Position numbers and translations under genes: made by a program
Assembly: GCF_029955155.1 (NCBI RefSeq)
Contig: NZ_JAPNOZ010000004.1
Span: forward strand, 191,599 to 255,598
DNA from: Psychrobacillus sp. NEAU-3TGS
GTDB taxonomy: Bacteria; Bacillota; Bacilli; Bacillales_A; Planococcaceae
Direction of reading: 5' to 3'
Length of the DNA stretch: 64,000 bases
In this document: in pieces, positions 1 to 64,000 of the stretch
Numbering within the stretch: position 1 is the first letter of the stretch
Layout: every line of letters begins with the position of its first letter
The notes under the pieces: model-generated
Seen by the model: only the letters and a program-made list of their open reading frames with translations
Told to the model about the DNA's origin: nothing
The model's database searches: none

Positions 1-465
1 ACGCCATACTATTTCTTCTTTAGCTGGGGTTTTTTCGAAGTCATGATTGGACATTACGACATAAATATTATTAGCATAGGCTGCTTTCACGATTTCACTT
101 ACATTAGAAGAAAATAGTTCTACATCTATTAAATCGATTGCTTTTGTTCGAATAACATTTTCAAGAAGCTCTTTATAATAAGCATCTTCTATTATTTTAT
201 TTCCACCTTCCCGATGACTTCTAAAGGTGAATAAAAGGGGAATAGGGAATAATGCATCGCGAATAGTGGAAGCTGTCTTTATCACTACCTCTAAATTTTC
301 AATTTCCTCTAGCATGTCCGCGCGCCATTCCACAATATCTGGGGCTGCTTGCTTGATCGTTTTTATTTCTAAAAGAAGCTGTTCTTCATTTCTTCCCATA
401 AGTGGCACAATAATTTTCGGAACACCTTCACCGATATGAGTATCTCGAATAGAAACAATTTTCAT
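1..465 (-). CDS. aroD: 3-dehydroquinate dehydratase type I (5' part, runs off the left edge)
   Basis: AroD converts 3-dehydroquinate to 3-dehydroshikimate in the shikimate pathway, in the cytoplasm, through a Schiff-base intermediate. I translated the minus strand: 155 residues are present out of about 250 usual for the family. The family motifs EWRAD (46-50), TFRSHREGG (80-88) and MSNHDFEKTP (138-147) are visible, with H141 as the catalytic histidine. The Schiff-base lysine would lie further downstream and is outside the window. The ATG at 463-465 is preceded by AGGGGAG at suitable spacing. The gene is divergent from the GNAT gene, with about 70 bp between the two starts. The identification is firm; completeness of the gene cannot be judged. 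Confidence 0.93.
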   Translation of the reverse strand, partial: MKIVSIRDTHIGEGVPKIIVPLMGRNEEQLLLEIKTIKQAAPDIVEWRADMLEEIENLEVVIKTASTIRDALFPIPLLFTFRSHREGGNKIIEDAYYKELLENVIRTKAIDLIDVELFSSNVSEIVKAAYANNIYVVMSNHDFEKTPAKEEIVWR

Positions 466-534
466 AAAATAGTCTCCCCTTCAATCGTATTTTACGTTAT
501 ATTAACATACAAAGGTGAAGAGGAGGAGAGTAAG

Positions 535-1386
535 TTGAAATTTCAGAGATATGAAAATGCACAAGATTTTGCAAGAGTAGCCAACCCTTTTTTAGAAAAA
601 AACGAAGATAAGTTCAGCTTATTTCTAGGAGTACTACAAGCGATAAAAGAAGGAAAATACGAGGATCCATACATGGCCACGATTGAAGAAGAAGGCGAAT
701 TACTGGCTATTTTCCAGATGACTCCGCCACATCCAATCAATATCATTTTCATCAATGAAAATCGAATGAAAGAATGTATCGATCTTAGTATTGATGAGCT
801 AATCCGGCAATCTATTTCTATCAACTCTATTATTAGTGTAAAAGAATGGGCATATGCTTTTGTGCAAAGTTGGAAAGAAAAAACAGGAGAAAGCTTTTCC
901 GTTTTAATGGATCAAGGACTTTACCGTTTAGACCAAATAGATGAATCGCTTGAAACGAGCCCAGGTACATGGCGTTACGCGACAAATGAAGACGCACTGC
1001 TTATTGAAAAATGGTATGGCCAATTCGAAGAGGATACAAAACTTCCAAAAACTGCACCAGTGGAAATAAAAAAACGCGTAAAAGTGATGCTAGACGCAAA
1101 GGAAGTATTCTTATGGGAAAATGAAGGACAAATTGTATCTATGATGAAAAAAGCAAGACCAACTGCAAATGGTGTCACCGTTTCTCTCGTATTCACACCA
1201 AAAGAGGAGCGGAAAAAAGGATATGCCCGGACAATGGTAGCAGCCGGAAGCAAGGAACTACTAAAAGAATTTCAATTTTGCGTGCTCTACACAGATATGC
1301 TGAATCCAACGTCGAACAAGATTTATCAAGAGATTGGCTATAAAAAATTGATAGATTCTGTGCATCTGGGATTTGAACCACAATAA
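535..1386 (+). CDS. GNAT family N-acetyltransferase
   Basis: This is a probable acetyl-CoA dependent N-acetyltransferase of 283 residues; the substrate is unknown. The C-terminal half carries the GNAT signature: a beta-strand VSLVFTP followed by the acetyl-CoA loop EERKKGYART (about 220-233), then the typical late motif NPTSNKIYQEIGYK. The N-terminal half is less conserved and resembles the two-part GNAT proteins common in Bacillus. I chose the TTG at 535 because AGGAGG (521-526) lies 8 bases upstream. An in-frame ATG at 436 would overlap the divergent aroD start and has no ribosome binding site. It is a single-gene unit that ends at a bidirectional hairpin. Confidence 0.82.
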   Translation: MKFQRYENAQDFARVANPFLEKNEDKFSLFLGVLQAIKEGKYEDPYMATIEEEGELLAIFQMTPPHPINIIFINENRMKECIDLSIDELIRQSISINSIISVKEWAYAFVQSWKEKTGESFSVLMDQGLYRLDQIDESLETSPGTWRYATNEDALLIEKWYGQFEEDTKLPKTAPVEIKKRVKVMLDAKEVFLWENEGQIVSMMKKARPTANGVTVSLVFTPKEERKKGYARTMVAAGSKELLKEFQFCVLYTDMLNPTSNKIYQEIGYKKLIDSVHLGFEPQ

Positions 1387-1414
1387 AAAATACACCCTGA
1401 ATTTTGGAGGAAAC

Positions 1415-1455
1415 TTGAAATAGCCCTTTGCTAGAGCAAAGAGCTATTTTTTCAA
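1415..1455. terminator. Bidirectional terminator between GNAT gene and DUF4097 gene
   Basis: The stem AAATAGC-CTTTGC pairs with GCAAAG-GCTATTT around a TAGA loop, with one internal mismatch, and is followed by TTTTTT on the plus strand. The two flanking genes converge on it. On the minus side the DUF4097 stop codon lies at its edge. Confidence 0.75.
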
Positions 1456-2483
1456 ATCATACTTTTATTCGCGACAGTAATTTTCCCATTATCAGAAGAA
1501 AGTCGAACTGTATTTGCTCCATTCCCAAACACCGTACGAGAATTCTTTTCACCAAATACACTAACTCGCCCGTGATCTGTTTTAGCGTGTATCGATACAT
1601 CAGTTGGCTTGTTCTCTGTTTCCACTAAGATGCTACCATTATCTGTTTCTAATTGAATCATGCGGTCAAGAGTTGATGTTAGAAGTGTAATACGTCCATT
1701 GTCTGTTTTACCAATAATATGTCCGTTTACATAATCCATGATGATACGCCCGTTATCTGTTTCTGTAATAACTTTTTCTGCATCTACATTGCGTAATTCA
1801 ATTCGTCCGTTATCTGTTTGAGTGGAAAGCTTATCGACCTGTATTTTATCAATTTCAATACGTCCATTATCTGTTTCTACTTCTAAAACTGTAGCGGCAA
1901 ATTCTTTTAAACCAATGCTGCCATTATCGGATGTAGCTTTAATCGCTTTACCAAGCAGTTTTTCTGCTCGAATACGACCATTGTCAGTTTTCATGGTGAT
2001 TGTTGTGTACAGTTTTTTAGGTAGGGCCACATTTACTTTCATCTCTTTAATAAGGAAGATAAAGCTGAAAAACTGGAATTTTTTTGGTTTTAATTGAATT
2101 GATAAAGTATCGTTCAAGACTTCTGCAGTTAGTATGAGCTTTTCATTTTCTCCTACTAGCTCAATAATCGTTTCATCTGTATCAGAAGGAAATACATTTA
2201 GAGAGCCGTAGTCAATTTTCATCGTAACGTTGGAAAAGTTCGATTGTGGAATTCTTGTTACTTTATTTTCAGTCGTCATTTTCTCTTGAATCGGAAACTC
2301 CACTAATTCTTGTGCAATCTCTTTCGGAGAACCGAGTGATGCAGCAATGTCGCTATCCGTTTTTCCATCCTCGCGCCCGTTTATAAAATACTCTCTTATA
2401 TCTGAAAGAATATCGTTTCGTTCTTCAGCTGAAAGTCCCACCAACGCAAGTTCTAATTCAATTAAAAACTGTTGTTCAGTCAT
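1452..2483 (-). CDS. HAAS (DUF1700-like) plus DUF4097 beta-helix protein
   Basis: This 343-residue protein has two parts. Residues 1-65 resemble the HAAS/DUF1700 helical domain that usually accompanies PadR regulators. Residues 88-343 are a DUF4097-type repeat domain. The motif D-N-G-(R/S/K)-(I/V) recurs at D167, 186, 205, 224, 243, 261, 281, 303 and 331, mostly every 19 residues, with a degenerate DYG copy at 91, as expected for stacked turns of a beta-helix. No signal peptide or convincing membrane segment is present, so it is probably cytoplasmic; that is inference. The ATG at 2483 overlaps the padR stop by 8 bp, implying translational coupling. An in-frame GTG 9 bases upstream is possible but has the poorer ribosome site. 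The molecular function of the family is not established. Confidence 0.8.
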   Translation of the reverse strand: MTEQQFLIELELALVGLSAEERNDILSDIREYFINGREDGKTDSDIAASLGSPKEIAQELVEFPIQEKMTTENKVTRIPQSNFSNVTMKIDYGSLNVFPSDTDETIIELVGENEKLILTAEVLNDTLSIQLKPKKFQFFSFIFLIKEMKVNVALPKKLYTTITMKTDNGRIRAEKLLGKAIKATSDNGSIGLKEFAATVLEVETDNGRIEIDKIQVDKLSTQTDNGRIELRNVDAEKVITETDNGRIIMDYVNGHIIGKTDNGRITLLTSTLDRMIQLETDNGSILVETENKPTDVSIHAKTDHGRVSVFGEKNSRTVFGNGANTVRLSSDNGKITVANKSMI

Positions 2484-2799
2484 TTCTTGCACCCTCTTCG
2501 ATTAGATTATTGACACCGTTTGTGAAGTTTTTCCATTCGTTCAATTGCTCATGTAGGTATGTTCTACCAAGTTCTGTTAGCTTGTAGTATTTACGCGGCG
2601 GACCTTCTGTTGATTCCTGCAAATAAGTGGTGAAATATCCTTCCTTCGTTAGGCGTCTTAATAAAGGATAAACAGAGCCTTCCGAAATGGAAATTTGGTC
2701 GGATATTTTTTGGACAAGCTCATAACCATATCGATCTTGTTTATCTAGTAATACAAGTACGCAAAGATTAAGCACACCTTTTTTAAATTGAATATTCAC
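2476..2799 (-). CDS. PadR family transcriptional regulator
   Basis: This is a 107-residue winged-helix repressor of the PadR type. It has the typical opening (QFKKGVLNLCVLVLLD), the recognition segment SEGSVYPLLRRLTKEGYF, and a wing with PPRKYYKLTELGR. The GTG at 2799 is preceded by AAAGGAG at good spacing; longer in-frame extensions lack support. It is the first gene of a two-gene operon with the DUF4097 gene, and PadR plus HAAS-domain partners is a recurrent pairing in Firmicutes. The promoter carries paired inverted half-sites, suggesting autoregulation. The inducing signal is unknown. Confidence 0.88.
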   Translation of the reverse strand: MNIQFKKGVLNLCVLVLLDKQDRYGYELVQKISDQISISEGSVYPLLRRLTKEGYFTTYLQESTEGPPRKYYKLTELGRTYLHEQLNEWKNFTNGVNNLIEEGARND

Positions 2800-2834
2800 T
2801 TCTAATTCACTCCTTTCACTACTGTTCAATAAAT

Positions 2835-2884
2835 AGTACCTTTGAGAACAATATATCACACGGTATTATCTTATGCAAGGTACT
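2835..2884 (-). promoter_or_regulatory. padR promoter with paired operator half-sites
   Basis: On the minus strand TTGCAT (2873-2878) and TATATT (2850-2855) form a sigma-A promoter with a 17-bp spacer. The octamer AGTACCTT (2835-2842) and its exact reverse complement AAGGTACT (2877-2884) bracket it. One overlaps the -35 and the other lies just past the -10, which fits repression by the adjacent PadR protein. That PadR binds here is inference. Confidence 0.55.
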
Positions 2885-2982
2885 GAATAAAATATTATTA
2901 ATTTAGGAGCGGTAATTATTTATCTTGTTTCCTAAAGTAAAAATGACGATTGATTGCAGTTTAATATTTCAATTCGCTATGT

Positions 2983-3434
2983 AGGGATAATGCGTCTTAA
3001 GACAGAGCTATTATGTGTCCGCTGGGATTTTCGCTACAGGGTAGACGCTTTCCGCGGGCACGGCTTCAATCTCCACGTCGCTCACGCTCCTGCGGAGCTT
3101 TCAGCTCTTGCTTTTCATGCTGGAGTCGCCACCCTTTCGCTACAATCCAGTAGAGTTTGCTAATTACTAAGAAATGATGTACTAGATTTCGTACTATATT
3201 GTATTCTATAGGGAAAACCTATGAATAATTGAATGAGACATACTTTAGCAATTATTAGCAAGTTCGATTGATTGAAGAGCAAGGTGGCCACTCCTGTGGG
3301 ATTAGCGAGGCAGGTGAGACCCCGCACGTAGCGTTAGCGGAGGAGGAGGCTCACCGCTCGCCCCACGGAAAGCGTCCGCCTGGAGCGGAAATCATGGCGG
3401 ACATCTTAGGATCTCTTTACGACGCATTATCCCT
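2983..3434. repeat. Inverted-repeat-bounded GC-rich element A
   Basis: This gene-free stretch is framed by a perfect 14-bp terminal inverted repeat, AGGGATAATGCGTC (2983-2996) against its reverse complement (3421-3434). Inside are two GC-rich units of about 125 bp facing each other, 3022-3150 and 3268-3394. Unit 1 is nearly identical to the unit at 21221-21348, and unit 2 resembles 21717-21846 and the reverse complement of 33929-34050. Shared blocks include GACGCTTTCCGCGGG, GCTCCTGCGG and TTTCGCTACAATCCA. I see no transposase, no convincing reading frame and no clear target duplication. A MITE-like mobile element or a structured RNA are both possible. Confidence 0.7.
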
Positions 3435-3567
3435 TTAGAGTGACGGAAAGCTAATAAGAAGTTGACTAATTAGACACTAAAATAAATGCATTACATTAGT
3501 TGGAAAAGTTATAATCATCGGTAGCTCTGAATCAGTTATAATCAAAGTAATGAAAGGATGAGAAATA

Positions 3568-3897
3568 ATGAACCCTTTTACAGAAAGAGTTATGGAAATT
3601 ATACAAGCAATACCACAAGGAAAAGTAATGACATATGGTCAAATTGCAAAAGAAGCTGGAAGCCCAAGAGGGGCAAGACAGGTCGTTAGAATACTCCACA
3701 CGATGAGTGCAAAACACAACCTACCATGGCATCGAGTAATCAATATTAAAGGAGAAATCGTCATTCCGGATGAAGAGATTGCCTATTCACAACGTGCTAT
3801 GTTAGAAGCAGAAGGCGTTTTCTTTCGCTCGAATGGACTTGTGGATCTAAAAAAATCAAGACATGTACCTGAAATTAATGATGTAGATTTAATTTGA
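3568..3897 (+). CDS. Alkyltransferase-like protein (ATL, MGMT family without the acceptor cysteine)
   Basis: This 109-residue protein is homologous to the DNA-binding domain of O6-alkylguanine-DNA alkyltransferase. The helix-turn-helix region (YGQIAKEAGSPRGARQVVRIL) and arginine finger are present. The active-site motif PCHRV reads PWHRV here, with W54 replacing the alkyl-accepting cysteine. This is the hallmark of ATL proteins, which bind alkylated guanine and flag it for nucleotide excision repair rather than removing the alkyl group. Length matches bacterial ATLs. The ATG has GAAAGGATG upstream. The next gene is a Nudix hydrolase 22 bp downstream on the same strand, so co-transcription is likely. 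Confidence 0.9.
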   Translation: MNPFTERVMEIIQAIPQGKVMTYGQIAKEAGSPRGARQVVRILHTMSAKHNLPWHRVINIKGEIVIPDEEIAYSQRAMLEAEGVFFRSNGLVDLKKSRHVPEINDVDLI

Positions 3898-3919
3898 TGA
3901 AAGAAAAGAGGAAAAGAAA

Positions 3920-4333
3920 ATGTTCAAATGGCAAGGTGCAGCAGGTATTTGTATAAATGACAATAAGGAAATATTAATGGTTCTTCAAGCAGCTCCAGAT
4001 GAAGAAAAGAAATGGACCGTTCCATCGGGGACAGTAGAAGAAGGAGAAACATTTGAACAATGCTGTATAAGAGAGTTCTCAGAAGAAACTGGTTTTACAG
4101 TTGGTACTACTGAAAATATACATACGAAAAGTGGCGTCATCAGCGAACATGGAATTTCTTATCATGTAGAATATTTTTTAGTAAGTATAGTAAGTGGGGA
4201 AATAACGCTTCAAGATCCAGATGAATTCATCCATGAAATCGCTTGGAAGTCCTTGGAGGAGATTGCAGAACTTCCATTAGCTTATCCAGAAGATATCCAC
4301 ATACTTGAGCAAGTTTTAAAAAATAGAAACTAG
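3920..4333 (+). CDS. Nudix hydrolase
   Basis: This is a 137-residue Nudix-fold pyrophosphohydrolase. The complete Nudix box G-x5-E-x7-R-E-x2-E-E-x-G-F is visible from G37 to F59, with R51, E52, E55 and E56 as the metal-binding core. The substrate cannot be told from sequence; candidates are damaged nucleotides, NDP-sugars or ADP-ribose-like compounds. AGAGGAAAAG precedes the ATG. It sits between the ATL gene and a MutS-like gene on the same strand, which makes a nucleotide-sanitising role attractive, but that is inference. Confidence 0.88.
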   Translation: MFKWQGAAGICINDNKEILMVLQAAPDEEKKWTVPSGTVEEGETFEQCCIREFSEETGFTVGTTENIHTKSGVISEHGISYHVEYFLVSIVSGEITLQDPDEFIHEIAWKSLEEIAELPLAYPEDIHILEQVLKNRN

Positions 4334-4372
4334 TAGTTTCATAAAAACGTATAGATAAAAGAGGTGATAAAG

Positions 4373-6103
4373 ATGCCAAATCTTTTAATCGTTTTAGTAG
4401 CGGTAGTACTCTTCTTCGTAGTTAACTATTTTTTAACAAGAGATAGGAAAAAACTGAAAAGGTATCGAGAAGAATGGGATACGGGGAAGTTTATTAGACA
4501 AAATGAAGCAACAGAATCCATTTCGTCCTACTGGTTAAACAAAAAGAATAGCAAAGCAAGTTACGATGGGGTAGACCAATTAACATGGAATGATTTATCG
4601 ATGGATAAGGTTTTCCAAAAGCTCAATTACACACAAACCACTGTGGGCTCGGAATATTTATTTAATCAGCTACGTGAAATCAAACCATCACTTGAAAAGA
4701 AAGAAGAAGATGAGCATCTATACACATTAGTTGCTAGCAACCAGGGATTAAGGGAAAAAATCCTTCTTTTACTTTCTGGACTTGGGAAACGGGATTTTAC
4801 GAATTCTACCTCGTTTTTTTATGACATAAATAGTAAGAAAGTAAGGAATGGATTCGTCTACTATCTTCTTGCTTTTTTGCCGATAGCTTCTATTGCTTTA
4901 CTATTTTTCAATTTGAAATGGGGACTTTTTTGTTTGCTAGCGTCCTTTTTAATCAATACCATCATTTATTACCGAAATAAAAGTATGTTGGAGTACGATT
5001 TGGTATCCGTTACCTATATTGCTTCCATCATTCATACCGGAAAACGTTTTTCTTCTGTTAATCAGTCAGAATTTAATTCTTACGTAAATAGATTTAAGGA
5101 CAATATGAAACCGTTAAAAAAGGTTTTGTTTCTCAGTAATATTTCTTCCCTTGGGAACAAAGGTGGAGGAGAATTCGATGTTATTTTCGAGTATATTCGA
5201 ATATTATTTTTGCTCGATTTTATTTCCTATAACAAAATTGTCAAAACGATTTCAGACCATCAAAAGGAATATCATGAAGTATGGCAACTGATTGGTAAAC
5301 TGGATGCTGCAATCGCGGTAGCATTTTACCGAAAATCGCTTGGTACATATTGCACACCTAAATTCGTAGATAAAGAAGAATTATTATTCGAGAACATGGC
5401 ACATCCACTTATCCACAACCCGGTAACAAACACATCGGCACTTGGTAAAAGTACGCTTGTAACTGGATCAAATGCTTCTGGGAAATCTACTTACATTAAA
5501 GCAATCGCGATTAATGCGATTCTTGCACAAACGATTAACACGGTACTAGCAGAAAAGTGGATCATGAAACCAAGTTATATCGCAACATCCATGGCCATTC
5601 AAGACAATGTGTTAGATGGGGATAGTTATTTCATAGCAGAAATTAAATCACTTAAACGTATTGTGCGATTAATAGAAGAAGGTAAACCATGCATATCATT
5701 TGTGGATGAAATTCTAAAAGGAACGAATACAGTGGAAAGAATCGCAGCCTCTGCAGCTATGATGGAATGGCTTTCTTCGAATAAAGGAATGAATATTATT
5801 GCATCCCATGATATAGAATTAACAGAAATTGCGAGTCAAGTGTATGCAAATTATCATTTTAGAGAATCCATCGAAAATGGAGAAGTACGATTTGACTATA
5901 CCATTCATCCGGGTCCCTCCAACACAAGGAATGCCATTAAACTTCTAGAAGTACTTGGTTATCCACAAACTATTACAGAAAAGGCAAATGAACTAGCTGA
6001 AAGTTTTGTGGAAAAGAGAGAATGGGACGTTATCAGTGAACAGATTGTAAATTCTAAGAAACTAAGATTAATCGAGAATAATTTTATACACACAAAAAAC
6101 TAA
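4373..6103 (+). CDS. Membrane-associated MutS-like ATPase
   Basis: The protein is 576 residues. The C-terminal half is the ATPase of the MutS superfamily: Walker A TGSNASGKST (364-373), Walker B ISFVDE (441-446), and the following GTNTVERIAAS and ASHD elements. The N-terminal mismatch-recognition and connector domains of true MutS are absent. Instead there is an N-terminal hydrophobic helix (3-21) and a hydrophobic hairpin at about 160-200, so it is probably anchored in the membrane. Such proteins occur in Firmicutes and Bacteroidetes but have no settled function. AGAGGTG lies six bases before the ATG at 4373; an in-frame GTG at 4364 is inside that ribosome site. The gene ends at a strong bidirectional hairpin. 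Confidence 0.85.
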   Translation: MPNLLIVLVAVVLFFVVNYFLTRDRKKLKRYREEWDTGKFIRQNEATESISSYWLNKKNSKASYDGVDQLTWNDLSMDKVFQKLNYTQTTVGSEYLFNQLREIKPSLEKKEEDEHLYTLVASNQGLREKILLLLSGLGKRDFTNSTSFFYDINSKKVRNGFVYYLLAFLPIASIALLFFNLKWGLFCLLASFLINTIIYYRNKSMLEYDLVSVTYIASIIHTGKRFSSVNQSEFNSYVNRFKDNMKPLKKVLFLSNISSLGNKGGGEFDVIFEYIRILFLLDFISYNKIVKTISDHQKEYHEVWQLIGKLDAAIAVAFYRKSLGTYCTPKFVDKEELLFENMAHPLIHNPVTNTSALGKSTLVTGSNASGKSTYIKAIAINAILAQTINTVLAEKWIMKPSYIATSMAIQDNVLDGDSYFIAEIKSLKRIVRLIEEGKPCISFVDEILKGTNTVERIAASAAMMEWLSSNKGMNIIASHDIELTEIASQVYANYHFRESIENGEVRFDYTIHPGPSNTRNAIKLLEVLGYPQTITEKANELAESFVEKREWDVISEQIVNSKKLRLIENNFIHTKN

Positions 6104-6128
6104 AAGGCATAACTCGCCTTTTAGCTTT
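6100..6128. terminator. Bidirectional terminator
   Basis: CTAAAAGGC (6100-6108) and GCCTTTTAG (6116-6124) form a perfect 9-bp stem with a 7-base loop, with CTTTTTG after it on the plus strand and GTTTTTTG after it on the minus strand. It separates the convergent MutS-like and MerR genes, and the merR stop codon lies inside the stem. Confidence 0.85.
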
Positions 6129-6879
6129 TTGTGTAAATATGCACAGCATCTCTCAAAAACACTGCTGCACCAGGCTGTATCTTATCGTAGTAAGCAGTAA
6201 ATCGTTCATCATCCACATACATTTGTGCGACACCAGCATGGGCATCTTTCGTATACTGATCCCAATAAAAGCTCAGCCATTGTCGGTGCAAATCTGCTGT
6301 CTTTTGTGCAAGTTCTCCTGCTGGATCACCTGTTGCCATAGCTGCTTTTAGACTTAAAGCTAGTTGTTGTTCTAACTTTGTCACTTCTTCATACTGTGCT
6401 TGTGTCATTCCTTTTACTTTAGCATTTGATTTATTCACAGTATCCTCGCCATATTTTTCGCGAATTTCTTTGCCATATTTTTGCTCGTTATCATCCACAA
6501 GCTTTTGTTTAAAGCCTTCAAATTTTTCTTTGTCCGTCATGATTATCTTCCTTTCTGTTAGTTGTATGGATTTATCCACATTCTCGATTAATAAATCTAA
6601 TTGCGCTCTTTTTTCCAGTAGTTTTTCTCGATGCTCCTTTAAAGCAGTTGCCCCGTCGAAGTCTTCTGAAGTCATTATTTCTTTAATGCTATCCAAATTA
6701 ACCCCAAGCTCTCGGTAAAACAAAATTTGCTGCAGTCGATCTACCTCTGCAGAACCGTAAATGCGATACCCTGATGAATTGATACGTGCGGGTTTTAGTA
6801 GGCCGATTTCATCATAGTAGCGAAGTGTCCGTGTGCTTATTCCAGCTAGTTGACCAAGCTTTTGTACGGTATATTCCAT
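6121..6879 (-). CDS. MerR family activator with TipAS domain (Mta/TipA type)
   Basis: This 252-residue regulator begins with a MerR winged helix (YTVQKLGQLAGISTRTLRYYDEIGLL, about 1-70), followed by a coiled dimerisation helix (about 75-115). Its C-terminal TipAS domain (about 135-250) binds drugs such as thiopeptides in the prototype TipA; the B. subtilis relative Mta activates multidrug efflux. The ATG is preceded by AGGAGGTGATG. The promoter has the 19-bp spacer and dyad typical of MerR targets, so autogenous activation is expected. No efflux gene is adjacent in the same direction. The effector is unknown. Confidence 0.9.
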   Translation of the reverse strand: MEYTVQKLGQLAGISTRTLRYYDEIGLLKPARINSSGYRIYGSAEVDRLQQILFYRELGVNLDSIKEIMTSEDFDGATALKEHREKLLEKRAQLDLLIENVDKSIQLTERKIIMTDKEKFEGFKQKLVDDNEQKYGKEIREKYGEDTVNKSNAKVKGMTQAQYEEVTKLEQQLALSLKAAMATGDPAGELAQKTADLHRQWLSFYWDQYTKDAHAGVAQMYVDDERFTAYYDKIQPGAAVFLRDAVHIYTKS

Positions 6880-6901
6880 ATCATCACCTCCTAATATCTA
6901 C

Positions 6902-6932
6902 AGTCTAAACCTTGACGTTGCGTGAAGGTCAA
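6902..6932 (-). promoter_or_regulatory. MerR-type promoter with 19-bp spacer and dyad operator
   Basis: On the minus strand TTGACC (6927-6932) and TAGACT (6902-6907) are separated by 19 bp. The spacer holds the near-perfect dyad CCTTGACGTTGCGTGAAGG (6910-6928, plus-strand reading), in which only one base pair breaks symmetry. An overlong spacer with a central dyad is characteristic of promoters activated by MerR proteins through DNA untwisting. Confidence 0.8.
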
Positions 6933-7044
6933 GTCGAAATTTAAAAAAGACCAATTCAATCAATCTTTTTAAAATGTTGCCGACAGATTGTTTTCATAGT
7001 AAATTTCAGTAGAGAGTTAAAGAAAAAGCAAAGGGGATTAGAAA

Positions 7045-7632
7045 ATGACAACAATCGGTTTTATAAGACATGGTGTAACAGCATGGAATAAAGAAGGACG
7101 AGCTCAAGGAAGTACAGATGTGCCGCTTGATGAAGAAGGTATCCAAATGGCTGAACGTGTTGCTAATAGAATGGAACATGAAGAATGGGATATCATTTAT
7201 ACAAGTCCTTTAATTCGTGCAAAAAGAACGGCAGAAATTATTGCAGAAAAGCAGGCAACACTTCCATTTTATATAGATAAGCGTTTAGGTGAGATAGGTG
7301 GAGGAATCATTGAAGGTACTACGGAAGCGGAACGTGTAGCGAAGTGGGGTTTAGAATGGAGAAAGCAAGATATGGGTTTTGAACCAGAGGAAACGATTAT
7401 TTCTAGAGGAATGTCCTTTATTGAAGACGTGAAAGAAGCACATCCTGGTAAACGAGTTTTAGTCGTGAGTCACGGTGGGTTTATAGGAAGGCTTCTAAAA
7501 GTGTTAGTTCCCCATGGAGATTTTGAAAACGATATAGGCAACACTTCTGTTACCGTAGTAGAGCTTCAAGATAGTAAAAACTTATGTCATCTATTTAACT
7601 GTACAAAACACTTAGAAACGAGAGAAGTCTAA
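7045..7632 (+). CDS. Histidine phosphatase superfamily protein (PhoE/GpmB-like)
   Basis: This 195-residue protein has the phosphohistidine signature FIRHGVTAWN with nucleophile H9, the acid residue E83, and the second catalytic histidine H143 in VVSHGGFIGRL. It belongs to the broad-specificity phosphatase branch rather than the phosphoglycerate mutases, judged by length. The substrate is unknown. AAGGGG precedes the ATG. Its stop codon overlaps the start of the next gene by one base (TAATG), so the two are probably co-transcribed. Confidence 0.87.
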   Translation: MTTIGFIRHGVTAWNKEGRAQGSTDVPLDEEGIQMAERVANRMEHEEWDIIYTSPLIRAKRTAEIIAEKQATLPFYIDKRLGEIGGGIIEGTTEAERVAKWGLEWRKQDMGFEPEETIISRGMSFIEDVKEAHPGKRVLVVSHGGFIGRLLKVLVPHGDFENDIGNTSVTVVELQDSKNLCHLFNCTKHLETREV

Positions 7633-8126
7633 TGCACAAAAACGCAGATTATTATATACAACATCTAGGTTTAGAAGCCCATCCGGAAGGTGGCTACTAT
7701 AAAAGTACGTATGCTTCTGAAGAGACATACAATGTTTTTGGAAAGACGCGAAAACAGTACACGAGTATTTATTTTTTATTAGGGGAAGGCGATGTATCAC
7801 ATTTTCACCGACTGAAATCAGATGAATTATGGTACTTCCATGGTGGGAGTTCGCTAATTGTACATGTGATTGATGAAGAAGGGAATTATGTAGAGCATAA
7901 GCTAGGTCTAGATATTGAAAATGGAGAATCTCCTCAAGTGCTTGTTCCTCGAAATTCTATATTTGGATCATCAGTTGTGGCTAATGGATCGTTTTCGCTC
8001 GTTGGATGTATGGTGTCTCCTGGTTTTGATTTTGAAGATTTTGAGCTTTTTACGCAAAGTGAATTACTAGCAAAATATCCGAAACATGAGCAGATTATTC
8101 GAAAGATGGCTTATGAGAAATTATAA
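7632..8126 (+). CDS. Cupin superfamily protein, DUF985
   Basis: This 164-residue protein opens with the DUF985 signature (YYIQHLGLEAHPEGGYYKSTY) and continues as a single beta-barrel cupin with SHFHRLKSDELWYFHGG, where the two histidines and glutamate could bind a metal, and a second motif region near NSIFGSSV. The biochemical role of DUF985 is not known; family members resemble sugar-binding or epimerase-like cupins. The start codon overlaps the phosphatase stop, implying translational coupling. Confidence 0.85.
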   Translation: MHKNADYYIQHLGLEAHPEGGYYKSTYASEETYNVFGKTRKQYTSIYFLLGEGDVSHFHRLKSDELWYFHGGSSLIVHVIDEEGNYVEHKLGLDIENGESPQVLVPRNSIFGSSVVANGSFSLVGCMVSPGFDFEDFELFTQSELLAKYPKHEQIIRKMAYEKL

Positions 8127-8140
8127 AATGATGACTTATG

Positions 8141-8180
8141 AAAATACCGTTGGAGTGCGATTGTACCCCAACGGCATTTT
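8141..8180. terminator. Bidirectional terminator
   Basis: AAAAT-CCGTTGG and CCAACGG-ATTTT form a 12-bp stem with one mismatch and a 14-base loop; A and T tracts on both sides make it usable in both directions. It separates the convergent DUF985 and DsbA genes. Confidence 0.78.
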
Positions 8181-8187
8181 ACTTTTA

Positions 8188-9114
8188 CTAATTCAGTTTA
8201 ATATATTTTTCTCCAAGTACTTCTTCTACGACATAGCTATCCGCAGCCAATTCTTTTTCCACGAAAGCTGCCACATCTTGTGGTGCTACATTATAAAGAT
8301 CTTCGATTTCACGAGAGAATAATAGCCCTTCTTTTTGTAGAATATGTTGTAATGCATCGACCGTTTTTGGTTGTATATTTTCTTCTGGAAGTATTTGCTT
8401 TAATGCCTGCACGTAATTATCATATGGGCGAGCTCCTACAACTTTTACTCCTTTTTGTTCTTCGTTTAAGAAAATAATTGTTGGGAAGCCACGAACTCCC
8501 AGTCTACCTGCCATGATGAAATCTTCTTGCAAACTTTCTTGTGCAGCTGGCAGATGTGATTCTTTTACGATTTCTTCCCCGTTTAACCCGATGCTGTTAA
8601 CAATTTCTATTAATAATTGGTCGCTACTAATATTTTTATTGAATGGGAAAACGGCTTCTCTTGCTTTTCTTAAAAATACAGGAGCCAAGCTGGCATCTTT
8701 TTGTTGTACCACTTTATATACACGGGATGGGATATAAGATGAAGTAACTGGATCCTCGAACCAGAAACTACCATCGATTGGCATGCGTGTATGGTCACCT
8801 ACTTCTCGCCAGTGCCCTGCTACGTCCCCAGGTCCGGAAATTCCATTAGATACATCGGCAAATCCGTCCCATTTTTCAAGTAAACCACCCATTAATGTAT
8901 GCAGATTGACATACTGACCGTACTCTTCCAAAAATTTACGTAATGTCGGTTCTAATGCCCAGCAATGCGAGCAAATCGGATCGGTTACATAATAAAGATC
9001 GATTTTTTTAGTTGGAGCTGTTAAATCGATTAGCTCCATTTCGGAATTTCCTTCTCCTGCTGGTCCACAAATACCTGTTTCTAAATCACACATCATTGAA
9101 TTATTGTTCGTCAT
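8188..9114 (-). CDS. DsbA family thiol oxidoreductase (YjbH/FrnE-like)
   Basis: This 308-residue protein has a thioredoxin fold with a helical insertion. The N-terminal strand LYYVTDP leads into the CxxC motif C48-S-H-C51, followed by WALEP. The cis-proline loop is RGFPTI at about 213. The opening resembles YjbH/SpxH, the ClpXP adaptor for Spx, and FrnE-type oxidoreductases; which it is cannot be settled here. There is no signal peptide, so it acts in the cytoplasm. It lies 1 bp downstream of a YodB-like HxlR regulator on the same strand, so the two form an operon probably induced by thiol or electrophile stress. Confidence 0.8.
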   Translation of the reverse strand: MTNNNSMMCDLETGICGPAGEGNSEMELIDLTAPTKKIDLYYVTDPICSHCWALEPTLRKFLEEYGQYVNLHTLMGGLLEKWDGFADVSNGISGPGDVAGHWREVGDHTRMPIDGSFWFEDPVTSSYIPSRVYKVVQQKDASLAPVFLRKAREAVFPFNKNISSDQLLIEIVNSIGLNGEEIVKESHLPAAQESLQEDFIMAGRLGVRGFPTIIFLNEEQKGVKVVGARPYDNYVQALKQILPEENIQPKTVDALQHILQKEGLLFSREIEDLYNVAPQDVAAFVEKELAADSYVVEEVLGEKYIKLN

Positions 9115-9115
9115 G

Positions 9116-9442
9116 TTATTTCTCCTTTTCTAGTGTAATATGTTGTTTTGCCCATGCGTGTACCGGTTTGAGTGCTTCTGCAAGTTCCTTTCCGGCCACT
9201 GATAAATGGTAAGAAATTTGGACAGATGGCTCCACCATCGTTTTTTTCTCCACTAACCCATGTTCTGCGAGTTCTGTTAACTTAAGTGACAATGCACGAG
9301 GTGTGATGTCATTTAAATCCTTTTTCATATCTGAGAAATGGGCACAATAATTGGGACAGTTAAATAAATAATGAATAATTAAACCGTTCCAGCGGCGGCC
9401 AAGTATTTCAAAAGATGATTCTAAATATGGACAAATTTTCAT
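9116..9442 (-). CDS. HxlR/YodB-like transcriptional regulator
   Basis: This 108-residue winged-helix repressor has the HxlR pattern CPYLESSFEILGRRWNGLIIHYL, very similar to the N-terminus of B. subtilis YodB. The conserved redox-sensing cysteine sits at C4 (C6 in YodB), and two further cysteines follow near residues 28 and 32. YodB-type proteins are inactivated by quinones and diamide through this cysteine. I chose the ATG at 9442 because AGAGGA is 8-9 bases upstream; the ATG at 9451 touches the ribosome site. It is the first gene of an operon with the DsbA-like protein. Redox sensing is inference from homology. Confidence 0.87.
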   Translation of the reverse strand: MKICPYLESSFEILGRRWNGLIIHYLFNCPNYCAHFSDMKKDLNDITPRALSLKLTELAEHGLVEKKTMVEPSVQISYHLSVAGKELAEALKPVHAWAKQHITLEKEK

Positions 9443-9589
9443 TTTATTCATTCCTCTTTTCTATTTCATTATAATTGGTATAAAAAATATATCAAGTATA
9501 AAAAATATATTTAAAATAAAAAAGGTATAAAGGGAAAGAACTATAGAATTGGGAAAGAAGGGAAAACCAATAGGAAGGAGGGTTCTTGA

Positions 9590-11236
9590 ATGACTAAAAA
9601 AGTTGCAATCATTTTCTTATTATTTATTATTATCTCGGTTATTGTGATGGTGATGGAAGATAAAAACGAAACGATAGATAAAGATGTACAGCCTAAGGAA
9701 GAAGGAACTCTACCAGAGGCAGAATCACTTGTTGAACTTGTCTTTGAGCTTGCTTCAAAAGGTCAAGTATTAGATGTACCGTTTATCGCAGGAGAAACGG
9801 GTATACAGGAAGTGTATGAGTTATGGGGTGAATCTGCGAGTAAAAGTGAGCTTTCTACAGCTATATATGAAGAATATCCTTCTAAAAAAGCAACGATTGG
9901 TCACCAGTCCGATATCGTATTTGATATAAGAACTAACTCCGAAGCTATCCAGCAAATAAGCTTAAAGGATATTGAAAAGGTAAAAGGGGAAGAGGATGCA
10001 ATAAAATATGATGAGTTGGGCCAACTAATACTCGTGTATGAAGTGAAATCTAATTACCAACTTAAGTGGATCATTCAAAAACCAACAGAAAATGAAGCTA
10101 ATCCAAAGGTCGATCATATATCTGTTGTTACAGATCTTGTAGAAGTTACGGAACAAGTTAATCCCTTGATAGGTGAGATGACTTTACGAGAAAAAATAGG
10201 GCAAATGATTTTTGCGGGAGTAAAAGGAACGGGCCTTTCTGAAGAGACAAAGCAATTAGTTTCTACAGACAAAGTAGGTGGTCTCATTTTTTTCAAAAAT
10301 AATTTAAAAGATGTACAGGGAACAGTTGCATTATTAAACGCAATCAAAAAAGAAAGTGAAGATGAAAAGTTCCCATTATTTTTAGGCGTCGATCAAGAAG
10401 GGGGTAGAATTTCGCGATTACCAGGACTGAGCAAGTTACCGACCAATAAGGATATTGGGAAACTAAATAATCCTTCCTATTCTTATAAAATAGGTACCCA
10501 CTTAGGTGAAGAATTGAACGCATTTGGTTTTAATCTTGATTTTGCGCCTGTATTGGATGTGAATAGTAATCCTAAAAATCCAGTGATTGGTGATCGTTCA
10601 TTTGGGAATGATGTGGATCTTGTCAGCGAGCTTGGAGTTGAGACGATGAAAGGGATTCAAAGTCAAAATGTTATCTCTGTTGTAAAGCATTTTCCAGGGC
10701 ATGGAGATACGGATGTGGACTCCCATCTAGAACTACCGATTATTGAAAAAAGTTTGGAGGATTTGCAGAAACTTGAATTGATCCCGTTTAAACGAGCAAT
10801 GGAAGAAGGGGCGGATGTCATAATGGTTGCTCATATTTTAATGCCTAAACTTGATCCAGCGTTTCCTTCATCTTTGTCGTATGAAATTATTACTACACTA
10901 CTAAGAGAACAGTTACACTTTGAAGGCGTTATTATGACGGATGATATGACGATGAACGCAATCACCCACAACTATGAAATTGGTGAAGCGGCTGTCCGAG
11001 CAGTAACAGCTGGAAACGATATTGTGTTAATTGCACATGATTATAAAAATGTTCTAAAAGCGATAAATGCAATTGAAGAATCAGTAAAAGACGGAGAGAT
11101 TTCAGAGGAAAGAATAAATGAAAGTGTACACCGCATTCTTGCACTAAAAGAAAACTATAAATTAGCTAATAAGGAAGTAACAGCAGTCAACATACAGCAG
11201 CTTAATGAAGCTGTAGAACAATTATCGATAAAATAA
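9590..11236 (+). CDS. DUF4309-glycoside hydrolase family 3 fusion (NagZ-like beta-N-acetylhexosaminidase)
   Basis: This 548-residue protein has three parts. Residues 1-22 are a hydrophobic signal or anchor segment. Residues of about 45-165 resemble the DUF4309 (YjgB-like) domain. Residues of about 175-525 are a GH3 catalytic domain with GVDQEGGRISRLP (from about 265) and the diagnostic KHFPGHGDTDVDSH (from about 366), whose Asp/His pair serves as acid/base in NagZ-type enzymes; the nucleophile lies in the MTDDMT segment. It most likely removes GlcNAc from peptidoglycan fragments at the cell surface. GGAGG precedes the ATG. The alpha/beta hydrolase follows 13 bp downstream. Confidence 0.88.
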   Translation: MTKKVAIIFLLFIIISVIVMVMEDKNETIDKDVQPKEEGTLPEAESLVELVFELASKGQVLDVPFIAGETGIQEVYELWGESASKSELSTAIYEEYPSKKATIGHQSDIVFDIRTNSEAIQQISLKDIEKVKGEEDAIKYDELGQLILVYEVKSNYQLKWIIQKPTENEANPKVDHISVVTDLVEVTEQVNPLIGEMTLREKIGQMIFAGVKGTGLSEETKQLVSTDKVGGLIFFKNNLKDVQGTVALLNAIKKESEDEKFPLFLGVDQEGGRISRLPGLSKLPTNKDIGKLNNPSYSYKIGTHLGEELNAFGFNLDFAPVLDVNSNPKNPVIGDRSFGNDVDLVSELGVETMKGIQSQNVISVVKHFPGHGDTDVDSHLELPIIEKSLEDLQKLELIPFKRAMEEGADVIMVAHILMPKLDPAFPSSLSYEIITTLLREQLHFEGVIMTDDMTMNAITHNYEIGEAAVRAVTAGNDIVLIAHDYKNVLKAINAIEESVKDGEISEERINESVHRILALKENYKLANKEVTAVNIQQLNEAVEQLSIK

Positions 11237-11249
11237 GGAGATGAGTCGA

Positions 11250-12023
11250 ATGATTATTCATGTAAATAAAGTGGATGTAGCATATAGAGAAGAGGGAAAA
11301 GGAGAACCGATTTTACTTGTTCATGGATTTTGTGGTAGCTCTGATTATTGGCGCAATCTTATCCATGATCTTGCTCAAACGTACCGAGTTATTGCATTAG
11401 ATTTACCGGGTCATGGGGATTCTTCCGTGCAGGAAAATATAAACGAAATAGATCAGTACGCTACTTTTATAAGAGATTTTCTAGATGAACTAAAAATTGA
11501 CCGAGTAACAATGTTTGGCCATTCATTAGGAGGTTATATTACGCTTGCATTTGCTGAGATGTATAGTGATCGACTAAAAGGTTTCTCGTTAATCCATTCT
11601 ACAGCCTATCCAGATTCGGAAGAAGCAAAAAAAGGAAGAGACACTTCTGCAGACAAAATAGAAACAGAGGGAATGGAAGCATTTATAGAAGGATTAGTTC
11701 CTAAATTATTTTCACCTAAACATTTGGATAGTCATCATAAAGAAATAAGAGAAGTGAAAAATATCGGCTATTCGACAACTCCTGCTGGAGCAAAGAATGC
11801 CCTTCTTGCTATGAAAAATCGAATAGATCGCCGACAAGTTATAGAAACTACGAATGTACCAGTGCTATTAATAGCTGGAGAAGAGGATCAATTGATACCT
11901 TCAGAGAAAGTCTTTACGGCAAAGGGGCAACATATAAAACAAATCCTACTAAAAGATGTTGGTCATATGAGTATGTACGAAGCACCTCAAGAATTAATAC
12001 AAGAAATCTTGGAATTTAAGTGA
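11250..12023 (+). CDS. Alpha/beta hydrolase
   Basis: This is a 257-residue hydrolase with the oxyanion region LVHGFCGSSDYW, the nucleophile elbow GHSLGG (S92), an acid in GEEDQLIP and the final catalytic histidine in DVGHMSMYE. The fold is clear but the substrate is not. The ATG at 11250 is chosen because AAGGAG ends at 11240; an in-frame ATG directly at 11241 has no spacing. It follows the GH3 gene in the same transcription unit. Confidence 0.85.
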   Translation: MIIHVNKVDVAYREEGKGEPILLVHGFCGSSDYWRNLIHDLAQTYRVIALDLPGHGDSSVQENINEIDQYATFIRDFLDELKIDRVTMFGHSLGGYITLAFAEMYSDRLKGFSLIHSTAYPDSEEAKKGRDTSADKIETEGMEAFIEGLVPKLFSPKHLDSHHKEIREVKNIGYSTTPAGAKNALLAMKNRIDRRQVIETTNVPVLLIAGEEDQLIPSEKVFTAKGQHIKQILLKDVGHMSMYEAPQELIQEILEFK

Positions 12024-12073
12024 AGTAATTAGGCGAGCACGTCGCTCGCCCGCTATAAAGCTTATATACTGTT

Positions 12074-12781
12074 TCAAATTCCGTTTTTCTTTAAGCTAAT
12101 ATATAAAGAGCCATTCGTTTGAAGTTGAGCATAAAATACATCACTGACAGATTCAACTCCGTGTTTACGGAGTTTTTTCATTACCCAATCCTCTGTTAAG
12201 TCAAGCTCCTTTAAGTTTTTTTGAACAATTTTTCCGTCGGAGATAATTTCAGAAGGCATAAAGGCGGGAAGCGATACATCTGCTTTGACATCTAGTTTTG
12301 TAGCTTCTTGTTGCGCTACTTTCTTAAAAACACTCAATTCCCCATTTGTCTCGAGAACGGCATAATGGACCTCTTGAATAGAGAAAATAGATTGTTCTCT
12401 TAACATCATTAAAACATCATCCATATGTAGGCGAGAAGATTTTAATGATTTGACGGAAATCTCTCCATCTTTAATAATAATGGTCGGCTCATCGTCGATT
12501 AGCACGCGTAATTTGGTAGACTTTAAGGAAATGTAGCTCATAAATAATGTGAGAAGAGTCCACCATACTATTGAAACAAGACCATCAAGAAAAGGAGTTT
12601 CTTTTTGCGAAGCGATTTCTGCAGCGATGGATCCAATTGAAATACCTGTAATGTAGTGGAAAAATGTAAGCTGGCTAAGCTGTTTCTTGCCTAAAATACG
12701 TGCCAACACTAATAATGCTGCAAAGGAAATTGTAGTCCTAATAATCATTTCCCAAAAGTTCAATTCGAAAAATGTATCCAT
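12074..12781 (-). CDS. DUF421 membrane protein (YetF/YdfR-like)
   Basis: This 235-residue protein has about three N-terminal membrane helices (about 10-80), with the family motif LARILGKKQLSQLTFFHYITGISIGS, followed by a soluble DUF421 domain containing the VLIDDEPTIIIKDGEI segment and a second similar half near ISDGKIVQKNLKEL. B. subtilis has several paralogues, some tied to spore or envelope functions, but the activity is unsettled. It is monocistronic, convergent with the hydrolase gene and divergent from the MFS gene. Confidence 0.85.
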   Translation of the reverse strand: MDTFFELNFWEMIIRTTISFAALLVLARILGKKQLSQLTFFHYITGISIGSIAAEIASQKETPFLDGLVSIVWWTLLTLFMSYISLKSTKLRVLIDDEPTIIIKDGEISVKSLKSSRLHMDDVLMMLREQSIFSIQEVHYAVLETNGELSVFKKVAQQEATKLDVKADVSLPAFMPSEIISDGKIVQKNLKELDLTEDWVMKKLRKHGVESVSDVFYAQLQTNGSLYISLKKNGI

Positions 12782-12937
12782 TTTCTATTCAAACTCCTCT
12801 ATAAAATAACTTTTTGTTAGTATGACCTTCAAGCTTGTAACTATCCCTGAAACAAAAACTCAATCATATTGTCAGAATTTGCGATATAATAAATTTAATG
12901 ACGTTATTTCGAGAGTAGAAAGAGTGTGATATATAAA

Positions 12938-14154
12938 ATGACGACCGGAACTGTTTCGAGTAGATTAAGTAATCCAGTTTATCCCATTATGTTTGCAATT
13001 GGTCTTTGCCATTTATTTAATGATTCGCTTCAAGCTGTTATTCCTGCGATGTTCCCCGTATTAGCCAAGGAGATTGGTTTAACTTTTACGCAGTTAGGTT
13101 TAATTTCTTTTGTGTTGAATATTGTAGCGTCTGTATTACAGCCTGTTGTAGGCTTTATAAGCGATAAAAAACCGATGCCTTACGCACTTCCGCTGGGGAT
13201 GACGAGTTCTTTTCTCGGCATGGCTGGACTTGCGTTCGCACCTGAATATTGGATGATTTTAGTTTCTGTCATTTTTTTAGGGCTAGGTTCAGCCGTTTTT
13301 CATCCAGAAGGTTCCCGAGTTTCTTTTATGGCAGCAGGAACCAAAAGAGGGCTATCTCAATCGATTTATCAAGTAGGTGGAAATTCTGGACAAGCGCTTG
13401 CACCTTTAATAAGTGCATTTATCCTTGTGCCACTTGGTCAAAAAGGAGCCGCTCTGTTTTTAGTCGTTGCAGCAGTTGGGATTTTTATCTTATCCAAAAT
13501 TTCGGCTTGGTATAAAAAGCAACTAGAGGAAGAGAAAACAGCGAAAAAGAAAAGAGCGCTACTTTCATCGCTACCAACTCTTACTAAAAAACAAGTAGGA
13601 ATTGCATTAACGCTTTTAATGATTATTATTTTTGCAAGATCATTTTATGTGACGAATATGACAAATTTCTACATATTCCACTTAATGGACAAATACGGAT
13701 TTACAATCCAAAGGGGCAATTGTTTATATTTATTTTCCTTGCGCTTGGAGCAGTTGGAACGTTTTTTGGTGGACCGTGGGCGGATAGATTAGGTAGAAAA
13801 AATGTTATTTTGCTTTCGGTGCTTGTCCCGATTCCACTAGCGCTATTATTACCGTATGTTCCGATTTGGACGGTTGTTATTTTACTAGTGTTAATCGGTT
13901 TTTTCATCATGTTAAGTTTTTCGGTAACTGTTGTGTATGCACAAGAACTTGTACCGAGTAAGATTGGGACAATGGCAGGTTTAACAGTTGGACTTGCCTT
14001 TGGGATGGGAGCAGTAGGTGCGGTAGTTATCGGTATTTTAATGGACCACGTTGGTGTTTATACTACAATGATTATTGTTTCGACCTTGCCAATTATAGGA
14101 CTCGTAGCCTTCGCATTGCCAAGGGATCGAAAAATTACATTGGAAGGTACATAA
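12938..14154 (+). pseudogene. Fosmidomycin-resistance-like MFS exporter, frameshifted
   Basis: Two overlapping frames together encode one MFS transporter of about 400 residues. The first (to 13792) covers the N-terminal six helices, including LCHLFNDSLQAVIPAMFP and GSAVFHPEGS, typical of Fsr/YfnC-like exporters. Homology then moves to the -1 frame at about 13712, where FIFLALGAVGTFFGGPWADRLGRKN and the last five helices are read to 14154. One extra base in the A3G4 run at about 13709-13715 would restore a single frame. The break may be a real deletion or a homopolymer sequencing error. The ATG at 12938 is my choice; a GTG at 12926 is the alternative. Confidence 0.8.
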
Positions 14155-14223
14155 AAATAGTAGCAGACCAACGAACTGTAGCTTCGATTAAATGGTCGTT
14201 AGAGATGAATGGTACAAATGAAA

Positions 14224-14262
14224 AGCGAGATATTCAACTGAAAAGTAGTTGAATATCTCGCT
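14224..14262. terminator. Long bidirectional hairpin terminator
   Basis: A perfect 16-bp stem (14224-14239 with 14247-14262) encloses a 7-base loop between the convergent MFS and stress-protein genes. The following T tract is imperfect on both sides. Confidence 0.7.
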
Positions 14263-14278
14263 AAGATTTCTTCTTTTT

Positions 14279-14959
14279 CTATAACTTTACACTACAGCCA
14301 TCGGGTACTTGAGATGTATCTGTAACTAAATTATCTTGAATATGAACTTGATGCATTTTGTTATTATGCATAAACTTGAAAATGCCATTGTCAAAATCTG
14401 TTCCTATTTCTTTAAAGAAAATGCCTTCTTGGCACATATTTTTAGCACAAGTGAACGAAACTTTATAGGAGTCTCCGTCAGTAACTAAATAGGCACGGAC
14501 TCCTTTTTCAAAAATGCCTTCTTCTTCATCTTTTATCGAACGTTCCACTGAAACTACGTGGAAGTCGACGAAAGGAATTTCTCTTAATAGAACGTTCATA
14601 AAAGAACCTTTTGTGATTTCTTCCCATCTACTCTGAGCAGTTTGTCCAATAATAATTTGTGTTATATTAAGCTGATGAGCGACTTCTTTAATAACTTTCG
14701 AAGAAGAACGTTTTTCATTATCACGAATGATAAATTCTTCTACTTCTAATTCTTCTGATAAATTCTTCCAGTCCTCAATATATTTAGATTTCTCAGCGTC
14801 GAACGCATCATATGGAAGTGGGTCTACAGTAAGAATATAAAGTGGGCAATCTAGCATACTTGCCATTTTATGTCCTCTTCTTATCAATCGTTCTCCATTT
14901 GGGCCGTAGTATACGCAGACTAGTATACTTTCATCCATCCGACCTTTTGTGTGTTTCAC
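14279..14959 (-). CDS. Universal stress protein-like (KdpD-type Usp domain)
   Basis: This is a 226-residue cytoplasmic protein. Residues of about 8-145 form a Usp fold resembling the Usp domain of KdpD sensor kinases: an opening strand ILVCVYYGPNGERLIRRG, then ITQIIIGQTAQSRWEEITKGSFMNVLLREIPF with the KdpD-like phosphate-binding arrangement. The C-terminal 80 residues match nothing I recognise and contain a C-x4-C pair (CAKNMC). No kinase domain is present. The GTG at 14959 has AGGTG eight bases upstream. The gene is divergent from the mrp operon; a link to ion homeostasis is possible since KdpD senses potassium, but this is inference. Confidence 0.65.
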   Translation of the reverse strand: MKHTKGRMDESILVCVYYGPNGERLIRRGHKMASMLDCPLYILTVDPLPYDAFDAEKSKYIEDWKNLSEELEVEEFIIRDNEKRSSSKVIKEVAHQLNITQIIIGQTAQSRWEEITKGSFMNVLLREIPFVDFHVVSVERSIKDEEEGIFEKGVRAYLVTDGDSYKVSFTCAKNMCQEGIFFKEIGTDFDNGIFKFMHNNKMHQVHIQDNLVTDTSQVPDGCSVKL

Positions 14960-15317
14960 GGTTTCTACACCTCGTTTTTTTAATTGTTTTTCATCTATCT
15001 ACATGCATGTGCTATTCAAAATCTTCTGCATTATTCACATCAAGTGCAGTGTCTAGTTCTTTCGTGTATAATTTAACATGATATATTCTTTAATATATCC
15101 ATGTAATCCATCTTTTATATGAAAAGCATACTTAGTGCTTTTCGCTTAAACAGGCAATGTTAAACACCCCAAATTCTTCTGAAGTACTTATAAGGACCTC
15201 ATATGGATTCCTATTATGATACTAGTTACTGGGATAGTCAAGTATCCCTTTCAAATGAAATAATTCTTTCAAAACTAAAAATTCATACAATATGTTTTGG
15301 AAATAGGAGGCTACAAT
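14960..15317. other. Divergent intergenic region between the usp-like gene and the mrp operon
   Basis: This region of about 360 bp must hold the promoters for both directions. It contains two hairpins, GAAAAGCA/TGCTTTTC near 15120-15145 and GGGATA/TATCCC at 15232-15249. I see no convincing full sigma-A promoter, no open reading frame with a ribosome site, and no riboswitch family I can name. Confidence 0.4.
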
Positions 15318-17729
15318 TTGTTTTCAGTTACTTTCGCTATTATTATTCCATTTATAATAGCTGCTCTCGTGCCATTCATCTATAGGCGATTTAAATTATT
15401 GCATATCGGATGGTTTGTCATGTTAGTGCCTATAACATTGTTTGTAATGCTCGCTAGGCTGATTCCCTCGGTAGCGAGCGGTAAAACATATATCCATACA
15501 TACAATTGGATACCCTCATTAAACATTAATTTCACTACTTATTTGGACGGTTTAAGTATGATATTAGGATTACTTATTACCGGTGTAGGAAGTTTAGTAA
15601 TTCTCTATTCTATTTTTTATCTTTCTACGAAAGAATCACTTCAACATTTTTATTGCTATCTTCTATTATTCATGGGTGCCATGCTTGGTGTCGTATTTTC
15701 CGATAACTTAATGGTGTTATATGTGTTTTGGGAATTAACAAGCGTTTCTTCTTTCCTATTAATTGCATTCTGGAATCACCGTAAAGCATCAAGACTCGGT
15801 GCTCAAAAAGCAATGCTGATTACAGTAAGCGGTGGTATTGCCATGTTTGTTGGCTTCATCATGCTTCACACAATGTCCGGTTCTTTTAGTATACGTGAAA
15901 TAATAGCAAACGTAGGGGACTTAACGGATCACGCATTATTCATCCCTGCAATGATTTTAGTATTACTTGGGGCATTCACGAAATCCGCTCAGTTTCCTTT
16001 TCATATCTGGTTGCCAGATGCAATGGAAGCGCCGACTCCCGTTAGTGCGTACTTACACTCCGCGACGATGGTGAAAGCCGGAATTTATATAGTTGCTCGC
16101 TTTACACCATTTTTTGGTGGAGATCAACTATGGTTTTGGGTTGTAAGTGGTGTAGGAATGATTACGTTATTCTGGGGTTCGTTTAATGCTGTTCGTCAAA
16201 CCGATTTAAAGGCATTATTAGCGTATTCTACTATAAGTCAGCTTGGTCTGATTATGAGTTTACTTGGATTAGGTTCTATTGCTTTGCAGTACGGGTATTC
16301 AGAGGAATCTATTATTTATACACAGGCTACATTTGCAGCTTTGTTTCATCTCATTAATCACTCCACGTTTAAAGGGGCACTATTTATGGTCGTTGGGATT
16401 CTCGATCATGAGCTTGGAACACGGGACATCCGTCGCTTAGGTGGATTAATGACCTTTATGCCATTTACTTTTACTGTCGGGGTAATTGGAAGTTTGTCTA
16501 TGGCTGGACTGCCGCTGTTTAATGGATTTTTAAGCAAGGAAATGTTTTTTGCGGCAACTGTTCAAATAATGAATGCAGATGTATTTTCTTTACAAACAAT
16601 AGGAATCATTTTTCCTATTATTGCATGGATAGCAAGTGTATTTACATTCGTTTACTGCATGATTATCATTTTCAAAACGTTTCTTGGACCGGTTCAACCG
16701 GAGAAACTGGATAAACCACTTCATGAAGCACCTGTGGGGATGCTTATTTCTCCAATAATTTTAAGTGTGTTCGTTGTTGGCATTTTCTTTTTCCCAAATC
16801 TTTTGGGCGGCTATATACTGAAGCCATCGATGGAGAGTATTTATCCTACATTTGGAGATCCGGCAAATCTTACGCCTTCCATACATGCTTGGCATGGGAT
16901 TAAGCCTGAATTGCTGATGACGATTGGTGTTGTTTTAGTAGGAGCATTATTATATCGATTCCTTAAAAAGTGGAAGCCGATTTATGGATTATTATCTTCT
17001 AGATATACCTTAAATGCATACTATAATAATTTCTTATCGTTTGCAGAAAGTAAATCTACCATTGTAACGAACAAATATATGACAGGACTATTAAGAGATT
17101 ATTTAGTCTATATTTATATCTTCTTTATCTTAACAGTAGGTGGGTTTTTCTTTTATTCTGGAGCATTTTCACCTAGCTTTTCGATGGATGTAAGGATTAG
17201 GGCGTATGAGGTAATTTTGGTTGGTGTGATGGCAGTGGCTGCTGTAGCGATGTTATTTTCGAAGTCTCGTATGACTGCAACTTTGTTAAATGGAGTTTTA
17301 GGATATTCTATCGCCATTTTCTTTGTCATTTTCCGAGCACCAGATCTAGCATTAACTCAGTTGGTCGTGGAATCTATTACAACTGCATTATTCCTGTTAG
17401 CTTTCTCCCATCTACCTGATTGGAAAAAGGAGAGAGTCCCTTCCAAAACGAAATTAACAAACGCGGTTATTTCTGTGGGGACTGGTGCAGTTGTTGTATT
17501 GGTAGCTTTGGCAGTTTTAAATTATGATCGATTTGAAACGATTTCGGCATTTTTTGAGAATGCTTACGAATTGGCGGGCGGTGCAAATATCGTTAACGCT
17601 ATACTAGGAGATTTCCGTGGGTTTGATACAATGCTTGAGGTAGTCGTTCTCTTTATAGCGGGCTTAGGGGTTTATACAATGATTAAGCTTAGAGCCAAAA
17701 AGGGGGATGAAAACATTGAAAATAAATGA
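15318..17729 (+). CDS. mrpA: Na+/H+ antiporter subunit A
   Basis: MrpA is the largest subunit of the hetero-oligomeric Mrp cation/proton antiporter in the plasma membrane. The 803 residues match the usual length of about 800. The first 500 residues are homologous to NuoL of complex I, including FHIWLPDAMEAPTPVSAYLHSATMVKAG. The last 200 correspond to MbhD/MbhE-like modules (FRAPDLALTQLVVESITTALFLLAF). The TTG at 15318 has GGAGG seven bases upstream; an upstream in-frame TTG at 15297 would include that site. It is the first gene of a seven-gene operon with overlapping or very close genes. Confidence 0.95.
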   Translation: MFSVTFAIIIPFIIAALVPFIYRRFKLLHIGWFVMLVPITLFVMLARLIPSVASGKTYIHTYNWIPSLNINFTTYLDGLSMILGLLITGVGSLVILYSIFYLSTKESLQHFYCYLLLFMGAMLGVVFSDNLMVLYVFWELTSVSSFLLIAFWNHRKASRLGAQKAMLITVSGGIAMFVGFIMLHTMSGSFSIREIIANVGDLTDHALFIPAMILVLLGAFTKSAQFPFHIWLPDAMEAPTPVSAYLHSATMVKAGIYIVARFTPFFGGDQLWFWVVSGVGMITLFWGSFNAVRQTDLKALLAYSTISQLGLIMSLLGLGSIALQYGYSEESIIYTQATFAALFHLINHSTFKGALFMVVGILDHELGTRDIRRLGGLMTFMPFTFTVGVIGSLSMAGLPLFNGFLSKEMFFAATVQIMNADVFSLQTIGIIFPIIAWIASVFTFVYCMIIIFKTFLGPVQPEKLDKPLHEAPVGMLISPIILSVFVVGIFFFPNLLGGYILKPSMESIYPTFGDPANLTPSIHAWHGIKPELLMTIGVVLVGALLYRFLKKWKPIYGLLSSRYTLNAYYNNFLSFAESKSTIVTNKYMTGLLRDYLVYIYIFFILTVGGFFFYSGAFSPSFSMDVRIRAYEVILVGVMAVAAVAMLFSKSRMTATLLNGVLGYSIAIFFVIFRAPDLALTQLVVESITTALFLLAFSHLPDWKKERVPSKTKLTNAVISVGTGAVVVLVALAVLNYDRFETISAFFENAYELAGGANIVNAILGDFRGFDTMLEVVVLFIAGLGVYTMIKLRAKKGDENIENK

Positions 17730-18138
17730 TGTTATCCTGCGTACAGTCACAAGAATTGTTGTATTTATCATCTTAACATTCGGTGTGTATTTGTTCCTTT
17801 CGGGTCACAATACTCCTGGTGGTGGATTTATCGGAGGATTAGTATTGGCATCTGCGATTGTCCTTTTATATCTTTCAAATGATATTGAAAAGGTTCAAAA
17901 AAGCCTTCCGCTTGATTTTAAGCTTGTTGCAGCTTCGGGTGTGCTGTTGGCGACTGGAACTGGTTTAGGCTCTCTATTGTTTGGGGTGCCATTCATGTCG
18001 CAAACATTTGCTTATTTTGACCTTCCTGTCTTTGGTAAAACAGAGCTTACGACAGTAACGATTTTTGAAGCTGGAGTGGCACTTGCTGTAGTTGGTGTAG
18101 TGGTAACAATAATTTTAAGTATAAGTGAGGATGAATAG
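17716..18138 (+). CDS. mrpB: Na+/H+ antiporter subunit B
   Basis: This roughly 140-residue membrane protein of the MnhB family has the signature GHNTPGGGFIGGLV and four membrane helices. It is required for assembly of the Mrp complex. The gene overlaps the end of mrpA. The TTG at 17716 is favoured because AGGGGG (17701-17706) lies nine bases upstream; the in-frame ATG at 17707 directly abuts that site and would add three residues. Confidence 0.93.
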   Translation: MKINDVILRTVTRIVVFIILTFGVYLFLSGHNTPGGGFIGGLVLASAIVLLYLSNDIEKVQKSLPLDFKLVAASGVLLATGTGLGSLLFGVPFMSQTFAYFDLPVFGKTELTTVTIFEAGVALAVVGVVVTIILSISEDE

Positions 18139-18141
18139 ACT

Positions 18142-18480
18142 ATGGAAACGTTAATAATACTACTAATCGGAATATTAGTTGCCGTTGCTACGTATCTAAT
18201 CCTCTCACGAAATATTATTCGGGTAATTTTAGGGACTGCGGTGCTTTCTCATGCGGTTCATTTGCTCATCTTAACGTTGGGTGGTTTGAAAACAGGAAAC
18301 GTACCATTGTTGACAGAAGCAGATGCGCCTTATACCGATGCATTGCCACAAGCATTAATACTTACCGCAATCGTTATTAGTTTTGCGGTAACGGCATTCG
18401 TACTTGTATTAGCATACCGTGCTTACCAAGATAACGGAACGGATGATTTAGATGCACTGAGAGGGACAAATGATGAATAA
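18142..18480 (+). CDS. mrpC: Na+/H+ antiporter subunit C
   Basis: This 112-residue protein with three membrane helices is homologous to NuoK/MnhC. The conserved stretch VILGTAVLSHAVHLLILTLGG and the QALILTAIVI segment with the buried acidic/histidine context are visible. It starts 3 bp after mrpB and overlaps mrpD by 11 bp, so translation is tightly coupled. Confidence 0.94.
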   Translation: METLIILLIGILVAVATYLILSRNIIRVILGTAVLSHAVHLLILTLGGLKTGNVPLLTEADAPYTDALPQALILTAIVISFAVTAFVLVLAYRAYQDNGTDDLDALRGTNDE

Positions 18481-19957
18481 TATTATTGTACTGCCTTTAA
18501 TAATTCCGATCATGGTTGGGGTTATACTCGTATTTCTTCGACCATATATCAAAACACAGCGTGTGATTAGCTTGGTTACAATGCTTGGTATGGTCGGTAT
18601 TAGTCTATATATTTTAAACAAAATTCAAACAGAGGGGATCCTCCGATTAGATTTTGGCGGCTGGGAACCTCCGTTTGGTATTCTGTTTGTGGCAGACTCG
18701 TTTGCCATGTTATTTGTATTAACGGCTAATATTGTAACAGCAATTTGTCTTATGTATGCTTTTTCTTCCATTGGAGAAAATCACGAGAAAATGTTCTTTT
18801 ATCCATTTGTTTTATTTTTGATTGCTGGAGTGAATGGCTCTTTTCTAACAGGTGATTTATTTAACTTATTCGTGTGTTTTGAAGTGATGCTTCTTGCTTC
18901 TTATGTATTAGTAACATTAGGAGGAAAGAAAGCCCAGCTTAGAGAATCGATTAAGTATGTTGTGATCAATATTCTTTCTTCCTGGTTTTTCTTAGTGGCA
19001 CTAGCCTATTTATACGGCACGCTAGGTACTTTAAATATGGCCCATTTGTCAGAAAGAGTAGCGGAAGCGGGACAAGGTCCGTTGCTAACAACCATTAGTA
19101 TTCTATTTTTAATCGTTTTTAGTTTAAAAGCAGGTTTGTTATTGTTCTTTTGGCTGCCTGGTTCTTATAGCGTACCTCCGACGGCGATTGCTGCATTGTT
19201 CGGTGCATTATTAACAAAGGTTGGGATTTATGCTTTATTTCGCACATTCACACTCATCTTCTATCATGAACCTTCGATTACACATACATTAATCGGAATT
19301 ATGGCGGGAGTGACGTTAGTAGTCGGATCTATAGGGGCGATTGCTTACAAAGACGTTCGTTTAATCTCGTCTTATAATGTTGTGATTGCAGTTGGATTTA
19401 TATTAGTCGGGTTAGCACTTGCTACACAAACGTCGTTTGAAGGTTCTATCTATTATGTAATGCACGACATGATAGCAAAAGCCATGTTATTTTTAATAGC
19501 TGGTACGATGATCGCTCTGACTGGAAAGACGAAAATTGATGAAATGAGTGGGCTAATACGCAACTATCCTTTATTTGGGTGGATGGTGTTCATTGTAACT
19601 TGTTCCCTTGCAGGTATTCCACCCCTCAGTGGATTTGTTGGCAAACTGTTAGTTGGAGAAGCTGCTATAGAAGCGGGCTCATACATTTTACTAGCACTTG
19701 CATTTATCTCAAGCATTGTGGTGTTATATTCACTTCTTCGCATTTTTCTTAACTCTATCTTTGGTGAAACAATTATAAGTCCAGAAGATGAGGTGCCATT
19801 GAAAAAAGGAATGATTATCCCTATCGTCTTGCTTGCCATTGGTACGGTTTTTCTTGGACTTGGAGCAGAGTTTATATCGGGATATGTAAGTGATGCAGCA
19901 CATACGCTATCCAACCCTTCTGTTTATATTGAAGCAGTATTAGGAGGAAATAAGTGA
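18470..19957 (+). CDS. mrpD: Na+/H+ antiporter subunit D
   Basis: MrpD is a 495-residue proton-channel-like subunit homologous to NuoN/NuoM. The sequence shows the conserved glutamate in LFNLFVCFEVMLLASYVLV and the lysine-bearing segment FSLKAGLLLFFWLPGSY, followed by GALLTKVGIYALFR; these carry the charged residues of the proposed proton path. There are about 14 membrane helices. The start overlaps mrpC. Confidence 0.95.
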   Translation: MMNNIIVLPLIIPIMVGVILVFLRPYIKTQRVISLVTMLGMVGISLYILNKIQTEGILRLDFGGWEPPFGILFVADSFAMLFVLTANIVTAICLMYAFSSIGENHEKMFFYPFVLFLIAGVNGSFLTGDLFNLFVCFEVMLLASYVLVTLGGKKAQLRESIKYVVINILSSWFFLVALAYLYGTLGTLNMAHLSERVAEAGQGPLLTTISILFLIVFSLKAGLLLFFWLPGSYSVPPTAIAALFGALLTKVGIYALFRTFTLIFYHEPSITHTLIGIMAGVTLVVGSIGAIAYKDVRLISSYNVVIAVGFILVGLALATQTSFEGSIYYVMHDMIAKAMLFLIAGTMIALTGKTKIDEMSGLIRNYPLFGWMVFIVTCSLAGIPPLSGFVGKLLVGEAAIEAGSYILLALAFISSIVVLYSLLRIFLNSIFGETIISPEDEVPLKKGMIIPIVLLAIGTVFLGLGAEFISGYVSDAAHTLSNPSVYIEAVLGGNK

Positions 19958-19975
19958 TAGGAGAGGTGATGAAAA

Positions 19976-20458
19976 GTGCCAGCACAGTTTTTACTTAATT
20001 TATTTATAGCGTTTCTTTGGATGCTGTTACAAGATGAAGATGAACTTAAAATCACGACCTTTTTCGGAGGATTCATCGTTGGAATTGTGATTATCTTCTT
20101 AATGCATCGTTTCTTCGGTACACAATTTTACTTAAGAAGGCTATATTCAATTATTAAGCTTATCTTTATATTCATTTCGGAGTTAGCAGCTTCAAGTGTG
20201 TTGATAAGTAGGCAAATATTAAGTCCGAGGTTAAAAATAAAACCGGGTATTTTCACATATAAAACAGAACTGCAAGGAGATTGGGAAATCACCACGCTTG
20301 CGATGTTGCTTACTTTAACTCCAGGTTCTGTGGTGATGGAAGTGAATCCGGCGGGAGATATGTTTTATATTCACGCAATGGATATCGAGCAGTCAAAAGC
20401 AGATGTTCTACGATCTATTACCAAGTTCGAAAAAGCAATTATGGAGGTGACGCGCTAA
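19976..20458 (+). CDS. mrpE: Na+/H+ antiporter subunit E
   Basis: This 160-residue subunit opens with the MnhE pattern (FLLNLFIAFLWMLLQ), followed by two short helices and a C-terminal cytoplasmic part with the family segment LTLTPGSVVMEV. The GTG at 19976 has GAGAGGTG upstream. Its TAA shares a base with the ATG of mrpF. Confidence 0.92.
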   Translation: MPAQFLLNLFIAFLWMLLQDEDELKITTFFGGFIVGIVIIFLMHRFFGTQFYLRRLYSIIKLIFIFISELAASSVLISRQILSPRLKIKPGIFTYKTELQGDWEITTLAMLLTLTPGSVVMEVNPAGDMFYIHAMDIEQSKADVLRSITKFEKAIMEVTR

Positions 20459-20742
20459 TGGTAGAAAAGATACTCTATACAGCCCTTGCCTTATTTGCTA
20501 TTACGATTGTAATTGCTTTAATCCGAATTATTAAAGGGCCTTCGATACCAGACCGTGCAGTGGCCTTAGATATGATTGGTGTAAATTTAATCTCTATGAT
20601 TGCTGTTATTTCCATTGTGTTAAAAACAAAAGCTTTTTTAGAAGCCATTCTAATTTTAGGAATACTTGCTTTCATCAGTACAATCGCCATTTCGAAGTAT
20701 GTGGAAAGGGGGGTTATCGTTGAACGCACATCAGACGATTGA
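20458..20742 (+). CDS. mrpF: Na+/H+ antiporter subunit F
   Basis: This 94-residue protein with three helices carries the MnhF signature IRIIKGPSIPDRAVALDMIG. The chosen ATG at 20458 overlaps the mrpE stop (TAATG). Longer in-frame extensions would run inside mrpE and are not supported. MrpF also functions in cholate efflux in B. subtilis; no such evidence exists here. Confidence 0.93.
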   Translation: MVEKILYTALALFAITIVIALIRIIKGPSIPDRAVALDMIGVNLISMIAVISIVLKTKAFLEAILILGILAFISTIAISKYVERGVIVERTSDD

Positions 20743-21079
20743 GTTAGGAGCAGCTTTGCTCATCTTGCTGGGTAGTATTATGAGTGTAATCAGTGCTTTA
20801 GGAATTATACGTTTGCCGGACGTGTATACGCGATCACATGCGGCAACGAAAAGTTCCACATTAGCGGTTTTATTATCCCTTACAGGTGCATTTATCTATT
20901 TTTGGGTGCACGAAGGTTTTATAAGTGTAAGATTGTTGCTGGGGATTGTATTTGTATTTTTAACAGCTCCAGTAGCTGGTCATTTAATAACCCGAGCTGC
21001 CTATCGAGCAAGGGTAAAACTCACAGATGCCTCTTCAGATGATGAGCTAAAGGACGTTCTTTTTCCAGAGGATAAATAG
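20720..21079 (+). CDS. mrpG: Na+/H+ antiporter subunit G
   Basis: This 119-residue protein with three helices has the MnhG pattern ALGIIRLPDVYTRSHAATKSSTLAV and TAPVAGHLITRAAY. It starts at a TTG (20720) behind GGGGGG and overlaps mrpF by 23 bp. It completes the full A-to-G set, which suggests a functional Na+(K+)/H+ antiporter for alkaline or salt conditions. A strong terminator follows. Confidence 0.93.
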   Translation: MNAHQTIELGAALLILLGSIMSVISALGIIRLPDVYTRSHAATKSSTLAVLLSLTGAFIYFWVHEGFISVRLLLGIVFVFLTAPVAGHLITRAAYRARVKLTDASSDDELKDVLFPEDK

Positions 21080-21093
21080 TTTTAAAATAGCAG

Positions 21094-21133
21094 CTGCCTT
21101 TTTAAGAGCTTATCTTAAAGAGGCAGTTTTTTT
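21094..21133 (+). terminator. Rho-independent terminator of the mrp operon
   Basis: The stem 21094-21107 pairs with 21113-21126 (14 bp with one wobble) around a GCTTA loop and is followed by TTTTTTT. It lies 15 bp after the mrpG stop. Confidence 0.9.
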
Positions 21134-21173
21134 AAATATTAGGAAAGAATAAAGTATTAGTTGTGTCACTTAA

Positions 21174-21890
21174 TAGGGAAACTACGACGTAAGAAATTTT
21201 ATTGGGTGATTAGGTGACTACTGGGATTTTCGCTACAGGGTGGACGCTTTCCGCGGGCACGGCTTCAATCTCCTCGTCGCTCACGCTCCTGCGGGGCTTT
21301 CAGCTCGTACTATTCCCGCTGGAGTCGCCGCCCTTTCGCTACAATCCATGATGAATAACGCTATCTAATAGACGTCACTGTTTAACAAATGAAACTTCTT
21401 CAAAAGTTTTACAACTATTAAATTCCAATAAATGGTGCAACGCCATACGGGGAACGTGACAAAGCCGAGCAAGCGGAAGCTTTTGAAAGTAATCCTAATT
21501 AATGCTCTATTATTATTGCCATCTCAATTCTAGTTAACTTTTTTTAGGGAAATTGGTTGCTTTCGACAACTGTTTGGTCGCACTTAGCCACTTATTGGAT
21601 TTGCATGGTCAAAAACTGTGGATGATTTTCTTTAGTAAGTCGATCATAAATAACCAGTGAATCAGAATCCATTTATAACTCTGATTACTGCCGAGCTAAA
21701 TTAGCAAGAAGCCTCCATTGATTGAAGCGGAAGGAGGCGACTCCTGCGGGAATCAAGCGGGGCAGGTGAGACCCCGCAGTGGAGCGACAGCGACCGAGGA
21801 GGCTCACCGCCCGCCCCGCGGAAAGCGTCCTCCTAAAGCGAAAATCCTAGCGGCTACCTAATAAAATTTCTTACTGCGCATACTATTTTC
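21174..21890. repeat. Inverted-repeat-bounded GC-rich element B
   Basis: This is the largest of three related elements, about 717 bp. A perfect 15-bp inverted repeat GTAAGAAATTTTATT (21189-21203) and its reverse complement (21860-21874) lie near the ends. Unit B1 (21221-21348) and unit B2 (21717-21846) face each other and start the inverted similarity again with GGATTTTCGCT. B1 is nearly the same as unit 3022-3150. The left outer edge GGAAACTACGACGTAAGA is shared with element C at 33893 except for one base. The middle (21350-21715) is AT-rich, with no gene I can support. Confidence 0.7.
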
Positions 21891-21992
21891 TCGACGGAGT
21901 CTTAGAAAATCAAGATCTACATAAATTCTATTTATGCTTAATAATTGAAGAATATTATTCCAATAAAATAAATGTTCAATTAATTTCGATTA

Positions 21993-22045
21993 ATATATTG
22001 CATTCGAATTAAATTCATAGTATTATCAAGTCTGATATATTGCAT
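21993..22045. promoter_or_regulatory. Pair of direct repeats upstream of brnQ
   Basis: ATATATTGCAT occurs twice, at 21993-22003 and 22035-22045, with starts exactly 42 bp apart (four helical turns), 100-150 bp before the brnQ start. It could be a regulator binding site for brnQ; no specific regulator can be named. No T-box leader is present in this region. Confidence 0.35.
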
Positions 22046-22145
22046 ACAACGGTGATAAAGAACAATCATTTGTATAGCATTCATCTAAGAGAAATTTGGC
22101 ACACGTTAAGAAATGATTATTTCTTATATCACAGGAGGAAGAAAG

Positions 22146-23495
22146 ATGGACAAAAAAATATCATTTTCCAATTACCTTGTTATTGGGGTAATGTTATTTG
22201 CACTGTTTTTTGGAGCAGGCAATTTAATATTTCCAGCAAGTTTAGGACAAAACGCTGGTACAAATCTATGGCCGGCAGTGCTAGGATTTTTAGCAACTGG
22301 TATAGGATTACCTTTCCTAGGTACACTTGCAATGGGCTTTTCAGGAAGTAAAAATTTACAAGACTTATCAAACAGAGTACATCCTATATTTGCAGTAATA
22401 TTTACTTCATTGTTGTACTTAACAATAGGGCCGTTCTTTGCACTTCCAAGAACAGGGGCAGTATCGTACGAAATAGGGATTCAACCTTTTATAGGTGCAG
22501 AATATGCACAGATTGGACTACTTATCTTCACGGTATTTTTCTTTGGGGTAACCATGTTATTCTCATTAAATCCCTCTAAAATTGTGGACAATGTAGGGAA
22601 GTATTTAGCACCGGGAATAATCGTTGGACTATTTATTTTATTATTCTTTGTTGTTATAAAGCCTATGGGTGGATTTGAGGAACCTCACGGAAGTTACGTG
22701 GACAAAGCATTTATGACTGGGTTTACAGAAGGCTACAACACAATGGATGCACTGGCATCTTTAGTATTTGGTATCATTGTAATTACTGCAATTCGATCAA
22801 TGGGTGTTAATTCAACCAAAGGGATTATCGGAGCAACAGCAAAAGCTGGTGGAGTTGCAATTTTCTTTTTAGGTTTAATTTATGCTGGTATCGCTTATTT
22901 AGGGGCGACTAGTACTGGAATTTTTGGCTTGTTTGACAATGGAGGACCAGTGTTAAGCAGTGCTTCAGAGCATTATTTCGGTTCTTTTGGGGCAGTTCTA
23001 TTATCTGTAGTAATCTTCTTAGCGTGTTTGACGACGAGTATTGGGTTGTTAACTGCATGTGGGGAGTATTTTCATACGCTAATGCCGAAAATTAGTTATA
23101 AGGCTTTTGTCATTTTCTTCAGCGTATTTACTTGTATTATTGCTAACTTTGGTTTATCGAATATTATAACGTATTCTATTCCAGTATTGATGTTGTTATA
23201 TCCATTAGCGATTGTACTCATTTTGTTAACGTTCTTATCTCCAATTTTTAATCATGCGAGAATTGTATATGTGAGTGTTATGTTCGTTACGTTTTTAATA
23301 AGTGTTATTGATGGATTTAAAGCATTATGTGATTCATTAGAAATCGAACATTATAGCTGGTTAAAGCCAATTGTATCGTTTTATGAGAATAGCTTACCAT
23401 TCTACAATGTTGGTCTGGGTTGGCTTATACCATTTGTGATCGTTACAATTATTACGGGTGTTATTGCTAGGTTTCAAAAAGTAGCAACAGTATAA
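22146..23495 (+). CDS. brnQ: Branched-chain amino acid transport system II carrier protein
   Basis: BrnQ is a Na+-coupled symporter for leucine, isoleucine and valine in the plasma membrane. The 449 residues contain about 12 membrane helices, with the family opening FALFFGAGNLIFPASLGQ and the later segment ALASLVFGIIVITAI. AGGAGGAAG precedes the ATG at 22146. The gene is monocistronic with its own terminator and follows element B. Regulation is not evident beyond the paired direct repeats upstream. Confidence 0.93.
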   Translation: MDKKISFSNYLVIGVMLFALFFGAGNLIFPASLGQNAGTNLWPAVLGFLATGIGLPFLGTLAMGFSGSKNLQDLSNRVHPIFAVIFTSLLYLTIGPFFALPRTGAVSYEIGIQPFIGAEYAQIGLLIFTVFFFGVTMLFSLNPSKIVDNVGKYLAPGIIVGLFILLFFVVIKPMGGFEEPHGSYVDKAFMTGFTEGYNTMDALASLVFGIIVITAIRSMGVNSTKGIIGATAKAGGVAIFFLGLIYAGIAYLGATSTGIFGLFDNGGPVLSSASEHYFGSFGAVLLSVVIFLACLTTSIGLLTACGEYFHTLMPKISYKAFVIFFSVFTCIIANFGLSNIITYSIPVLMLLYPLAIVLILLTFLSPIFNHARIVYVSVMFVTFLISVIDGFKALCDSLEIEHYSWLKPIVSFYENSLPFYNVGLGWLIPFVIVTIITGVIARFQKVATV

Positions 23496-23570
23496 ATTAT
23501 ACTGGGAGTTTTCACCTTTCACTTCCATCCAATGGGCGAGTAAAAGGAACAATAGTGCTTATAAGTAAAA

Positions 23571-23605
23571 AGGTTCACTCTAGTTATAGGGTGAATCTTT
23601 TTTTA
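23571..23605 (+). terminator. Terminator of brnQ
   Basis: AGGTTCACTC pairs with GGGTGAATCT through two wobble pairs around a short loop and is followed by TTTTTTT. Confidence 0.8.
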
Positions 23606-23643
23606 TGAATACAGGGAATCATAAACATGTAATGGATAGCTTG

Positions 23644-23679
23644 GTCATAAAGAGAGAGGGTGTCATAAAGAGAGAGGGT
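23644..23679. repeat. 18-bp tandem duplication
   Basis: The unit GTCATAAAGAGAGAGGGT occurs twice in direct succession in the spacer between brnQ and the convergent gntR gene. It lies outside any gene. Confidence 0.8.
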
Positions 23680-23729
23680 TTTGAAATATTTCTAAAAAAA
23701 GAAGTGCAAGGGACAAAAACAATAAAAAG

Positions 23730-23764
23730 AGAGGCTGGTTGTGATGTTGATCACGACAGCCTCT
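23730..23764 (-). terminator. Terminator of gntR
   Basis: AGAGGCTG and CAGCCTCT form the base of a long hairpin that continues inward through the GTTGTGA/TCACGAC pairing. On the minus strand it is followed by CTTTTTATTGTTTTTG, about 100 bp past the gntR stop. Confidence 0.75.
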
Positions 23765-23863
23765 TGTAAAATTAAACGGTTATAATTTAAGCTTAAATGT
23801 GGTTTAAAGCACTTCAACTTACAAAATAAATGAGGTTTTATAATTAGAAAACGCTATACGTTT

Positions 23864-24508
23864 TTAAAATTCTTCGATTGTATATATCCAATTTGAACGC
23901 ATCGTTTCTGCTAGCTTTGTTGCATCTTTTTCTCGTAGAAGCTTAATAATCTCTTCATGTTGTTCAATGGAATATTCTCTTAAAATGATCTTTTCATAAT
24001 AGAATAATCTTCGCACATGGGCTTGAAGCATTTCTACCATAGAAAGTATGTATGGATTATTTGCACTATCTACAATAATCTTGTGAAATTCTTCATCTAC
24101 TTTTAATGCAGTAGTGAATTCTTTCGTGTGTAGTGCTTCTGCAAATTGCTTGTTTTTTTCCTCTAGTAGTTGAAGAGTAGCTTCGTCTATATTAGAAATG
24201 GCGAGCTCCGCTGCAAGCGCTTGCAATACAGCGAGCGGAGGTAGAAGATTATTTATATCCTCCGTTTCTACAGCAGTGACTTGGGTAGCTCTTCCCGGTT
24301 GCATGGATACGAAACCTTGTGACTCTAATAGTTGCAATGATTCTCGAATTGGGGTTCTACTTACACCCAATGCTTTTGCAAGTTCGATATCATTCAATTT
24401 TTCTTGCGGTTGTAGTGTCCCATCAATAATCCATTGTTGTAACTGATTGAACGCATGGATTTTAGCAGTGGTGCGTACAGGTTTTGAATGATTTACAGGG
24501 ATTGGCAT
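23864..24508 (-). CDS. GntR family regulator, FadR subfamily (FCD domain)
   Basis: This 214-residue regulator has an N-terminal winged helix (ELAKALGVSRTPIRESLQLLESQGFV) and an all-helical FCD effector domain. The FCD metal-binding set is visible as D-x3-H in VDEEFHKII, a histidine in QAHVRRL and one in EQHEEII. Such regulators respond to carboxylic acids or sugars acids. I chose the ATG at 24508 because GGAGG lies seven bases upstream; the ATG at 24526 precedes that site. The gene is alone, so its target cannot be read from context. A palindrome sits in its promoter. Confidence 0.9.
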   Translation of the reverse strand: MPIPVNHSKPVRTTAKIHAFNQLQQWIIDGTLQPQEKLNDIELAKALGVSRTPIRESLQLLESQGFVSMQPGRATQVTAVETEDINNLLPPLAVLQALAAELAISNIDEATLQLLEEKNKQFAEALHTKEFTTALKVDEEFHKIIVDSANNPYILSMVEMLQAHVRRLFYYEKIILREYSIEQHEEIIKLLREKDATKLAETMRSNWIYTIEEF

Positions 24509-24562
24509 TCTACATCCTCCTCTCAATTATCTTAATAGTTCAATAATAGTATACACTATATT

Positions 24563-24578
24563 ATACGATATATCGTAT
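24563..24578. promoter_or_regulatory. Perfect 16-bp palindrome in the gntR promoter region
   Basis: ATACGATATATCGTAT is a perfect palindrome 55 bp upstream of the gntR start, beside a second GTATAC palindrome and a TATAAT-like -10 on the minus strand. Autoregulation by the GntR protein is the simplest reading, but it is inference. Confidence 0.5.
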
Positions 24579-24595
24579 TTTTGAAGGAATTAATT

Positions 24596-25222
24596 TTATT
24601 CCATCAGTATTTTTAATGTTATTGTTTTTACATCGATAACAGATTCCTCTGCTATTATATCTTGAAGCATCACTTCTTTAAAATAGGCGATACTTTTAGG
24701 GAGCGGAATTTTGAAAATTTTTCGAAGCGCAGTTTCATACATCTTTAGAAACTCGATATCTGTATTTCCACGTTGCAATTCTGCAAAAGCTTCGTAGACT
24801 TGGTCCAGTTTATCAGCAAGCTCTAATAGTCTACCTTCTATTGTTTCATCTTTACCTTCTTTCATCCTGTCGAAAAACACGGCTTGGAATTCTTTAGGTA
24901 TTTCTTTTTTTATAAAGTTTTCCATCATTTTTTCTTCTACATGTGAAAGCATTTGTTTCAATTCGGGGGAAGCATGCTTTACGGGAGTTTTGATATCACC
25001 GATGAAAATTTCTGCAAAGTCATGGTTAATCGTTTTTTCGTAAAGTGATTTCCAGTTAATCGTAGCTCCATTATTTTCTTCTATTGTAGCAAAGAACATA
25101 GCATATTGGGAAACCTTCCAAGAATGTGCCGCAACATTATGCTCTTCAAACTTAAAACGTCCAGGAGCTCGAATAATTCTTTCTAAATCGTTCATACTCA
25201 TAAAAAACTTATGGATTCCCAT
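24596..25222 (-). CDS. HD domain phosphohydrolase (YfbR-like 5'-deoxynucleotidase)
   Basis: This 208-residue cytoplasmic enzyme has the HD metal-binding set H33 (in AAHSW), H67-D68 (NHDFAEIFIGD) and D137 (ELADKLD), together with the DIKTPVKH segment typical of YfbR-like deoxynucleoside 5'-monophosphatases. YfbR in E. coli dephosphorylates dNMPs. The ATG at 25222 is preceded by AAAGGAG; the in-frame GTG at 25231 is inside the ribosome site. Confidence 0.85.
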   Translation of the reverse strand: MGIHKFFMSMNDLERIIRAPGRFKFEEHNVAAHSWKVSQYAMFFATIEENNGATINWKSLYEKTINHDFAEIFIGDIKTPVKHASPELKQMLSHVEEKMMENFIKKEIPKEFQAVFFDRMKEGKDETIEGRLLELADKLDQVYEAFAELQRGNTDIEFLKMYETALRKIFKIPLPKSIAYFKEVMLQDIIAEESVIDVKTITLKILME

Positions 25223-25312
25223 TAAAACCACTCCTTTATTTTTTATTTTACCTTATTTGAGAATTTAATGAAGTAAATGTACTATTTAAATAAAAAGAAA
25301 GTAGGTAATAAA

Positions 25313-25771
25313 TTGAGCCAGATACATCCTTTATTAAAAAAATTGCAATGGAAAGAAAATGAAAAAGCAGTTTTAATCGTAAATGCTCCAAAGGAATATG
25401 AAGAAGTAGTCAAGGCGTTTGAAGGAAGGGTAGATAGAGAACCAAAAGAAGAAAAGTACCCATTCGCTCAAATATTTGGAACGACCATTGAAGAAGTATC
25501 TACGCATGCCAAATCTGTAGTCCCTTCTTTAGAAGAGGATGCTCTTTTTTGGCTATGTTATCCGAAAAAGTCTTCAAAAGTTTATAAAGGATCAAATTGC
25601 AACAGGGATACCGTCGCCAAAGTTTTGGCGGAAGAAGGTTTCGAACCAGTACGAAACATCGCAATAGATGACGATTGGTCAGCGCTTCGTTTTCGTAAGG
25701 TAGAGCATATTAAAAAAATGGTAAGAAAGTTCGCACATACCGAAGCGGGAAAAGAGCGAACAAATGATTAA
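25313..25771 (+). CDS. DUF3052-like conserved protein
   Basis: This is a protein of about 152 residues with no membrane segment. The layout (LQWKENEKAVLIVNAPKEYEEV near the start, then DALFWLCYPKKSSK and a C-terminal DDDWSALRFRKVE) fits the DUF3052/YdhG-like group of small proteins; the function is unknown. The start is uncertain: TTG at 25313 has AGGTAA upstream, whereas the ATG at 25277 would add 12 residues without a ribosome site. It overlaps the following DinB-like gene by 8 bp. Confidence 0.68.
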   Translation: MSQIHPLLKKLQWKENEKAVLIVNAPKEYEEVVKAFEGRVDREPKEEKYPFAQIFGTTIEEVSTHAKSVVPSLEEDALFWLCYPKKSSKVYKGSNCNRDTVAKVLAEEGFEPVRNIAIDDDWSALRFRKVEHIKKMVRKFAHTEAGKERTND

Positions 25772-26222
25772 TGATGTCATAAAACAATTGAAATATATTT
25801 CTAAAACAATAGAACAATTATTTCAATATGTTGATGTGGAAATACAACATAGACAACCAATAGCAAATAAGATGAGCGTATGGGAGATTTGTGTGCACCT
25901 TGCTCAAATTCCGAAAGCCGACCTACTAATCTTGGAAGGTTATTCAGAAGAGCAGATGACCAACTATTATTACATGAACACTCCGGTTAGTATAGATAAT
26001 GCCAAAAATCAATTTCTAGCTGGGATTCAAGAACTTATTTATTTATGTGAAAAGCTAACGAAGGAACAATTGGAAAAAAATTTTATGACATATTGGAAAA
26101 GTGAGTATAGTACAGCAGAATGGTTAATGCAAATAGTAACACACCTAGTACACCATCGTTCTCAATTGTATCAGTACTTACTAATGTTAAATCGAGATGT
26201 GGAGATTGTTTTATTTCGATGA
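25764..26222 (+). CDS. DinB family protein
   Basis: This 152-residue four-helix-bundle protein of the DinB/DfsB superfamily carries the histidine triad in VHLAQ and HLVHHRSQ, which usually binds a divalent metal. Members include thiol-dependent S-transferases and proteins of unknown role. Its start overlaps the preceding DUF3052-like gene, so both are in one unit. A second, divergent DinB-like protein is encoded at 28890. Confidence 0.82.
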   Translation: MINDVIKQLKYISKTIEQLFQYVDVEIQHRQPIANKMSVWEICVHLAQIPKADLLILEGYSEEQMTNYYYMNTPVSIDNAKNQFLAGIQELIYLCEKLTKEQLEKNFMTYWKSEYSTAEWLMQIVTHLVHHRSQLYQYLLMLNRDVEIVLFR

Positions 26223-26262
26223 AATATGGGTAATCCTAATATAACCCCAAGGAGGAATTCAT

Positions 26263-26748
26263 ATGTCGAAATACGATAAATTAAAACATACATTATTAAA
26301 CCGTTTAGAGGAGCTAGAACAAAGTAAAGAGAATGACGAAGAATTTGAAACGACAGAGCTATCCAATTACGATAATCATCCAGCGGATAATGCAACAGAT
26401 TTAACGGATCAACACACACGACTAGCATTGCGGAAGCATTCTGAAGAGGAAATAGCTGATATAAAAGAAGCATTAACTGCAATAGATGAAGGTATTTATG
26501 GAGTATGTACAGAGTGTGGGAAAGAAATTCCGATGGAAAGACTGGAAGCTGTGCCTTCTACAACGACATGTGTGGAGCATGCTCAGCAAGGAGTAAACGA
26601 GGAAATACGTTCTCTAGAAGAATCTGTTTTAAATTCTACAACTGACCAACCAGTTGAAGATGAAGATCCTAGACTTAGGGATTATTCAAATAGCTTTGAA
26701 ATTTTAGAGGAAGTCGGTTCATCAGATACTCCTTCTGATAAGCAGTAA
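26263..26748 (+). CDS. yteA: TraR/DksA-type zinc-finger protein, YteA family
   Basis: This is a 161-residue protein with an N-terminal coiled coil and the YteA signature NYDNHPADNATDLTDQ, followed by a DksA-like zinc finger C82-x2-C85-x17-C103-x2-H106. The fourth ligand is histidine rather than cysteine. B. subtilis YteA is sporulation-associated and possibly RNA polymerase directed. AAGGAGG precedes the ATG, and a clear terminator follows the gene. Confidence 0.88.
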   Translation: MSKYDKLKHTLLNRLEELEQSKENDEEFETTELSNYDNHPADNATDLTDQHTRLALRKHSEEEIADIKEALTAIDEGIYGVCTECGKEIPMERLEAVPSTTTCVEHAQQGVNEEIRSLEESVLNSTTDQPVEDEDPRLRDYSNSFEILEEVGSSDTPSDKQ

Positions 26749-26756
26749 ATGTAATG

Positions 26757-26786
26757 CCTCAGTATGATATGTACTGAGGTTTTTTC
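26757..26786 (+). terminator. Terminator of yteA
   Basis: CCTCAGTA and TACTGAGG form a perfect 8-bp stem with a 7-base loop followed by TTTTTT. Confidence 0.88.
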
Positions 26787-26825
26787 TGTTATAACTGATA
26801 TACTGTAAAAAAGGAGTGATTACGT

Positions 26826-27215
26826 ATGACTGCTATTGTTTTGTTTGACGGAGAATGTAATTTCTGCGATGCAAGCGTTCAATTTATTATTAAAAGAGAT
26901 CCTCAAGGGTATTTTCGCTTTGCTGCTTTACAAAGCGATATGGGTGAGAAACTAAAGAAAAAGCATTTAATACCTGAAATGTTGGATAGTGTGATAGTAA
27001 TTGATAATAATACAGTATATGAGTCCTCCGATGCGGCACTTGCGATTTGTAAAAACTTAAGTGGGATGTGGAAGGGATTTTATGTGTTCAAGGTCATTCC
27101 TAAGTCGTTTAGAGATCAGGTGTATAAAATGATCGCCAACAATAGATACAAATGGTTCGGGAAAAAGGATAGTTGTACCATTCCATCTCCAGATATACGA
27201 AACCGATTTCTGTAA
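26826..27215 (+). CDS. Thiol-disulfide oxidoreductase DCC family protein (YuxK-like)
   Basis: This 129-residue protein has the DUF393 signature LFDGECNFCDASVQFIIKRD, with the DxxCxxC arrangement at D9, C12 and C15, and the later YESSDAALAI segment. The family is related to thioredoxin folds, but its partners are unknown. AAAGGAG precedes the ATG. It lies 75 bp before a flavoprotein reductase with its own Fur box. Confidence 0.86.
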   Translation: MTAIVLFDGECNFCDASVQFIIKRDPQGYFRFAALQSDMGEKLKKKHLIPEMLDSVIVIDNNTVYESSDAALAICKNLSGMWKGFYVFKVIPKSFRDQVYKMIANNRYKWFGKKDSCTIPSPDIRNRFL

Positions 27216-27244
27216 GATGGGCTCGATTTATGATAGGCTAAGAT

Positions 27245-27259
27245 TGAGAATCATTTTCA
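27245..27259. promoter_or_regulatory. Fur box upstream of the ferredoxin-NADP reductase gene
   Basis: TGAGAATCATTTTCA matches the 7-1-7 Fur consensus TGATAATNATTATCA at 12 of 14 informative bases. It lies 32 bp before the ATG of the reductase gene, a repressing position. A second Fur box occurs at 61196 in this window. Confidence 0.75.
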
Positions 27260-27290
27260 TTCTTGAAAAAGTAGTAAGGTGGGTGTAAGT

Positions 27291-28283
27291 ATGGACGAGG
27301 AATTATACGATGTAATTATTATTGGCGGAGGTCCAACAGGACTATTTGCTTCTTTTTATGCTGGATTACGTGATTTGAAAGTGAAGATAATTGATAGCTT
27401 GCCACAATTAGGCGGTCAGCTAATGGAGCTATATCCGGATAAATATATATACGATGTAGGTGGACTTCCCAAAATTTTAGCGAAAGACTTAGTAGCAAAT
27501 TTGGAGGAACAGGCTGCTTACAGTAATCCGACTATTTGCTTGGAAGAGACGGCAATGTCGCTTGAAAAATTTCCAGATTATTTTGCTTTAACGACCGATA
27601 AAGAAATACATTATTCAAAAACAATATTGCTTACTTCTGGTATTGGTTCTTTTCAACCTCGGAAGTTAAATGTTCCGGGAGCAGTAGAGTATGAAGGGAA
27701 GAACCTTCATTACAAAGTGAAAGATATAAATCATTTTAAAGACGCTGATGTGCTCGTATTAGGTGGGGGAGACTCTGCCCTCGATTGGTCCTTGATGTTG
27801 GATGATGTTGCTTCGAACGTTACCATTTGTCATCGCAAAGAACAATTTACAGCACATGAAATGACTGTACAGCAATTATTAAATTCAAAGGTTCAAGTTA
27901 AAACGCCTTATACCATTAAAGAATTAGTGGGTGATGGGCAAGCGGTTCAAGAAGTAGTAATTGCTGCAAAAGATAAATCTGAACAGCGAATACCAGTTGA
28001 CCATGTCATTGTAAATTACGGAAACGTTGCATCGCTAGGACCATTAAAGGACTGGGGGCTGGATATGCAAAAGAATTCAGTTGTTGTAAATGAAAAAATG
28101 GAAACGAATATAGAAGGGATATATGCTGCAGGGGATGTGTGTACACATGAAGGAAAAGTGAAGCTAATAGCAGTTGGTTTTGGAGAGGTGCCAATTGCTA
28201 TTAGCCATATTAAAACTTTCATCGATCCGAAATCACGTGTTCAACCACTTCACAGTACGAGTATTTTTGAGGCTGCAAAATAA
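27291..28283 (+). CDS. Ferredoxin/flavodoxin-NADP+ reductase, TrxR-like (YumC/IruO-like)
   Basis: This 330-residue FAD/NADPH flavoprotein has the FAD-binding IIIGGGPTGLFAS at the start, LPQLGGQLMELYP, the NADPH-binding VLVLGGGDSALDW in the middle and the C-terminal FAD motif GIYAAGDVCTHEGKVKLI. It lacks the redox CxxC of thioredoxin reductase, as expected for the YumC-type ferredoxin reductases. The Fur box immediately upstream suggests a role in iron limitation. The S. aureus relative IruO supplies electrons for haem and siderophore iron release. The ATG at 27291 follows AGGTGGG; the GTG at 27279 is part of that site. Confidence 0.9.
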   Translation: MDEELYDVIIIGGGPTGLFASFYAGLRDLKVKIIDSLPQLGGQLMELYPDKYIYDVGGLPKILAKDLVANLEEQAAYSNPTICLEETAMSLEKFPDYFALTTDKEIHYSKTILLTSGIGSFQPRKLNVPGAVEYEGKNLHYKVKDINHFKDADVLVLGGGDSALDWSLMLDDVASNVTICHRKEQFTAHEMTVQQLLNSKVQVKTPYTIKELVGDGQAVQEVVIAAKDKSEQRIPVDHVIVNYGNVASLGPLKDWGLDMQKNSVVVNEKMETNIEGIYAAGDVCTHEGKVKLIAVGFGEVPIAISHIKTFIDPKSRVQPLHSTSIFEAAK

Positions 28284-28331
28284 AAACTTAAGCTAAACGG
28301 ATAAGGAAGATTCCGAAAGTGAAAGCAAACA

Positions 28332-28376
28332 AAAACACAAAGAGAAAATGAAACACCTTCTCTTTGTGTTTTTTAT
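28332..28376. terminator. Bidirectional terminator
   Basis: A perfect 15-bp stem, AAAACACAAAGAGAA with its complement, encloses an 11-base loop. The flanking A and T tracts serve both the reductase gene and the convergent GIY-YIG gene. Confidence 0.9.
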
Positions 28377-28383
28377 TTGGTAC

Positions 28384-28767
28384 TTATCTAAAAAAAGCTT
28401 TGTCGATATTGTATTTAGATTTTAGTGTATTAATCGCATACGTTTCGTAAATTTCACGATCCATCGCTTCTTCTACTATACATACACTGATTTTATACAC
28501 TTCATCACGATGTTTAATCATGGGCGATACATTGTCTTCAAAATGCTTTTTAATACGTTGTCTAATTTTACGTGCTTTCCCGACAAATAATAGCTCATCA
28601 TTTTTGTTAAAAAACATAAAGATGCCACCTTTATCACGAGGGATTTGGTGGAAGTCGATAAATCCATAAATCGATGGAATTTCAATATCTCCTTCTTTTA
28701 CTAATTGTTCACGCTGGGTAATAGTAACAGTTGGTTTTGGTAATTCGATTTTAATCAATTTGCTCAC
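28384..28767 (-). CDS. GIY-YIG domain protein
   Basis: This is a 127-residue protein. The second half resembles the GIY-YIG nuclease domain of UvrC: GGIFMFFNKNDELLFVGKA takes the place of the GIY and YIG strands, followed by RKIRQRIKKHF with the conserved arginine and a late YNIDKAFFR. The tyrosines of both signature strands are replaced by phenylalanine, so catalysis is uncertain. The N-terminal 45 residues are unique. It is monocistronic and ends at a shared terminator. Confidence 0.78.
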   Translation of the reverse strand: MSKLIKIELPKPTVTITQREQLVKEGDIEIPSIYGFIDFHQIPRDKGGIFMFFNKNDELLFVGKARKIRQRIKKHFEDNVSPMIKHRDEVYKISVCIVEEAMDREIYETYAINTLKSKYNIDKAFFR

Positions 28768-28889
28768 GTCCTCTTATTGTCTGTCCTTTAGTCTACCATA
28801 ACAAAGCAGTAATATCTATTCGCAAGAAAGAAGGAATCTTTCTTTTGTATATCGAAATAGAACTTATAGAAAAATTTGGAGGGATTCAC

Positions 28890-29390
28890 TTGATTAGAAC
28901 ATTAGAAGATTTTTTGATGAACTGGAAACATGAGTCTGAATCAACGCTGAAAATATTAAATACATTGACTGATGAGTCGTTAAATCAAAAAGTATATGAC
29001 GAAGGAAGAACGCTCGGGACGCTTGCTTGGCATATCGTTGTAACAATAGATGAGATGATTGGAAAAACTGGATTGCAATTTAAAGCTACTCCACATGACG
29101 CACCGAAACCAAAAAAAGCTAAAGAAATGGCAGTGGCATACAAAGAATCTAGTGATGAAATGGTTGATGCGATAAAAGCACAATGGTCAGATGAAACGCT
29201 TCTCGAAGAAAAAGATATGTACGGCGAAACATGGACAGTTTCAACTATCCTTCAAGTATTAATATCTCATCAAATACATCATAGAGGACAAATCACAGTG
29301 CTAATGAGACAAGCTGGACTAGTTGTTCCTGGAATGTACGGCCCATCAAAAGAAGAGTGGTTGGCTTTTGCTGAAGAAGCACCTGAATAA
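28890..29390 (+). CDS. DinB family protein
   Basis: This 166-residue DinB superfamily four-helix bundle has the metal-binding histidines in LAWHIV and SHQIHHRGQ. It is more similar to the YisT/DinB branch than the protein encoded at 25764. I chose the TTG at 28890 because GGAGG ends seven bases before it; the upstream in-frame ATG at 28845 has no ribosome site. The function is unknown. Confidence 0.84.
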   Translation: MIRTLEDFLMNWKHESESTLKILNTLTDESLNQKVYDEGRTLGTLAWHIVVTIDEMIGKTGLQFKATPHDAPKPKKAKEMAVAYKESSDEMVDAIKAQWSDETLLEEKDMYGETWTVSTILQVLISHQIHHRGQITVLMRQAGLVVPGMYGPSKEEWLAFAEEAPE

Positions 29391-29462
29391 TTATCCGTTG
29401 ACTGTTTTGAATTATGCATGTATTTTTAATACTATGAAATCGTAAATGTGGAGGAAAAGTAA

Positions 29463-30446
29463 ATGAGTAAAATAAGAATTGGTATTATCGGCTACGGAAA
29501 CCTAGGTCGAGGAGTCCAGTTAGCAGTAAAACAAAATCCTGATATGGAGTTAGTAGGAGTTTTTACTAGACGTGATCCTTCAACTGTTCAAGTAAATGAT
29601 GCTTCTGTTGGTGTGTATTTAGTAGAGCAAGCAATAGATTTTCAAGATAAAATCGATGTCATGATTCTATGCGGTGGTTCTGCCAAAGATTTACCTGAAC
29701 AAACGCCCCAAATAGCACAAAACTTCCATACTGTAGATAGCTTTGATACACATGCATTAATACCGGAGTTTTTTGACAAAGTAGATAAAGCTGCAAAAGC
29801 TTCTAATAAAATAAGTGTCATTTCGGTTGGATGGGATCCAGGTTTATTCTCTTTAAATCGATTGCTTGGAGAAGTGGTGCTTCCACAAGGTAATACATAT
29901 ACATTTTGGGGGGACGGTTTAAGTCAAGGACATTCCGATGCGGTACGTCGAATTGAAGGCGTAAAAAATGCAGTTCAATACACATTGCCAGTAAAAGAAG
30001 CGGTAGATCGTGTTCGGAATGGAGAACATCCGTCACTTTCAACACGTGAAAAGCATACTAGAGAATGTTTCGTCGTCTTAGAAGACGGGGCTAATCAGGA
30101 AGTAGTGGAGCACCAAATTGTTACTATGCCAAACTATTTTGCTGATTATGACACGACGGTCCATTTTATCTCGGAAGAAGAACTACAACAAAATCACAGT
30201 GGAATGCCTCATGGTGGATTTGTTATTCGAAGTGGTGAAAGTGGCAGTAAAGAAAAACAATTGATGGAGTTTTCTTTGAAACTAGAAAGCAATCCTAATT
30301 TTACTTCTAGTGTGTTAGTGGCATATGCAAGAGCAGCATATCGTTTAGGGCAAACTGGTCAAAGTGGTGCGAAAACAGCATTCGATATTCCATTTGGTCT
30401 ACTTTCACCAAAGTCTGCTGAACAGCTTCGTGCAGAATTACTATAA
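29463..30446 (+). CDS. ddh: meso-Diaminopimelate D-dehydrogenase
   Basis: Ddh catalyses NADPH-dependent reductive amination of L-2-amino-6-oxopimelate to meso-diaminopimelate, a one-step branch to the lysine and cell-wall precursor. The 327 residues begin with the Rossmann motif RIGIIGYGNLGRGV and continue with VDSFDTHA, SVGWDPGLFSLNRL and FWGDGLSQGHSDAVRRIEGV, all highly characteristic of this enzyme (EC 1.4.1.16). The enzyme is known from Lysinibacillus sphaericus, which supports a Planococcaceae origin. GGAGG precedes the ATG. A strong hairpin follows the gene. Confidence 0.95.
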   Translation: MSKIRIGIIGYGNLGRGVQLAVKQNPDMELVGVFTRRDPSTVQVNDASVGVYLVEQAIDFQDKIDVMILCGGSAKDLPEQTPQIAQNFHTVDSFDTHALIPEFFDKVDKAAKASNKISVISVGWDPGLFSLNRLLGEVVLPQGNTYTFWGDGLSQGHSDAVRRIEGVKNAVQYTLPVKEAVDRVRNGEHPSLSTREKHTRECFVVLEDGANQEVVEHQIVTMPNYFADYDTTVHFISEEELQQNHSGMPHGGFVIRSGESGSKEKQLMEFSLKLESNPNFTSSVLVAYARAAYRLGQTGQSGAKTAFDIPFGLLSPKSAEQLRAELL

Positions 30447-30452
30447 AATTCA

Positions 30453-30486
30453 ACCGGTAACTCTTTATAAGGGTACCGGTTTTTTT
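30453..30486 (+). terminator. Terminator after ddh
   Basis: ACCGGTA and TACCGGT form a 7-bp stem, with a longer loop, followed by TTTTTT. The ribosome binding site of the dipeptidase gene begins directly after it. Confidence 0.82.
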
Positions 30487-30498
30487 AGGAGATTAGAG

Positions 30499-31443
30499 AT
30501 GAAAATATACGACTTACATTGTGATGTGCTTTATAAGCTCGCTAAAGCGAAGTCCCCGATTTCTTTTACCGATTCCCCTTTGCTACAAGCAAATAAAGAA
30601 CGTTTAGAGGCTGGTAAAGTTGCTCTACAACTATTTGCTGTGTTTGTATCCGAAGGATTTCCGAAAGAACAGCAATTTATGGAGGCAGTCCGACAAATTG
30701 AATTTTTCCATACTGAAATTGTTGGGAAGCATGATGATATAGTACCCATTTATAAGTGGGAACAGCTCGAAACGCTACAAGAAGGGCAAATCGGTGCAGT
30801 ATTATCATTGGAAGGCTTGGACATGATAGATAAAGACATTGAAAAGCTAAAGTTGCTGCTATCTCATGGGGTTAAATTAGTTGGTCTTACTTGGAATGGG
30901 GCAAATGCTGTAGCTGACGGTGCAGCAGAGGAGTCTGGAACAGGATTGACTCCATTTGGTGAAGAAGTAGTCACGTTATTAAACGAGCAAAATATTATTA
31001 TCGACGTATCCCATTTAAGTGAAAAATCATTTTGGGACGTACTTCCAAAAGCAAAATGGCTTATGGCTAGCCACTCGAATGCAAGAACGATATGCGACTC
31101 GAATAGAAATTTAACGGATCAGCAATTAAAAGGATTAATTGAAAGAGATTCCCCGATTCATATTGTCTACTATCCACAGTTTATTAACAATTCTGAAAAA
31201 TGTGTGGATATGTCGGATTTAGTAAGACATGTCGATCATATTACTTCTCTTGGAGGGGAACATTTGATAGGATTAGGCTCAGACTTTGATGGAATAAGTG
31301 AATTTGTGACCGGGTTGGAAGATGCATCGAAGACACAGAGCCTAGTAATGCATCTATTGAAGGACTATACAACAGAACAGGTTCAAGGTTTTACATCGCG
31401 AAATTTTGGTCGATTTGCGGCAAAGATTAGCAAGGAGGAATAA
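30499..31443 (+). CDS. Membrane dipeptidase family protein (peptidase M19)
   Basis: This 314-residue zinc enzyme of the renal dipeptidase family has the metal ligands in DLHCDVLYKL (H7, D9), the bridging glutamate in LSLEGLDM, and histidines in VSHLSEKSFWD and ASHSNARTICDSNRNL, with the final LGSDFDGI acid. Substrates are dipeptides, often with a D-residue; a role in cell-wall peptide recycling is possible given the ddh neighbour, but that is inference. AGGAG lies before the ATG at 30499. There is no signal peptide. Confidence 0.9.
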   Translation: MKIYDLHCDVLYKLAKAKSPISFTDSPLLQANKERLEAGKVALQLFAVFVSEGFPKEQQFMEAVRQIEFFHTEIVGKHDDIVPIYKWEQLETLQEGQIGAVLSLEGLDMIDKDIEKLKLLLSHGVKLVGLTWNGANAVADGAAEESGTGLTPFGEEVVTLLNEQNIIIDVSHLSEKSFWDVLPKAKWLMASHSNARTICDSNRNLTDQQLKGLIERDSPIHIVYYPQFINNSEKCVDMSDLVRHVDHITSLGGEHLIGLGSDFDGISEFVTGLEDASKTQSLVMHLLKDYTTEQVQGFTSRNFGRFAAKISKEE

Positions 31444-31448
31444 GACAA

Positions 31449-31541
31449 TTGGGTAGTTTACCAAATTGGTTTTTTGCAGTTGCTATTGCAGTAGTTATTT
31501 GTTTTGTAATCGTTGCCGAATGGTGGACGCGGAGAAGTTAA
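31449..31541 (+). CDS. 30-residue single-pass membrane microprotein
   Basis: A short frame begins with TTG at 31449 behind the GGAGG of the dipeptidase 3' end and encodes 30 residues. Residues 6-24 form one hydrophobic helix (WFFAVAIAVVICFVIVAEW), followed by a short tail ending WTRRS. The positive-inside pattern suggests a C-in orientation. It starts five bases after the dipeptidase stop codon, so it would be translated from the same message. I do not recognise a family. Support is the ribosome site, spacing and amphipathic design; conservation is untested. Confidence 0.5.
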   Translation: MGSLPNWFFAVAIAVVICFVIVAEWWTRRS

Positions 31542-31590
31542 CGAGTATGCTATACTAGACAAATGAAATAGATAAAGAAAGAGGAATCAC

Positions 31591-32064
31591 ATGCTAACAT
31601 TTGAAGAAAAAGAAGCGATTATCCAAGAATTTAAGGAGCTCACTAGAAAAGAAGTTTCTTTAAAACGAGTAAATTACCATTATGAAGAAAGTTTATATGA
31701 AAAAACAACAGTCGTTTATCACCTTCATCCGAATGGAAATGGATTTGTCTATGTGGGAGATCTTGTCCAATATGAAGAAGCCAATGATAAAGGAATGTTG
31801 AACATCCGTGAGGCCACTGCCGATGAATTAAGACAAACGATTAAAGACTCTATCGCTTATTTAGCGACGGAGGAAGAAGAGGTTGCCTTGGAGGAAGTAG
31901 AAGAAGAGTGGAAAAACAAAGAAAACTCGAAATTAACCTTATTACAAGAAGATGAAATGTGGAATATTTATCATGGCTATAATTTAGAAGAAAGCTTTGG
32001 TTCCTATTCAGAGGCAAAAGCATACTTATTAGAAGAAGGCTTTCGAAAAGTTGCTTCTAAGTAA
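31591..32064 (+). CDS. Conserved hypothetical protein
   Basis: This is a 157-residue soluble, acidic protein with no motif I recognise. It has an N-terminal helical segment, a beta-rich middle (TVVYHLHPNGNGFVYVGDL) and a very acidic run of glutamates around 92-110. AAAGAGG precedes the ATG, and the next gene follows 12 bp downstream behind AAGGAGG, so both form a unit. The function is unknown. Confidence 0.72.
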   Translation: MLTFEEKEAIIQEFKELTRKEVSLKRVNYHYEESLYEKTTVVYHLHPNGNGFVYVGDLVQYEEANDKGMLNIREATADELRQTIKDSIAYLATEEEEVALEEVEEEWKNKENSKLTLLQEDEMWNIYHGYNLEESFGSYSEAKAYLLEEGFRKVASK

Positions 32065-32076
32065 GGAGGATTTTGT

Positions 32077-32451
32077 GTGAAAGGAAGATCTACGGTTGCT
32101 CTTATGTTAGTCCTCACGCTTATAGCTATTGGAGCTATCGCTTATTTTATCATGCAGTTTTATGATAAAAATCCAACTCAATCACAGCCATCTAGTTATA
32201 TGACTGGTGTTATTGTAGACATGAATAACACAAGTATACTTGTCGTGGGTGACCTTTCGGTTGAGGAAGTAAAAAGTCTTACCGTACAAGAAGCAATAGA
32301 TAATGGAAAAGATGCCACATGGTTTACAATAACGATGGGCCAAAGAGATACGCTAGAAGAATATGATGAAGTGAAAGTTGGTTATGATGCTTTAGCGGAG
32401 TCTTATCCAATGCAAGGAACAGCCAAAACGCTTGAAAAGTTGGATGAATAG
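32077..32451 (+). CDS. Small membrane-anchored or secreted protein, DUF3221-like
   Basis: This 124-residue protein has an N-terminal hydrophobic helix (TVALMLVLTLIAIGAIAYFIM) and a small extracellular domain. Its opening TGVIVDMNNTSILVVG and its end VGYDALAESYPMQGTAKTLE resemble DUF3221/YobA-type proteins, which adopt an OB-like fold and bind unknown ligands. The GTG at 32077 follows AAGGAGG. It has its own terminator. The family call is tentative. Confidence 0.6.
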   Translation: MKGRSTVALMLVLTLIAIGAIAYFIMQFYDKNPTQSQPSSYMTGVIVDMNNTSILVVGDLSVEEVKSLTVQEAIDNGKDATWFTITMGQRDTLEEYDEVKVGYDALAESYPMQGTAKTLEKLDE

Positions 32452-32457
32452 TAAGAG

Positions 32458-32494
32458 AGAGTTGCTCGTTTAGTTAAACGAGTGACTCTTTTTA
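32458..32494 (+). terminator. Terminator
   Basis: AGAGTTGCTCGTTT (32458-32471) pairs with 32476-32489 over 14 bases with one mismatch, and TTTTT follows. Confidence 0.88.
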
Positions 32495-32590
32495 TCGTCT
32501 TGTGACTAAAATCAGGTTCTTGTATAGTACTCGGTGGCATGGTATTCTTTTGCAAGTATGCAATTATTTTAGAATGAAAGTAGGGAACAA

Positions 32591-33763
32591 ATGACGAAAG
32601 ATCAGCGAAAGAAATTATTTGTTTTAATGATAAATATGTTTATTGCGATAGGGAGTTTTGGAATAATTATTCCTATTTTACCAGCCTATTTAAAGTCGAT
32701 CGGGCAAGGGGGAACAGCGGCAGGATTGATGATTGCGATATTTGCCGGAGCGCAGCTAGTCATGTCTCCGATTGCTGGAAAGTGGGCAGATAAATATGGA
32801 AGAAGAATTATGATCATAGCGGGGTTAAGTGGCTTAGCGTTATCTATGTTCGTCTTCTATTTTTCAGATACTGTAAGTATTTTATATGTTTCGCGTGTGA
32901 TAGGTGGAATTGGCGCTGCGTTATTAGTACCCGCAATTTTTGCTTATGTCGCGGATATTACAACAATGGAGCAACGAGCAAAAGGGAATAGTTTTATATC
33001 GGCAGCGATGTCCCTTGGAATCGTTGTTGGTCCCGGTATTGGTGGTTTCCTAGCAGATTTTGGCCTGAAGATGCCGTTACTAGTTTCTGCGGTTGTAGGT
33101 GTTTTTGCAGTTATTTTTTCATTGTTTGTCCTAAAAGAAAGCAAACCAGAAACTAGCATCTCTCCTGAAAATAAACCAGAGCCTATGGTAAAAGAGATTG
33201 TTCAATCGTTTAAGAAACCATATTTTATCCCACTTGTTATCACGCTAGTAATGAGTTTTGGATTAATGGCGTATGAATCGGTTCTTGGGCTTTTCGTAGA
33301 CAATGAATTTGGTGCTTCGCCCCAAGATATTGCCTGGATGGTAACAGCTACAGGAATTGTCAGTGTCATTGTCCAATTGATAGCTGTTGACTGGGTTGTG
33401 CGCCGTTTTGGTGAAGAAAATGTGTTGAAAATATTTTTAGGTGTGGCTGCTTTTGGCTTTCTCCTTTCAATTGTCGTTTCAAGCTATGCATTTTTCTTTG
33501 TCATTACAATGATTATCTTCCTTTCTTCCTCTATTTTGCGTCCGGTGCTCACGACATTAATCTCGAAATTAGCAGGTCAGGAACAAGGCTTTGCGATGGG
33601 GATGAACAATGCATATATGAGTATAGGTAATGTGCTAGGACCACTTTTAGCAGGTTTATTGTATGATGTACACATAATATATCCATTTGTTTTGGGATTG
33701 ATCGTATTACTTATCACAATGATTGGCTCGATTTTGTGGAAAGGTACGAAGAAAATAGCATAA
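32591..33763 (+). CDS. MFS multidrug efflux transporter (NorA/Bmr-like)
   Basis: This 390-residue transporter has 12 predicted membrane helices. The DHA1 signatures are visible: motif A GKWADKYGRR after helix 2, motif C in the fifth helix (SLGIVVGPGIGGFLADF) and the second-half GLLYD. It resembles NorA, Bmr and Blt-type drug/proton antiporters; the substrate is not predictable. The ribosome site is GTAGGGA. The gene ends in a strong hairpin and is followed by element C. Confidence 0.87.
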   Translation: MTKDQRKKLFVLMINMFIAIGSFGIIIPILPAYLKSIGQGGTAAGLMIAIFAGAQLVMSPIAGKWADKYGRRIMIIAGLSGLALSMFVFYFSDTVSILYVSRVIGGIGAALLVPAIFAYVADITTMEQRAKGNSFISAAMSLGIVVGPGIGGFLADFGLKMPLLVSAVVGVFAVIFSLFVLKESKPETSISPENKPEPMVKEIVQSFKKPYFIPLVITLVMSFGLMAYESVLGLFVDNEFGASPQDIAWMVTATGIVSVIVQLIAVDWVVRRFGEENVLKIFLGVAAFGFLLSIVVSSYAFFFVITMIIFLSSSILRPVLTTLISKLAGQEQGFAMGMNNAYMSIGNVLGPLLAGLLYDVHIIYPFVLGLIVLLITMIGSILWKGTKKIA

Positions 33764-33767
33764 GAAG

Positions 33768-33804
33768 AGCTGTTCCATAAGTTGTATTATGGAACAGCTT
33801 TTTT
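33768..33804 (+). terminator. Terminator of the MFS gene
   Basis: AGCTGTTCCATAA and TTATGGAACAGCT form a perfect 13-bp stem with a 6-base loop followed by TTTTTT. Confidence 0.92.
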
Positions 33805-33892
33805 GCATTAAGAATTTTAAAAGCTAGACGTATGGAAGATGACTTTTTTGATGTGTTATAAGGTATGCCATTTTATGTAGAACCCTATATAA

Positions 33893-34173
33893 GGAAACTG
33901 CGACGTAAGAGATACGGCAAAGGCAATTGATTTCCGCTCCAGGCGGACGCTTACCGCGGGGCGGGCGGTGAGCCTCCTCGTCGCACGCTCCTGCGGGGTC
34001 TCACCTGTCCCGCTGACCCCGCAGGTGTCGCCGCCTTGCGCTACAATCAATGGGAATATCTTGCTCATTTAGTATCCGCATTTAGCAGGATAAAGCCAAG
34101 CCGGCGGAAAGCGTCCACCCTGTAGCGGAAATCCAAGCGTCCACTTCATTCAACTCACTACCGCGCAGTTTCC
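33893..34173. repeat. Inverted-repeat-bounded GC-rich element C (short form)
   Basis: This is a shortened relative of elements A and B. Its ends are GGAAACTGCG (33893-33902) and the perfect reverse complement CGCAGTTTCC (34164-34173). It contains one full GC-rich unit (33929-34050), which matches the reverse complement of unit 21717-21846, and only the outer fragment of the opposing unit (34100-34134). It thus looks like a deletion derivative. Reading frames through it are side effects of its GC-rich sequence. Confidence 0.68.
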
Positions 34174-34253
34174 CTAATGTCACAAAATTGTATCTTTTTT
34201 GGGGAGGGTTTTATTCAGAGGAAAGATATAATAAAAGAAAAGGAGGAGTTCAC

Positions 34254-35267
34254 ATGGTTTATCGTAAAACCCGAAAGGCTAATTTAGCACTGGCATTTCT
34301 TCTTCTAGTACTGACAACAAATTTTCTTCTTTATCAATCAGAGGTACCAAATTTTTTATCACTTCCGTTAACTAGTGGTGTCGCGATTGGATCACTTATT
34401 GATTTAGCGATTGTTGCACCTATTTTAGTTTATGTCGCATTTAAAATATCTATTAAACAAACAATTTTATTAATGTTGTTTGGTTTAGTTATAGCAAGAT
34501 TTCTAATACCTGCTGAGCTATATGCGCCGTATAAAGGAATATTATATACTGGTCTTGCATTAGAGGCGTTGCTAGTGTTTGCTGAACTAGCGCTTGTTTT
34601 TATCGTAATCCGTAAAGGCTCTGCAATTCGAAGTGAGATGAAAGTGATGAACGAGGGGGCAATTTATAGTTTACTTCCAACTGTTGAAAAAGTGGCAACC
34701 AAAAACGTGTTTATTCGCCTATTGATGACTGAATTTTTAATGTTTTATTATGCTTTGTTTACATGGAAAAAGAAAGCACCTAGTCACGAAGGCGTAGTAA
34801 CCATGCACAAAAAAACGAGCGCAATTGCGATGAATATTATGCTCATCCATGCAATCCTAATTGAAACAATTGGACTGCATTGGTGGCTACATGAAAAGTC
34901 ACTCGTACTGTCGATTATTTTACTTGTCTTAAATGTATACTCTGTCTTTTTTATAATAGCCGACATCCAGATTACAAGACTTCACCCAATGGAAATAAAG
35001 AATGGAAAACTATATATTACACAAGGGATGGCCTCGCGAATTGTCGTTACTCTATCAAATATTAAAGAAGTAGAGTGGGATGTTGCTTTAACGAATAAGC
35101 ATACATTGCAATTTATCTATAAGGATTTTGAAAAAACAGACCCGCAAGCTATCATTCGCTTACATGAACCGATAGAAGCAGTAATGTTTATGGGAGTAAA
35201 AAAGAAAGTAACTGAATTTGCAATTCGAGTGGATGAGCCAGAAAAGTTAAAGCAACTGTTACTATAA
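34254..35267 (+). CDS. Conserved membrane protein of unknown function
   Basis: This 337-residue protein has about eight hydrophobic helices grouped at 12-130 and 185-245, ending in a soluble C-terminal domain of about 90 residues (from LHPMEIKNGKLYITQGMA) that looks like a small beta-sandwich with PH-like character. I recognise no enzymatic motif. The ATG at 34254 follows AAGGAGGAG; an upstream in-frame start at 34188 lacks one. Its promoter must lie in the 80 bp after element C or within it. The C-terminal PH-like reading is a guess. Confidence 0.7.
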   Translation: MVYRKTRKANLALAFLLLVLTTNFLLYQSEVPNFLSLPLTSGVAIGSLIDLAIVAPILVYVAFKISIKQTILLMLFGLVIARFLIPAELYAPYKGILYTGLALEALLVFAELALVFIVIRKGSAIRSEMKVMNEGAIYSLLPTVEKVATKNVFIRLLMTEFLMFYYALFTWKKKAPSHEGVVTMHKKTSAIAMNIMLIHAILIETIGLHWWLHEKSLVLSIILLVLNVYSVFFIIADIQITRLHPMEIKNGKLYITQGMASRIVVTLSNIKEVEWDVALTNKHTLQFIYKDFEKTDPQAIIRLHEPIEAVMFMGVKKKVTEFAIRVDEPEKLKQLLL

Positions 35268-35292
35268 GTAGTTTCAATGTAAACTCTTTTAT

Positions 35293-35340
35293 TTGACCTA
35301 TCATATGAATGAAGTTATAATTATCTTGAATTCAAGATAA
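35293..35340 (+). promoter_or_regulatory. mhqD promoter with MhqR-type operator
   Basis: TTGACC (35293-35298) and TATAAT (35316-35321) form a sigma-A promoter with a 17-bp spacer. The perfect 20-bp palindrome TTATCTTGAATTCAAGATAA (35321-35340) begins at the last base of the -10. It closely matches the B. subtilis MhqR operator (ATCTCGAATTCGAGAT-like), which controls mhq genes for quinone and catechol resistance. Confidence 0.82.
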
Positions 35341-35358
35341 ACAGAGAGGAGTATGAAC

Positions 35359-35964
35359 ATGAAACATGTTTTTTATAAAGGTGACGACCAGTCAAAGCCA
35401 ACATTATTATTACTGCACGGTACAGGAGGAAATGAGCATGATTTAGTTGGGCTGGGAAAAGAGATCGACGGAACAGCTAATATACTAAGTGTTCGCGGAA
35501 ATATTTTAGAAAATGGAATGCCACGATTTTTTAAACGTTTAGCTGAAGGTGTTTTCGATCTGGAGGATTTAAAGTTCCGTTCAGAGGAATTAAAAAACTT
35601 CATCGATGAAGCTGCAGAAGATTATAAATTCGATCGTAATAATGTGGTCGCGATCGGCTATTCAAACGGTGCTAATATTGCGGCCAACCTATTATTCGAA
35701 TACAACAACGTATTAAAAGGTGCTATTTTGCATCATCCAATGGTTCCAAGACGTGGTGTAGAACTTCCACCACTTACAGGTGCACCTGTATTTATCGGTG
35801 CAGGGAAAAATGATCAAATGTGCCCTGCGACAGAATCAGAGGAATTACGTGATTTACTACAAGATGCCGGAGCAGAAGTGGAGTTGTATTGGCATTCCTA
35901 TGGTCATCAATTAACGCAAGACGAAGTACAAGCTGCAAAAAATTGGTACAATAATAATTTTTAA
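35359..35964 (+). CDS. mhqD: Hydroquinone/catechol-stress carboxylesterase
   Basis: MhqD is a cytoplasmic alpha/beta hydrolase of the phospholipase/carboxylesterase family induced by 2-methylhydroquinone and catechol in B. subtilis. The 201 residues match that protein closely, including LLLLHGTGGNE, the long shared block SVRGN-LENGMPRFF-RLAEG and the nucleophile elbow GYSNGA (S102). The other triad members are D152 in GKNDQ and H183 in YGHQLT. The ATG at 35359 follows GAGGAG by seven bases; the in-frame ATG at 35353 is too close. It is monocistronic; mhqR itself is not in the window. The MhqR-type operator overlaps its promoter. Confidence 0.9.
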   Translation: MKHVFYKGDDQSKPTLLLLHGTGGNEHDLVGLGKEIDGTANILSVRGNILENGMPRFFKRLAEGVFDLEDLKFRSEELKNFIDEAAEDYKFDRNNVVAIGYSNGANIAANLLFEYNNVLKGAILHHPMVPRRGVELPPLTGAPVFIGAGKNDQMCPATESEELRDLLQDAGAEVELYWHSYGHQLTQDEVQAAKNWYNNNF

Positions 35965-36008
35965 TAAGAAGCTATAAAAGATCTAAATATTTATTGGAAT
36001 AGACAAAA

Positions 36009-36047
36009 AACTGCTAAGCAAAGATTTTCTTGCTTAGCAGTTTTTTT
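36009..36047. terminator. Bidirectional terminator
   Basis: AACTGCTAAGCAA and TTGCTTAGCAGTT form a perfect 13-bp stem with an 8-base loop, followed by TTTTTTT on the plus strand. It separates mhqD from the convergent MMPL gene. Confidence 0.9.
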
Positions 36048-36050
36048 ATC

Positions 36051-38182
36051 TCAATGCCATTTTCCTGCTTTATATGGCCCTTTTCTAAAAGGCATCCACC
36101 AGTTCCATTTTCCAAATAGTTTCATTAAGCTTGGAACTAATAATAGTCGAATAATCGAGGCATCAATTGCAACTGCAATCGCAATGCCAAGTCCGATTTG
36201 TTTTACTGGCATCACATCGGTAAATGCAAAAGCACCTGTGATGACAATCATAATAAGTGCTGCAGATGTGATAACTTTACTAGTGGAAGTTAATCCCTCT
36301 ATTGTAGCAGCCGTATTATTAAGACTTTTCGAATACTCTTCTTGGATACGGGAAATTAGGAATACCTCGTAGTCCATACTTAGACCGAATACTAAACTAA
36401 ATACAATAACGGGAATGATTAACGCAATTGTTGTTTCTTCTATACCAAAATGACCGTATTGGAATATATAAACAAGTATTCCGAACGTCGAGGATAGACC
36501 AATTATATTCATAATAATTGCCTTCAGTGGGATTAATATAGAACGGAAAGCAATCATTAATATGATAAAGGTAGACCCCAAAATAATTGCAAGGAGTAAA
36601 CCGACTTTATTGAAAATCTCATCGAAAATTTCCTGATTGAATTTAGGCTGACCACCTAACATCATATCGACACCTAAATCTTTTTCTGACCATTCCCGTG
36701 CCCAATCCTGTGCTTCATCAGAGGAGCCATTCAAATCCAGTGTTACTGGGATTAATAACTTCTTTCCTTGAACAAATGATTCCAACAAAGGAGTTAACTG
36801 AGCTTTTACTTCAGATACCTGCAAGCTTTGCTCCCATTGTTCAATGGTGGAAATATTACTTGCACTAAAAATAGTATTAACTGAATCTACATGTTTATCT
36901 TCTAACAATTGTTCCTCTATTTTTTCATTTCTTCAAGTCCATCTGTATTTTCCCAGCCATCGTTTCGCTCAGCAATCATATAAACAGTCGATTTCTCTCC
37001 TAAACCGAACTCTTTATCCATTAATTCGTAAGCTTGACGAGAATCATAAGATAAGGGCAACGAATCTACTTGCGGAATCGTAAGTTTCATATCTTTTACA
37101 GGTATAATTCCAATTCCTAAAATCAGGAGCGCTACAACTACTAAGGACACTGGTCGTTTCATAACAAATGCAGCAAAGTTACGCCATCTAGTTGAAGCAC
37201 CAGGCTTTACTCGAATAATTGTCCATTTATTAATGCGATCTTTCATTAACATTAACAGGGAAGGGAGCAGCGTAATAGAGGCTAACACGGCCATTGATAC
37301 AACGAGCATTCCTCCAAGTGCAAGGTTTTGGAAAATCTCTACTTTCATAACAAGCATTGCACCTAGCCCGATGAATACACATACTGCAGAGAAAATAATC
37401 GAACGGCCGGCAGTTTGGATCGATGTTTGAACAGCATCTACTATAGAATTCTTTATGCGCTCTTCTTTATAGCGGTTGATAAGTAATAACGCAAAATCGA
37501 TACTTAAAGCGAGTCCGAGCATAGGAATAATATTCAACACAAAGATAGATAAATTCATCGTTTCGCTAAATAAAGTCATAATGCCGAATGTGGATACTAC
37601 TGTTACAATCCCGACTGCAAGTGGGACAAATGCAGCAAATACACTCCCAAAAGCAAGGAGTAGCACAATAATGGCAATTGGTATTCCAATTGCTTCTGCA
37701 CTTGCTAAATCTTTTTGACTTGCAACATTAATATCTTTATTTATAGCGGCGCCTCCGGTTAGTGTAACTCCTTTTTCACCGTCGATAGCATTACGAACTT
37801 TATCTACGACCTCAGCCATATCCTCCGTGTCTCCACTGAAATGTAACATGGCATAAGCAACATGATCTTTAAAAAGAGTAGGATCATTTATAGGTGATTG
37901 GATCGATTCAGCAATTTGTAAATCTTCCATCTTAGAAATAGTTTGCTCTATCTTTTCATTCGACACCTGATCAAAAACGATAAATAATGTTTCAGCTGGA
38001 AGGTCAAATGTATTCGTTAATTCTTCCATCACAAGTTGATGCTCACCGTCTGTGCTAAACCCGTCTCCTTCCAATAAACCGGGCAAACGAATAGCAAGTA
38101 CTGCTAAAGCAATAAAAAGTACTAACCATAAGCTCAATACAAATTTATAATAGCGTGTCACTATATTAGACAACCATTGCAT
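36051..38182 (-). pseudogene. MMPL/RND family exporter (YdgH/YdfJ-like), frameshifted
   Basis: Two adjacent minus-strand frames encode one MMPL-family exporter of about 710 residues. The first (38182 to 36917) gives the first membrane helix, a soluble loop, five helices with the GLALSIDFALLLINRYKEE motif and the start of the second half. It ends in ATG-AAA-AAA-TAG. The second (from 36908) continues in the -1 frame and contains the paired motif VFGLSMDYEVFLISRIQEEY. One extra A in the A6 tract just before 36917 would fuse them. Function would be lipid or drug export. Real inactivation, sequencing error or slippage at the A run are all possible. Confidence 0.82.
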
Positions 38183-38289
38183 AAAGTTTCCTCCCCATGC
38201 TAAATAACTTTCTTTATTGTACTAGAAAGAAGGGAGCATATACTAATATAATGTTAAGAGAAGAGGAACAAAATAAGGGAGGAAACGAA

Positions 38290-38922
38290 TTGAAAATTAC
38301 TCCACCAAAGCTACGTAGCTTTTTATCTGAACTGGATGTAAATAGTGCACTTTTAGAAGATTTTTATGTATCACAAGGAATCGTGACATTTTTAGAGTTA
38401 GAAGAGGAGCAAGAAGATAAAATCATATTTGATCAAATACACTTTCAAGGAGTTTCAATGGAAGGAGTACGATTCCAACAGGTTGAATTCGTAGATTGTT
38501 TGTTTGAAAAATGTGATTTGTCTAATGTGGATTTTGGAGATGCGGTATTTCATCGGGTAGAGATTAGAAACTCCAAGCTTTTAGGAACGAATATTTCTCA
38601 AAGTAGACTAACAGATGTGAAAATAGAAGATTCTGTTGCCAATTATATGAGCATGAGTTTTTCAAAATTGAAGAAAATATTGTTCAAACAAACCTCTATA
38701 AATCGTGCAGATTTTATCGAGTCAACATTTGATAAAGTAAGTTTAGAAAAATGTGAACTAGATGGTGCAAATTTCACCGAAACGGATTTAAAAGGAGTTG
38801 ATTTAAGTACAAATACATATGAACAGCTCACTGTATCCATGGAGAAACTTGCGGAATGTACTGTATCGACTGAACAAGCGATAGGCTTTGCAAAATCACT
38901 TGGTTTGGTTATTAAAGAATAA
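38290..38922 (+). CDS. Pentapeptide repeat protein
   Basis: This 210-residue protein has residues of about 55-185 built of A(D/N)LXX-like pentapeptides, for example FDQIHFQGVSMEGVRFQQVEF and CDLSNVDFGDAVF, and folds as a right-handed quadrilateral beta-helix. Such proteins include Qnr-like DNA mimics, but no specific function can be claimed. GGAGG precedes the TTG at 38290; upstream in-frame ATG codons lack a ribosome site. It is divergent from the MMPL gene and ends at a bidirectional terminator. Confidence 0.83.
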   Translation: MKITPPKLRSFLSELDVNSALLEDFYVSQGIVTFLELEEEQEDKIIFDQIHFQGVSMEGVRFQQVEFVDCLFEKCDLSNVDFGDAVFHRVEIRNSKLLGTNISQSRLTDVKIEDSVANYMSMSFSKLKKILFKQTSINRADFIESTFDKVSLEKCELDGANFTETDLKGVDLSTNTYEQLTVSMEKLAECTVSTEQAIGFAKSLGLVIKE

Positions 38923-38935
38923 AGGATACTTAAAA

Positions 38936-38961
38936 AAACCTCGCCTTTTAGGGCGAGGTTT
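38936..38961. terminator. Bidirectional terminator
   Basis: AAACCTCGCC and GGCGAGGTTT form a 10-bp stem around a short T-rich loop. It separates the pentapeptide gene from the convergent pit gene. Confidence 0.85.
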
Positions 38962-38966
38962 ACTTA

Positions 38967-39965
38967 TTAAAAGAATAAGTTTAGTACTTGGAATATAGCT
39001 CCGGCTAATACTGCAGAAATCGGTAATGTAATAATCCAAGTCATAACGATTTTCTTCGCAACTCCCCATTTAACACCTTTCGCACGTTGGGCAGTCCCAA
39101 CTCCCATAATAGCAGAAGAAATAACATGCGTTGTGGAAACTGGTAAATGAATAGTTGTAGCTCCAAAAATAATCATGGCAGATGATAAGTCAGCAGCGGC
39201 TCCATTTATAGGACGAATCTTCATAATTTTACCGCCAACCGTTTTAATAATCTTATAACCACCAATGGAAGTACCTAATCCCATTGCAGTTGCTGCAGCA
39301 ATTCGTACCCATAACTGAATATCATCAGTTGTTTGTAACTCGGCTGCGATTAAAGCCATAGTAATAATCCCCATTGCTTTTTGCGCATCATTTGTACCAT
39401 GTGTAAAGGATTGTAATGCAGCAGTTCCGATTTGAAATGTACGGAAACCTTTATTTGTCCCATATAGGCTTGTCTTTCTAAAAAGTACTTTGAATAAAGA
39501 CATCATTAAAAATCCAACTGCCAACGCTAGAAATGGTGAAATGATTAATGCTTGAATGATTTTGATAAATCCTTCCCAGTTTAAAACAGCAAACCCAGCA
39601 GCAGAAACCGCAGCACCTGCAATAGAACCGATTAAAGTATGTGAAGAACTGGAAGGGATCCCGTAATACCAAGTTACTAAGTTCCATATAATAGCAGAAA
39701 GTAAAGCTGCTAAAATAATGAGGGAACCATTTTGTAAAAGGAACGGATCAACGATATCTTTTGTAATTGTTTTTGCAACTCCGGTAAAAGTAAGTGCTCC
39801 AACAAAGTTCATCACAGCTGCCATTAATACAGCAACTCGAGGTTTTAATGCTCTTGTTGAAACAGAAGTTGCAATAGCATTAGCCGTATCATGAAACCCG
39901 TTAATGAAATCGAAGGCTAAAGCAAAAAAGACAACAAGAATTGTAAGAATTAAAATAGAATCCAT
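38967..39965 (-). CDS. pit: Inorganic phosphate transporter, PiT family
   Basis: This low-affinity metal-phosphate/proton symporter has 332 residues and about 10 membrane helices. The two inverted signature repeats are visible: FDFINGFHDTANAIATSVSTRAL near the N-terminus and the ATTIHLPVSTTHVISSAIMGVG block in the second half, plus SFTHGTNDAQKAMGII. It lies 11 bp downstream of the DUF47 gene in the same operon, the same order as pit/ykaA in B. subtilis. Confidence 0.93.
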   Translation of the reverse strand: MDSILILTILVVFFALAFDFINGFHDTANAIATSVSTRALKPRVAVLMAAVMNFVGALTFTGVAKTITKDIVDPFLLQNGSLIILAALLSAIIWNLVTWYYGIPSSSSHTLIGSIAGAAVSAAGFAVLNWEGFIKIIQALIISPFLALAVGFLMMSLFKVLFRKTSLYGTNKGFRTFQIGTAALQSFTHGTNDAQKAMGIITMALIAAELQTTDDIQLWVRIAAATAMGLGTSIGGYKIIKTVGGKIMKIRPINGAAADLSSAMIIFGATTIHLPVSTTHVISSAIMGVGTAQRAKGVKWGVAKKIVMTWIITLPISAVLAGAIFQVLNLFF

Positions 39966-39976
39966 AAGACGTGCTC

Positions 39977-40597
39977 CTACGCATTTCGCATGATAATTGC
40001 TTCAATCGTAGTAGCTACGTTTTGACAATAATCTGCAACTTCTTCTAGTTTTTCATATATATCTTTAAATTGAATAATCCGAATCGGGTCTTTTTCATTT
40101 AAAAATAGTTGTTTAATAGATGAACGAAGTACTTCATCACATTTACGTTCATAATCTTTAATAAGTACAGAATTCTCATGCATTTTAAGTAGCTTCTTCT
40201 GAGCAAGAAGCTCCATAGCTTTTACAATTTCATCTGTACTCTTCACAATATATCCTAAAAACGTACGCATTGAATCATCGATCTCAATAAGAGAGAACAT
40301 TTCTAAATTTGCTGTGAAATCATCAACGCCATCTAAAATATCATCCATTCTAACAGCTAGTTGCAATATATCCTCTCGTTCAATAGGAGTCATAAACGAC
40401 TTGTTCAGCATAACAATTAGCTCATGAATTAGTTTGTCTCCTGCTGTTTCATAGTTTTTTACTTTTACGCTAATTTCCTTTAAATCTGCAACAGTTTCAA
40501 TGCGGAAATCATCTGCATAGTGCGTTGCTTCTTGCACGTTTTTAGCGATATTTAACAAGGATGCGAAAAAGGGATCTGTTTTCTTTGAACCAATCAT
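39977..40597 (-). CDS. DUF47 PhoU-like phosphate transport accessory protein
   Basis: This 206-residue, all-helical protein of the DUF47/PhoU superfamily opens KKTDPFFASLLNIAKNVQEAT and has the paired E/D-rich metal-binding helices around REDILQLAVRMDDILDGVDD. Proteins of this type are encoded beside Pit transporters and modulate them. AGGAGG precedes the ATG. It is the first gene of the two-gene pit operon. Confidence 0.9.
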   Translation of the reverse strand: MIGSKKTDPFFASLLNIAKNVQEATHYADDFRIETVADLKEISVKVKNYETAGDKLIHELIVMLNKSFMTPIEREDILQLAVRMDDILDGVDDFTANLEMFSLIEIDDSMRTFLGYIVKSTDEIVKAMELLAQKKLLKMHENSVLIKDYERKCDEVLRSSIKQLFLNEKDPIRIIQFKDIYEKLEEVADYCQNVATTIEAIIMRNA

Positions 40598-40803
40598 AAA
40601 AAAGCCTCCTGGACTTTAAAGTTTATTTTCAACGTTTTTCCTCAAATAGCATACCAAAAAAAATACAAAATCTACACACTTTTTACTTCAATTTATCAAA
40701 ATTTACAATGCTGTAACATTACTACCTAAAATAAGGGTTAAAATGACGAATAAAAGCGCTCTTTGTCGAATTAAATTCAAATATTTATAAGAATGTAAAA
40801 ATA

Positions 40804-40829
40804 TGAAACTTTCCATTATTTCGTTCGTA
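40804..40829 (+). promoter_or_regulatory. SigW-type ECF promoter of the yuaF-floT operon
   Basis: TGAAAC (40804-40809) is followed after exactly 16 bp by CGTA (40826-40829). This is the consensus of SigW promoters in Bacillus, and yuaFGI of B. subtilis is a known SigW operon. It lies 31 bp before the start of the first gene. Confidence 0.85.
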
Positions 40830-40859
40830 TATAAGTTATAAAAGTATAAAGAGGAAGGG

Positions 40860-41369
40860 GTGAGAGAAATAGAACAAATCTTCTTGTATGGATTATTCGC
40901 TATTGGGTTGATCACGATATTATATGTGTTGTTTGCAGATGCGATAGATGGAATGGACAGTGGAATTTTAAATCCTACGACTGTACTTACTTTCTTATTA
41001 TTTATCTGTGCTACCGGGTTTATACTGTTAAAGTTAACGAACTGGAACGAAGAAATAATTATCATCGTAGCACTTGTAGTTTCTAGCATTATAACGTTTC
41101 TATTATACTTCTTTGTTCTTGTTCCATTAGCTTCTGCAGAAGTTTCAACAGCATATACAAATGAGTCACTGCAAGGTCAGGTTGCACGAGTAATTGTTCC
41201 GATTCCTATGGATGGCTTTGGAGAAATCGTTATTGAAACAGTGAATGGAATCATTTCGAAAAGGGCAACAGGATATGATCAAGAAGAAATTGAGTATGAC
41301 AAGCAAGTGTTAATAATTGATGTGGAAGATGGTACATTTTTAGTAAAAGAATATGAGCCTTTAAAATAA
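40860..41369 (+). CDS. yuaF: NfeD-like membrane protein, YuaF family
   Basis: This 169-residue protein has three or four N-terminal membrane helices (about 8-100) and a C-terminal beta-barrel of the NfeD/OB type (LQGQVARVIVPIPMDGFGEIVIET). NfeD proteins pair with flotillins or stomatins; YuaF partners with FloT in membrane microdomains. The GTG at 40860 lies directly behind GAGGAAGGG. The flotillin gene follows 18 bp downstream. It is under a SigW-type promoter, so it is expected to respond to membrane-active compounds. Confidence 0.87.
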   Translation: MREIEQIFLYGLFAIGLITILYVLFADAIDGMDSGILNPTTVLTFLLFICATGFILLKLTNWNEEIIIIVALVVSSIITFLLYFFVLVPLASAEVSTAYTNESLQGQVARVIVPIPMDGFGEIVIETVNGIISKRATGYDQEEIEYDKQVLIIDVEDGTFLVKEYEPLK

Positions 41370-41387
41370 TGATAGGGGGAATGTGAA

Positions 41388-42920
41388 ATGGATTTTGGAC
41401 TTTTAATCGTAATAGGAATTGTAGTCTTTGTATTAATCGTTGTGCTTGCAGTATATATCACAAAATATCGTACAGTTGGCCCAGATGAGGCGCTTATCGT
41501 AACAGGAAGTTATTTAGGATCGAAAAACGTGCATACGGACGATTCCGGGAACCGTATTAAAATAATTCGCGGTGGAGGAACATTCGTATTTCCGGTATTT
41601 CAACAAGGAGTACCCCTAAGCCTTTTATCGAGTAAGCTAGAAGTTACAACGCCAGAAGTGTACACAGAGCAAGGAGTGCCAGTGATGGCAGATGGAACGG
41701 CAATTATTAAAATCGGAGGATCGATATCCGAAATTGCCACTGCAGCGGAACAGTTTTTAGGAAAAACAAAAGAAGACCGTGAGAATGAAGCAAAAGAAGT
41801 ATTAGAAGGTCATTTACGTTCCATTTTAGGATCTATGACAGTAGAAGAAATATATAAAAATCGGGATAAGTTCTCCCAAGAGGTACAAAGAGTTGCTTCT
41901 CAAGACTTAGCGAAAATGGGATTAATCATTGTTTCCTTTACGATAAAAGATGTTAGAGATAAGAATGGTTACCTAGATTCACTAGGGAAACCAAGAATTG
42001 CTCAAGTCAAAAGAGATGCAGACATCGCAACGGCAGAAGCAGAAAAAGAAACACGTATTAAACGAGCAGAAGCTTCTAAAGACGCGCAACGTGCAGAACT
42101 AGAACGAGCTACGGAAATTGCAGAGGCAGAAAAAGATAATCAATTGAAAGTGGCAGAATATCGCCGTGAACAAGATATCGCCAAAGCACGTGCTGACCAA
42201 GCATACGAATTGGAAACCGCACGTTCTAAGCAAGAAGTAACTGAACAGGAAATGCAAATTCAAATTATCGAACGTCAAAAACAAATCGAACTGGAAGAAA
42301 AAGAAATCTTACGTCGTGAAAGACAATATGACTCGGAAGTTAAGAAAAAAGCAGACGCTGATCGCTACGCAATTGAGCAAAATGCAGCTGCATCTAAATC
42401 ACGCGAAATTGCAGAGGCAGATGCGGAGAAATATCGAATTGAAGCAAAAGCAAAAGCGGAGGCAGAAAAAGTACGATTGGACGGACTTGCAAAAGCAGAC
42501 TCTCAACGTGCTCAAGGGGAATCAGAGGCAGATATTATTCGCCTAAAAGGTCTAGCAGAAGCAGAAGCGAAACGCAAAATTGCTGAAGCATTTGACATGT
42601 ACGGCCAAGCAGCGGTTCTAGATATGATTGTCCATATGTTACCGGAATATGCAAAACAAATTGCAAGTCCACTTTCGAATATCGACAAAATTACTGTAGT
42701 CGACACAGGGAGTGGAGAAGGTGGCGGTGCAAACAAAGTGACATCTTATGCAACTAATTTAATGTCTACCTTGCAAGAAACGTTAAAAGCCTCCTCCGGA
42801 ATTGATGTAAAAGAAATGCTTGAAAACTACTCTGGTAAAGGGAATATACGTCCAAGCATTGAACAGTTGACTGAAGAAGTAAAAAAGTCCAATGAGCTCA
42901 TTCATCAAAAAGCAGAATAG
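41388..42920 (+). CDS. floT: Flotillin
   Basis: FloT is a scaffold of functional membrane microdomains. The 510 residues comprise an N-terminal membrane hairpin (4-26), an SPFH/PHB domain (about 30-200) and a long heptad coiled coil rich in Ala-Glu (about 200-390; EAEKETRIKRAEASKDAQRAE and similar), ending with the oligomerising region AAVLDMIVHMLPEYAKQIASPL. Length is that of B. subtilis YuaG. AGGGGG precedes the ATG. The operon of yuaF and floT ends in a terminator. Confidence 0.94.
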   Translation: MDFGLLIVIGIVVFVLIVVLAVYITKYRTVGPDEALIVTGSYLGSKNVHTDDSGNRIKIIRGGGTFVFPVFQQGVPLSLLSSKLEVTTPEVYTEQGVPVMADGTAIIKIGGSISEIATAAEQFLGKTKEDRENEAKEVLEGHLRSILGSMTVEEIYKNRDKFSQEVQRVASQDLAKMGLIIVSFTIKDVRDKNGYLDSLGKPRIAQVKRDADIATAEAEKETRIKRAEASKDAQRAELERATEIAEAEKDNQLKVAEYRREQDIAKARADQAYELETARSKQEVTEQEMQIQIIERQKQIELEEKEILRRERQYDSEVKKKADADRYAIEQNAAASKSREIAEADAEKYRIEAKAKAEAEKVRLDGLAKADSQRAQGESEADIIRLKGLAEAEAKRKIAEAFDMYGQAAVLDMIVHMLPEYAKQIASPLSNIDKITVVDTGSGEGGGANKVTSYATNLMSTLQETLKASSGIDVKEMLENYSGKGNIRPSIEQLTEEVKKSNELIHQKAE

Positions 42921-42931
42921 CAACAAAACGA

Positions 42932-42962
42932 AAAAGTTCAGAAAGTTTTTCTGAGCTTTTTC
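42932..42962 (+). terminator. Terminator of floT
   Basis: AAAAGTTCAGAAA pairs with TTTCTGAGCTTTT with one wobble around a 3-base loop and is followed by T residues. Confidence 0.8.
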
Positions 42963-43044
42963 ATTGTATTTCATTTATTCTAAATAAACTATATAATATA
43001 TATACATAATGTAGGATATTGTCGAATGAATGGAGGCAAATAGC

Positions 43045-43977
43045 ATGCTAACAATTGAACAGGTACAAGATATCAAGCAAAAGATGCATTTGCCGAAAGT
43101 TGTGACGGATAAATCTATAACAACTTACATAGGGAGTGCAAATGGCATTACGTATTGCTTATACACCTTACTTCCTAGGAGTACCTCTTGGATAAATTAT
43201 ATTCCAAACGAGCATGTAGGGTTTATAGAAAACTATACCATTCTATTTGGCGAGTTAGAGATTGAAAGAGACAGAGAAAAAATGACGCTATCTCGTGGTG
43301 ATATTCTTGATGCGAGACTCAATCATGCGGTTCATACTTGTTATGCAAAAGATACGGTGGAAATTCTGTTTGAAATGACTTCCTTTGTTTTTGAGCCGAA
43401 TTTTTTTGAGAGAGAAATTATTCAACGGGATGCATGGAAAATACAAGAAGTGGATGGGTATACTTACCATCACTGTGCTCGTATTAGAGATTACTCTATT
43501 GAATTGTGGAAAAGAATTAATCCTCAGAAAAGCTTAGCCATTATCAGTATTGGTTCTTATTTTCACGATATAGGAAAACTTGCTATTCCATTAGAGATTC
43601 TAACCAAACCAAGTAAATTGACGGAGGATGAATGGAAAATCATCAAGAAGCATACTACATTTGGTGCCGAAATGATGAGAAACCATGAAGTAGAACGCTT
43701 GCGGGAAGCCGCTTTTATTGTAGAACAGCACCATGAGCGGTATGATGGAAAAGGATATCCGTACGGGCTCAAGGGTATTGAGATTTCATTGGAAGCCTCT
43801 ATTGTTTCCGTAGTAGATGCGTTCGATGCAATGACAACGAACCGTGTCTATAGGGGGGCTTTGACGATTGAAGAAGCTCTTCAAGAAATGAAAAACGGCA
43901 GAGGCACTCAATTTAACCCGCTTGTAGTGGATGAGTTTTTAAAAATGTTAGAAGAAAAAAACAACAAATGGTACTGA
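43045..43977 (+). CDS. Cupin-HD-GYP fusion protein (predicted c-di-GMP phosphodiesterase)
   Basis: This 310-residue protein has an N-terminal cupin-like barrel (about 25-120, VGFIENYTILFGELEIERD then LSRGDILDAR) and a C-terminal HD-GYP domain (about 135-305). All HD-GYP motifs are present: YFHDIGKLAIP, KKHTTFGAEMM, QHHERYDGKGYPYGL, IVSVVDAFDAMTTNRVYR and GRGTQFNP. It may hydrolyse cyclic dinucleotides under control of a ligand in the cupin. The ATG at 43045 follows GGAGG; an in-frame ATG at 43030 overlaps it. It sits 15 bp upstream of fumC. Confidence 0.87.
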   Translation: MLTIEQVQDIKQKMHLPKVVTDKSITTYIGSANGITYCLYTLLPRSTSWINYIPNEHVGFIENYTILFGELEIERDREKMTLSRGDILDARLNHAVHTCYAKDTVEILFEMTSFVFEPNFFEREIIQRDAWKIQEVDGYTYHHCARIRDYSIELWKRINPQKSLAIISIGSYFHDIGKLAIPLEILTKPSKLTEDEWKIIKKHTTFGAEMMRNHEVERLREAAFIVEQHHERYDGKGYPYGLKGIEISLEASIVSVVDAFDAMTTNRVYRGALTIEEALQEMKNGRGTQFNPLVVDEFLKMLEEKNNKWY

Positions 43978-43992
43978 AAGGGAGAGAGAAAA

Positions 43993-45369
43993 ATGTCTTA
44001 TCGTATTGAACGTGATTCTATGGGAGAAATCCAAGTTCCACAAGATAGTCTTTGGGGAGCACAAACGCAAAGATCTAAAGAAAACTTTAAAATTGGTAAT
44101 GAAAAAATGCCGATTGGTGTTGTTCATGGACTTGCCCTATTGAAAAAATCTGCCGCAATAGTTAGTCACTCTCTAGGAAATTTATCAGAAGCAAAAAAAG
44201 ATGCAATTGCAGCCGCAGCAGACGAAATTCTAACAGGAAAACTAGATGCACATTTTCCATTAGTCGTATGGCAGACAGGTAGCGGTACGCAATCGAACAT
44301 GAATGTGAATGAAGTAATTGCTCATCGTGGAAATCAACTCCTTGAAGAAAAAGGGAGCGAAGAACGACTTCATCCAAATGATGATGTTAACAAATCCCAA
44401 AGCTCAAATGATACATTCCCAACAGCTTTACATATTGCAGGAGTGCTAGCTGTCGAAAAGCAGCTTCTACCAGCAATTGATATATTAAAAGAAACATTAG
44501 GTGGAAAGTCAGAACAATTTATGGATATCGTGAAAATTGGTCGTACACACTTGCAAGATGCAACACCTCTTTCACTAGGACAAGAGTTTAGCGGTTGGCA
44601 TCGTATGCTCGAAAAATCAGCTAAAATGATTACGCAAAGTGTGCAAGACATGAAAGAACTTGCGATCGGTGGAACAGCAGTAGGTACGGGACTAAACGCG
44701 CCGAAAGGATTTGGTGATTTAGTAGCAGCTGAAATTTCTAAGGCATTGAGTATTGAATTTACTTCAGCAAAAAATAAGTTCCACTCTCTTACAAGCTATG
44801 ACGATGTTGTATACGTACATGGTGCAGTAAAAGCACTTGCTGCGGACTTGATGAAGATCGCTAATGATGTACGCTTACTAGCAAGTGGACCACGTTCAGG
44901 TATCGGAGAAATTTCCATTCCAGAAAACGAACCAGGAAGTTCTATCATGCCAGGTAAAGTGAACCCAACGCAAAGTGAAGCGATGACAATGGTTGTTGCT
45001 CAAGTAATGGGGAATGATACAACAATCAGTTTTGCTGCAAGTCAAGGACATTATCAATTGAATGTTTTCAAACCGGTTATTATTCATAACTTCCTACAAT
45101 CAGTTCGCTTATTAAGCGATGCAATTATTAGCTTTAACAATAATTGTGCAGTGGGCATTGAACCAAACTTAGAAACAATTGAGCACCATGTAAATAATTC
45201 ACTCATGTTAGTTACAGCATTAAATCCATATATTGGATATGAAAATGCTGCAAAAATTGCGAAGCACGCACATAAAAATGGTACGACATTGAAAGAAGCT
45301 GCGGTAGCACTTGATTTATTAACTGCTGAAAAGTTCGAGGAAATTGTCCGTCCAGAAAAAATGATATAA
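43993..45369 (+). CDS. fumC: Fumarate hydratase, class II
   Basis: This TCA-cycle enzyme interconverts fumarate and L-malate. The 458 residues contain the family opening [19 protein letters not shown], the substrate-binding [14 protein letters not shown], the catalytic [16 protein letters not shown] and the signature [13 protein letters not shown] (from about 315). It is the iron-independent homotetrameric type. GGGAGAG precedes the ATG. It follows the HD-GYP gene closely, but a shared function is not implied. Confidence 0.97.
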
Positions 45370-45390
45370 GAAGAAAAGAGATTTATTCAC

Positions 45391-45882
45391 ATGAAAAAAA
45401 TACTATTTATATGCCTCATTTCTATTTTAGTCCTTTCTGCATGTGGCCAGAAAGAGACGAAAGAGAATCACGAGGGACATGAAGACCATATTGCACATTT
45501 AGCAAATGGAGATATCCAAGAAACGACTGCCTCAACAGACGTGTTGCCAGCATTTTTAGACAATCAGTCAGAGGATATGCAACTTGTGTATCAAGCAGCT
45601 GCTAAAGCACACGATGTTTTAAAATGGATGCCTTGTTACTGTGGTTGCGGTGATAGTGCAGGGCATAAGAATAATTTTAACTGTTTCGTTCAAGAGATAA
45701 AAGAAAATGGAGAAGTTGTGTGGGATGACCACGGAACACGCTGTGCGGCTTGCTTGGAAACTGCCGTAGCATCTATCAAAATGGTCCAAGAAGGTAAGTC
45801 ATTAGTAGAAATTCGTAACGCAATTGACGAAGCTTATAAAGAGGGCTATGCAGCACCAACTAAAACACCAATGCCTTCATAA
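45391..45882 (+). CDS. PCYCGC motif lipoprotein
   Basis: This 163-residue secreted protein has a lipoprotein signal peptide with lipobox LSAC (C18). The mature part holds a histidine-rich region (HEGHEDHIAH) and the PCYCGC motif followed by GDSAGHKNNFNC and a CAAC pair near residue 130, typical of PF13798 proteins. The cysteines and histidines suggest metal binding, but no role is proven. The ATG follows AAGAAAAGAG. A terminator lies after the gene. Confidence 0.86.
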   Translation: MKKILFICLISILVLSACGQKETKENHEGHEDHIAHLANGDIQETTASTDVLPAFLDNQSEDMQLVYQAAAKAHDVLKWMPCYCGCGDSAGHKNNFNCFVQEIKENGEVVWDDHGTRCAACLETAVASIKMVQEGKSLVEIRNAIDEAYKEGYAAPTKTPMPS

Positions 45883-45885
45883 TTA

Positions 45886-45932
45886 AAAAACTGCTTCTTC
45901 TCATGAGTTTGTGAGAATGAGCAGTTTTTTTT
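45886..45932 (+). terminator. Terminator after the PCYCGC lipoprotein gene
   Basis: AAACTGC and GCAGTTT form the base of an extended hairpin with two mismatches higher up, followed by TTTTTTT. Confidence 0.75.
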
Positions 45933-46008
45933 GAGTAAAGATTATAATCGGATAGTCGACTAAGGCAATCGGATAATCGACGAGTCGAGTCCAATCATAA
46001 CCTTGTGA

Positions 46009-46887
46009 TTATTTTATATAGTAATCACTTATTAAATATTCACTTATCACTTCAGTTGGAATTTCAAATGTAAGAACACCCATATAACCTGGAGCTATTT
46101 CATATTTGTCAAACGAAATTGTTAGCTTATGGTCTGCGGTTATGGAAAAAGTTTGATCCGGGCGAATAGTTTCGAATTCGAAACCTATTTCTTCCTGATC
46201 ATCGATCCAATATATTTTATCAGGATCATTTGCCATTTGTTTTGCCATTTCATCTTTTAAATAAGTAGAGATAACCTCGATATAAGCATCATCTTTAAAT
46301 AAGCTAGGTAATGTGATTAGTATCTGGTTTTTCTTATCAATCGTATCTGTACGCATTGTTGTAGAAGATGATCCAACTGTATTCACTTCATAACGACTAA
46401 TAGAAAGAATATCCTCTGTATCGGTTACAACCTCATACGTAGATGTAACACCTAGATGCCCACCGCCTGCTTCATCTAGTTCCTTTATCTCGTTTTGGAA
46501 GTCTTCATAAAGCGCCTCGTTTTCCGTAATATATTTTTCATTTAACATTTGTTCTAATTCCTTATTTTCCAGTCCAGTTACATTTGGGGTTTTTAAGTCA
46601 GCGTTATAAGTGCCTTTATCAAGCTTAATGGCCTGGAAGGTGACGACTTGAACAAATTGCCCAAGCAGAGGGACCGTGGCAAGAGATTGTGCGAGTGCAG
46701 GGCTTACATTCACACTAGTTGTAAATAATGCTGCCGCTGCAACTAAACCGATTCCCCATTGTTTAATCGGCGATTGTTTTTTCTGTTTCCTTTTTGCTTC
46801 TTTGATAGAATTTTTCACTATATTATTTAATTCCTTAGGTATTTCAACTTCTTCATATTTCTTTTTGGCATCCTGTAAATTCTTCAT
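46009..46887 (-). CDS. rsiV: Anti-sigma-V factor RsiV (DUF3298/DUF4163)
   Basis: This 292-residue type II membrane protein has a short cytoplasmic anti-sigma region (1-43), one transmembrane helix (about 45-66) and an extracellular DUF4163/DUF3298 domain. In B. subtilis RsiV this domain binds lysozyme directly, triggering signal peptidase cleavage and release of SigV. The segments DEAGGGHLGVTSTYEVVTDT and the late DKYEIAPGYMGVLTFEIP fit the family. The ATG overlaps the sigV stop by 4 bp. Confidence 0.88.
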   Translation of the reverse strand: MKNLQDAKKKYEEVEIPKELNNIVKNSIKEAKRKQKKQSPIKQWGIGLVAAAALFTTSVNVSPALAQSLATVPLLGQFVQVVTFQAIKLDKGTYNADLKTPNVTGLENKELEQMLNEKYITENEALYEDFQNEIKELDEAGGGHLGVTSTYEVVTDTEDILSISRYEVNTVGSSSTTMRTDTIDKKNQILITLPSLFKDDAYIEVISTYLKDEMAKQMANDPDKIYWIDDQEEIGFEFETIRPDQTFSITADHKLTISFDKYEIAPGYMGVLTFEIPTEVISEYLISDYYIK

Positions 46888-47381
46888 AATTCCACCTTCT
46901 CTTCCATATTAACTCGCAGCTTTCGAAGTGCTGCATACAATCTCGTTTTGATGGTATTTGAATTTTCGCTCTGTATCACTGCAATTTCATCTATTTTTAA
47001 ATCCTCGAAAAAACGAAGTACAATAATCGTTTTATATGGTTCATTTAGATGGTCGATGGCTTCATATAAATCATAATCTTTTTCGAGATCATGCTGCTCG
47101 GGCAAAAACGTATGAAGGATATCATCATCCATTGCTTGCATACGACCGTGCTTTCGGATGTAATCTATTGCAGTATTTACAACAATACGATAAAACCATG
47201 TTTTGATATATCGCTCTTCCTCTAATCGATCTATTGAATTTAACGCTTTAAAAATGCTGTCTTGAATAATATCTAGAGCGTTCTCTTTATTTTTTACATA
47301 ACTAAAAGCTAATCGATAATAATCGTTTTGATGTTCTATTATATAGTTTTCAACTAGTTGAAACTTTTCCTTATTCGTCAT
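46884..47381 (-). CDS. sigV: ECF RNA polymerase sigma factor SigV
   Basis: This is a 165-residue ECF sigma factor with sigma-2 (AFSYVKNKENALDIIQDSIFKALN, then TWFYRIVVNTAIDYIRK) and sigma-4 (EPYKTIIVLRFFEDLKIDEIAVIQSENSNTIKTRLYAALRKL) regions. In B. subtilis SigV controls lysozyme resistance through peptidoglycan modification. AAGGAG lies upstream of the ATG at 47381 with long spacing; a longer in-frame start at 47426 overlaps the likely transcription start. It is co-transcribed with rsiV. Confidence 0.87.
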   Translation of the reverse strand: MTNKEKFQLVENYIIEHQNDYYRLAFSYVKNKENALDIIQDSIFKALNSIDRLEEERYIKTWFYRIVVNTAIDYIRKHGRMQAMDDDILHTFLPEQHDLEKDYDLYEAIDHLNEPYKTIIVLRFFEDLKIDEIAVIQSENSNTIKTRLYAALRKLRVNMEEKVEL

Positions 47382-47432
47382 GACGTATATGAACTCCTTT
47401 TTCCCGTACCCGCGATTACGTTTCAAAGATTA

Positions 47433-47459
47433 GACGGGCAAGTGTTTTGGAAAGTTTGA
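47433..47459 (-). promoter_or_regulatory. Candidate ECF promoter of sigV-rsiV
   Basis: On the minus strand TCAAAC (47454-47459) and CGTC (47433-47436) are separated by 17 bp and followed by TAA. This resembles SigV promoters (TGAAAC-N16-17-CGTC), so the operon may be autoregulated. Confidence 0.55.
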
Positions 47460-47472
47460 CTATCAATAAAAT

Positions 47473-47486
47473 ATTTCTTAAGAAAT
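47473..47486. promoter_or_regulatory. Perfect palindrome in the divergent sigV/ABC region
   Basis: ATTTCTTAAGAAAT is a perfect 14-bp palindrome about 80 bp upstream of the ABC transporter start and behind the sigV promoter. It could be an operator; no regulator can be named. Confidence 0.35.
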
Positions 47487-47564
47487 TCTTCATATTTCTC
47501 CTTCTAAAATGTTAAGAAACAATCTGTAGAATAAACGAAAGCAGCATAAGGAAGGAGAAAACAA

Positions 47565-48263
47565 ATGATTCAAATACAAAACGTTAACCATACATTTCTA
47601 ATAGGAAAAAAAGGAAAAGAAAAAAAGGTACCTGTCTTAAAGGAACTATCCTTTGAAGTGGAAAAAGGGGAAATAGTTGCGATTGTAGGAAAAAGCGGAT
47701 CAGGAAAATCCACTCTACTACATACAATAGCAGGCTTTATGAGTCCAGAACAAGGATCCATTATCGTGAATGGTCAAGAAACCGTCCATTTGAATGAAAC
47801 AGAAAGAGCAAAATTCCGTTTAAATAACTTTGGGTTTATATTTCAAAACTTTCAACTCATGCCTGGGTTAACTGCCTTTGAAAATATAGAGCTACCATTG
47901 AAACTAAAGGGAATAGCGCATAAAAAAAGAAAAACGAGCGTGCAACTATTATTGAAAAAAGTAGGACTAGAGGACGTAGCAGATCATTATCCAAATGAAT
48001 TATCAGGAGGTCAACAGCAGCGCGTTAGCATTGCACGAGCATTGATCACTAATCCTCCGATTTTGTTTGCAGATGAGCCAACGGGTAGCTTAGATTCAGA
48101 AACCGAACAAGATATTTTATTGTTAATACAAGATCTCAATCAAACAATGGGCGTAACGTTCGTTATTATTACGCATGACGAGGAAGTCGCAAACATTGCC
48201 CATCGTAAATTCAGAATGCGTGATGGGGTATTAGTGAAAGGAGATGCAAACAATGTTATTTAA
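47565..48263 (+). CDS. ABC transporter ATP-binding protein (MacB/YknY type)
   Basis: This 232-residue ATPase has Walker A GKSGSGKST, Q-loop FQNFQLMPGLTAFEN, signature LSGGQQQRVSIARAL, Walker B ILFADEPTGSLD and the H-loop THDEE. It belongs to the group paired with FtsX-like permeases (MacB, LolD, YknY). It is divergent from sigV, and its start overlaps nothing upstream. AAGGAAGGAG precedes the ATG. Its permease overlaps the 3' end. Confidence 0.92.
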   Translation: MIQIQNVNHTFLIGKKGKEKKVPVLKELSFEVEKGEIVAIVGKSGSGKSTLLHTIAGFMSPEQGSIIVNGQETVHLNETERAKFRLNNFGFIFQNFQLMPGLTAFENIELPLKLKGIAHKKRKTSVQLLLKKVGLEDVADHYPNELSGGQQQRVSIARALITNPPILFADEPTGSLDSETEQDILLLIQDLNQTMGVTFVIITHDEEVANIAHRKFRMRDGVLVKGDANNVI

Positions 48264-49548
48264 AGATCAAGTTGACTTTGTAAGCCAACATATTAAGAAG
48301 AATAAATTACGTGTATTTATGACCGTACTAGCCGCCACGATGGGATGCGCATTTTTGATCGTCCTTGCTTCCATCGGATTTGGCATACAGGATACGATGC
48401 GTAAGGAAATATTAGAAGATCAAGCTATTACCGAGGTAGAAGTGTATACCAATAATGGAGAAGCACTCGATATTTCTCAAATTAGGACAGTTGAGCATGT
48501 AAATGCCATTGTGCATAGAACTAGTATGGACATAATGGCAGTTTCTCAATTAGGCGAGCGTTCGCTTGAAGGGAATATGCTACTAACTAATTTTGCAGAA
48601 GAAGAAAAATCAAACCTTCAATTATCCGAAGGGCGTATGCCTACAAAGGAAAATGAAATTGTTGTAGGGTACCAGTTTGCAGAAAACTTATTAACAGATG
48701 CGGAACGTAAAGAAATGGAACAAAGTACAGAAGAGGATGCTGAGCCAATAGGAGGTTATAAAGAATCTCTAATCGGAAAAACTATTTCCATGTCTATGCA
48801 ATCTTACGAAATGGATGAAGCATTCCCTGAAAAGTGGGACTTTACGATTGTAGGAGTAACAGAGAAACCGGCAAGGGACTGGTTTGTCGACACTAATATG
48901 TTAGTAGATGAATCGTGGAAAGACAAGTTTCAAGAAGTTTACGAGGCGAATACGGGGAACGAGAATCCAGACTTATTCTACTCTAGCACGAAAATCTACA
49001 CTTCTAGCCTAGAGCATGTTAAATCGGTAACAGAAGAGCTAAAAGAAATGGGCTATAGTGTGTATTCTGTTTCAGAACAATTGGAGCAGTTAGATGTCTT
49101 TTTCATGGCATTTAAAATAGGACTTATCTTTGTTGGGACAATCGCAGTATTAATCGCGTCGATTGGTATTTTTAACACGATGACAATGGCAGTAACTGAA
49201 AGAACTCGTGAAATCGGAGTTATGAAAGCAATAGGAGCTAGTCCTAAACTAATTCAGCGTCTATTTTTAATGGAAAGTGCATGGATCGGGATTATCGGGA
49301 CTGTGCTCGCAGTCATTATTTCATATGCAGTGAGTTTCCTAGCAAACTGGATATTGCCGATGGTAGTAGGAGCAGCATTAGGGGAGGATGAGTTCCAAGA
49401 TTTATCGATGACATTCTCGCTAATTCCATGGCAGCTTGTGGTCATTGCATCTGTGATTAGCATCAGTGTAGCGATGATTTCTGGATGGAGACCAGCACGA
49501 AAAGCAACAAAAATTGATGTCATTCAAGCATTAAGACAAGAGTTATAA
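48253..49548 (+). CDS. ABC transporter permease, FtsX/MacB family
   Basis: This 431-residue permease has an N-terminal helix (about 18-40), a large extracellular MacB-type periplasmic-core domain (about 45-275) and three C-terminal helices with the conserved NTMTMAVTERTREIGVMKAIGASPK segment. The ATG at 48253 overlaps the ATPase gene by 11 bp and follows AAAGGAG; an ATG nine bases upstream is inside that site. The substrate could be an antimicrobial peptide or lipid. No adaptor protein or two-component system is adjacent. Confidence 0.88.
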   Translation: MLFKDQVDFVSQHIKKNKLRVFMTVLAATMGCAFLIVLASIGFGIQDTMRKEILEDQAITEVEVYTNNGEALDISQIRTVEHVNAIVHRTSMDIMAVSQLGERSLEGNMLLTNFAEEEKSNLQLSEGRMPTKENEIVVGYQFAENLLTDAERKEMEQSTEEDAEPIGGYKESLIGKTISMSMQSYEMDEAFPEKWDFTIVGVTEKPARDWFVDTNMLVDESWKDKFQEVYEANTGNENPDLFYSSTKIYTSSLEHVKSVTEELKEMGYSVYSVSEQLEQLDVFFMAFKIGLIFVGTIAVLIASIGIFNTMTMAVTERTREIGVMKAIGASPKLIQRLFLMESAWIGIIGTVLAVIISYAVSFLANWILPMVVGAALGEDEFQDLSMTFSLIPWQLVVIASVISISVAMISGWRPARKATKIDVIQALRQEL

Positions 49549-49550
49549 AG

Positions 49551-49582
49551 AAAGGTCGTCCCCGTTATGGAGACGACCTTTT
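49551..49582. terminator. Bidirectional terminator
   Basis: AAAGGTCGTC and GACGACCTTT form a perfect 10-bp stem with an 11-base loop followed by T residues. It separates the ABC operon from the convergent small membrane protein gene. Confidence 0.87.
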
Positions 49583-49844
49583 ATTGTGAAATGGTGACAT
49601 AAGCGAAGAATAGAACTAGTACAACTGCTACGTTTAGTAAGTTGTAATTCATCCTCGAAATTTTTCTATCCATTTTCTCCGATTTGTTGATGAATGTGAT
49701 CCCAACAAAGGTGATGAGTATAGCTAAGATTAAGGCCAGAATCGGTTGCATATTATATACGCGTGCATCAATAAAATGGACGAGGATGATAGCGATGGCC
49801 ATTGCCACACCATATGCCACTTTTTTTAGCGTTGGTTCTTTCAT
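49581..49844 (-). CDS. Small membrane protein of unknown function
   Basis: This 87-residue protein has three hydrophobic helices (about 9-25, 33-52 and 67-86) and a basic loop (KSEKMDRKISR). I do not recognise a family. Its ATG overlaps the stop of the methyltransferase gene by 4 bp, so it is translationally coupled to that gene, which argues that it is real. Confidence 0.7.
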   Translation of the reverse strand: MKEPTLKKVAYGVAMAIAIILVHFIDARVYNMQPILALILAILITFVGITFINKSEKMDRKISRMNYNLLNVAVVLVLFFAYVTISQ

Positions 49845-51028
49845 TGTCTACTCCTATCTAGTGAATAAGGCATCATTTCTTTCAATTCATTCTCCAAAAA
49901 CGGATCCGCACTTAGCATCAGCTTAAACTGCTTATAACTTTCCATTTGTTCAGCAGTTGCTTTTTTCCCGTTTTTATAAGCCCGTATCAAGATGTTTTTC
50001 GGTGTGTTTTCCATATCAATAAACTCCACCAATTGTGCCTCATAGCCAACCATGTTTAGAATTTCTGCTCGGATGGAATCTGTTGCAAGTGCCGCAAAGC
50101 GTTCTTTAATAAGTCCATGCTTTAGCATAATATCAAGCCCTGGTGCATTGAGCTGTCTATTTAGCTCATGCTGGCAGCAAGGGACACTTAAAATTACACT
50201 CGCTCCCCATTTAACAGCACGGGAAAGCGCCATGTCTGTCGCTACGTCACATGCATGCAGAGTGACAACCATATCGACAGCTGTTTCATCGTTGTAATCA
50301 TTAATATCTCCTACTAAAAACTCCAGCTGCTCATAGCCTAAATCATCTGCAATTTTTGCACATTCCTCAATTACTTCTTTTTTCAAGTCAAGACCCGTTA
50401 CACGAATATCGAGGCCTTTTTCGATCTTTAAATAATGATAAAGGGCAAATGTCAGATACGATTTCCCAGATCCGAAATCTAGTATACGCACGGGTTTATC
50501 CTTTGGTAAATGGGCAAGCGTATCGTCGATAAATTCTATGAAACGATTGATTTGCTTAAACTTATCATACTTTTGCTTTTTCACTTTTCCTTCTTCGGTT
50601 TGCACGCCTAAACGAATAAGGAAAGGATAGGGAGTGTTTTCATCTAACAAATAATTCTTTTTCCGATTATGAGAAAGGTTCACTGTTTTTGGAGCCGCTG
50701 CTTTCTCCGATTTCCACATCACTTTGTTTTTCTTAGAAAGCTGGACTTGTACTTTCTCTGTTACGAAGTCCGCATGAATTTGGCGGAACTGTTCTAACAG
50801 CTCATCCAGTGTATTTGCGAATTCGTCTAACTGCACATTTTCATGCTTTAAAATGCGTTCATATTGGTATTCTAGTTGTATGTGATACGTATTTTTTATG
50901 TCGATTGGTTTTAGCTTTACACGCTTTATTTCATTTGACTTCGCCCGTGGCTGGCTTATGGTTGCAGCGATTAGCTGTTTGTTTGTGATTTGTTCTATTA
51001 AATATGCTTTCATTTCTTGAAATTCCAT
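49841..51028 (-). CDS. SAM-dependent methyltransferase
   Basis: The protein is about 395 residues. The N-terminal 140 residues are a distinct alpha/beta domain. The C-terminal part is a class I methyltransferase with motif I VRILDFGSGKSYLTFALYHYL, motif II VTGLDLKKE, the LEFLVGDINDY loop and the SVPCCQHELNRQL segment with paired cysteines, typical of the METTL25/Methyltransf_32 group. Some relatives methylate RNA or ribosomal protein; the target is unknown. GAAGG precedes the ATG at 51028. A 21-bp repeat array lies upstream. Confidence 0.85.
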   Translation of the reverse strand: MEFQEMKAYLIEQITNKQLIAATISQPRAKSNEIKRVKLKPIDIKNTYHIQLEYQYERILKHENVQLDEFANTLDELLEQFRQIHADFVTEKVQVQLSKKNKVMWKSEKAAAPKTVNLSHNRKKNYLLDENTPYPFLIRLGVQTEEGKVKKQKYDKFKQINRFIEFIDDTLAHLPKDKPVRILDFGSGKSYLTFALYHYLKIEKGLDIRVTGLDLKKEVIEECAKIADDLGYEQLEFLVGDINDYNDETAVDMVVTLHACDVATDMALSRAVKWGASVILSVPCCQHELNRQLNAPGLDIMLKHGLIKERFAALATDSIRAEILNMVGYEAQLVEFIDMENTPKNILIRAYKNGKKATAEQMESYKQFKLMLSADPFLENELKEMMPYSLDRSRQ

Positions 51029-51092
51029 TAACATCGCCTTCTTTTTCCGTAATATACTTGGAAATAGTGTAACATATCGGTGATATTTTAGG

Positions 51093-51197
51093 TTAGTTGG
51101 AAAATGGAGAGCTTTAGTTGGAATTTCAGCCAGTTTAGTTGGAAAAATGAAAGCTTTAGTTGTAAAAATCGAGCATTTAGTTGTAATAGGAAATAAA
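51093..51197. repeat. Five-copy 21-bp direct repeat array
   Basis: TTAGTTG recurs at 51093, 51114, 51135, 51156 and 51177, exactly 21 bp apart each time. The units continue GGAAAATGGAGAGCT, GGAATTTCAGCCAGT, GGAAAAATGAAAGCT, TAAAAATCGAGCAT and TAATAGGAAATAAA, so identity falls off after the core. The array lies between nhaC and the methyltransferase gene, both on the minus strand, thus in the latter's upstream region. On the plus strand 21 bp equals a seven-residue reading repeat (L-V-G-K-like), but no start or ribosome site supports translation. Confidence 0.85.
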
Positions 51198-51204
51198 ATG
51201 GAAA

Positions 51205-52584
51205 TTACTTAATGTAAGTAAGCGTCTTCCCAGTCCATCCAAACAATATCGTCAGAATTGGGCTTAACAAGCAGAAAAATGCGAATGGCAAGTAATCAAT
51301 TGTGGAGACTGCTAACACATTCGTGATGAATATGCCGCATACACTCCAAGGGACGAGTGGATTCACGACTGTACCAGCGTCTTCCATGACACGTGCCAAG
51401 TTTTTATTGGCCAGTCCTACTTTTTTAAACTGTGCTTGGAAGGATTCTCCCGTTAGTAATATTGATAAATATTGCTCTCCTATTAATGTATTCACACCAA
51501 TTCCAGTAAAAGCAGCTGCCGTAATAACAGACCCTACGCTTTTCAATAAACTTTCTACCTTCGATAGCAAGCTTTGTACAATACCTAGTGTAAATAATAG
51601 TCCCCCCATACTTAATGCAAGTATGACAAGTCCTATCGTGAACATCATGCTATTTATACCCCCACGAGTAAGCAACGAGTCGACTGCTTCGACTCCTATA
51701 CTAGATGTATAGCCATTAAACAATATATTCAGTACTTCCTCGAAAGGCGTATATTGAAAGAAATAAGAAATACAAATAGCTGCAAAGGATGTTAATGCTA
51801 AGGCGATAATTGCAGGTACTTTTTTAATAGAAAGTATAAAGAGTAAAACAATCGGAAGTAACGTATACCAATGAACCATACCTGTTTGAAGGAGTCCTTC
51901 TTGAAAAACATTAATCTGATCTAGTTCTCGGAATTCTTTATTGGGCGATAAAATACCGTATCCAATGAGTGAAATTAGAAATGCCGGGATAGTCGTCCAT
52001 CCCATATTGCGAATATGTTCAAACAAGTCCACTTGAACAATCGCAGATGCAAGATTTGTTGTATCAGATAATGGAGACATTTTATCTCCAAAAAACGCTC
52101 CAGACACAATTGCACCCGCAGTAATCGCTAATGAAATATCCATTGCGCTCGCCATTCCGATAAATGCAACTCCCACTGTTGCAACTGTTGTTAAGGAACT
52201 CCCAATAGATAACCCAACAATACAAGTAATTAAAAATACAATCGAAAAGAAGAAATGTGGTGTGATAAATTGAAAGCCTAAATAGATAAGTGTGGGGATA
52301 GTCCCACCCATCATCCAGCTACTTATTAATATACCTATAAAGAAAAAGATGAAAATAGCCCCAAGTCCCGCTTTCGAGCCTTCTACAAGTCCTTCTTCTA
52401 ACTTTTTAAAAGGAACTTTTTTAAATAATCCATAAGTGATTAATATTAAAATAGCCAACAAAATAGGCATATGTGGAACTGCATCAAATTGAACAATACA
52501 AACTGCCATTAATGCAATAATCATAAACGTAATGAGAACAGCCTCTATAAAAGAAGGCGTAATTGTCGAGCGAATTCGAAACAT
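51205..52584 (-). CDS. nhaC: Na+/H+ antiporter, NhaC family
   Basis: This 459-residue secondary antiporter has about 11-12 membrane helices. It has the NhaC-family signature GLSIGSSLTTVATVGVAFIG and the AGAIVSGAFFGDKMSPLSDTTNLAS block, which holds the conserved Asp and Ser/Thr ion-path residues. It exports Na+ in exchange for protons. GGAGGAGG precedes the ATG. A hairpin sits in its 5' leader. With the Mrp operon it makes two Na+/H+ systems in this window. Confidence 0.92.
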   Translation of the reverse strand: MFRIRSTITPSFIEAVLITFMIIALMAVCIVQFDAVPHMPILLAILILITYGLFKKVPFKKLEEGLVEGSKAGLGAIFIFFFIGILISSWMMGGTIPTLIYLGFQFITPHFFFSIVFLITCIVGLSIGSSLTTVATVGVAFIGMASAMDISLAITAGAIVSGAFFGDKMSPLSDTTNLASAIVQVDLFEHIRNMGWTTIPAFLISLIGYGILSPNKEFRELDQINVFQEGLLQTGMVHWYTLLPIVLLFILSIKKVPAIIALALTSFAAICISYFFQYTPFEEVLNILFNGYTSSIGVEAVDSLLTRGGINSMMFTIGLVILALSMGGLLFTLGIVQSLLSKVESLLKSVGSVITAAAFTGIGVNTLIGEQYLSILLTGESFQAQFKKVGLANKNLARVMEDAGTVVNPLVPWSVCGIFITNVLAVSTIDYLPFAFFCLLSPILTILFGWTGKTLTYIK

Positions 52585-52620
52585 TGTAAATCCTCCTCCA
52601 TGAAAATCGATTCAAACACT

Positions 52621-52648
52621 TTCGCACTTCAACGCTTTGAAGTGGCGA
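52621..52648 (-). promoter_or_regulatory. Inverted repeat upstream of nhaC
   Basis: CACTTCAA and TTGAAGTG form a perfect 8-bp stem around CGCT, extended by TTCG/CGAA with a one-base bulge. It lies 37 bp upstream of the nhaC start, in the leader or promoter, and could be an operator or an RNA structure. No T tract follows, so it is not a terminator. Confidence 0.45.
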
Positions 52649-52769
52649 AGTAATTAGGATTTTATCACGTTTTATTATTAAGTCAATTAGTTAATAAATA
52701 GTCTATTTCGTCAGAATTTTGTGATAGAATGATAGGAAAAGAAATAACATTCAAAAAGGGGAGATTTGT

Positions 52770-54401
52770 TTGTTAAACGAAAAAACAATAGGGCAGATTG
52801 TAAAAGAAGCAGCTAGAAAGTTTCCAGAAACAGAAGCATACGTATATCCCGAGCACGGGATTCGAAAAACATATAAAGAATTTGACGAAGAAACGGACGA
52901 GCTTGCAAAAGCGTTCATTGGTCTGGGCATTCAAAAAGGGGAACATGTTGCAATTTGGTCTGACAACAAAAGAGAATGGTTATTAAGTCAGTTTGCAACA
53001 GGAAAAATGGGTGCAGTACTTGTAACTGTAAATACTAATTATCAGGAAAGTGAGTTGGAGTATTTACTGCAGCAGTCCGATGCAACGACACTTATTTTAT
53101 GTGAATCTTATAAAGGAACGTCTTATCTGGACATTATTCGAGCTGTTTGCCCAGACATCGAGAACTCAGAAAAGGGTAAGATACAATCTGAGAAATTACC
53201 ACATTTGAAACGTGTCATTGTAATGAGTGAAAATGACTATCCAGGCATTTATACATGGACTGAGTTGCTAGCTCACGCAGAAAAGGTATCGGATGAAACA
53301 TTAGCACAACAATCGAATTCTCTTCATAATGAGGATGTTATTAATATGCAATACACATCTGGTACAACGGGGTTTCCAAAAGGAGTTATGCTAACGCATA
53401 AGAATGTGGTGAATAACGGACAGCTTGTTGGTGATTATATTCATCTTACAGAAAATGACCGACTATGCATCCCCGTTCCGTTTTTTCATTGCTTCGGATG
53501 TGTCATGGGAACCATTGCATCTGTAACTCATGGAACGACAATGGTTATTATTGAACAGTTTAACCCAGAAAAAGTATTGCAAATGGTGCAGGACGAAAAA
53601 TGCACTGCCTTACATGGTGTACCTACCATGTTTATAGCGGAGTTAAATCACCCGGATTTTGCTCAGTTCAATCTGAAATCATTGCGTACTGGAATTATGG
53701 CGGGATCCATTTGTCCAATCGAAGTGATGAAAAAAGTAATAGAAGATATGGGATTGTCGGAAATTACTATTGCATATGGACAAACAGAATCTTCTCCTGT
53801 CATTACACAAACAAAAACAGATGATGCGATTGAAAAGCGAGTTTCCACTGTTGGAAAGGCACATCCTGGAGTAAAAGTGAAAATCATCGACCCGGTAACA
53901 GGGGAAGATACACCTGCAGGAGTTCCAGGTGAGTTATGTACGAGAGGTTACTTAGTGATGAAAGGCTATTATAAAAATGAAGAAGCGACAAAATCTGCGA
54001 TTGATGCAGAAGGGTGGCTTCATACCGGGGATATCGCGGTTATGGATGAGGATGGGTATATCGATATAACTGGTCGTATTAAAGACATGGTCATCCGTGG
54101 TGGGGAAAATATATATCCAAAAGAAGTAGAGGAATTTTTGTATCAGCACCCATCCATTCAAGATGTCCAAGTAGTGGGAGTTCCTGACCCGAAATACGGA
54201 GAGGAGCTTATGGCATGGATTATATTAAAAGCAGGAGAAAACTTAGATGCTGAGCAACTAAAGGATTTTTGCAAAGGGAAAATATCACATCATAAAATTC
54301 CGAAATATATTGAATTTATCGATGCATATCCAATGACAGCATCCGGTAAAATTCAAAAGTTTCTCCTTCGGGAAATGTCGAAAGAAAAAGCCTTAGTATA
54401 A
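52770..54401 (+). CDS. AMP-dependent acyl-CoA synthetase (fatty acid-CoA ligase type)
   Basis: This 543-residue adenylate-forming enzyme has the P-loop YTSGTTGFPKGVMLTHKN, the adenylate-binding YGQTESSP and WLHTGDIAVMDEDGYI, and the late RIKDMVIRGGENIYPKEVEE with the catalytic lysine in ASGKIQKF. It resembles the AcsN/YngI and YhfL-type acyl-CoA ligases that use medium or long-chain fatty acids; substrate length is not certain. The TTG at 52770 follows AAAGGGGAG. No other beta-oxidation gene is adjacent. Confidence 0.92.
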   Translation: MLNEKTIGQIVKEAARKFPETEAYVYPEHGIRKTYKEFDEETDELAKAFIGLGIQKGEHVAIWSDNKREWLLSQFATGKMGAVLVTVNTNYQESELEYLLQQSDATTLILCESYKGTSYLDIIRAVCPDIENSEKGKIQSEKLPHLKRVIVMSENDYPGIYTWTELLAHAEKVSDETLAQQSNSLHNEDVINMQYTSGTTGFPKGVMLTHKNVVNNGQLVGDYIHLTENDRLCIPVPFFHCFGCVMGTIASVTHGTTMVIIEQFNPEKVLQMVQDEKCTALHGVPTMFIAELNHPDFAQFNLKSLRTGIMAGSICPIEVMKKVIEDMGLSEITIAYGQTESSPVITQTKTDDAIEKRVSTVGKAHPGVKVKIIDPVTGEDTPAGVPGELCTRGYLVMKGYYKNEEATKSAIDAEGWLHTGDIAVMDEDGYIDITGRIKDMVIRGGENIYPKEVEEFLYQHPSIQDVQVVGVPDPKYGEELMAWIILKAGENLDAEQLKDFCKGKISHHKIPKYIEFIDAYPMTASGKIQKFLLREMSKEKALV

Positions 54402-54493
54402 GATATTTCCCGGGAAATCGACAAAAAGAGATGACATATTTCTTGGTCATCTCTTTTGTTCTTTTAATAAAGATAGAAGGAAGGGCTGGTAAA

Positions 54494-55237
54494 ATGTATT
54501 TAGACCATATCGTTCATCACGTAACAAAGACGCCAAATCAGGTGACTGTAGATTGGAATGAGACGGGAGTTCATGCAGTTATTGGAGGACAGCATACATA
54601 TTGGGGGACATATAATGCACTCTTATATACCAAAACTAGCTATATAGAGTGGTTAGCAATTGAACATAAAGAAGTTGCTGAAAATGCCAATCATCCATTA
54701 ATCAATCTATTGTTACATGATTTGAAATCAGCACCTGGGTTTGGAACGATTTGTATTCGTACTCTATCTATTGACGAATTACATAAGCGACTGGAAGCGA
54801 AAGGTATAGAAACCTCAGGAGTATTACATGCTGAAAGAAAAACAACCAGCGGTCTAATACGTAGGTGGAAGATGCTGTTTGTTAAAGAAGAAATAAGTGA
54901 TGCCCTTCCTACGCCATTTTTCATCGAATGGGAGGAAAGTGATGAGGGACGCTATCAATCCCTTCGAGAAGATGGCACAATGAACGAAAGTAATTTACAA
55001 TTAAGGATCTCAGCATGTGAGTTTCATGTGTGTGAACCAAGGGAAATAATGAATAAATGGAAAAGATATTTCGATTTGGTAGAAGGAGATGAACACATAC
55101 TTCTACTAAACAATACGAAACTAGTCTTTAAACAGTTAGAAAACGGAACGAAAGAAAGACTAAAAGTAGTTCATATAGAAGGATTCATGGATAAAGAAAC
55201 TCTTGTGTATGAACAGGCAACGTATCACTTCCATTAG
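54494..55237 (+). CDS. VOC/glyoxalase-like domain protein
   Basis: This 247-residue protein has the pattern of the glyoxalase-like PF13468 family: MYLDHIVHHV at the start, a GGQHTYWGTYNALLY strand and TSYIEWLAIE, then a second half with WEESDEGRY. It may be a dioxygenase or isomerase-like protein, but the function is unknown. The ATG at 54494 follows AAGGAAGGG; an in-frame ATG at 54431 has no ribosome site. hflX follows 15 bp downstream, so the two are probably in one unit. Confidence 0.78.
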   Translation: MYLDHIVHHVTKTPNQVTVDWNETGVHAVIGGQHTYWGTYNALLYTKTSYIEWLAIEHKEVAENANHPLINLLLHDLKSAPGFGTICIRTLSIDELHKRLEAKGIETSGVLHAERKTTSGLIRRWKMLFVKEEISDALPTPFFIEWEESDEGRYQSLREDGTMNESNLQLRISACEFHVCEPREIMNKWKRYFDLVEGDEHILLLNNTKLVFKQLENGTKERLKVVHIEGFMDKETLVYEQATYHFH

Positions 55238-55252
55238 GAGGAGGAATTATTT

Positions 55253-56527
55253 TTGGAGGAATTTTTAGAAAAGGCGATCATTGTTGCGGTTAATTTGCAG
55301 CATGATGAGCATTTTGAATATGGATTAGAAGAATTACACAATTTAGCAGAGGCGTTAAATGTTGAGGTAGTGGGCGAGGTTACACAAAATCTAGAACGTG
55401 TGACCAATTCCCATTATGTTGGAACGGGCAAAGTAGAAGAGATTAAAAACTTTTATGAAGAAGCCGGTGCCAATCTTGTTATTTTTAATGATGAGCTCTC
55501 TCCTTCACAAATCAGAAATTTAGAGAGAGATTTAGAATGTAAAGTAATCGATCGAACGATGCTTATTTTAGATATTTTTGCCAGACGAGCAAAATCAAAT
55601 GAAGCACAAATGCAAGTAGAGCTAGCACAACTTCAGTATATGCTTCCGCGACTAGTTGGACTCCGGGCTTCTCTAAGCAGACAAGGTGGAGGTACTGGTG
55701 GTGGTTTTAAAAACCGTGGTGCAGGGGAAACAAAGCTAGAGCTAGATAGACGTAAAATTGAAGACCAAATTGCTAAACTAAAACGCGAGCTAGAGCAAGT
55801 TAAATACCAGCGAGAGACGCAAAGAAAGCAGCGTAAGAAAAATGCAATTCCAGTCATATCATTAGTAGGATACACAAATGCAGGTAAGTCCACTATTATG
55901 AATCAATTACTTCATAAAGTTGGGCAGACAGATTCCAAGCAGGTATTTGAAAAGGACATGCTATTTGCTACACTTGAAACTTCTGTTCGTCAGATTAAGT
56001 TACCAGACCAAAAAGAGTTTTTATTAACAGACACGGTTGGATTTGTTAGCAAACTACCTCACCATTTAGTAAAAGCATTCCGTTCTACTTTAGAAGAGGC
56101 AAGAGATGCAAGCTTATTACTACATGTAGTTGACGTTTCGAATGCCGAGCATCGCTATATGATGGATGTTACGAACGAAACGTTACTCGCTGTTGGCGTA
56201 GAGGATGTCCCAACCATTTATGTATACAATAAATCGGATTTAGCGGATATGAAATACCCGTATGTATCTGGAGAGAATATTTGGATTTCTGCTAAAGAAG
56301 GAGCAGGTCTAGACGAACTGCTAGGAATGATTAAGAAGCATATTTTTTCTGACTATATTGTGTGCAACATGTTAATCCCTTTTGACAGAGGTGACCTTGT
56401 CTCGTATTTAAATGAACATGCTTCTGTAGAGTCAACTACTTACGAAGAAGAAGGCACACTTGTGAAAGTTGAATTAAAGAAATCAGACTATGATCGACTA
56501 CAACAATTTGTCTTCGTACAAGAATAA
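55253..56527 (+). CDS. hflX: Ribosome-associated GTPase HflX
   Basis: HflX is a 424-residue GTPase that splits stalled ribosomes under heat or other stress. The N-terminal HflX domain (about 1-175) includes DELSPSQIRNLE and DIFARRAKSNEAQMQVELAQL. It is followed by the glycine-rich GGGTGGGFKNRGAGE linker and a coiled coil. The G domain has G1 GYTNAGKST (about 205-213), G3 DTVGFVSKLPHHLV and G4 NKSD. The TTG at 55253 follows AGGAGGAGG. The gene ends in a bidirectional terminator. Confidence 0.95.
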   Translation: MEEFLEKAIIVAVNLQHDEHFEYGLEELHNLAEALNVEVVGEVTQNLERVTNSHYVGTGKVEEIKNFYEEAGANLVIFNDELSPSQIRNLERDLECKVIDRTMLILDIFARRAKSNEAQMQVELAQLQYMLPRLVGLRASLSRQGGGTGGGFKNRGAGETKLELDRRKIEDQIAKLKRELEQVKYQRETQRKQRKKNAIPVISLVGYTNAGKSTIMNQLLHKVGQTDSKQVFEKDMLFATLETSVRQIKLPDQKEFLLTDTVGFVSKLPHHLVKAFRSTLEEARDASLLLHVVDVSNAEHRYMMDVTNETLLAVGVEDVPTIYVYNKSDLADMKYPYVSGENIWISAKEGAGLDELLGMIKKHIFSDYIVCNMLIPFDRGDLVSYLNEHASVESTTYEEEGTLVKVELKKSDYDRLQQFVFVQE

Positions 56528-56529
56528 CA

Positions 56530-56566
56530 AAAGAAGCTTATCGCTCGTGCGATAAGCTTCTTTTTA
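56530..56566. terminator. Bidirectional terminator
   Basis: AAAGAAGCTTATCG and CGATAAGCTTCTTT form a perfect 14-bp stem around a 6-base loop, separating hflX from the convergent ABC exporter. Confidence 0.93.
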
Positions 56567-58285
56567 TACTTCCTGGAACTGGATATTATGCAACCTAGCA
56601 AAAATGCCATCTTGCGCAACTAATTCATTATACGATCCATCTTCTGCGATACCATCTTCGGTTACAACTAATACGCGGTCAGCATCCCGAATAGTCGCAA
56701 GTCGATGCGCAATAATAAGTGTAGTGCGATTTTCTGCAAGCTCCATTAATGATTTTTGAATTATTTTCTCTGTTTCCGTATCAAGGGCAGAGGTAGCCTC
56801 GTCCAATATTAAAATTGGAGGATTCTTTAAAAACATACGAGCAATGGCAAGACGTTGTTTTTGACCACCTGATAATTTAAGTCCTCTTTCTCCGATTTGC
56901 GTGTCATACCCATGTGGAAGACCGGCGATAAAATCTTCTAAATGGGCTTTTTTTGCTGCCTCTCGAATTTCCTCGGTAGTAGCATCTTTTTTTCCGTACG
57001 CAATATTTTCTTCAATTGTTCCGGTAAATAAGAAGACATCTTGTTGTACAATTCCGATTTGAGAACGTAATGATTTCATTGTGACGTCTTGAATATTTAG
57101 TCCGTCAATTGAAATGGTCCCTTCATTCACCTCATAAAAACGTGGAATAAGTGAACATATAGTTGTTTTTCCGGCTCCAGACGGACCAACAAATGCCACC
57201 GTTTCCCCTGATTTGATCGATAAATTGATATCGTCTAATACAGATTTATGCTCATCGTATCGGAAGTTAACATTCTCAAATTCAATATCTCCATTTAAAT
57301 GAGTAACACTTAGAGCGTTTGGTCGATCTTTAATCTCCGGTTCTTGTTCCATAAGATCTAAAAAGCGTTTAAATCCAGCCATTCCTTTTGGATACAGTTC
57401 AAGTAAGGCAGTGATTTTATCAACTGGTTTGATCAACACATTAACATATAAGATAAAACCAACAAGTTCCCCTGGTTTAAGCGCGCCTTTATAAGTAAAC
57501 CAAGCTCCCACCACAAGTACAACTAACGTTACTAGGCGAGTCATCATATAAATACTCGAATGTGTGCCTGCCATTACTTTATAGGCTTTGAGTTTTGCAA
57601 GACGGAATTGTCCATTGTCTTGTTTAAAACGATCTATTTCAAAATTTTCATTCGTAAATGATTGGACCACACGGACACCGGATACACTATCTTCAACACG
57701 TGCGTTTACATCTGCAATTTTGCCATACATGTTTTTCCATGCCTTGTTCATCATGATATTTCCGTAGGTAGCAACAATCGCTAAGAAAGGAACCATCACA
57801 ATTGCAATTACGGCAAGCTCGGGATTGAGATTGAACATAATAATAAAAGCACCGATAAGGGTCATAATAGCAATGAATAAATCCTCAGGTCCGTGATGGG
57901 CAAGCTCACCGATATCAAATAAGTCATTGGTAATACGGCTCATAACATGTCCCGTTTTAGTATTATCAAAAAAACGGAAGGATTGCCGTTGTACATGATT
58001 GAACAATTGCTGGCGCATATCAGTTTCGATATTAATACCGAGCTTATGTCCTAAATAACTCACAACATAGTTTAGGAAAGTGCTCAATATATAAACGAGC
58101 AACAGTAAAATACTAACTTTTACAATCATATTCCAATCGCCAGTTGGTAATAATACATCAATAAACCATGACACAGCCATAGGAAATGCTAGCTCTAAGA
58201 TGGCTACAAATACTGCACTACTAAAGTCAATGACGAATAACCGTTTATGTGGTTTATAAAATGAAAAAAATTTCTTTAGCACCAA
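56564..58285 (-). CDS. ABC exporter, fused membrane and ATPase domains
   Basis: This is a 573-residue half-transporter. Residues 1-310 carry six membrane helices, and residues 330-570 are a nucleotide-binding domain with Walker A GPSGAGKTT, signature LSGGQKQRLAIARM, Walker B ILILDEATSALD and H-loop AHRLAT. It resembles YgaD/BmrA-type lipid or drug exporters and would work as a homodimer. No partner half-transporter is adjacent. GGAGGGAG is visible before the ATG on the minus strand. Confidence 0.92.
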   Translation of the reverse strand: MVLKKFFSFYKPHKRLFVIDFSSAVFVAILELAFPMAVSWFIDVLLPTGDWNMIVKVSILLLLVYILSTFLNYVVSYLGHKLGINIETDMRQQLFNHVQRQSFRFFDNTKTGHVMSRITNDLFDIGELAHHGPEDLFIAIMTLIGAFIIMFNLNPELAVIAIVMVPFLAIVATYGNIMMNKAWKNMYGKIADVNARVEDSVSGVRVVQSFTNENFEIDRFKQDNGQFRLAKLKAYKVMAGTHSSIYMMTRLVTLVVLVVGAWFTYKGALKPGELVGFILYVNVLIKPVDKITALLELYPKGMAGFKRFLDLMEQEPEIKDRPNALSVTHLNGDIEFENVNFRYDEHKSVLDDINLSIKSGETVAFVGPSGAGKTTICSLIPRFYEVNEGTISIDGLNIQDVTMKSLRSQIGIVQQDVFLFTGTIEENIAYGKKDATTEEIREAAKKAHLEDFIAGLPHGYDTQIGERGLKLSGGQKQRLAIARMFLKNPPILILDEATSALDTETEKIIQKSLMELAENRTTLIIAHRLATIRDADRVLVVTEDGIAEDGSYNELVAQDGIFARLHNIQFQEV

Positions 58286-58418
58286 ATCTCCCTCTTCCTT
58301 TTATACATAAAGACTATTATAGCGAACAATTTCATAAAACGAAATAATTGGATAATTTTTGACAGAGAAAAGGGAGGGCGGTATAATTGATGTCTCAGTT
58401 TAGAAAAGAGGGTAAAGT

Positions 58419-59906
58419 ATGTTTTCAAAAGAAGAAATAGTTAAATCAGTCCCACAAAAAGGCTTCTTTGGACATCCGAAAGGGTTATTGTCCTTATTTT
58501 TCACAGAGTTTTGGGAGCGTTTTTCATACTACGGTATGCGCGCAATTCTAATCTATTATATGTACTACGAAGTAACACAGGGAGGATTGGGACTAGACCG
58601 ATCCACTGCTAACTCTATAATGGCAGTATATGGTTCCCTTGTTTATATGTCAGGAATTATTGGAGGTTGGATAGCCGACCGCCTATTTGGTACGACAAGA
58701 ACTGTATTCTATGGTGGAGTTTTAATAATGCTTGGGCACATCGTATTGTCGTTTCCAGGTGGAATTACGCCACTATTTATTTCGATGGCACTGATCATCA
58801 TAGGAACAGGGCTATTGAAGTCTAATATCTCCACAATTGTTGGTGATTTATATTCAGAGAAAGACGCTCGTCGTGACTCTGGGTTCAGTATTTTCTATAT
58901 GGGTATTAACATGGGTGGATTCCTTGCACCTTTAATCGTTGGTACTATTGGTCTTGAGTATAATTTCCATTTAGGTTTTGGACTAGCAGCTGTTGGAATG
59001 GCATTGGGATTAATCGTCTTCTTACTAACGAAGAAAAATAATCTTGGATTAGCTGGTTCGTATGTGCCGAATCCAATGTCTAAAGAAGAACGTAAAAAGG
59101 TATTTAGTAGAATTGGTATTGTCATTGTAATCGTATTAGTTCTTGGATATATCTTAGTGCAACAAGGGATTATGACAATCGATGTATTTACAATGACGGT
59201 ATCTATTTTAGGTATTGTTATTCCTACTTTGTATTTCATCGTTATGTATAGAAGTGATCGAACAACGGATGATGAGAAGTCAAGATTGCTTGCTTATATC
59301 CCGTTGTTTTTAGCGGCAATGATGTTCTGGGCAATACAAGAACAAGGATCGAATATATTGGCGCAGTATGCAGATGAGCGTGTTAATCTGATGATAGGAT
59401 CTTTTGAGATTTCACCTGCATGGTTCCAATCGTTAAATCCGTTATTTATCATTGTGCTTGCACCTGTTTTTGCTTGGATGTGGATAAAACTTGGTGATAG
59501 ACAACCATCTACACCTAAAAAGTTTGCATTCGGATTATTCTTTGCAGGGATGTCTTTTATTGTAATGATCATTCCAGCGTATATGAATGGAACAGAGACA
59601 CTTGTAAATCCATTTTGGCTTGTACTTAGCTTCTTCTTAGTTGTGCTTGGTGAGTTACTACTATCTCCAGTTGGTTTATCTGCAACAACGAAGCTAGCAC
59701 CAGGTGCTTTTGCCGCTCAAACAATGAGTTTATGGTTTATGACGAACGCATCTGCGCAAGCGATCAATGCACAAGTAGTTAAACTGTACTCACCAGAAAA
59801 TGAAGTTTTATACTTCGGTGTAATTGGTGTTATCGCACTTGTTATTGGGCTGTTATTGTACTTAATGACGCCTTTAATCCAAAAGTACATGCGTGGAGTA
59901 AAATAA
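58419..59906 (+). CDS. POT family proton-coupled di/tripeptide transporter
   Basis: This 495-residue transporter has 14 predicted helices of the PTR2/DtpT type. The signature FFTEFWERFSYYGMRAILIYYMY (ExxERFxYYG motif) sits in helix 1, and the FYMGINMGGFLAPLIVG block of the second signature follows. It imports small peptides with protons. The ribosome site is AGAGGGTAAAG. It is monocistronic, with a terminator immediately after. Confidence 0.93.
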   Translation: MFSKEEIVKSVPQKGFFGHPKGLLSLFFTEFWERFSYYGMRAILIYYMYYEVTQGGLGLDRSTANSIMAVYGSLVYMSGIIGGWIADRLFGTTRTVFYGGVLIMLGHIVLSFPGGITPLFISMALIIIGTGLLKSNISTIVGDLYSEKDARRDSGFSIFYMGINMGGFLAPLIVGTIGLEYNFHLGFGLAAVGMALGLIVFLLTKKNNLGLAGSYVPNPMSKEERKKVFSRIGIVIVIVLVLGYILVQQGIMTIDVFTMTVSILGIVIPTLYFIVMYRSDRTTDDEKSRLLAYIPLFLAAMMFWAIQEQGSNILAQYADERVNLMIGSFEISPAWFQSLNPLFIIVLAPVFAWMWIKLGDRQPSTPKKFAFGLFFAGMSFIVMIIPAYMNGTETLVNPFWLVLSFFLVVLGELLLSPVGLSATTKLAPGAFAAQTMSLWFMTNASAQAINAQVVKLYSPENEVLYFGVIGVIALVIGLLLYLMTPLIQKYMRGVK

Positions 59907-59911
59907 ATTAT

Positions 59912-59957
59912 AAATGCGTAAGGGATGTGGCAGATTGCATCTCTTTCGCATTTTTTT
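59912..59957 (+). terminator. Terminator of the POT transporter gene
   Basis: AAATGCGTAAGGGATG pairs with CATCTCTTTCGCATTT at 14 of 16 positions with a 10-base loop, followed by TTTTTT. Confidence 0.85.
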
Positions 59958-60072
59958 ATCTAGTCGGGTTTAATGAGAGTATTGGTAAATGAATAATCAT
60001 GAAAATAAATGAAACCTTTCCGAAACTTTCCTCGTATAATAGTTATCAAAGCATGAAGGGATGATAACTAAT

Positions 60073-60924
60073 ATGAAGAAATGGACAACGCTAATAGCGG
60101 TAGCCACATTATCATTAGGTTTAGCTGCATGTAACGAGACTGCTAAACCAGCAGAAAAGACAGAGGTAACAAAAAAGAGTGAGTTAACACTTCAAGAAGT
60201 ATATGATAAATCTATTGCTGCATCAGAAGAACTGAAGAGTGTACGAGCAGTTATGGATCTAAATCAAAAAATGAATATACCGAATGAAGAAAATGAATTG
60301 GAAATTAGTTCGAAAATGGATATGGAATATATAGTAGAACCAATGCAGATGCATCAAAAAGGGACTTCTACTGTAAGTGGTCTAGTTGAAGGCATGACTG
60401 ATCAAACATCTAAATCTGAAAGTTACATGACTGCGGATGAGTTCTATGTATACGATGAATCTACCGGTGCTGGACAATGGATGAAGCTCCCACAAGAAAT
60501 GATGGCGGGAATTATGAATGCTTCAGAACAAGCGAATGCGTCTGACCAGTTGAAGCAGATTCAAGGATATTTAGATGACTTTACGTTCGAACAAGATAAT
60601 GATAACTATATATTAACGCTTGAAGCTTCAGGGGAAAAATTCACGGAATTAGTAAAAACGCAAGTTGATGAAGTAATGCAATCAATGGGTATGGGAGAAG
60701 AGATTCAAATGGATTTCGATATTCACTCCGTAAACTATTTGATTCACATTGATAAAGAAACGTTCCAAACGAATAAATTAGATGTTGTGTTTGATATGGA
60801 TATGGATATAGACGGTGAAAAAATGAACATTGTACAAGATGTAAAATCTACTTTCTCTGGTTTCAATGAAGTAGAAGAAATCGTTATTCCACAAGAAGTA
60901 ATCGATAAAGCTGTAGAATTATAA
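60073..60924 (+). CDS. Lipoprotein, DUF6612 (LppX/LolA-like fold)
   Basis: This 283-residue surface lipoprotein has a signal peptide with lipobox LAAC (C20), followed by a DUF6612-type domain: SIAASEELKSVRAVMDL, EMEYIVEPMQMHQKG, and later ILTLEASGEKF and KTFQTNKLDVVFDMDMDI. It is methionine-rich. Related proteins bind lipids or cell-wall components, but the function is unknown. The ATG at 60073 is preferred; an ATG at 60061 directly abuts AAGGG. A terminator follows the gene. Confidence 0.8.
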   Translation: MKKWTTLIAVATLSLGLAACNETAKPAEKTEVTKKSELTLQEVYDKSIAASEELKSVRAVMDLNQKMNIPNEENELEISSKMDMEYIVEPMQMHQKGTSTVSGLVEGMTDQTSKSESYMTADEFYVYDESTGAGQWMKLPQEMMAGIMNASEQANASDQLKQIQGYLDDFTFEQDNDNYILTLEASGEKFTELVKTQVDEVMQSMGMGEEIQMDFDIHSVNYLIHIDKETFQTNKLDVVFDMDMDIDGEKMNIVQDVKSTFSGFNEVEEIVIPQEVIDKAVEL

Positions 60925-60932
60925 TAAGTAAT

Positions 60933-60980
60933 AAGACTGTTTTCGATTGTTGCAATAAAACGATCGGGAGCAGTTTTTTT
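60933..60980 (+). terminator. Terminator of the lipoprotein gene
   Basis: ACTGTTTTCGATTGTT pairs with AACGATCGGGAGCAGT, using several G-T pairs, and TTTTTTT follows. Confidence 0.7.
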
Positions 60981-61128
60981 ATTGGCTCTATAAAATTCAA
61001 TGTTAAGGATTTGTGGATAAGAAATCTCACAAACTCTATCTTTTAGTAAGCGTCTTTTTTAAATTTTGATCTAATCTATAGTAAGATTGTATTAGACCAA
61101 ATTAGCTTATATATAATATATTTTTAAT

Positions 61129-61210
61129 TGAAAACCATTTTCATCCAAGGGTTGACTTGTATAGGCAAGATGCTATAATAAAATTGGTGGGTAAATGATA
61201 ATGATTTTCA
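61129..61210 (+). promoter_or_regulatory. Fur-controlled promoter of the yclNOP operon
   Basis: TTGACT (61152-61157) and TATAAT (61174-61179) with a 16-bp spacer form a sigma-A promoter. A strong Fur box TGATAATGATTTTCA (61196-61210) matches TGATAATNATTATCA at 13 of 14 bases and lies just after the start region. A weaker box TGAAAACCATTTTCA (61129-61143) is just upstream of the -35. Double Fur occupancy would repress the operon in iron-rich conditions. Confidence 0.82.
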
Positions 61211-61426
61211 CTATCGTAAACTCATAAACAGTACGTTATAGATAGATATATAAAGCTATCTTCTTATTTCTTTAGTAGCACTTTCTTCTTATCTCTTTGT
61301 TGGAGAAAGCAAAGTTTCTCGAGCTTTTTGCTGGTTAGGAATATCGTATCTTCTATGTAAAATAAATTGAATACTCAGTGTTAGGGAATAACTTTCGCTG
61401 AGAATAAAAGAAATATGGGGTTAAAA
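61211..61426 (+). other. Long 5' leader of the yclNOP operon
   Basis: About 215 bp lie between the Fur box and the yclN start. The stretch has an imperfect 20-bp direct repeat (61259-61278 and 61284-61303) and a small hairpin GAGAAA/TTTCTC (61303-61320) followed by GAGCTTTTTG. I see no gene and no riboswitch family I can name; an attenuator-like or antisense role is only a possibility. Confidence 0.4.
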
Positions 61427-62383
61427 ATGAGACTGTGGATATTGATTGTTGCAGTAATCATCCTATCGTTCATTTCACTATTTATTGGTGCGATTAACAT
61501 TAAGCCAAGTGATTTGCTTAATTGGGAATCGTTAGAAACACAAATTTTCTTAATTAGTCGTTTACCAAGGTTATTAGCTATTATTTTAGCTGGCGCAGGG
61601 ATGGGTATTGCAGGTTTAATAATGCAAAGTTTAAGTAGAAACAAATTTGTATCGCCAACAACGGCAGGTACATTAGATGCAGCAAAACTAGGGATTATTA
61701 TCTCCATGATATTCTTTACTAGTATGTCATATATCGGGCAAATTGTTTTCAGTTTTGCTTTTGCTTTAATTGGTACATTTATCTTTATGCAGTTGCTTGA
61801 ACGAATTAAGTTTAAAGATGCAGTTTTTGTTCCGCTTATCGGGATTATGTACGGAAATATTGTTGGTGCAATATCTACCTTCTTAGCATATGAAGCGGAC
61901 ATTCTACAAAATGTAGATACATTTTTCCAAGGGAGTTTCACGCTAGTTGTCTCTGGACGTTATGAGCTTCTTTATGTAGCTGTACCGGCCATTATTATTG
62001 CCTATATCTATGCAAATAAATTTACTGTAGCAGGTATGGGGGAGGATTTTGCTAAAAATGTAGGCTTAAGCTATCGAACGGTATTGAATATTGGACTAAT
62101 TATTGTTGCTGTTATTTCAACGACAGTCATTTTAACTGTCGGTGTCATTCCATTTTTAGGGTTAATTGTACCTAACCTTGTTTCCCTATATTTAGGGGAT
62201 AATTTACGTAAAACAATTCCGCATACTATTTTTATGGGGGCAGCATTCTTATTGATCTGCGATATTATTAGCCGCTTAATCGTACATCCATATGAAATTC
62301 CAGTAAATACAACTGTTGCAGTAATCGGTAGTGCGATCTTCTTAATTATGTTATTTAGGGGGAAAGCATATGCGAAAAAATAG
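61427..62383 (+). CDS. yclN: Iron-siderophore ABC transporter permease, YclN-like
   Basis: This 318-residue FecCD-family permease has about 9-10 membrane helices and is closely similar to B. subtilis YclN, part of the petrobactin importer YclNOPQ. The shared blocks include LSRNKFVSPTTAGT, RIKFKDAVFVPLIGIMYGNIV and GVIPFLGLIVPNLVSLYLGDN. The ATG at 61427 follows GGGG by six bases; an in-frame ATG at 61415 precedes that site. It starts an operon that overlaps yclO. It lies behind a double Fur box. Confidence 0.92.
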   Translation: MRLWILIVAVIILSFISLFIGAINIKPSDLLNWESLETQIFLISRLPRLLAIILAGAGMGIAGLIMQSLSRNKFVSPTTAGTLDAAKLGIIISMIFFTSMSYIGQIVFSFAFALIGTFIFMQLLERIKFKDAVFVPLIGIMYGNIVGAISTFLAYEADILQNVDTFFQGSFTLVVSGRYELLYVAVPAIIIAYIYANKFTVAGMGEDFAKNVGLSYRTVLNIGLIIVAVISTTVILTVGVIPFLGLIVPNLVSLYLGDNLRKTIPHTIFMGAAFLLICDIISRLIVHPYEIPVNTTVAVIGSAIFLIMLFRGKAYAKK

Positions 62384-63326
62384 TACGAAGCTAATTATAT
62401 TGGCAGTTATCGCTATCATATGTATGTTGTTATTTGCATTTTACAATATCCAAGGCGGTTTTAGTTACGCGTTTCCGAAACGCTTAGAGCGATTATTTGC
62501 AATGGTCATTACAGGGACTGCAATCGCCTATGCGACAGTAGCATTCCAAACCGTGACCCACAATCGATTGTTAACACCATCGGTTATGGGGATTGACTCC
62601 ATGTACGAGATCGTTCAAACGATTATTTACTTTGCCTTAGGTTCGTCTTCGATCTTTGTTGTAAGCCGTTATTTAAACTTTGGTGTATCTATTATTGCAA
62701 TGGTTCTGTTTGCTTTAATATTATACCGTTTCTTATTCCGTGCTGATAAGCATCCGATCTTCTTGCTATTATTGGCAGGTATGATAATCGGTACACTACT
62801 CGGAAGTTTAGTTACCTTTATGCAAGTAATTATTGATCCAGTAGAGTATGAAAGCTTGCAGGCTCGATTGTTTGCTAGCTTTATGAATGTAAAAACAGAG
62901 CTGCTATTTATATCAGCAGGTATTGTGATCTTAGCATTTCTTTATGGTACACGGATATTACATAAGTTAGATGTTATGTCTTTAGGGCGTGACAATGCCA
63001 TTAACTTAGGTATTAACTATGACAAAATGGTATTACGAATTTTAATTTTGTCATCCATTTTAATTGCAGTAGCAACGGCTTTAGTCGGTCCTATTACGTT
63101 TTTAGGATTAATCGTTTCTAACTTAGCGTATCAATATTTTGCTACATATAAACACTGGGTCCTAATAGTGGGTGCAAGTTTAATAAGTATTATTGCTTTA
63201 GTCGGCGGACAATTTTTAGTGCTTCATGTATTCCATTTAACTACAACAATTAGTGTAATTATCAACTTTATCGGTGGTCTTTACTTTATTTACTTATTAC
63301 TAAAGGAAAGTAGGAAAGCAGGATGA
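62370..63326 (+). CDS. yclO: Iron-siderophore ABC transporter permease, YclO-like
   Basis: This is the second FecCD-type permease of the same importer, 318 residues. The sequence has RLERLFAMVITGTAIAYATVAFQTVTHNRLLTPSVMGIDS and the coupling region VGPITFLGLIVSNLAYQY. It overlaps yclN by 14 bp and yclP by 4 bp, implying translational coupling and a heterodimeric permease, as in B. subtilis. Confidence 0.92.
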   Translation: MRKNSTKLIILAVIAIICMLLFAFYNIQGGFSYAFPKRLERLFAMVITGTAIAYATVAFQTVTHNRLLTPSVMGIDSMYEIVQTIIYFALGSSSIFVVSRYLNFGVSIIAMVLFALILYRFLFRADKHPIFLLLLAGMIIGTLLGSLVTFMQVIIDPVEYESLQARLFASFMNVKTELLFISAGIVILAFLYGTRILHKLDVMSLGRDNAINLGINYDKMVLRILILSSILIAVATALVGPITFLGLIVSNLAYQYFATYKHWVLIVGASLISIIALVGGQFLVLHVFHLTTTISVIINFIGGLYFIYLLLKESRKAG

Positions 63327-64000
63327 TTGAGATTAAAGGGCTTTCTAAAAGCTTTGGGAAAAAAACGGTTGTCGAAGATGTTACATTGAAAATCCAAGCA
63401 AAAGCCATTACGTCCTTTATTGGACCTAATGGTGCGGGTAAGTCAACATTATTATCGATGGTAAGTCGTTTATTAGATGCAGATACTGGTGAGGTATTAT
63501 TAGATCAATCAGATGTAAAAAAAATGAAATCAGATTCATTTGCGAAACGCGTTGCGATTTTAAAGCAAACAAATCATTTGAATATTCGTTTATCGGTTCG
63601 TGATCTTGTATCTTTTGGCCGTTATCCATATTCGAAAGGTCGTTTAAACGAGGAAGATCATAAGTTTGTAGACCAAGCGTTAGAGTACATGAATTTAACT
63701 GACATGCAAGATAAGTTTTTAGATGAGCTTTCAGGTGGTCAAAAGCAGCGTGCATTTATTTCTATGGTTATTGCGCAAGATACTGATTATATTTTACTCG
63801 ATGAACCTTTAAACAACCTAGATATGAAGCATTCTGTTCAAATCATGAAAATCTTGCGTAAACTAGTAGATGAGTTAGGTAAAACTGTTGTTATCGTATT
63901 GCATGATATTAACTTCGCGTCTGTCTATTCAGATCGTATTGTTGCGTTGAAGAATGGACGATTAGTAAAAGATGGTCCAACACATGAGATTATTAACTCA
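63323..64000 (+). CDS. yclP: Iron-siderophore ABC transporter ATP-binding protein, YclP-like (5' part, runs off the right edge)
   Basis: The visible 226 residues have Walker A GPNGAGKST, the Q-loop LKQTNHLNIRLSVRDLVSFGRYPYSKGR, the signature LSGGQKQRAF, Walker B YILLDEPLNNLD and the H-loop LHDINFA. Family proteins are about 250 residues, so only the last 25 or so are missing. The start overlaps the yclO stop (ATGA). The substrate-binding lipoprotein YclQ would be expected next, outside the window. Confidence 0.92.
   Translation, partial: MIEIKGLSKSFGKKTVVEDVTLKIQAKAITSFIGPNGAGKSTLLSMVSRLLDADTGEVLLDQSDVKKMKSDSFAKRVAILKQTNHLNIRLSVRDLVSFGRYPYSKGRLNEEDHKFVDQALEYMNLTDMQDKFLDELSGGQKQRAFISMVIAQDTDYILLDEPLNNLDMKHSVQIMKILRKLVDELGKTVVIVLHDINFASVYSDRIVALKNGRLVKDGPTHEIINS

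Follow-up and report, generated by a model that had tools for sequence, protein, structure and literature searches.

A probable MITE-like element of Psychrobacillus carrying two inverted copies of a structured module related to tsr24

Several kinds of short dispersed repeat offer themselves for comparison with the locus described here. MITEs are short, gene-less and multi-copy and have inverted repeats. Another MITE-type repeat of a Bacillales group, bcr1, is by the title of its description specific to the Bacillus cereus group, and the comparison with it is one of descriptions alone. The same is true of the SPRITE and BOX elements of Streptococcus pneumoniae, which the passages concerned present as clustered, inserted into each other and terminator-like or structured in content; these passages describe no unit such as the one reported below (PMC10969869). 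The GTAG/CGTC REP elements with RAYT transposases are palindromic, dispersed and often dimeric, and in the part of the source that treats them they measure 20–40 bp and bear a tetranucleotide tag (PMC3733652), whereas the unit considered here is about 125 nt long. Lastly, tsr24 (RF02577), a small RNA of Staphylococcus aureus for which a literature search in that species returned no paper, shares a core with this unit, and the model of each finds loci of the other. The Psychrobacillus units differ from tsr24 in that they form inverted pairs within a different kind of element, and our covariance model of the unit, R1, reaches eight families of the class.

The locus lies in a window, by which we mean the whole stretch of 64,000 nucleotides of Psychrobacillus sp. 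NEAU-3TGS that was analysed; literature searches by sequence string and by term found no description of the element. In our judgment it is probably a MITE-like, non-autonomous element that carries a tsr24-related structured module in two inverted copies. It is no artefact; its kind is MITE-like, and its unusual part is the conserved structured module. As in MITEs, the element is short, multi-copy in its own genome and devoid of coding capacity: its sole open reading frame of at least 60 aa (2954–3163, 69 aa) ends 6 bases inside the spacer between the units and has no Pfam match. A related carrier, described below, also has an exact 8-bp duplication. The points of difference from MITEs are that the inverted repeat is internal at this locus, that the search for a parent transposase gave none, and that the element carries a conserved structured module apparently common to unrelated carriers.

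From one side to the other, the element consists of an outer end, an inner inverted repeat, a GC-rich unit (GC unit), an AT-rich spacer, an inverted GC unit, the other inner inverted repeat and an outer end (Table 1). No clear inverted repeat is visible by eye at the outer ends, 2904 and 3525. The copy sits between divergent genes, padR and the PF01035 gene. At the gathering level Rfam gave 0 matches to catalogued RNAs in the window, and the promoter search in the spacer yielded a single weak promoter-like site in the region, below the shuffled mean.

Table 1. Features of the element, its putative target duplication, its neighbours and the related elements in the window
Feature	Position	Strand	Remarks
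Best-estimate inserted element	2904..3525	.	622 bp; also present in P. lasiicapitis
Putative left 8-bp target duplication, TATTAATT	2896..2903	+	TCTTAATC in P. lasiicapitis
Putative right 8-bp target duplication, TCTGAATC	3526..3533	+	TCTGAATC in P. lasiicapitis too
Internal inverted repeat, left arm, AGGGATAATGCGTC	2983..2996	+	Family consensus TAGGGAAACTGCGnGGTA
Internal inverted repeat, right arm	3421..3434	-	Exact reverse complement of left arm
GC unit 1	3017..3157	+ in model R1 orientation; tsr24 orientation minus	R1 108.4 bits
AT-rich spacer separating GC units 1 and 2	3158..3259	.	Sequence
GC unit 2, inverted relative to unit 1	3260..3402	-; tsr24 orientation plus	R1 115.7 bits
Second window element, GC unit	21216..21356	+	R1 118.2 bits; left arm ~21174
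Second window element, inverted partner unit	21710..21855	-	R1 116.1 bits
Third, shortened window element, GC unit	33920..34058	+	R1 139.2 bits; arms ~33890 and ~34176
PadR-family regulator gene (PF03551)	2476..2859	-	Pfam; reads away from element
O6-methylguanine-DNA-methyltransferase-like DNA-binding domain gene (PF01035)	3568..3897	+	Pfam; reads away from element

The element is present at this site in some genomes of the genus and absent from others. The closest named loci with an adjoining PF01035 gene belong to Psychrobacillus, and that gene was matched in 16 of 19 genomes of the genus (no match in three). Among these 16, the window genome and P. lasiicapitis alone have units upstream of it. 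P. lasiicapitis is the closest relative examined (aligned stretches of at least 1 kb are 91.8–97.0% identical) and the sole other holder at the site. In 13 of the 14 remaining genomes, 61–78 nt separate the conserved CAAGGTAC from the PF01035 gene, whereas the two genomes with the element have 692 there; L131, the fourteenth, has a different arrangement, likewise with no unit. Seven named loci also lack the element (L043–L049, six of them titled Psychrobacillus and L046 titled Bacillus sp. FJAT-22090); they overlap with the 16 genomes, and the two counts are not additive. An earlier note on this DNA had held that few copies, missing empty sites or missing covariation would argue against a mobile or structured family. 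The empty sites just described contradict the second of these, and the copy number and the covariation reported below contradict the other two.

The inverted repeat on which that note was built is indeed perfect, 2983–2996 being the reverse complement of 3421–3434 at 14 of 14 bp, and the two facing GC-rich units seen inside it are real. Its role as the boundary of the element, by contrast, fails at this locus: because the genomes that lack the segment also lack about 79 bp to the left of the repeat and about 91 bp to its right, the repeat is internal here. The putative 8-bp target duplication at 2896/3526 has five of eight letters equal in the window genome and seven of eight in P. lasiicapitis. 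The empty loci L128 and L129 read TCTAAATC at the duplication site, and other empty loci differ. The duplication is plausibly real, if eroded.

The element belongs to a dispersed family, as the earlier note had supposed. The resemblance that it pointed out between the units at 3022–3150 and 21221–21348 amounts to 93% identity (91%, ungapped, for 3010–3149 against 21209–21348), and the further units that it grouped with them, at 3268, 21717 and 33929, are related: 3268–3400 is 82% identical to 21718–21853 and 85% identical to 33928–34050 reversed. A genome-wide BLAST search with the whole element gave at least 90 places at E ≤ 1e-3 in its own genome, a figure in which self-inverted copies count with their hits on both strands (of 117 first-look candidates, 40 were scored). 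Elsewhere in that genome, the closest copies over the full length are 97% and 92% identical. The 14-mer AGGGATAATGCGTC occurs there at 15 places with at most one mismatch (4.4 Mb; one place for a reversed-pattern control), and the general arm TAGGGAAACTGCGnGGTA at 63 + 67 places with at most two mismatches (none for the control). At four mismatches the arm was found at 93, 77, 56 and 57 places against 53, 38, 32 and 42 for the reversed control, no more than 1.4–2 times as often, and for this reason arms were trusted solely beside a unit. An automatic rule (both arms at no more than four mismatches, at least one unit, 250–900 bp) is satisfied by 40 elements in 924 kb of the own genome (G000) and 602 kb of P. 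lasiicapitis (G006), at least two of which (G0C11 455607 and G0C2 63718) have a mis-assigned left arm. No autonomous copy was found in these 1.53 Mb of two genomes, where the largest arm pair enclosing a unit spans 850 bp and no transposase for the element was found between paired arms. Among the matches listed of 130 TAGGGAAACTGCGnGGTA-type ends, we saw by eye no arm pair of about 0.9–6 kb, and no ends common to an autonomous transposon were found.

Comparison of the 250-bp flanks of the G000 copies gave 38 similar pairs, the similarity lying mostly in the 45–95 bp that adjoin the repeat. None of these 38 pairs involves the window copy, whose flanks were likewise compared by BLAST with the others; part of its left flank is seen again just once, in P. 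lasiicapitis. Direct duplications adjoining the 14-bp-type repeat were considered and rejected: at offset 0 the agreement in the 40 automatically paired copies equals that of shuffled flanks. From the 80 ends of these 40 copies, 39 were hand-picked and aligned by flank type. Types A and D comprise 19 ends, mutual orthologues among them, and nearly all of these start at the T-run of a terminator hairpin; the hairpins differ from copy to copy and were judged by eye, a few being weak. The window copy does not have this start. The elements may be mosaics, because their outer flanks fall into several types. In P. lasiicapitis, a different subtype of element sometimes occupies the orthologous site, and the third window element is shorter than the copy at the same place in that species. 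Two other P. lasiicapitis copies match the window copy at 98% and 97% identity, against 96% for the orthologue of the window copy. Such subtype differences at orthologous sites suggest conversion as well as transposition.

Other repeats and inserts were seen in these genomes. A second dispersed family of about 120–310 bp, with ends CCCGCATTAACGGGCAG and CCCACTGATTGAAGTTTCACTTT adjoining TTAT/TTTAT, seems to resemble a non-autonomous IS200/IS605-type element. It has copies at G000 C11 53760–54062 (L142) and 74055–74362 (L143) and, in P. lasiicapitis, at the equivalent of window position ~14155, and it accounts for several clean presence/absence differences between the window species and P. lasiicapitis. 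An insert of about 125–128 bp with a palindromic start lies at the stop codon of the PF01035 gene (window ~3892) in P. lasiicapitis (L042 6328–6456) and Psychrobacillus sp. OK032 (L043 6326–6452) and is not in the window. A repeat that starts with AAAGCGCAAGCGCCTATGTCTGCCCCGACAGGC and has GGCGCTGGAGC-like letters near its other end stands at G000 C11 469342, 445881, 369709 and 311953; its first bases are common to one type of GC-unit outer flank and also to an insertion of 74 bp that adjoins a terminator in P. lasiicapitis. At the site corresponding to G000 C2 ~105375 (L185), P. lasiicapitis has a 511-bp putative tRNA gene cluster that the window genome does not have there.

What is widely conserved is the GC unit rather than the element as a whole. 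Model R1 was built from 34 units of several genera, aligned by sequence. In the window it finds five full units at 108–139 bits and one weak match (34005–34142, 15 bits); these five are not an independent test of the model because all of them are among its 34 building sequences. The 34-unit alignment has 29 base pairs, 20 of which show changes on both sides. Pairing holds in 93.2% of cells against 83.1% in shuffles, with none of 500 shuffles as high, and double-change cells number 82 against 19.9. When the pairing partners are slid, 39–55% of cells are paired, a comparison in which the structure is favoured over its slid versions by having been derived from the alignment on which it was tested. 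Covariation in a second set of 103 model-fitted R1 matches (93 distinct), which leans to the model, agrees. The GC unit of about 125 nt folds as a rod whose pairs covary strongly. Many unpaired columns, too, vary little or not at all. In an alignment fitted to one strand, G-U cells outnumber A-C cells by 200 to 37, or by 50 to 36 when two dominating columns are left out. Single units depart no more than mildly from their shuffles in folding energy (z -1.0 to -2.8 in six folds), and the 622-bp segment as single-stranded DNA folds far better than 20 shuffles (z -6.1).

The units also have a fixed arrangement. Among 87 non-overlapping unit hits in the 1.53 Mb of G000 and P. lasiicapitis, 74 form 37 neighbouring pairs and 13 are unpaired. 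All 37 pairs, a count that takes orthologous copies of the two genomes separately, share one inverted polarity, with spacers of 43–503 bp. Among a set of two-unit loci from which four duplicates were excluded, 20 of 21 pairs have that polarity; nine of these are from Psychrobacillus, and 11 of the 12 from other genera agree, some of them with a weak second unit. Single units are common in those genera.

A survey of the class with R1, under stricter filters and with at most 27 candidates scored per genome, gave matches in 26 of 121 genomes, the own genome included; they represent 13 of 72 genera and eight families. The lone Rfam family to match the units at E < 0.1, with lax thresholds and selected loci, is tsr24. 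Its model, RF02577, matches seven places in the own genome, the best at E 7e-6 and 34.9 bits, and all seven lie below the gathering cut-off of 50 by which membership is judged. The homologous core links model positions 129–204 of RF02577 to the GC unit. In the opposite direction, R1 matches all 12 of the tsr24 loci given to it (E 1.5e-17 to 1.5e-4); the nine over the Rfam cut-off have E values of 4.3e-11 to 1.5e-4, and the three below it score best. By these reciprocal sequence matches, the GC unit is homologous to the tsr24 core. RF02577 has 2 to 51 matches in four of the eight genomes given, with the cut-off passed in each; all four are of one genus, which the Rfam label suggests is Staphylococcus. 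It has no match in the remaining four genomes nor in 14 control genomes. Genome G068 is one of the four without a match, and there R1 has 43 matches against 0 for RF02577.

Alignments indicate that the module sits in several carriers with unrelated ends. In genome G016, a search with at most two mismatches within 330 bases of the locus centre found GGGGCTGTCC-type ends on both sides of 13 of 20 fetched copies and on one side of six. At three G016 loci (L259, L260 and L267), the GC unit appears by eye to be inverted relative to the ends of its carrier, as if flipped or separately inserted. Genome G049 has 63 matches; all 14 of its near-identical copies carry GAGGCTGGGACA-type ends on both sides, and their units are followed, by eye, by a terminator-like hairpin. 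A hairpin also follows the unit, by eye, in the nine of nine tsr24 loci viewed, where a script found both GAGGCTGGGACA-type ends in four, one in two and none in three. Among 30 loci of G068, GAGGTTGGGACA-type ends (at most three mismatches) lie on both sides in 12, on one side in 14 and on neither in four. Such short end patterns arise by chance, with an estimated probability of about a quarter per side under equal base frequencies; for this reason, the firm carrier evidence consists of the alignments and the G049 counts alone. In P. lasiicapitis, a 236-bp insertion holding a unit has an exact 8-bp duplication, TGTTAGAC. A hairpin stands immediately before the repeat, by eye, in eight of eight loci of genome G024. 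The carrier ends seem to resemble those of the IS1182 family. Stem-loop replacement in the manner proposed for IS1272, which in the relevant part of the source is suggested to replace stem-loops or to use them as targets on insertion (PMC5678879), would fit the terminator context of the carriers. At a locus in another genus (L224), a group II intron (RF02004, 185 bits, 2040–2252) lies about 400 bases from a GC unit.

Gene context, set by a simple ORF rule, was assigned for the 30 G068 loci. Convergent genes flank the unit in 17, co-directional genes in 13 (nine in the tsr24 direction and four against it) and divergent genes in none, and all 30 loci are downstream of at least one gene end. A hairpin of at least 10 pairs is found within 95 nt after the unit in 27 of 30 loci, against 10 of 30 on the other side. 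That 26 of the 30 units come after a gene of like orientation was discarded as uninformative, given that 17 of the 30 lie between convergent genes, where any orientation fits. As for replication, with arms judged from the GC skew of the 30 loci and one further copy excluded, 34 of 42 G068 copies are co-directional, and so are 13 of 16 among convergent gene pairs. No general replication-strand bias is claimed, because G049 shows none (13 against 11, judged by eye in the 24 of its 27 loci whose skew exceeds 0.02).

We propose that a gene-less element of about 620 bp would have entered the padR/PF01035 intergenic region in an ancestor common to this species and P. lasiicapitis, its movement presumably depending on transposases supplied in trans. 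The module of about 125 nt has probably spread through the Bacilli on board miniature elements of several kinds, and it would be retained for some effect of its fold, exerted most likely by RNA at the ends of genes, a DNA hairpin being the main rival. The earlier note had offered a mobile element or a structured RNA locus; the evidence favours both at once, with the module carried by a mobile element. Selection on the module as transcribed RNA is suggested by other genera (G068, G049 and the tsr24 loci), because the units there follow gene ends and are in turn followed by hairpins. The window copy lends this no support, because it lies between genes transcribed away from it, and the weakness of the promoter-like site in the region argues against an RNA role for that copy. 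In its most far-reaching form, which we advance tentatively and consider doubtful as a whole, the proposal is that a tsr24-like rod is an RNA passenger repeatedly captured by unrelated miniature transposons of the Bacilli. In several lineages, it would have been delivered to gene ends beside or in place of terminators, as a mobile 3'-end RNA module common to many genes, and in Psychrobacillus it occurs in inverted pairs of fixed polarity.

The module may instead be selected as DNA, through a hairpin or cruciform to which a transposase or a host protein responds, in which case the covariation would reflect DNA pairing; this is possible, in our opinion, though less likely than not. The single-stranded DNA fold of the 622-bp segment and the inverted pairs of fixed polarity are in keeping with it, the G-U versus A-C strand test is not decisive, and the position of the window copy between divergent genes, together with the uninformative direction count of G068, makes it slightly likelier. 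Some carriers also abut terminator hairpins, and stem-loops are among the targets proposed, in the part concerned, for IS1272 (PMC5678879). Against this stand the catalogued status of the relative tsr24 as a small RNA, by its Rfam label, and the carriers with unrelated ends: because they share the module, a single transposase is unlikely to need it. It is unlikely that the GC units are passive debris, that is, functionless palindromic parts of old miniature elements left by nested insertion and gene conversion. Debris of this kind would agree with the different subtypes at orthologous sites and with the closer likeness of the window copy to two other P. lasiicapitis copies than to its orthologue. 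Compensatory changes across genera, however, are not expected of decaying palindromes, and the many invariant or nearly invariant unpaired columns likewise weigh against it.

Two further alternatives concern the extent and origin of the segment. That the 14-bp repeat is the true terminus of an ordinary miniature element, 2983–3434, seems quite improbable to us. It is the strongest inverted repeat, its consensus is far commoner in the genome at two mismatches than the control, and BLAST found no outer sequence common to the window copy and the other flanks. Nevertheless, the genomes without the segment also lack the outer 79 and 91 bp, many other copies share 45–95 bp outside the repeat, and in the 40 paired copies the letters just outside the two arms, compared at offset 0, show no better agreement than do shuffled flanks. 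An ancestral segment deleted in the other species, a reading for which the imperfection of the putative target duplication leaves some room, is very improbable: the same stretch would have to be lost in 13 genomes, and the sole other holder is the closest relative examined.

If the module works as RNA, one folded sequence would have been placed at many gene ends of the Bacilli by unrelated mobile elements, and the catalogued staphylococcal small RNA tsr24 would represent a single branch within a broad family of repeats. With a covariation-based model, these repeats could be annotated. Such a model would also make it testable whether elements carry RNA modules because the modules aid the persistence of the elements.
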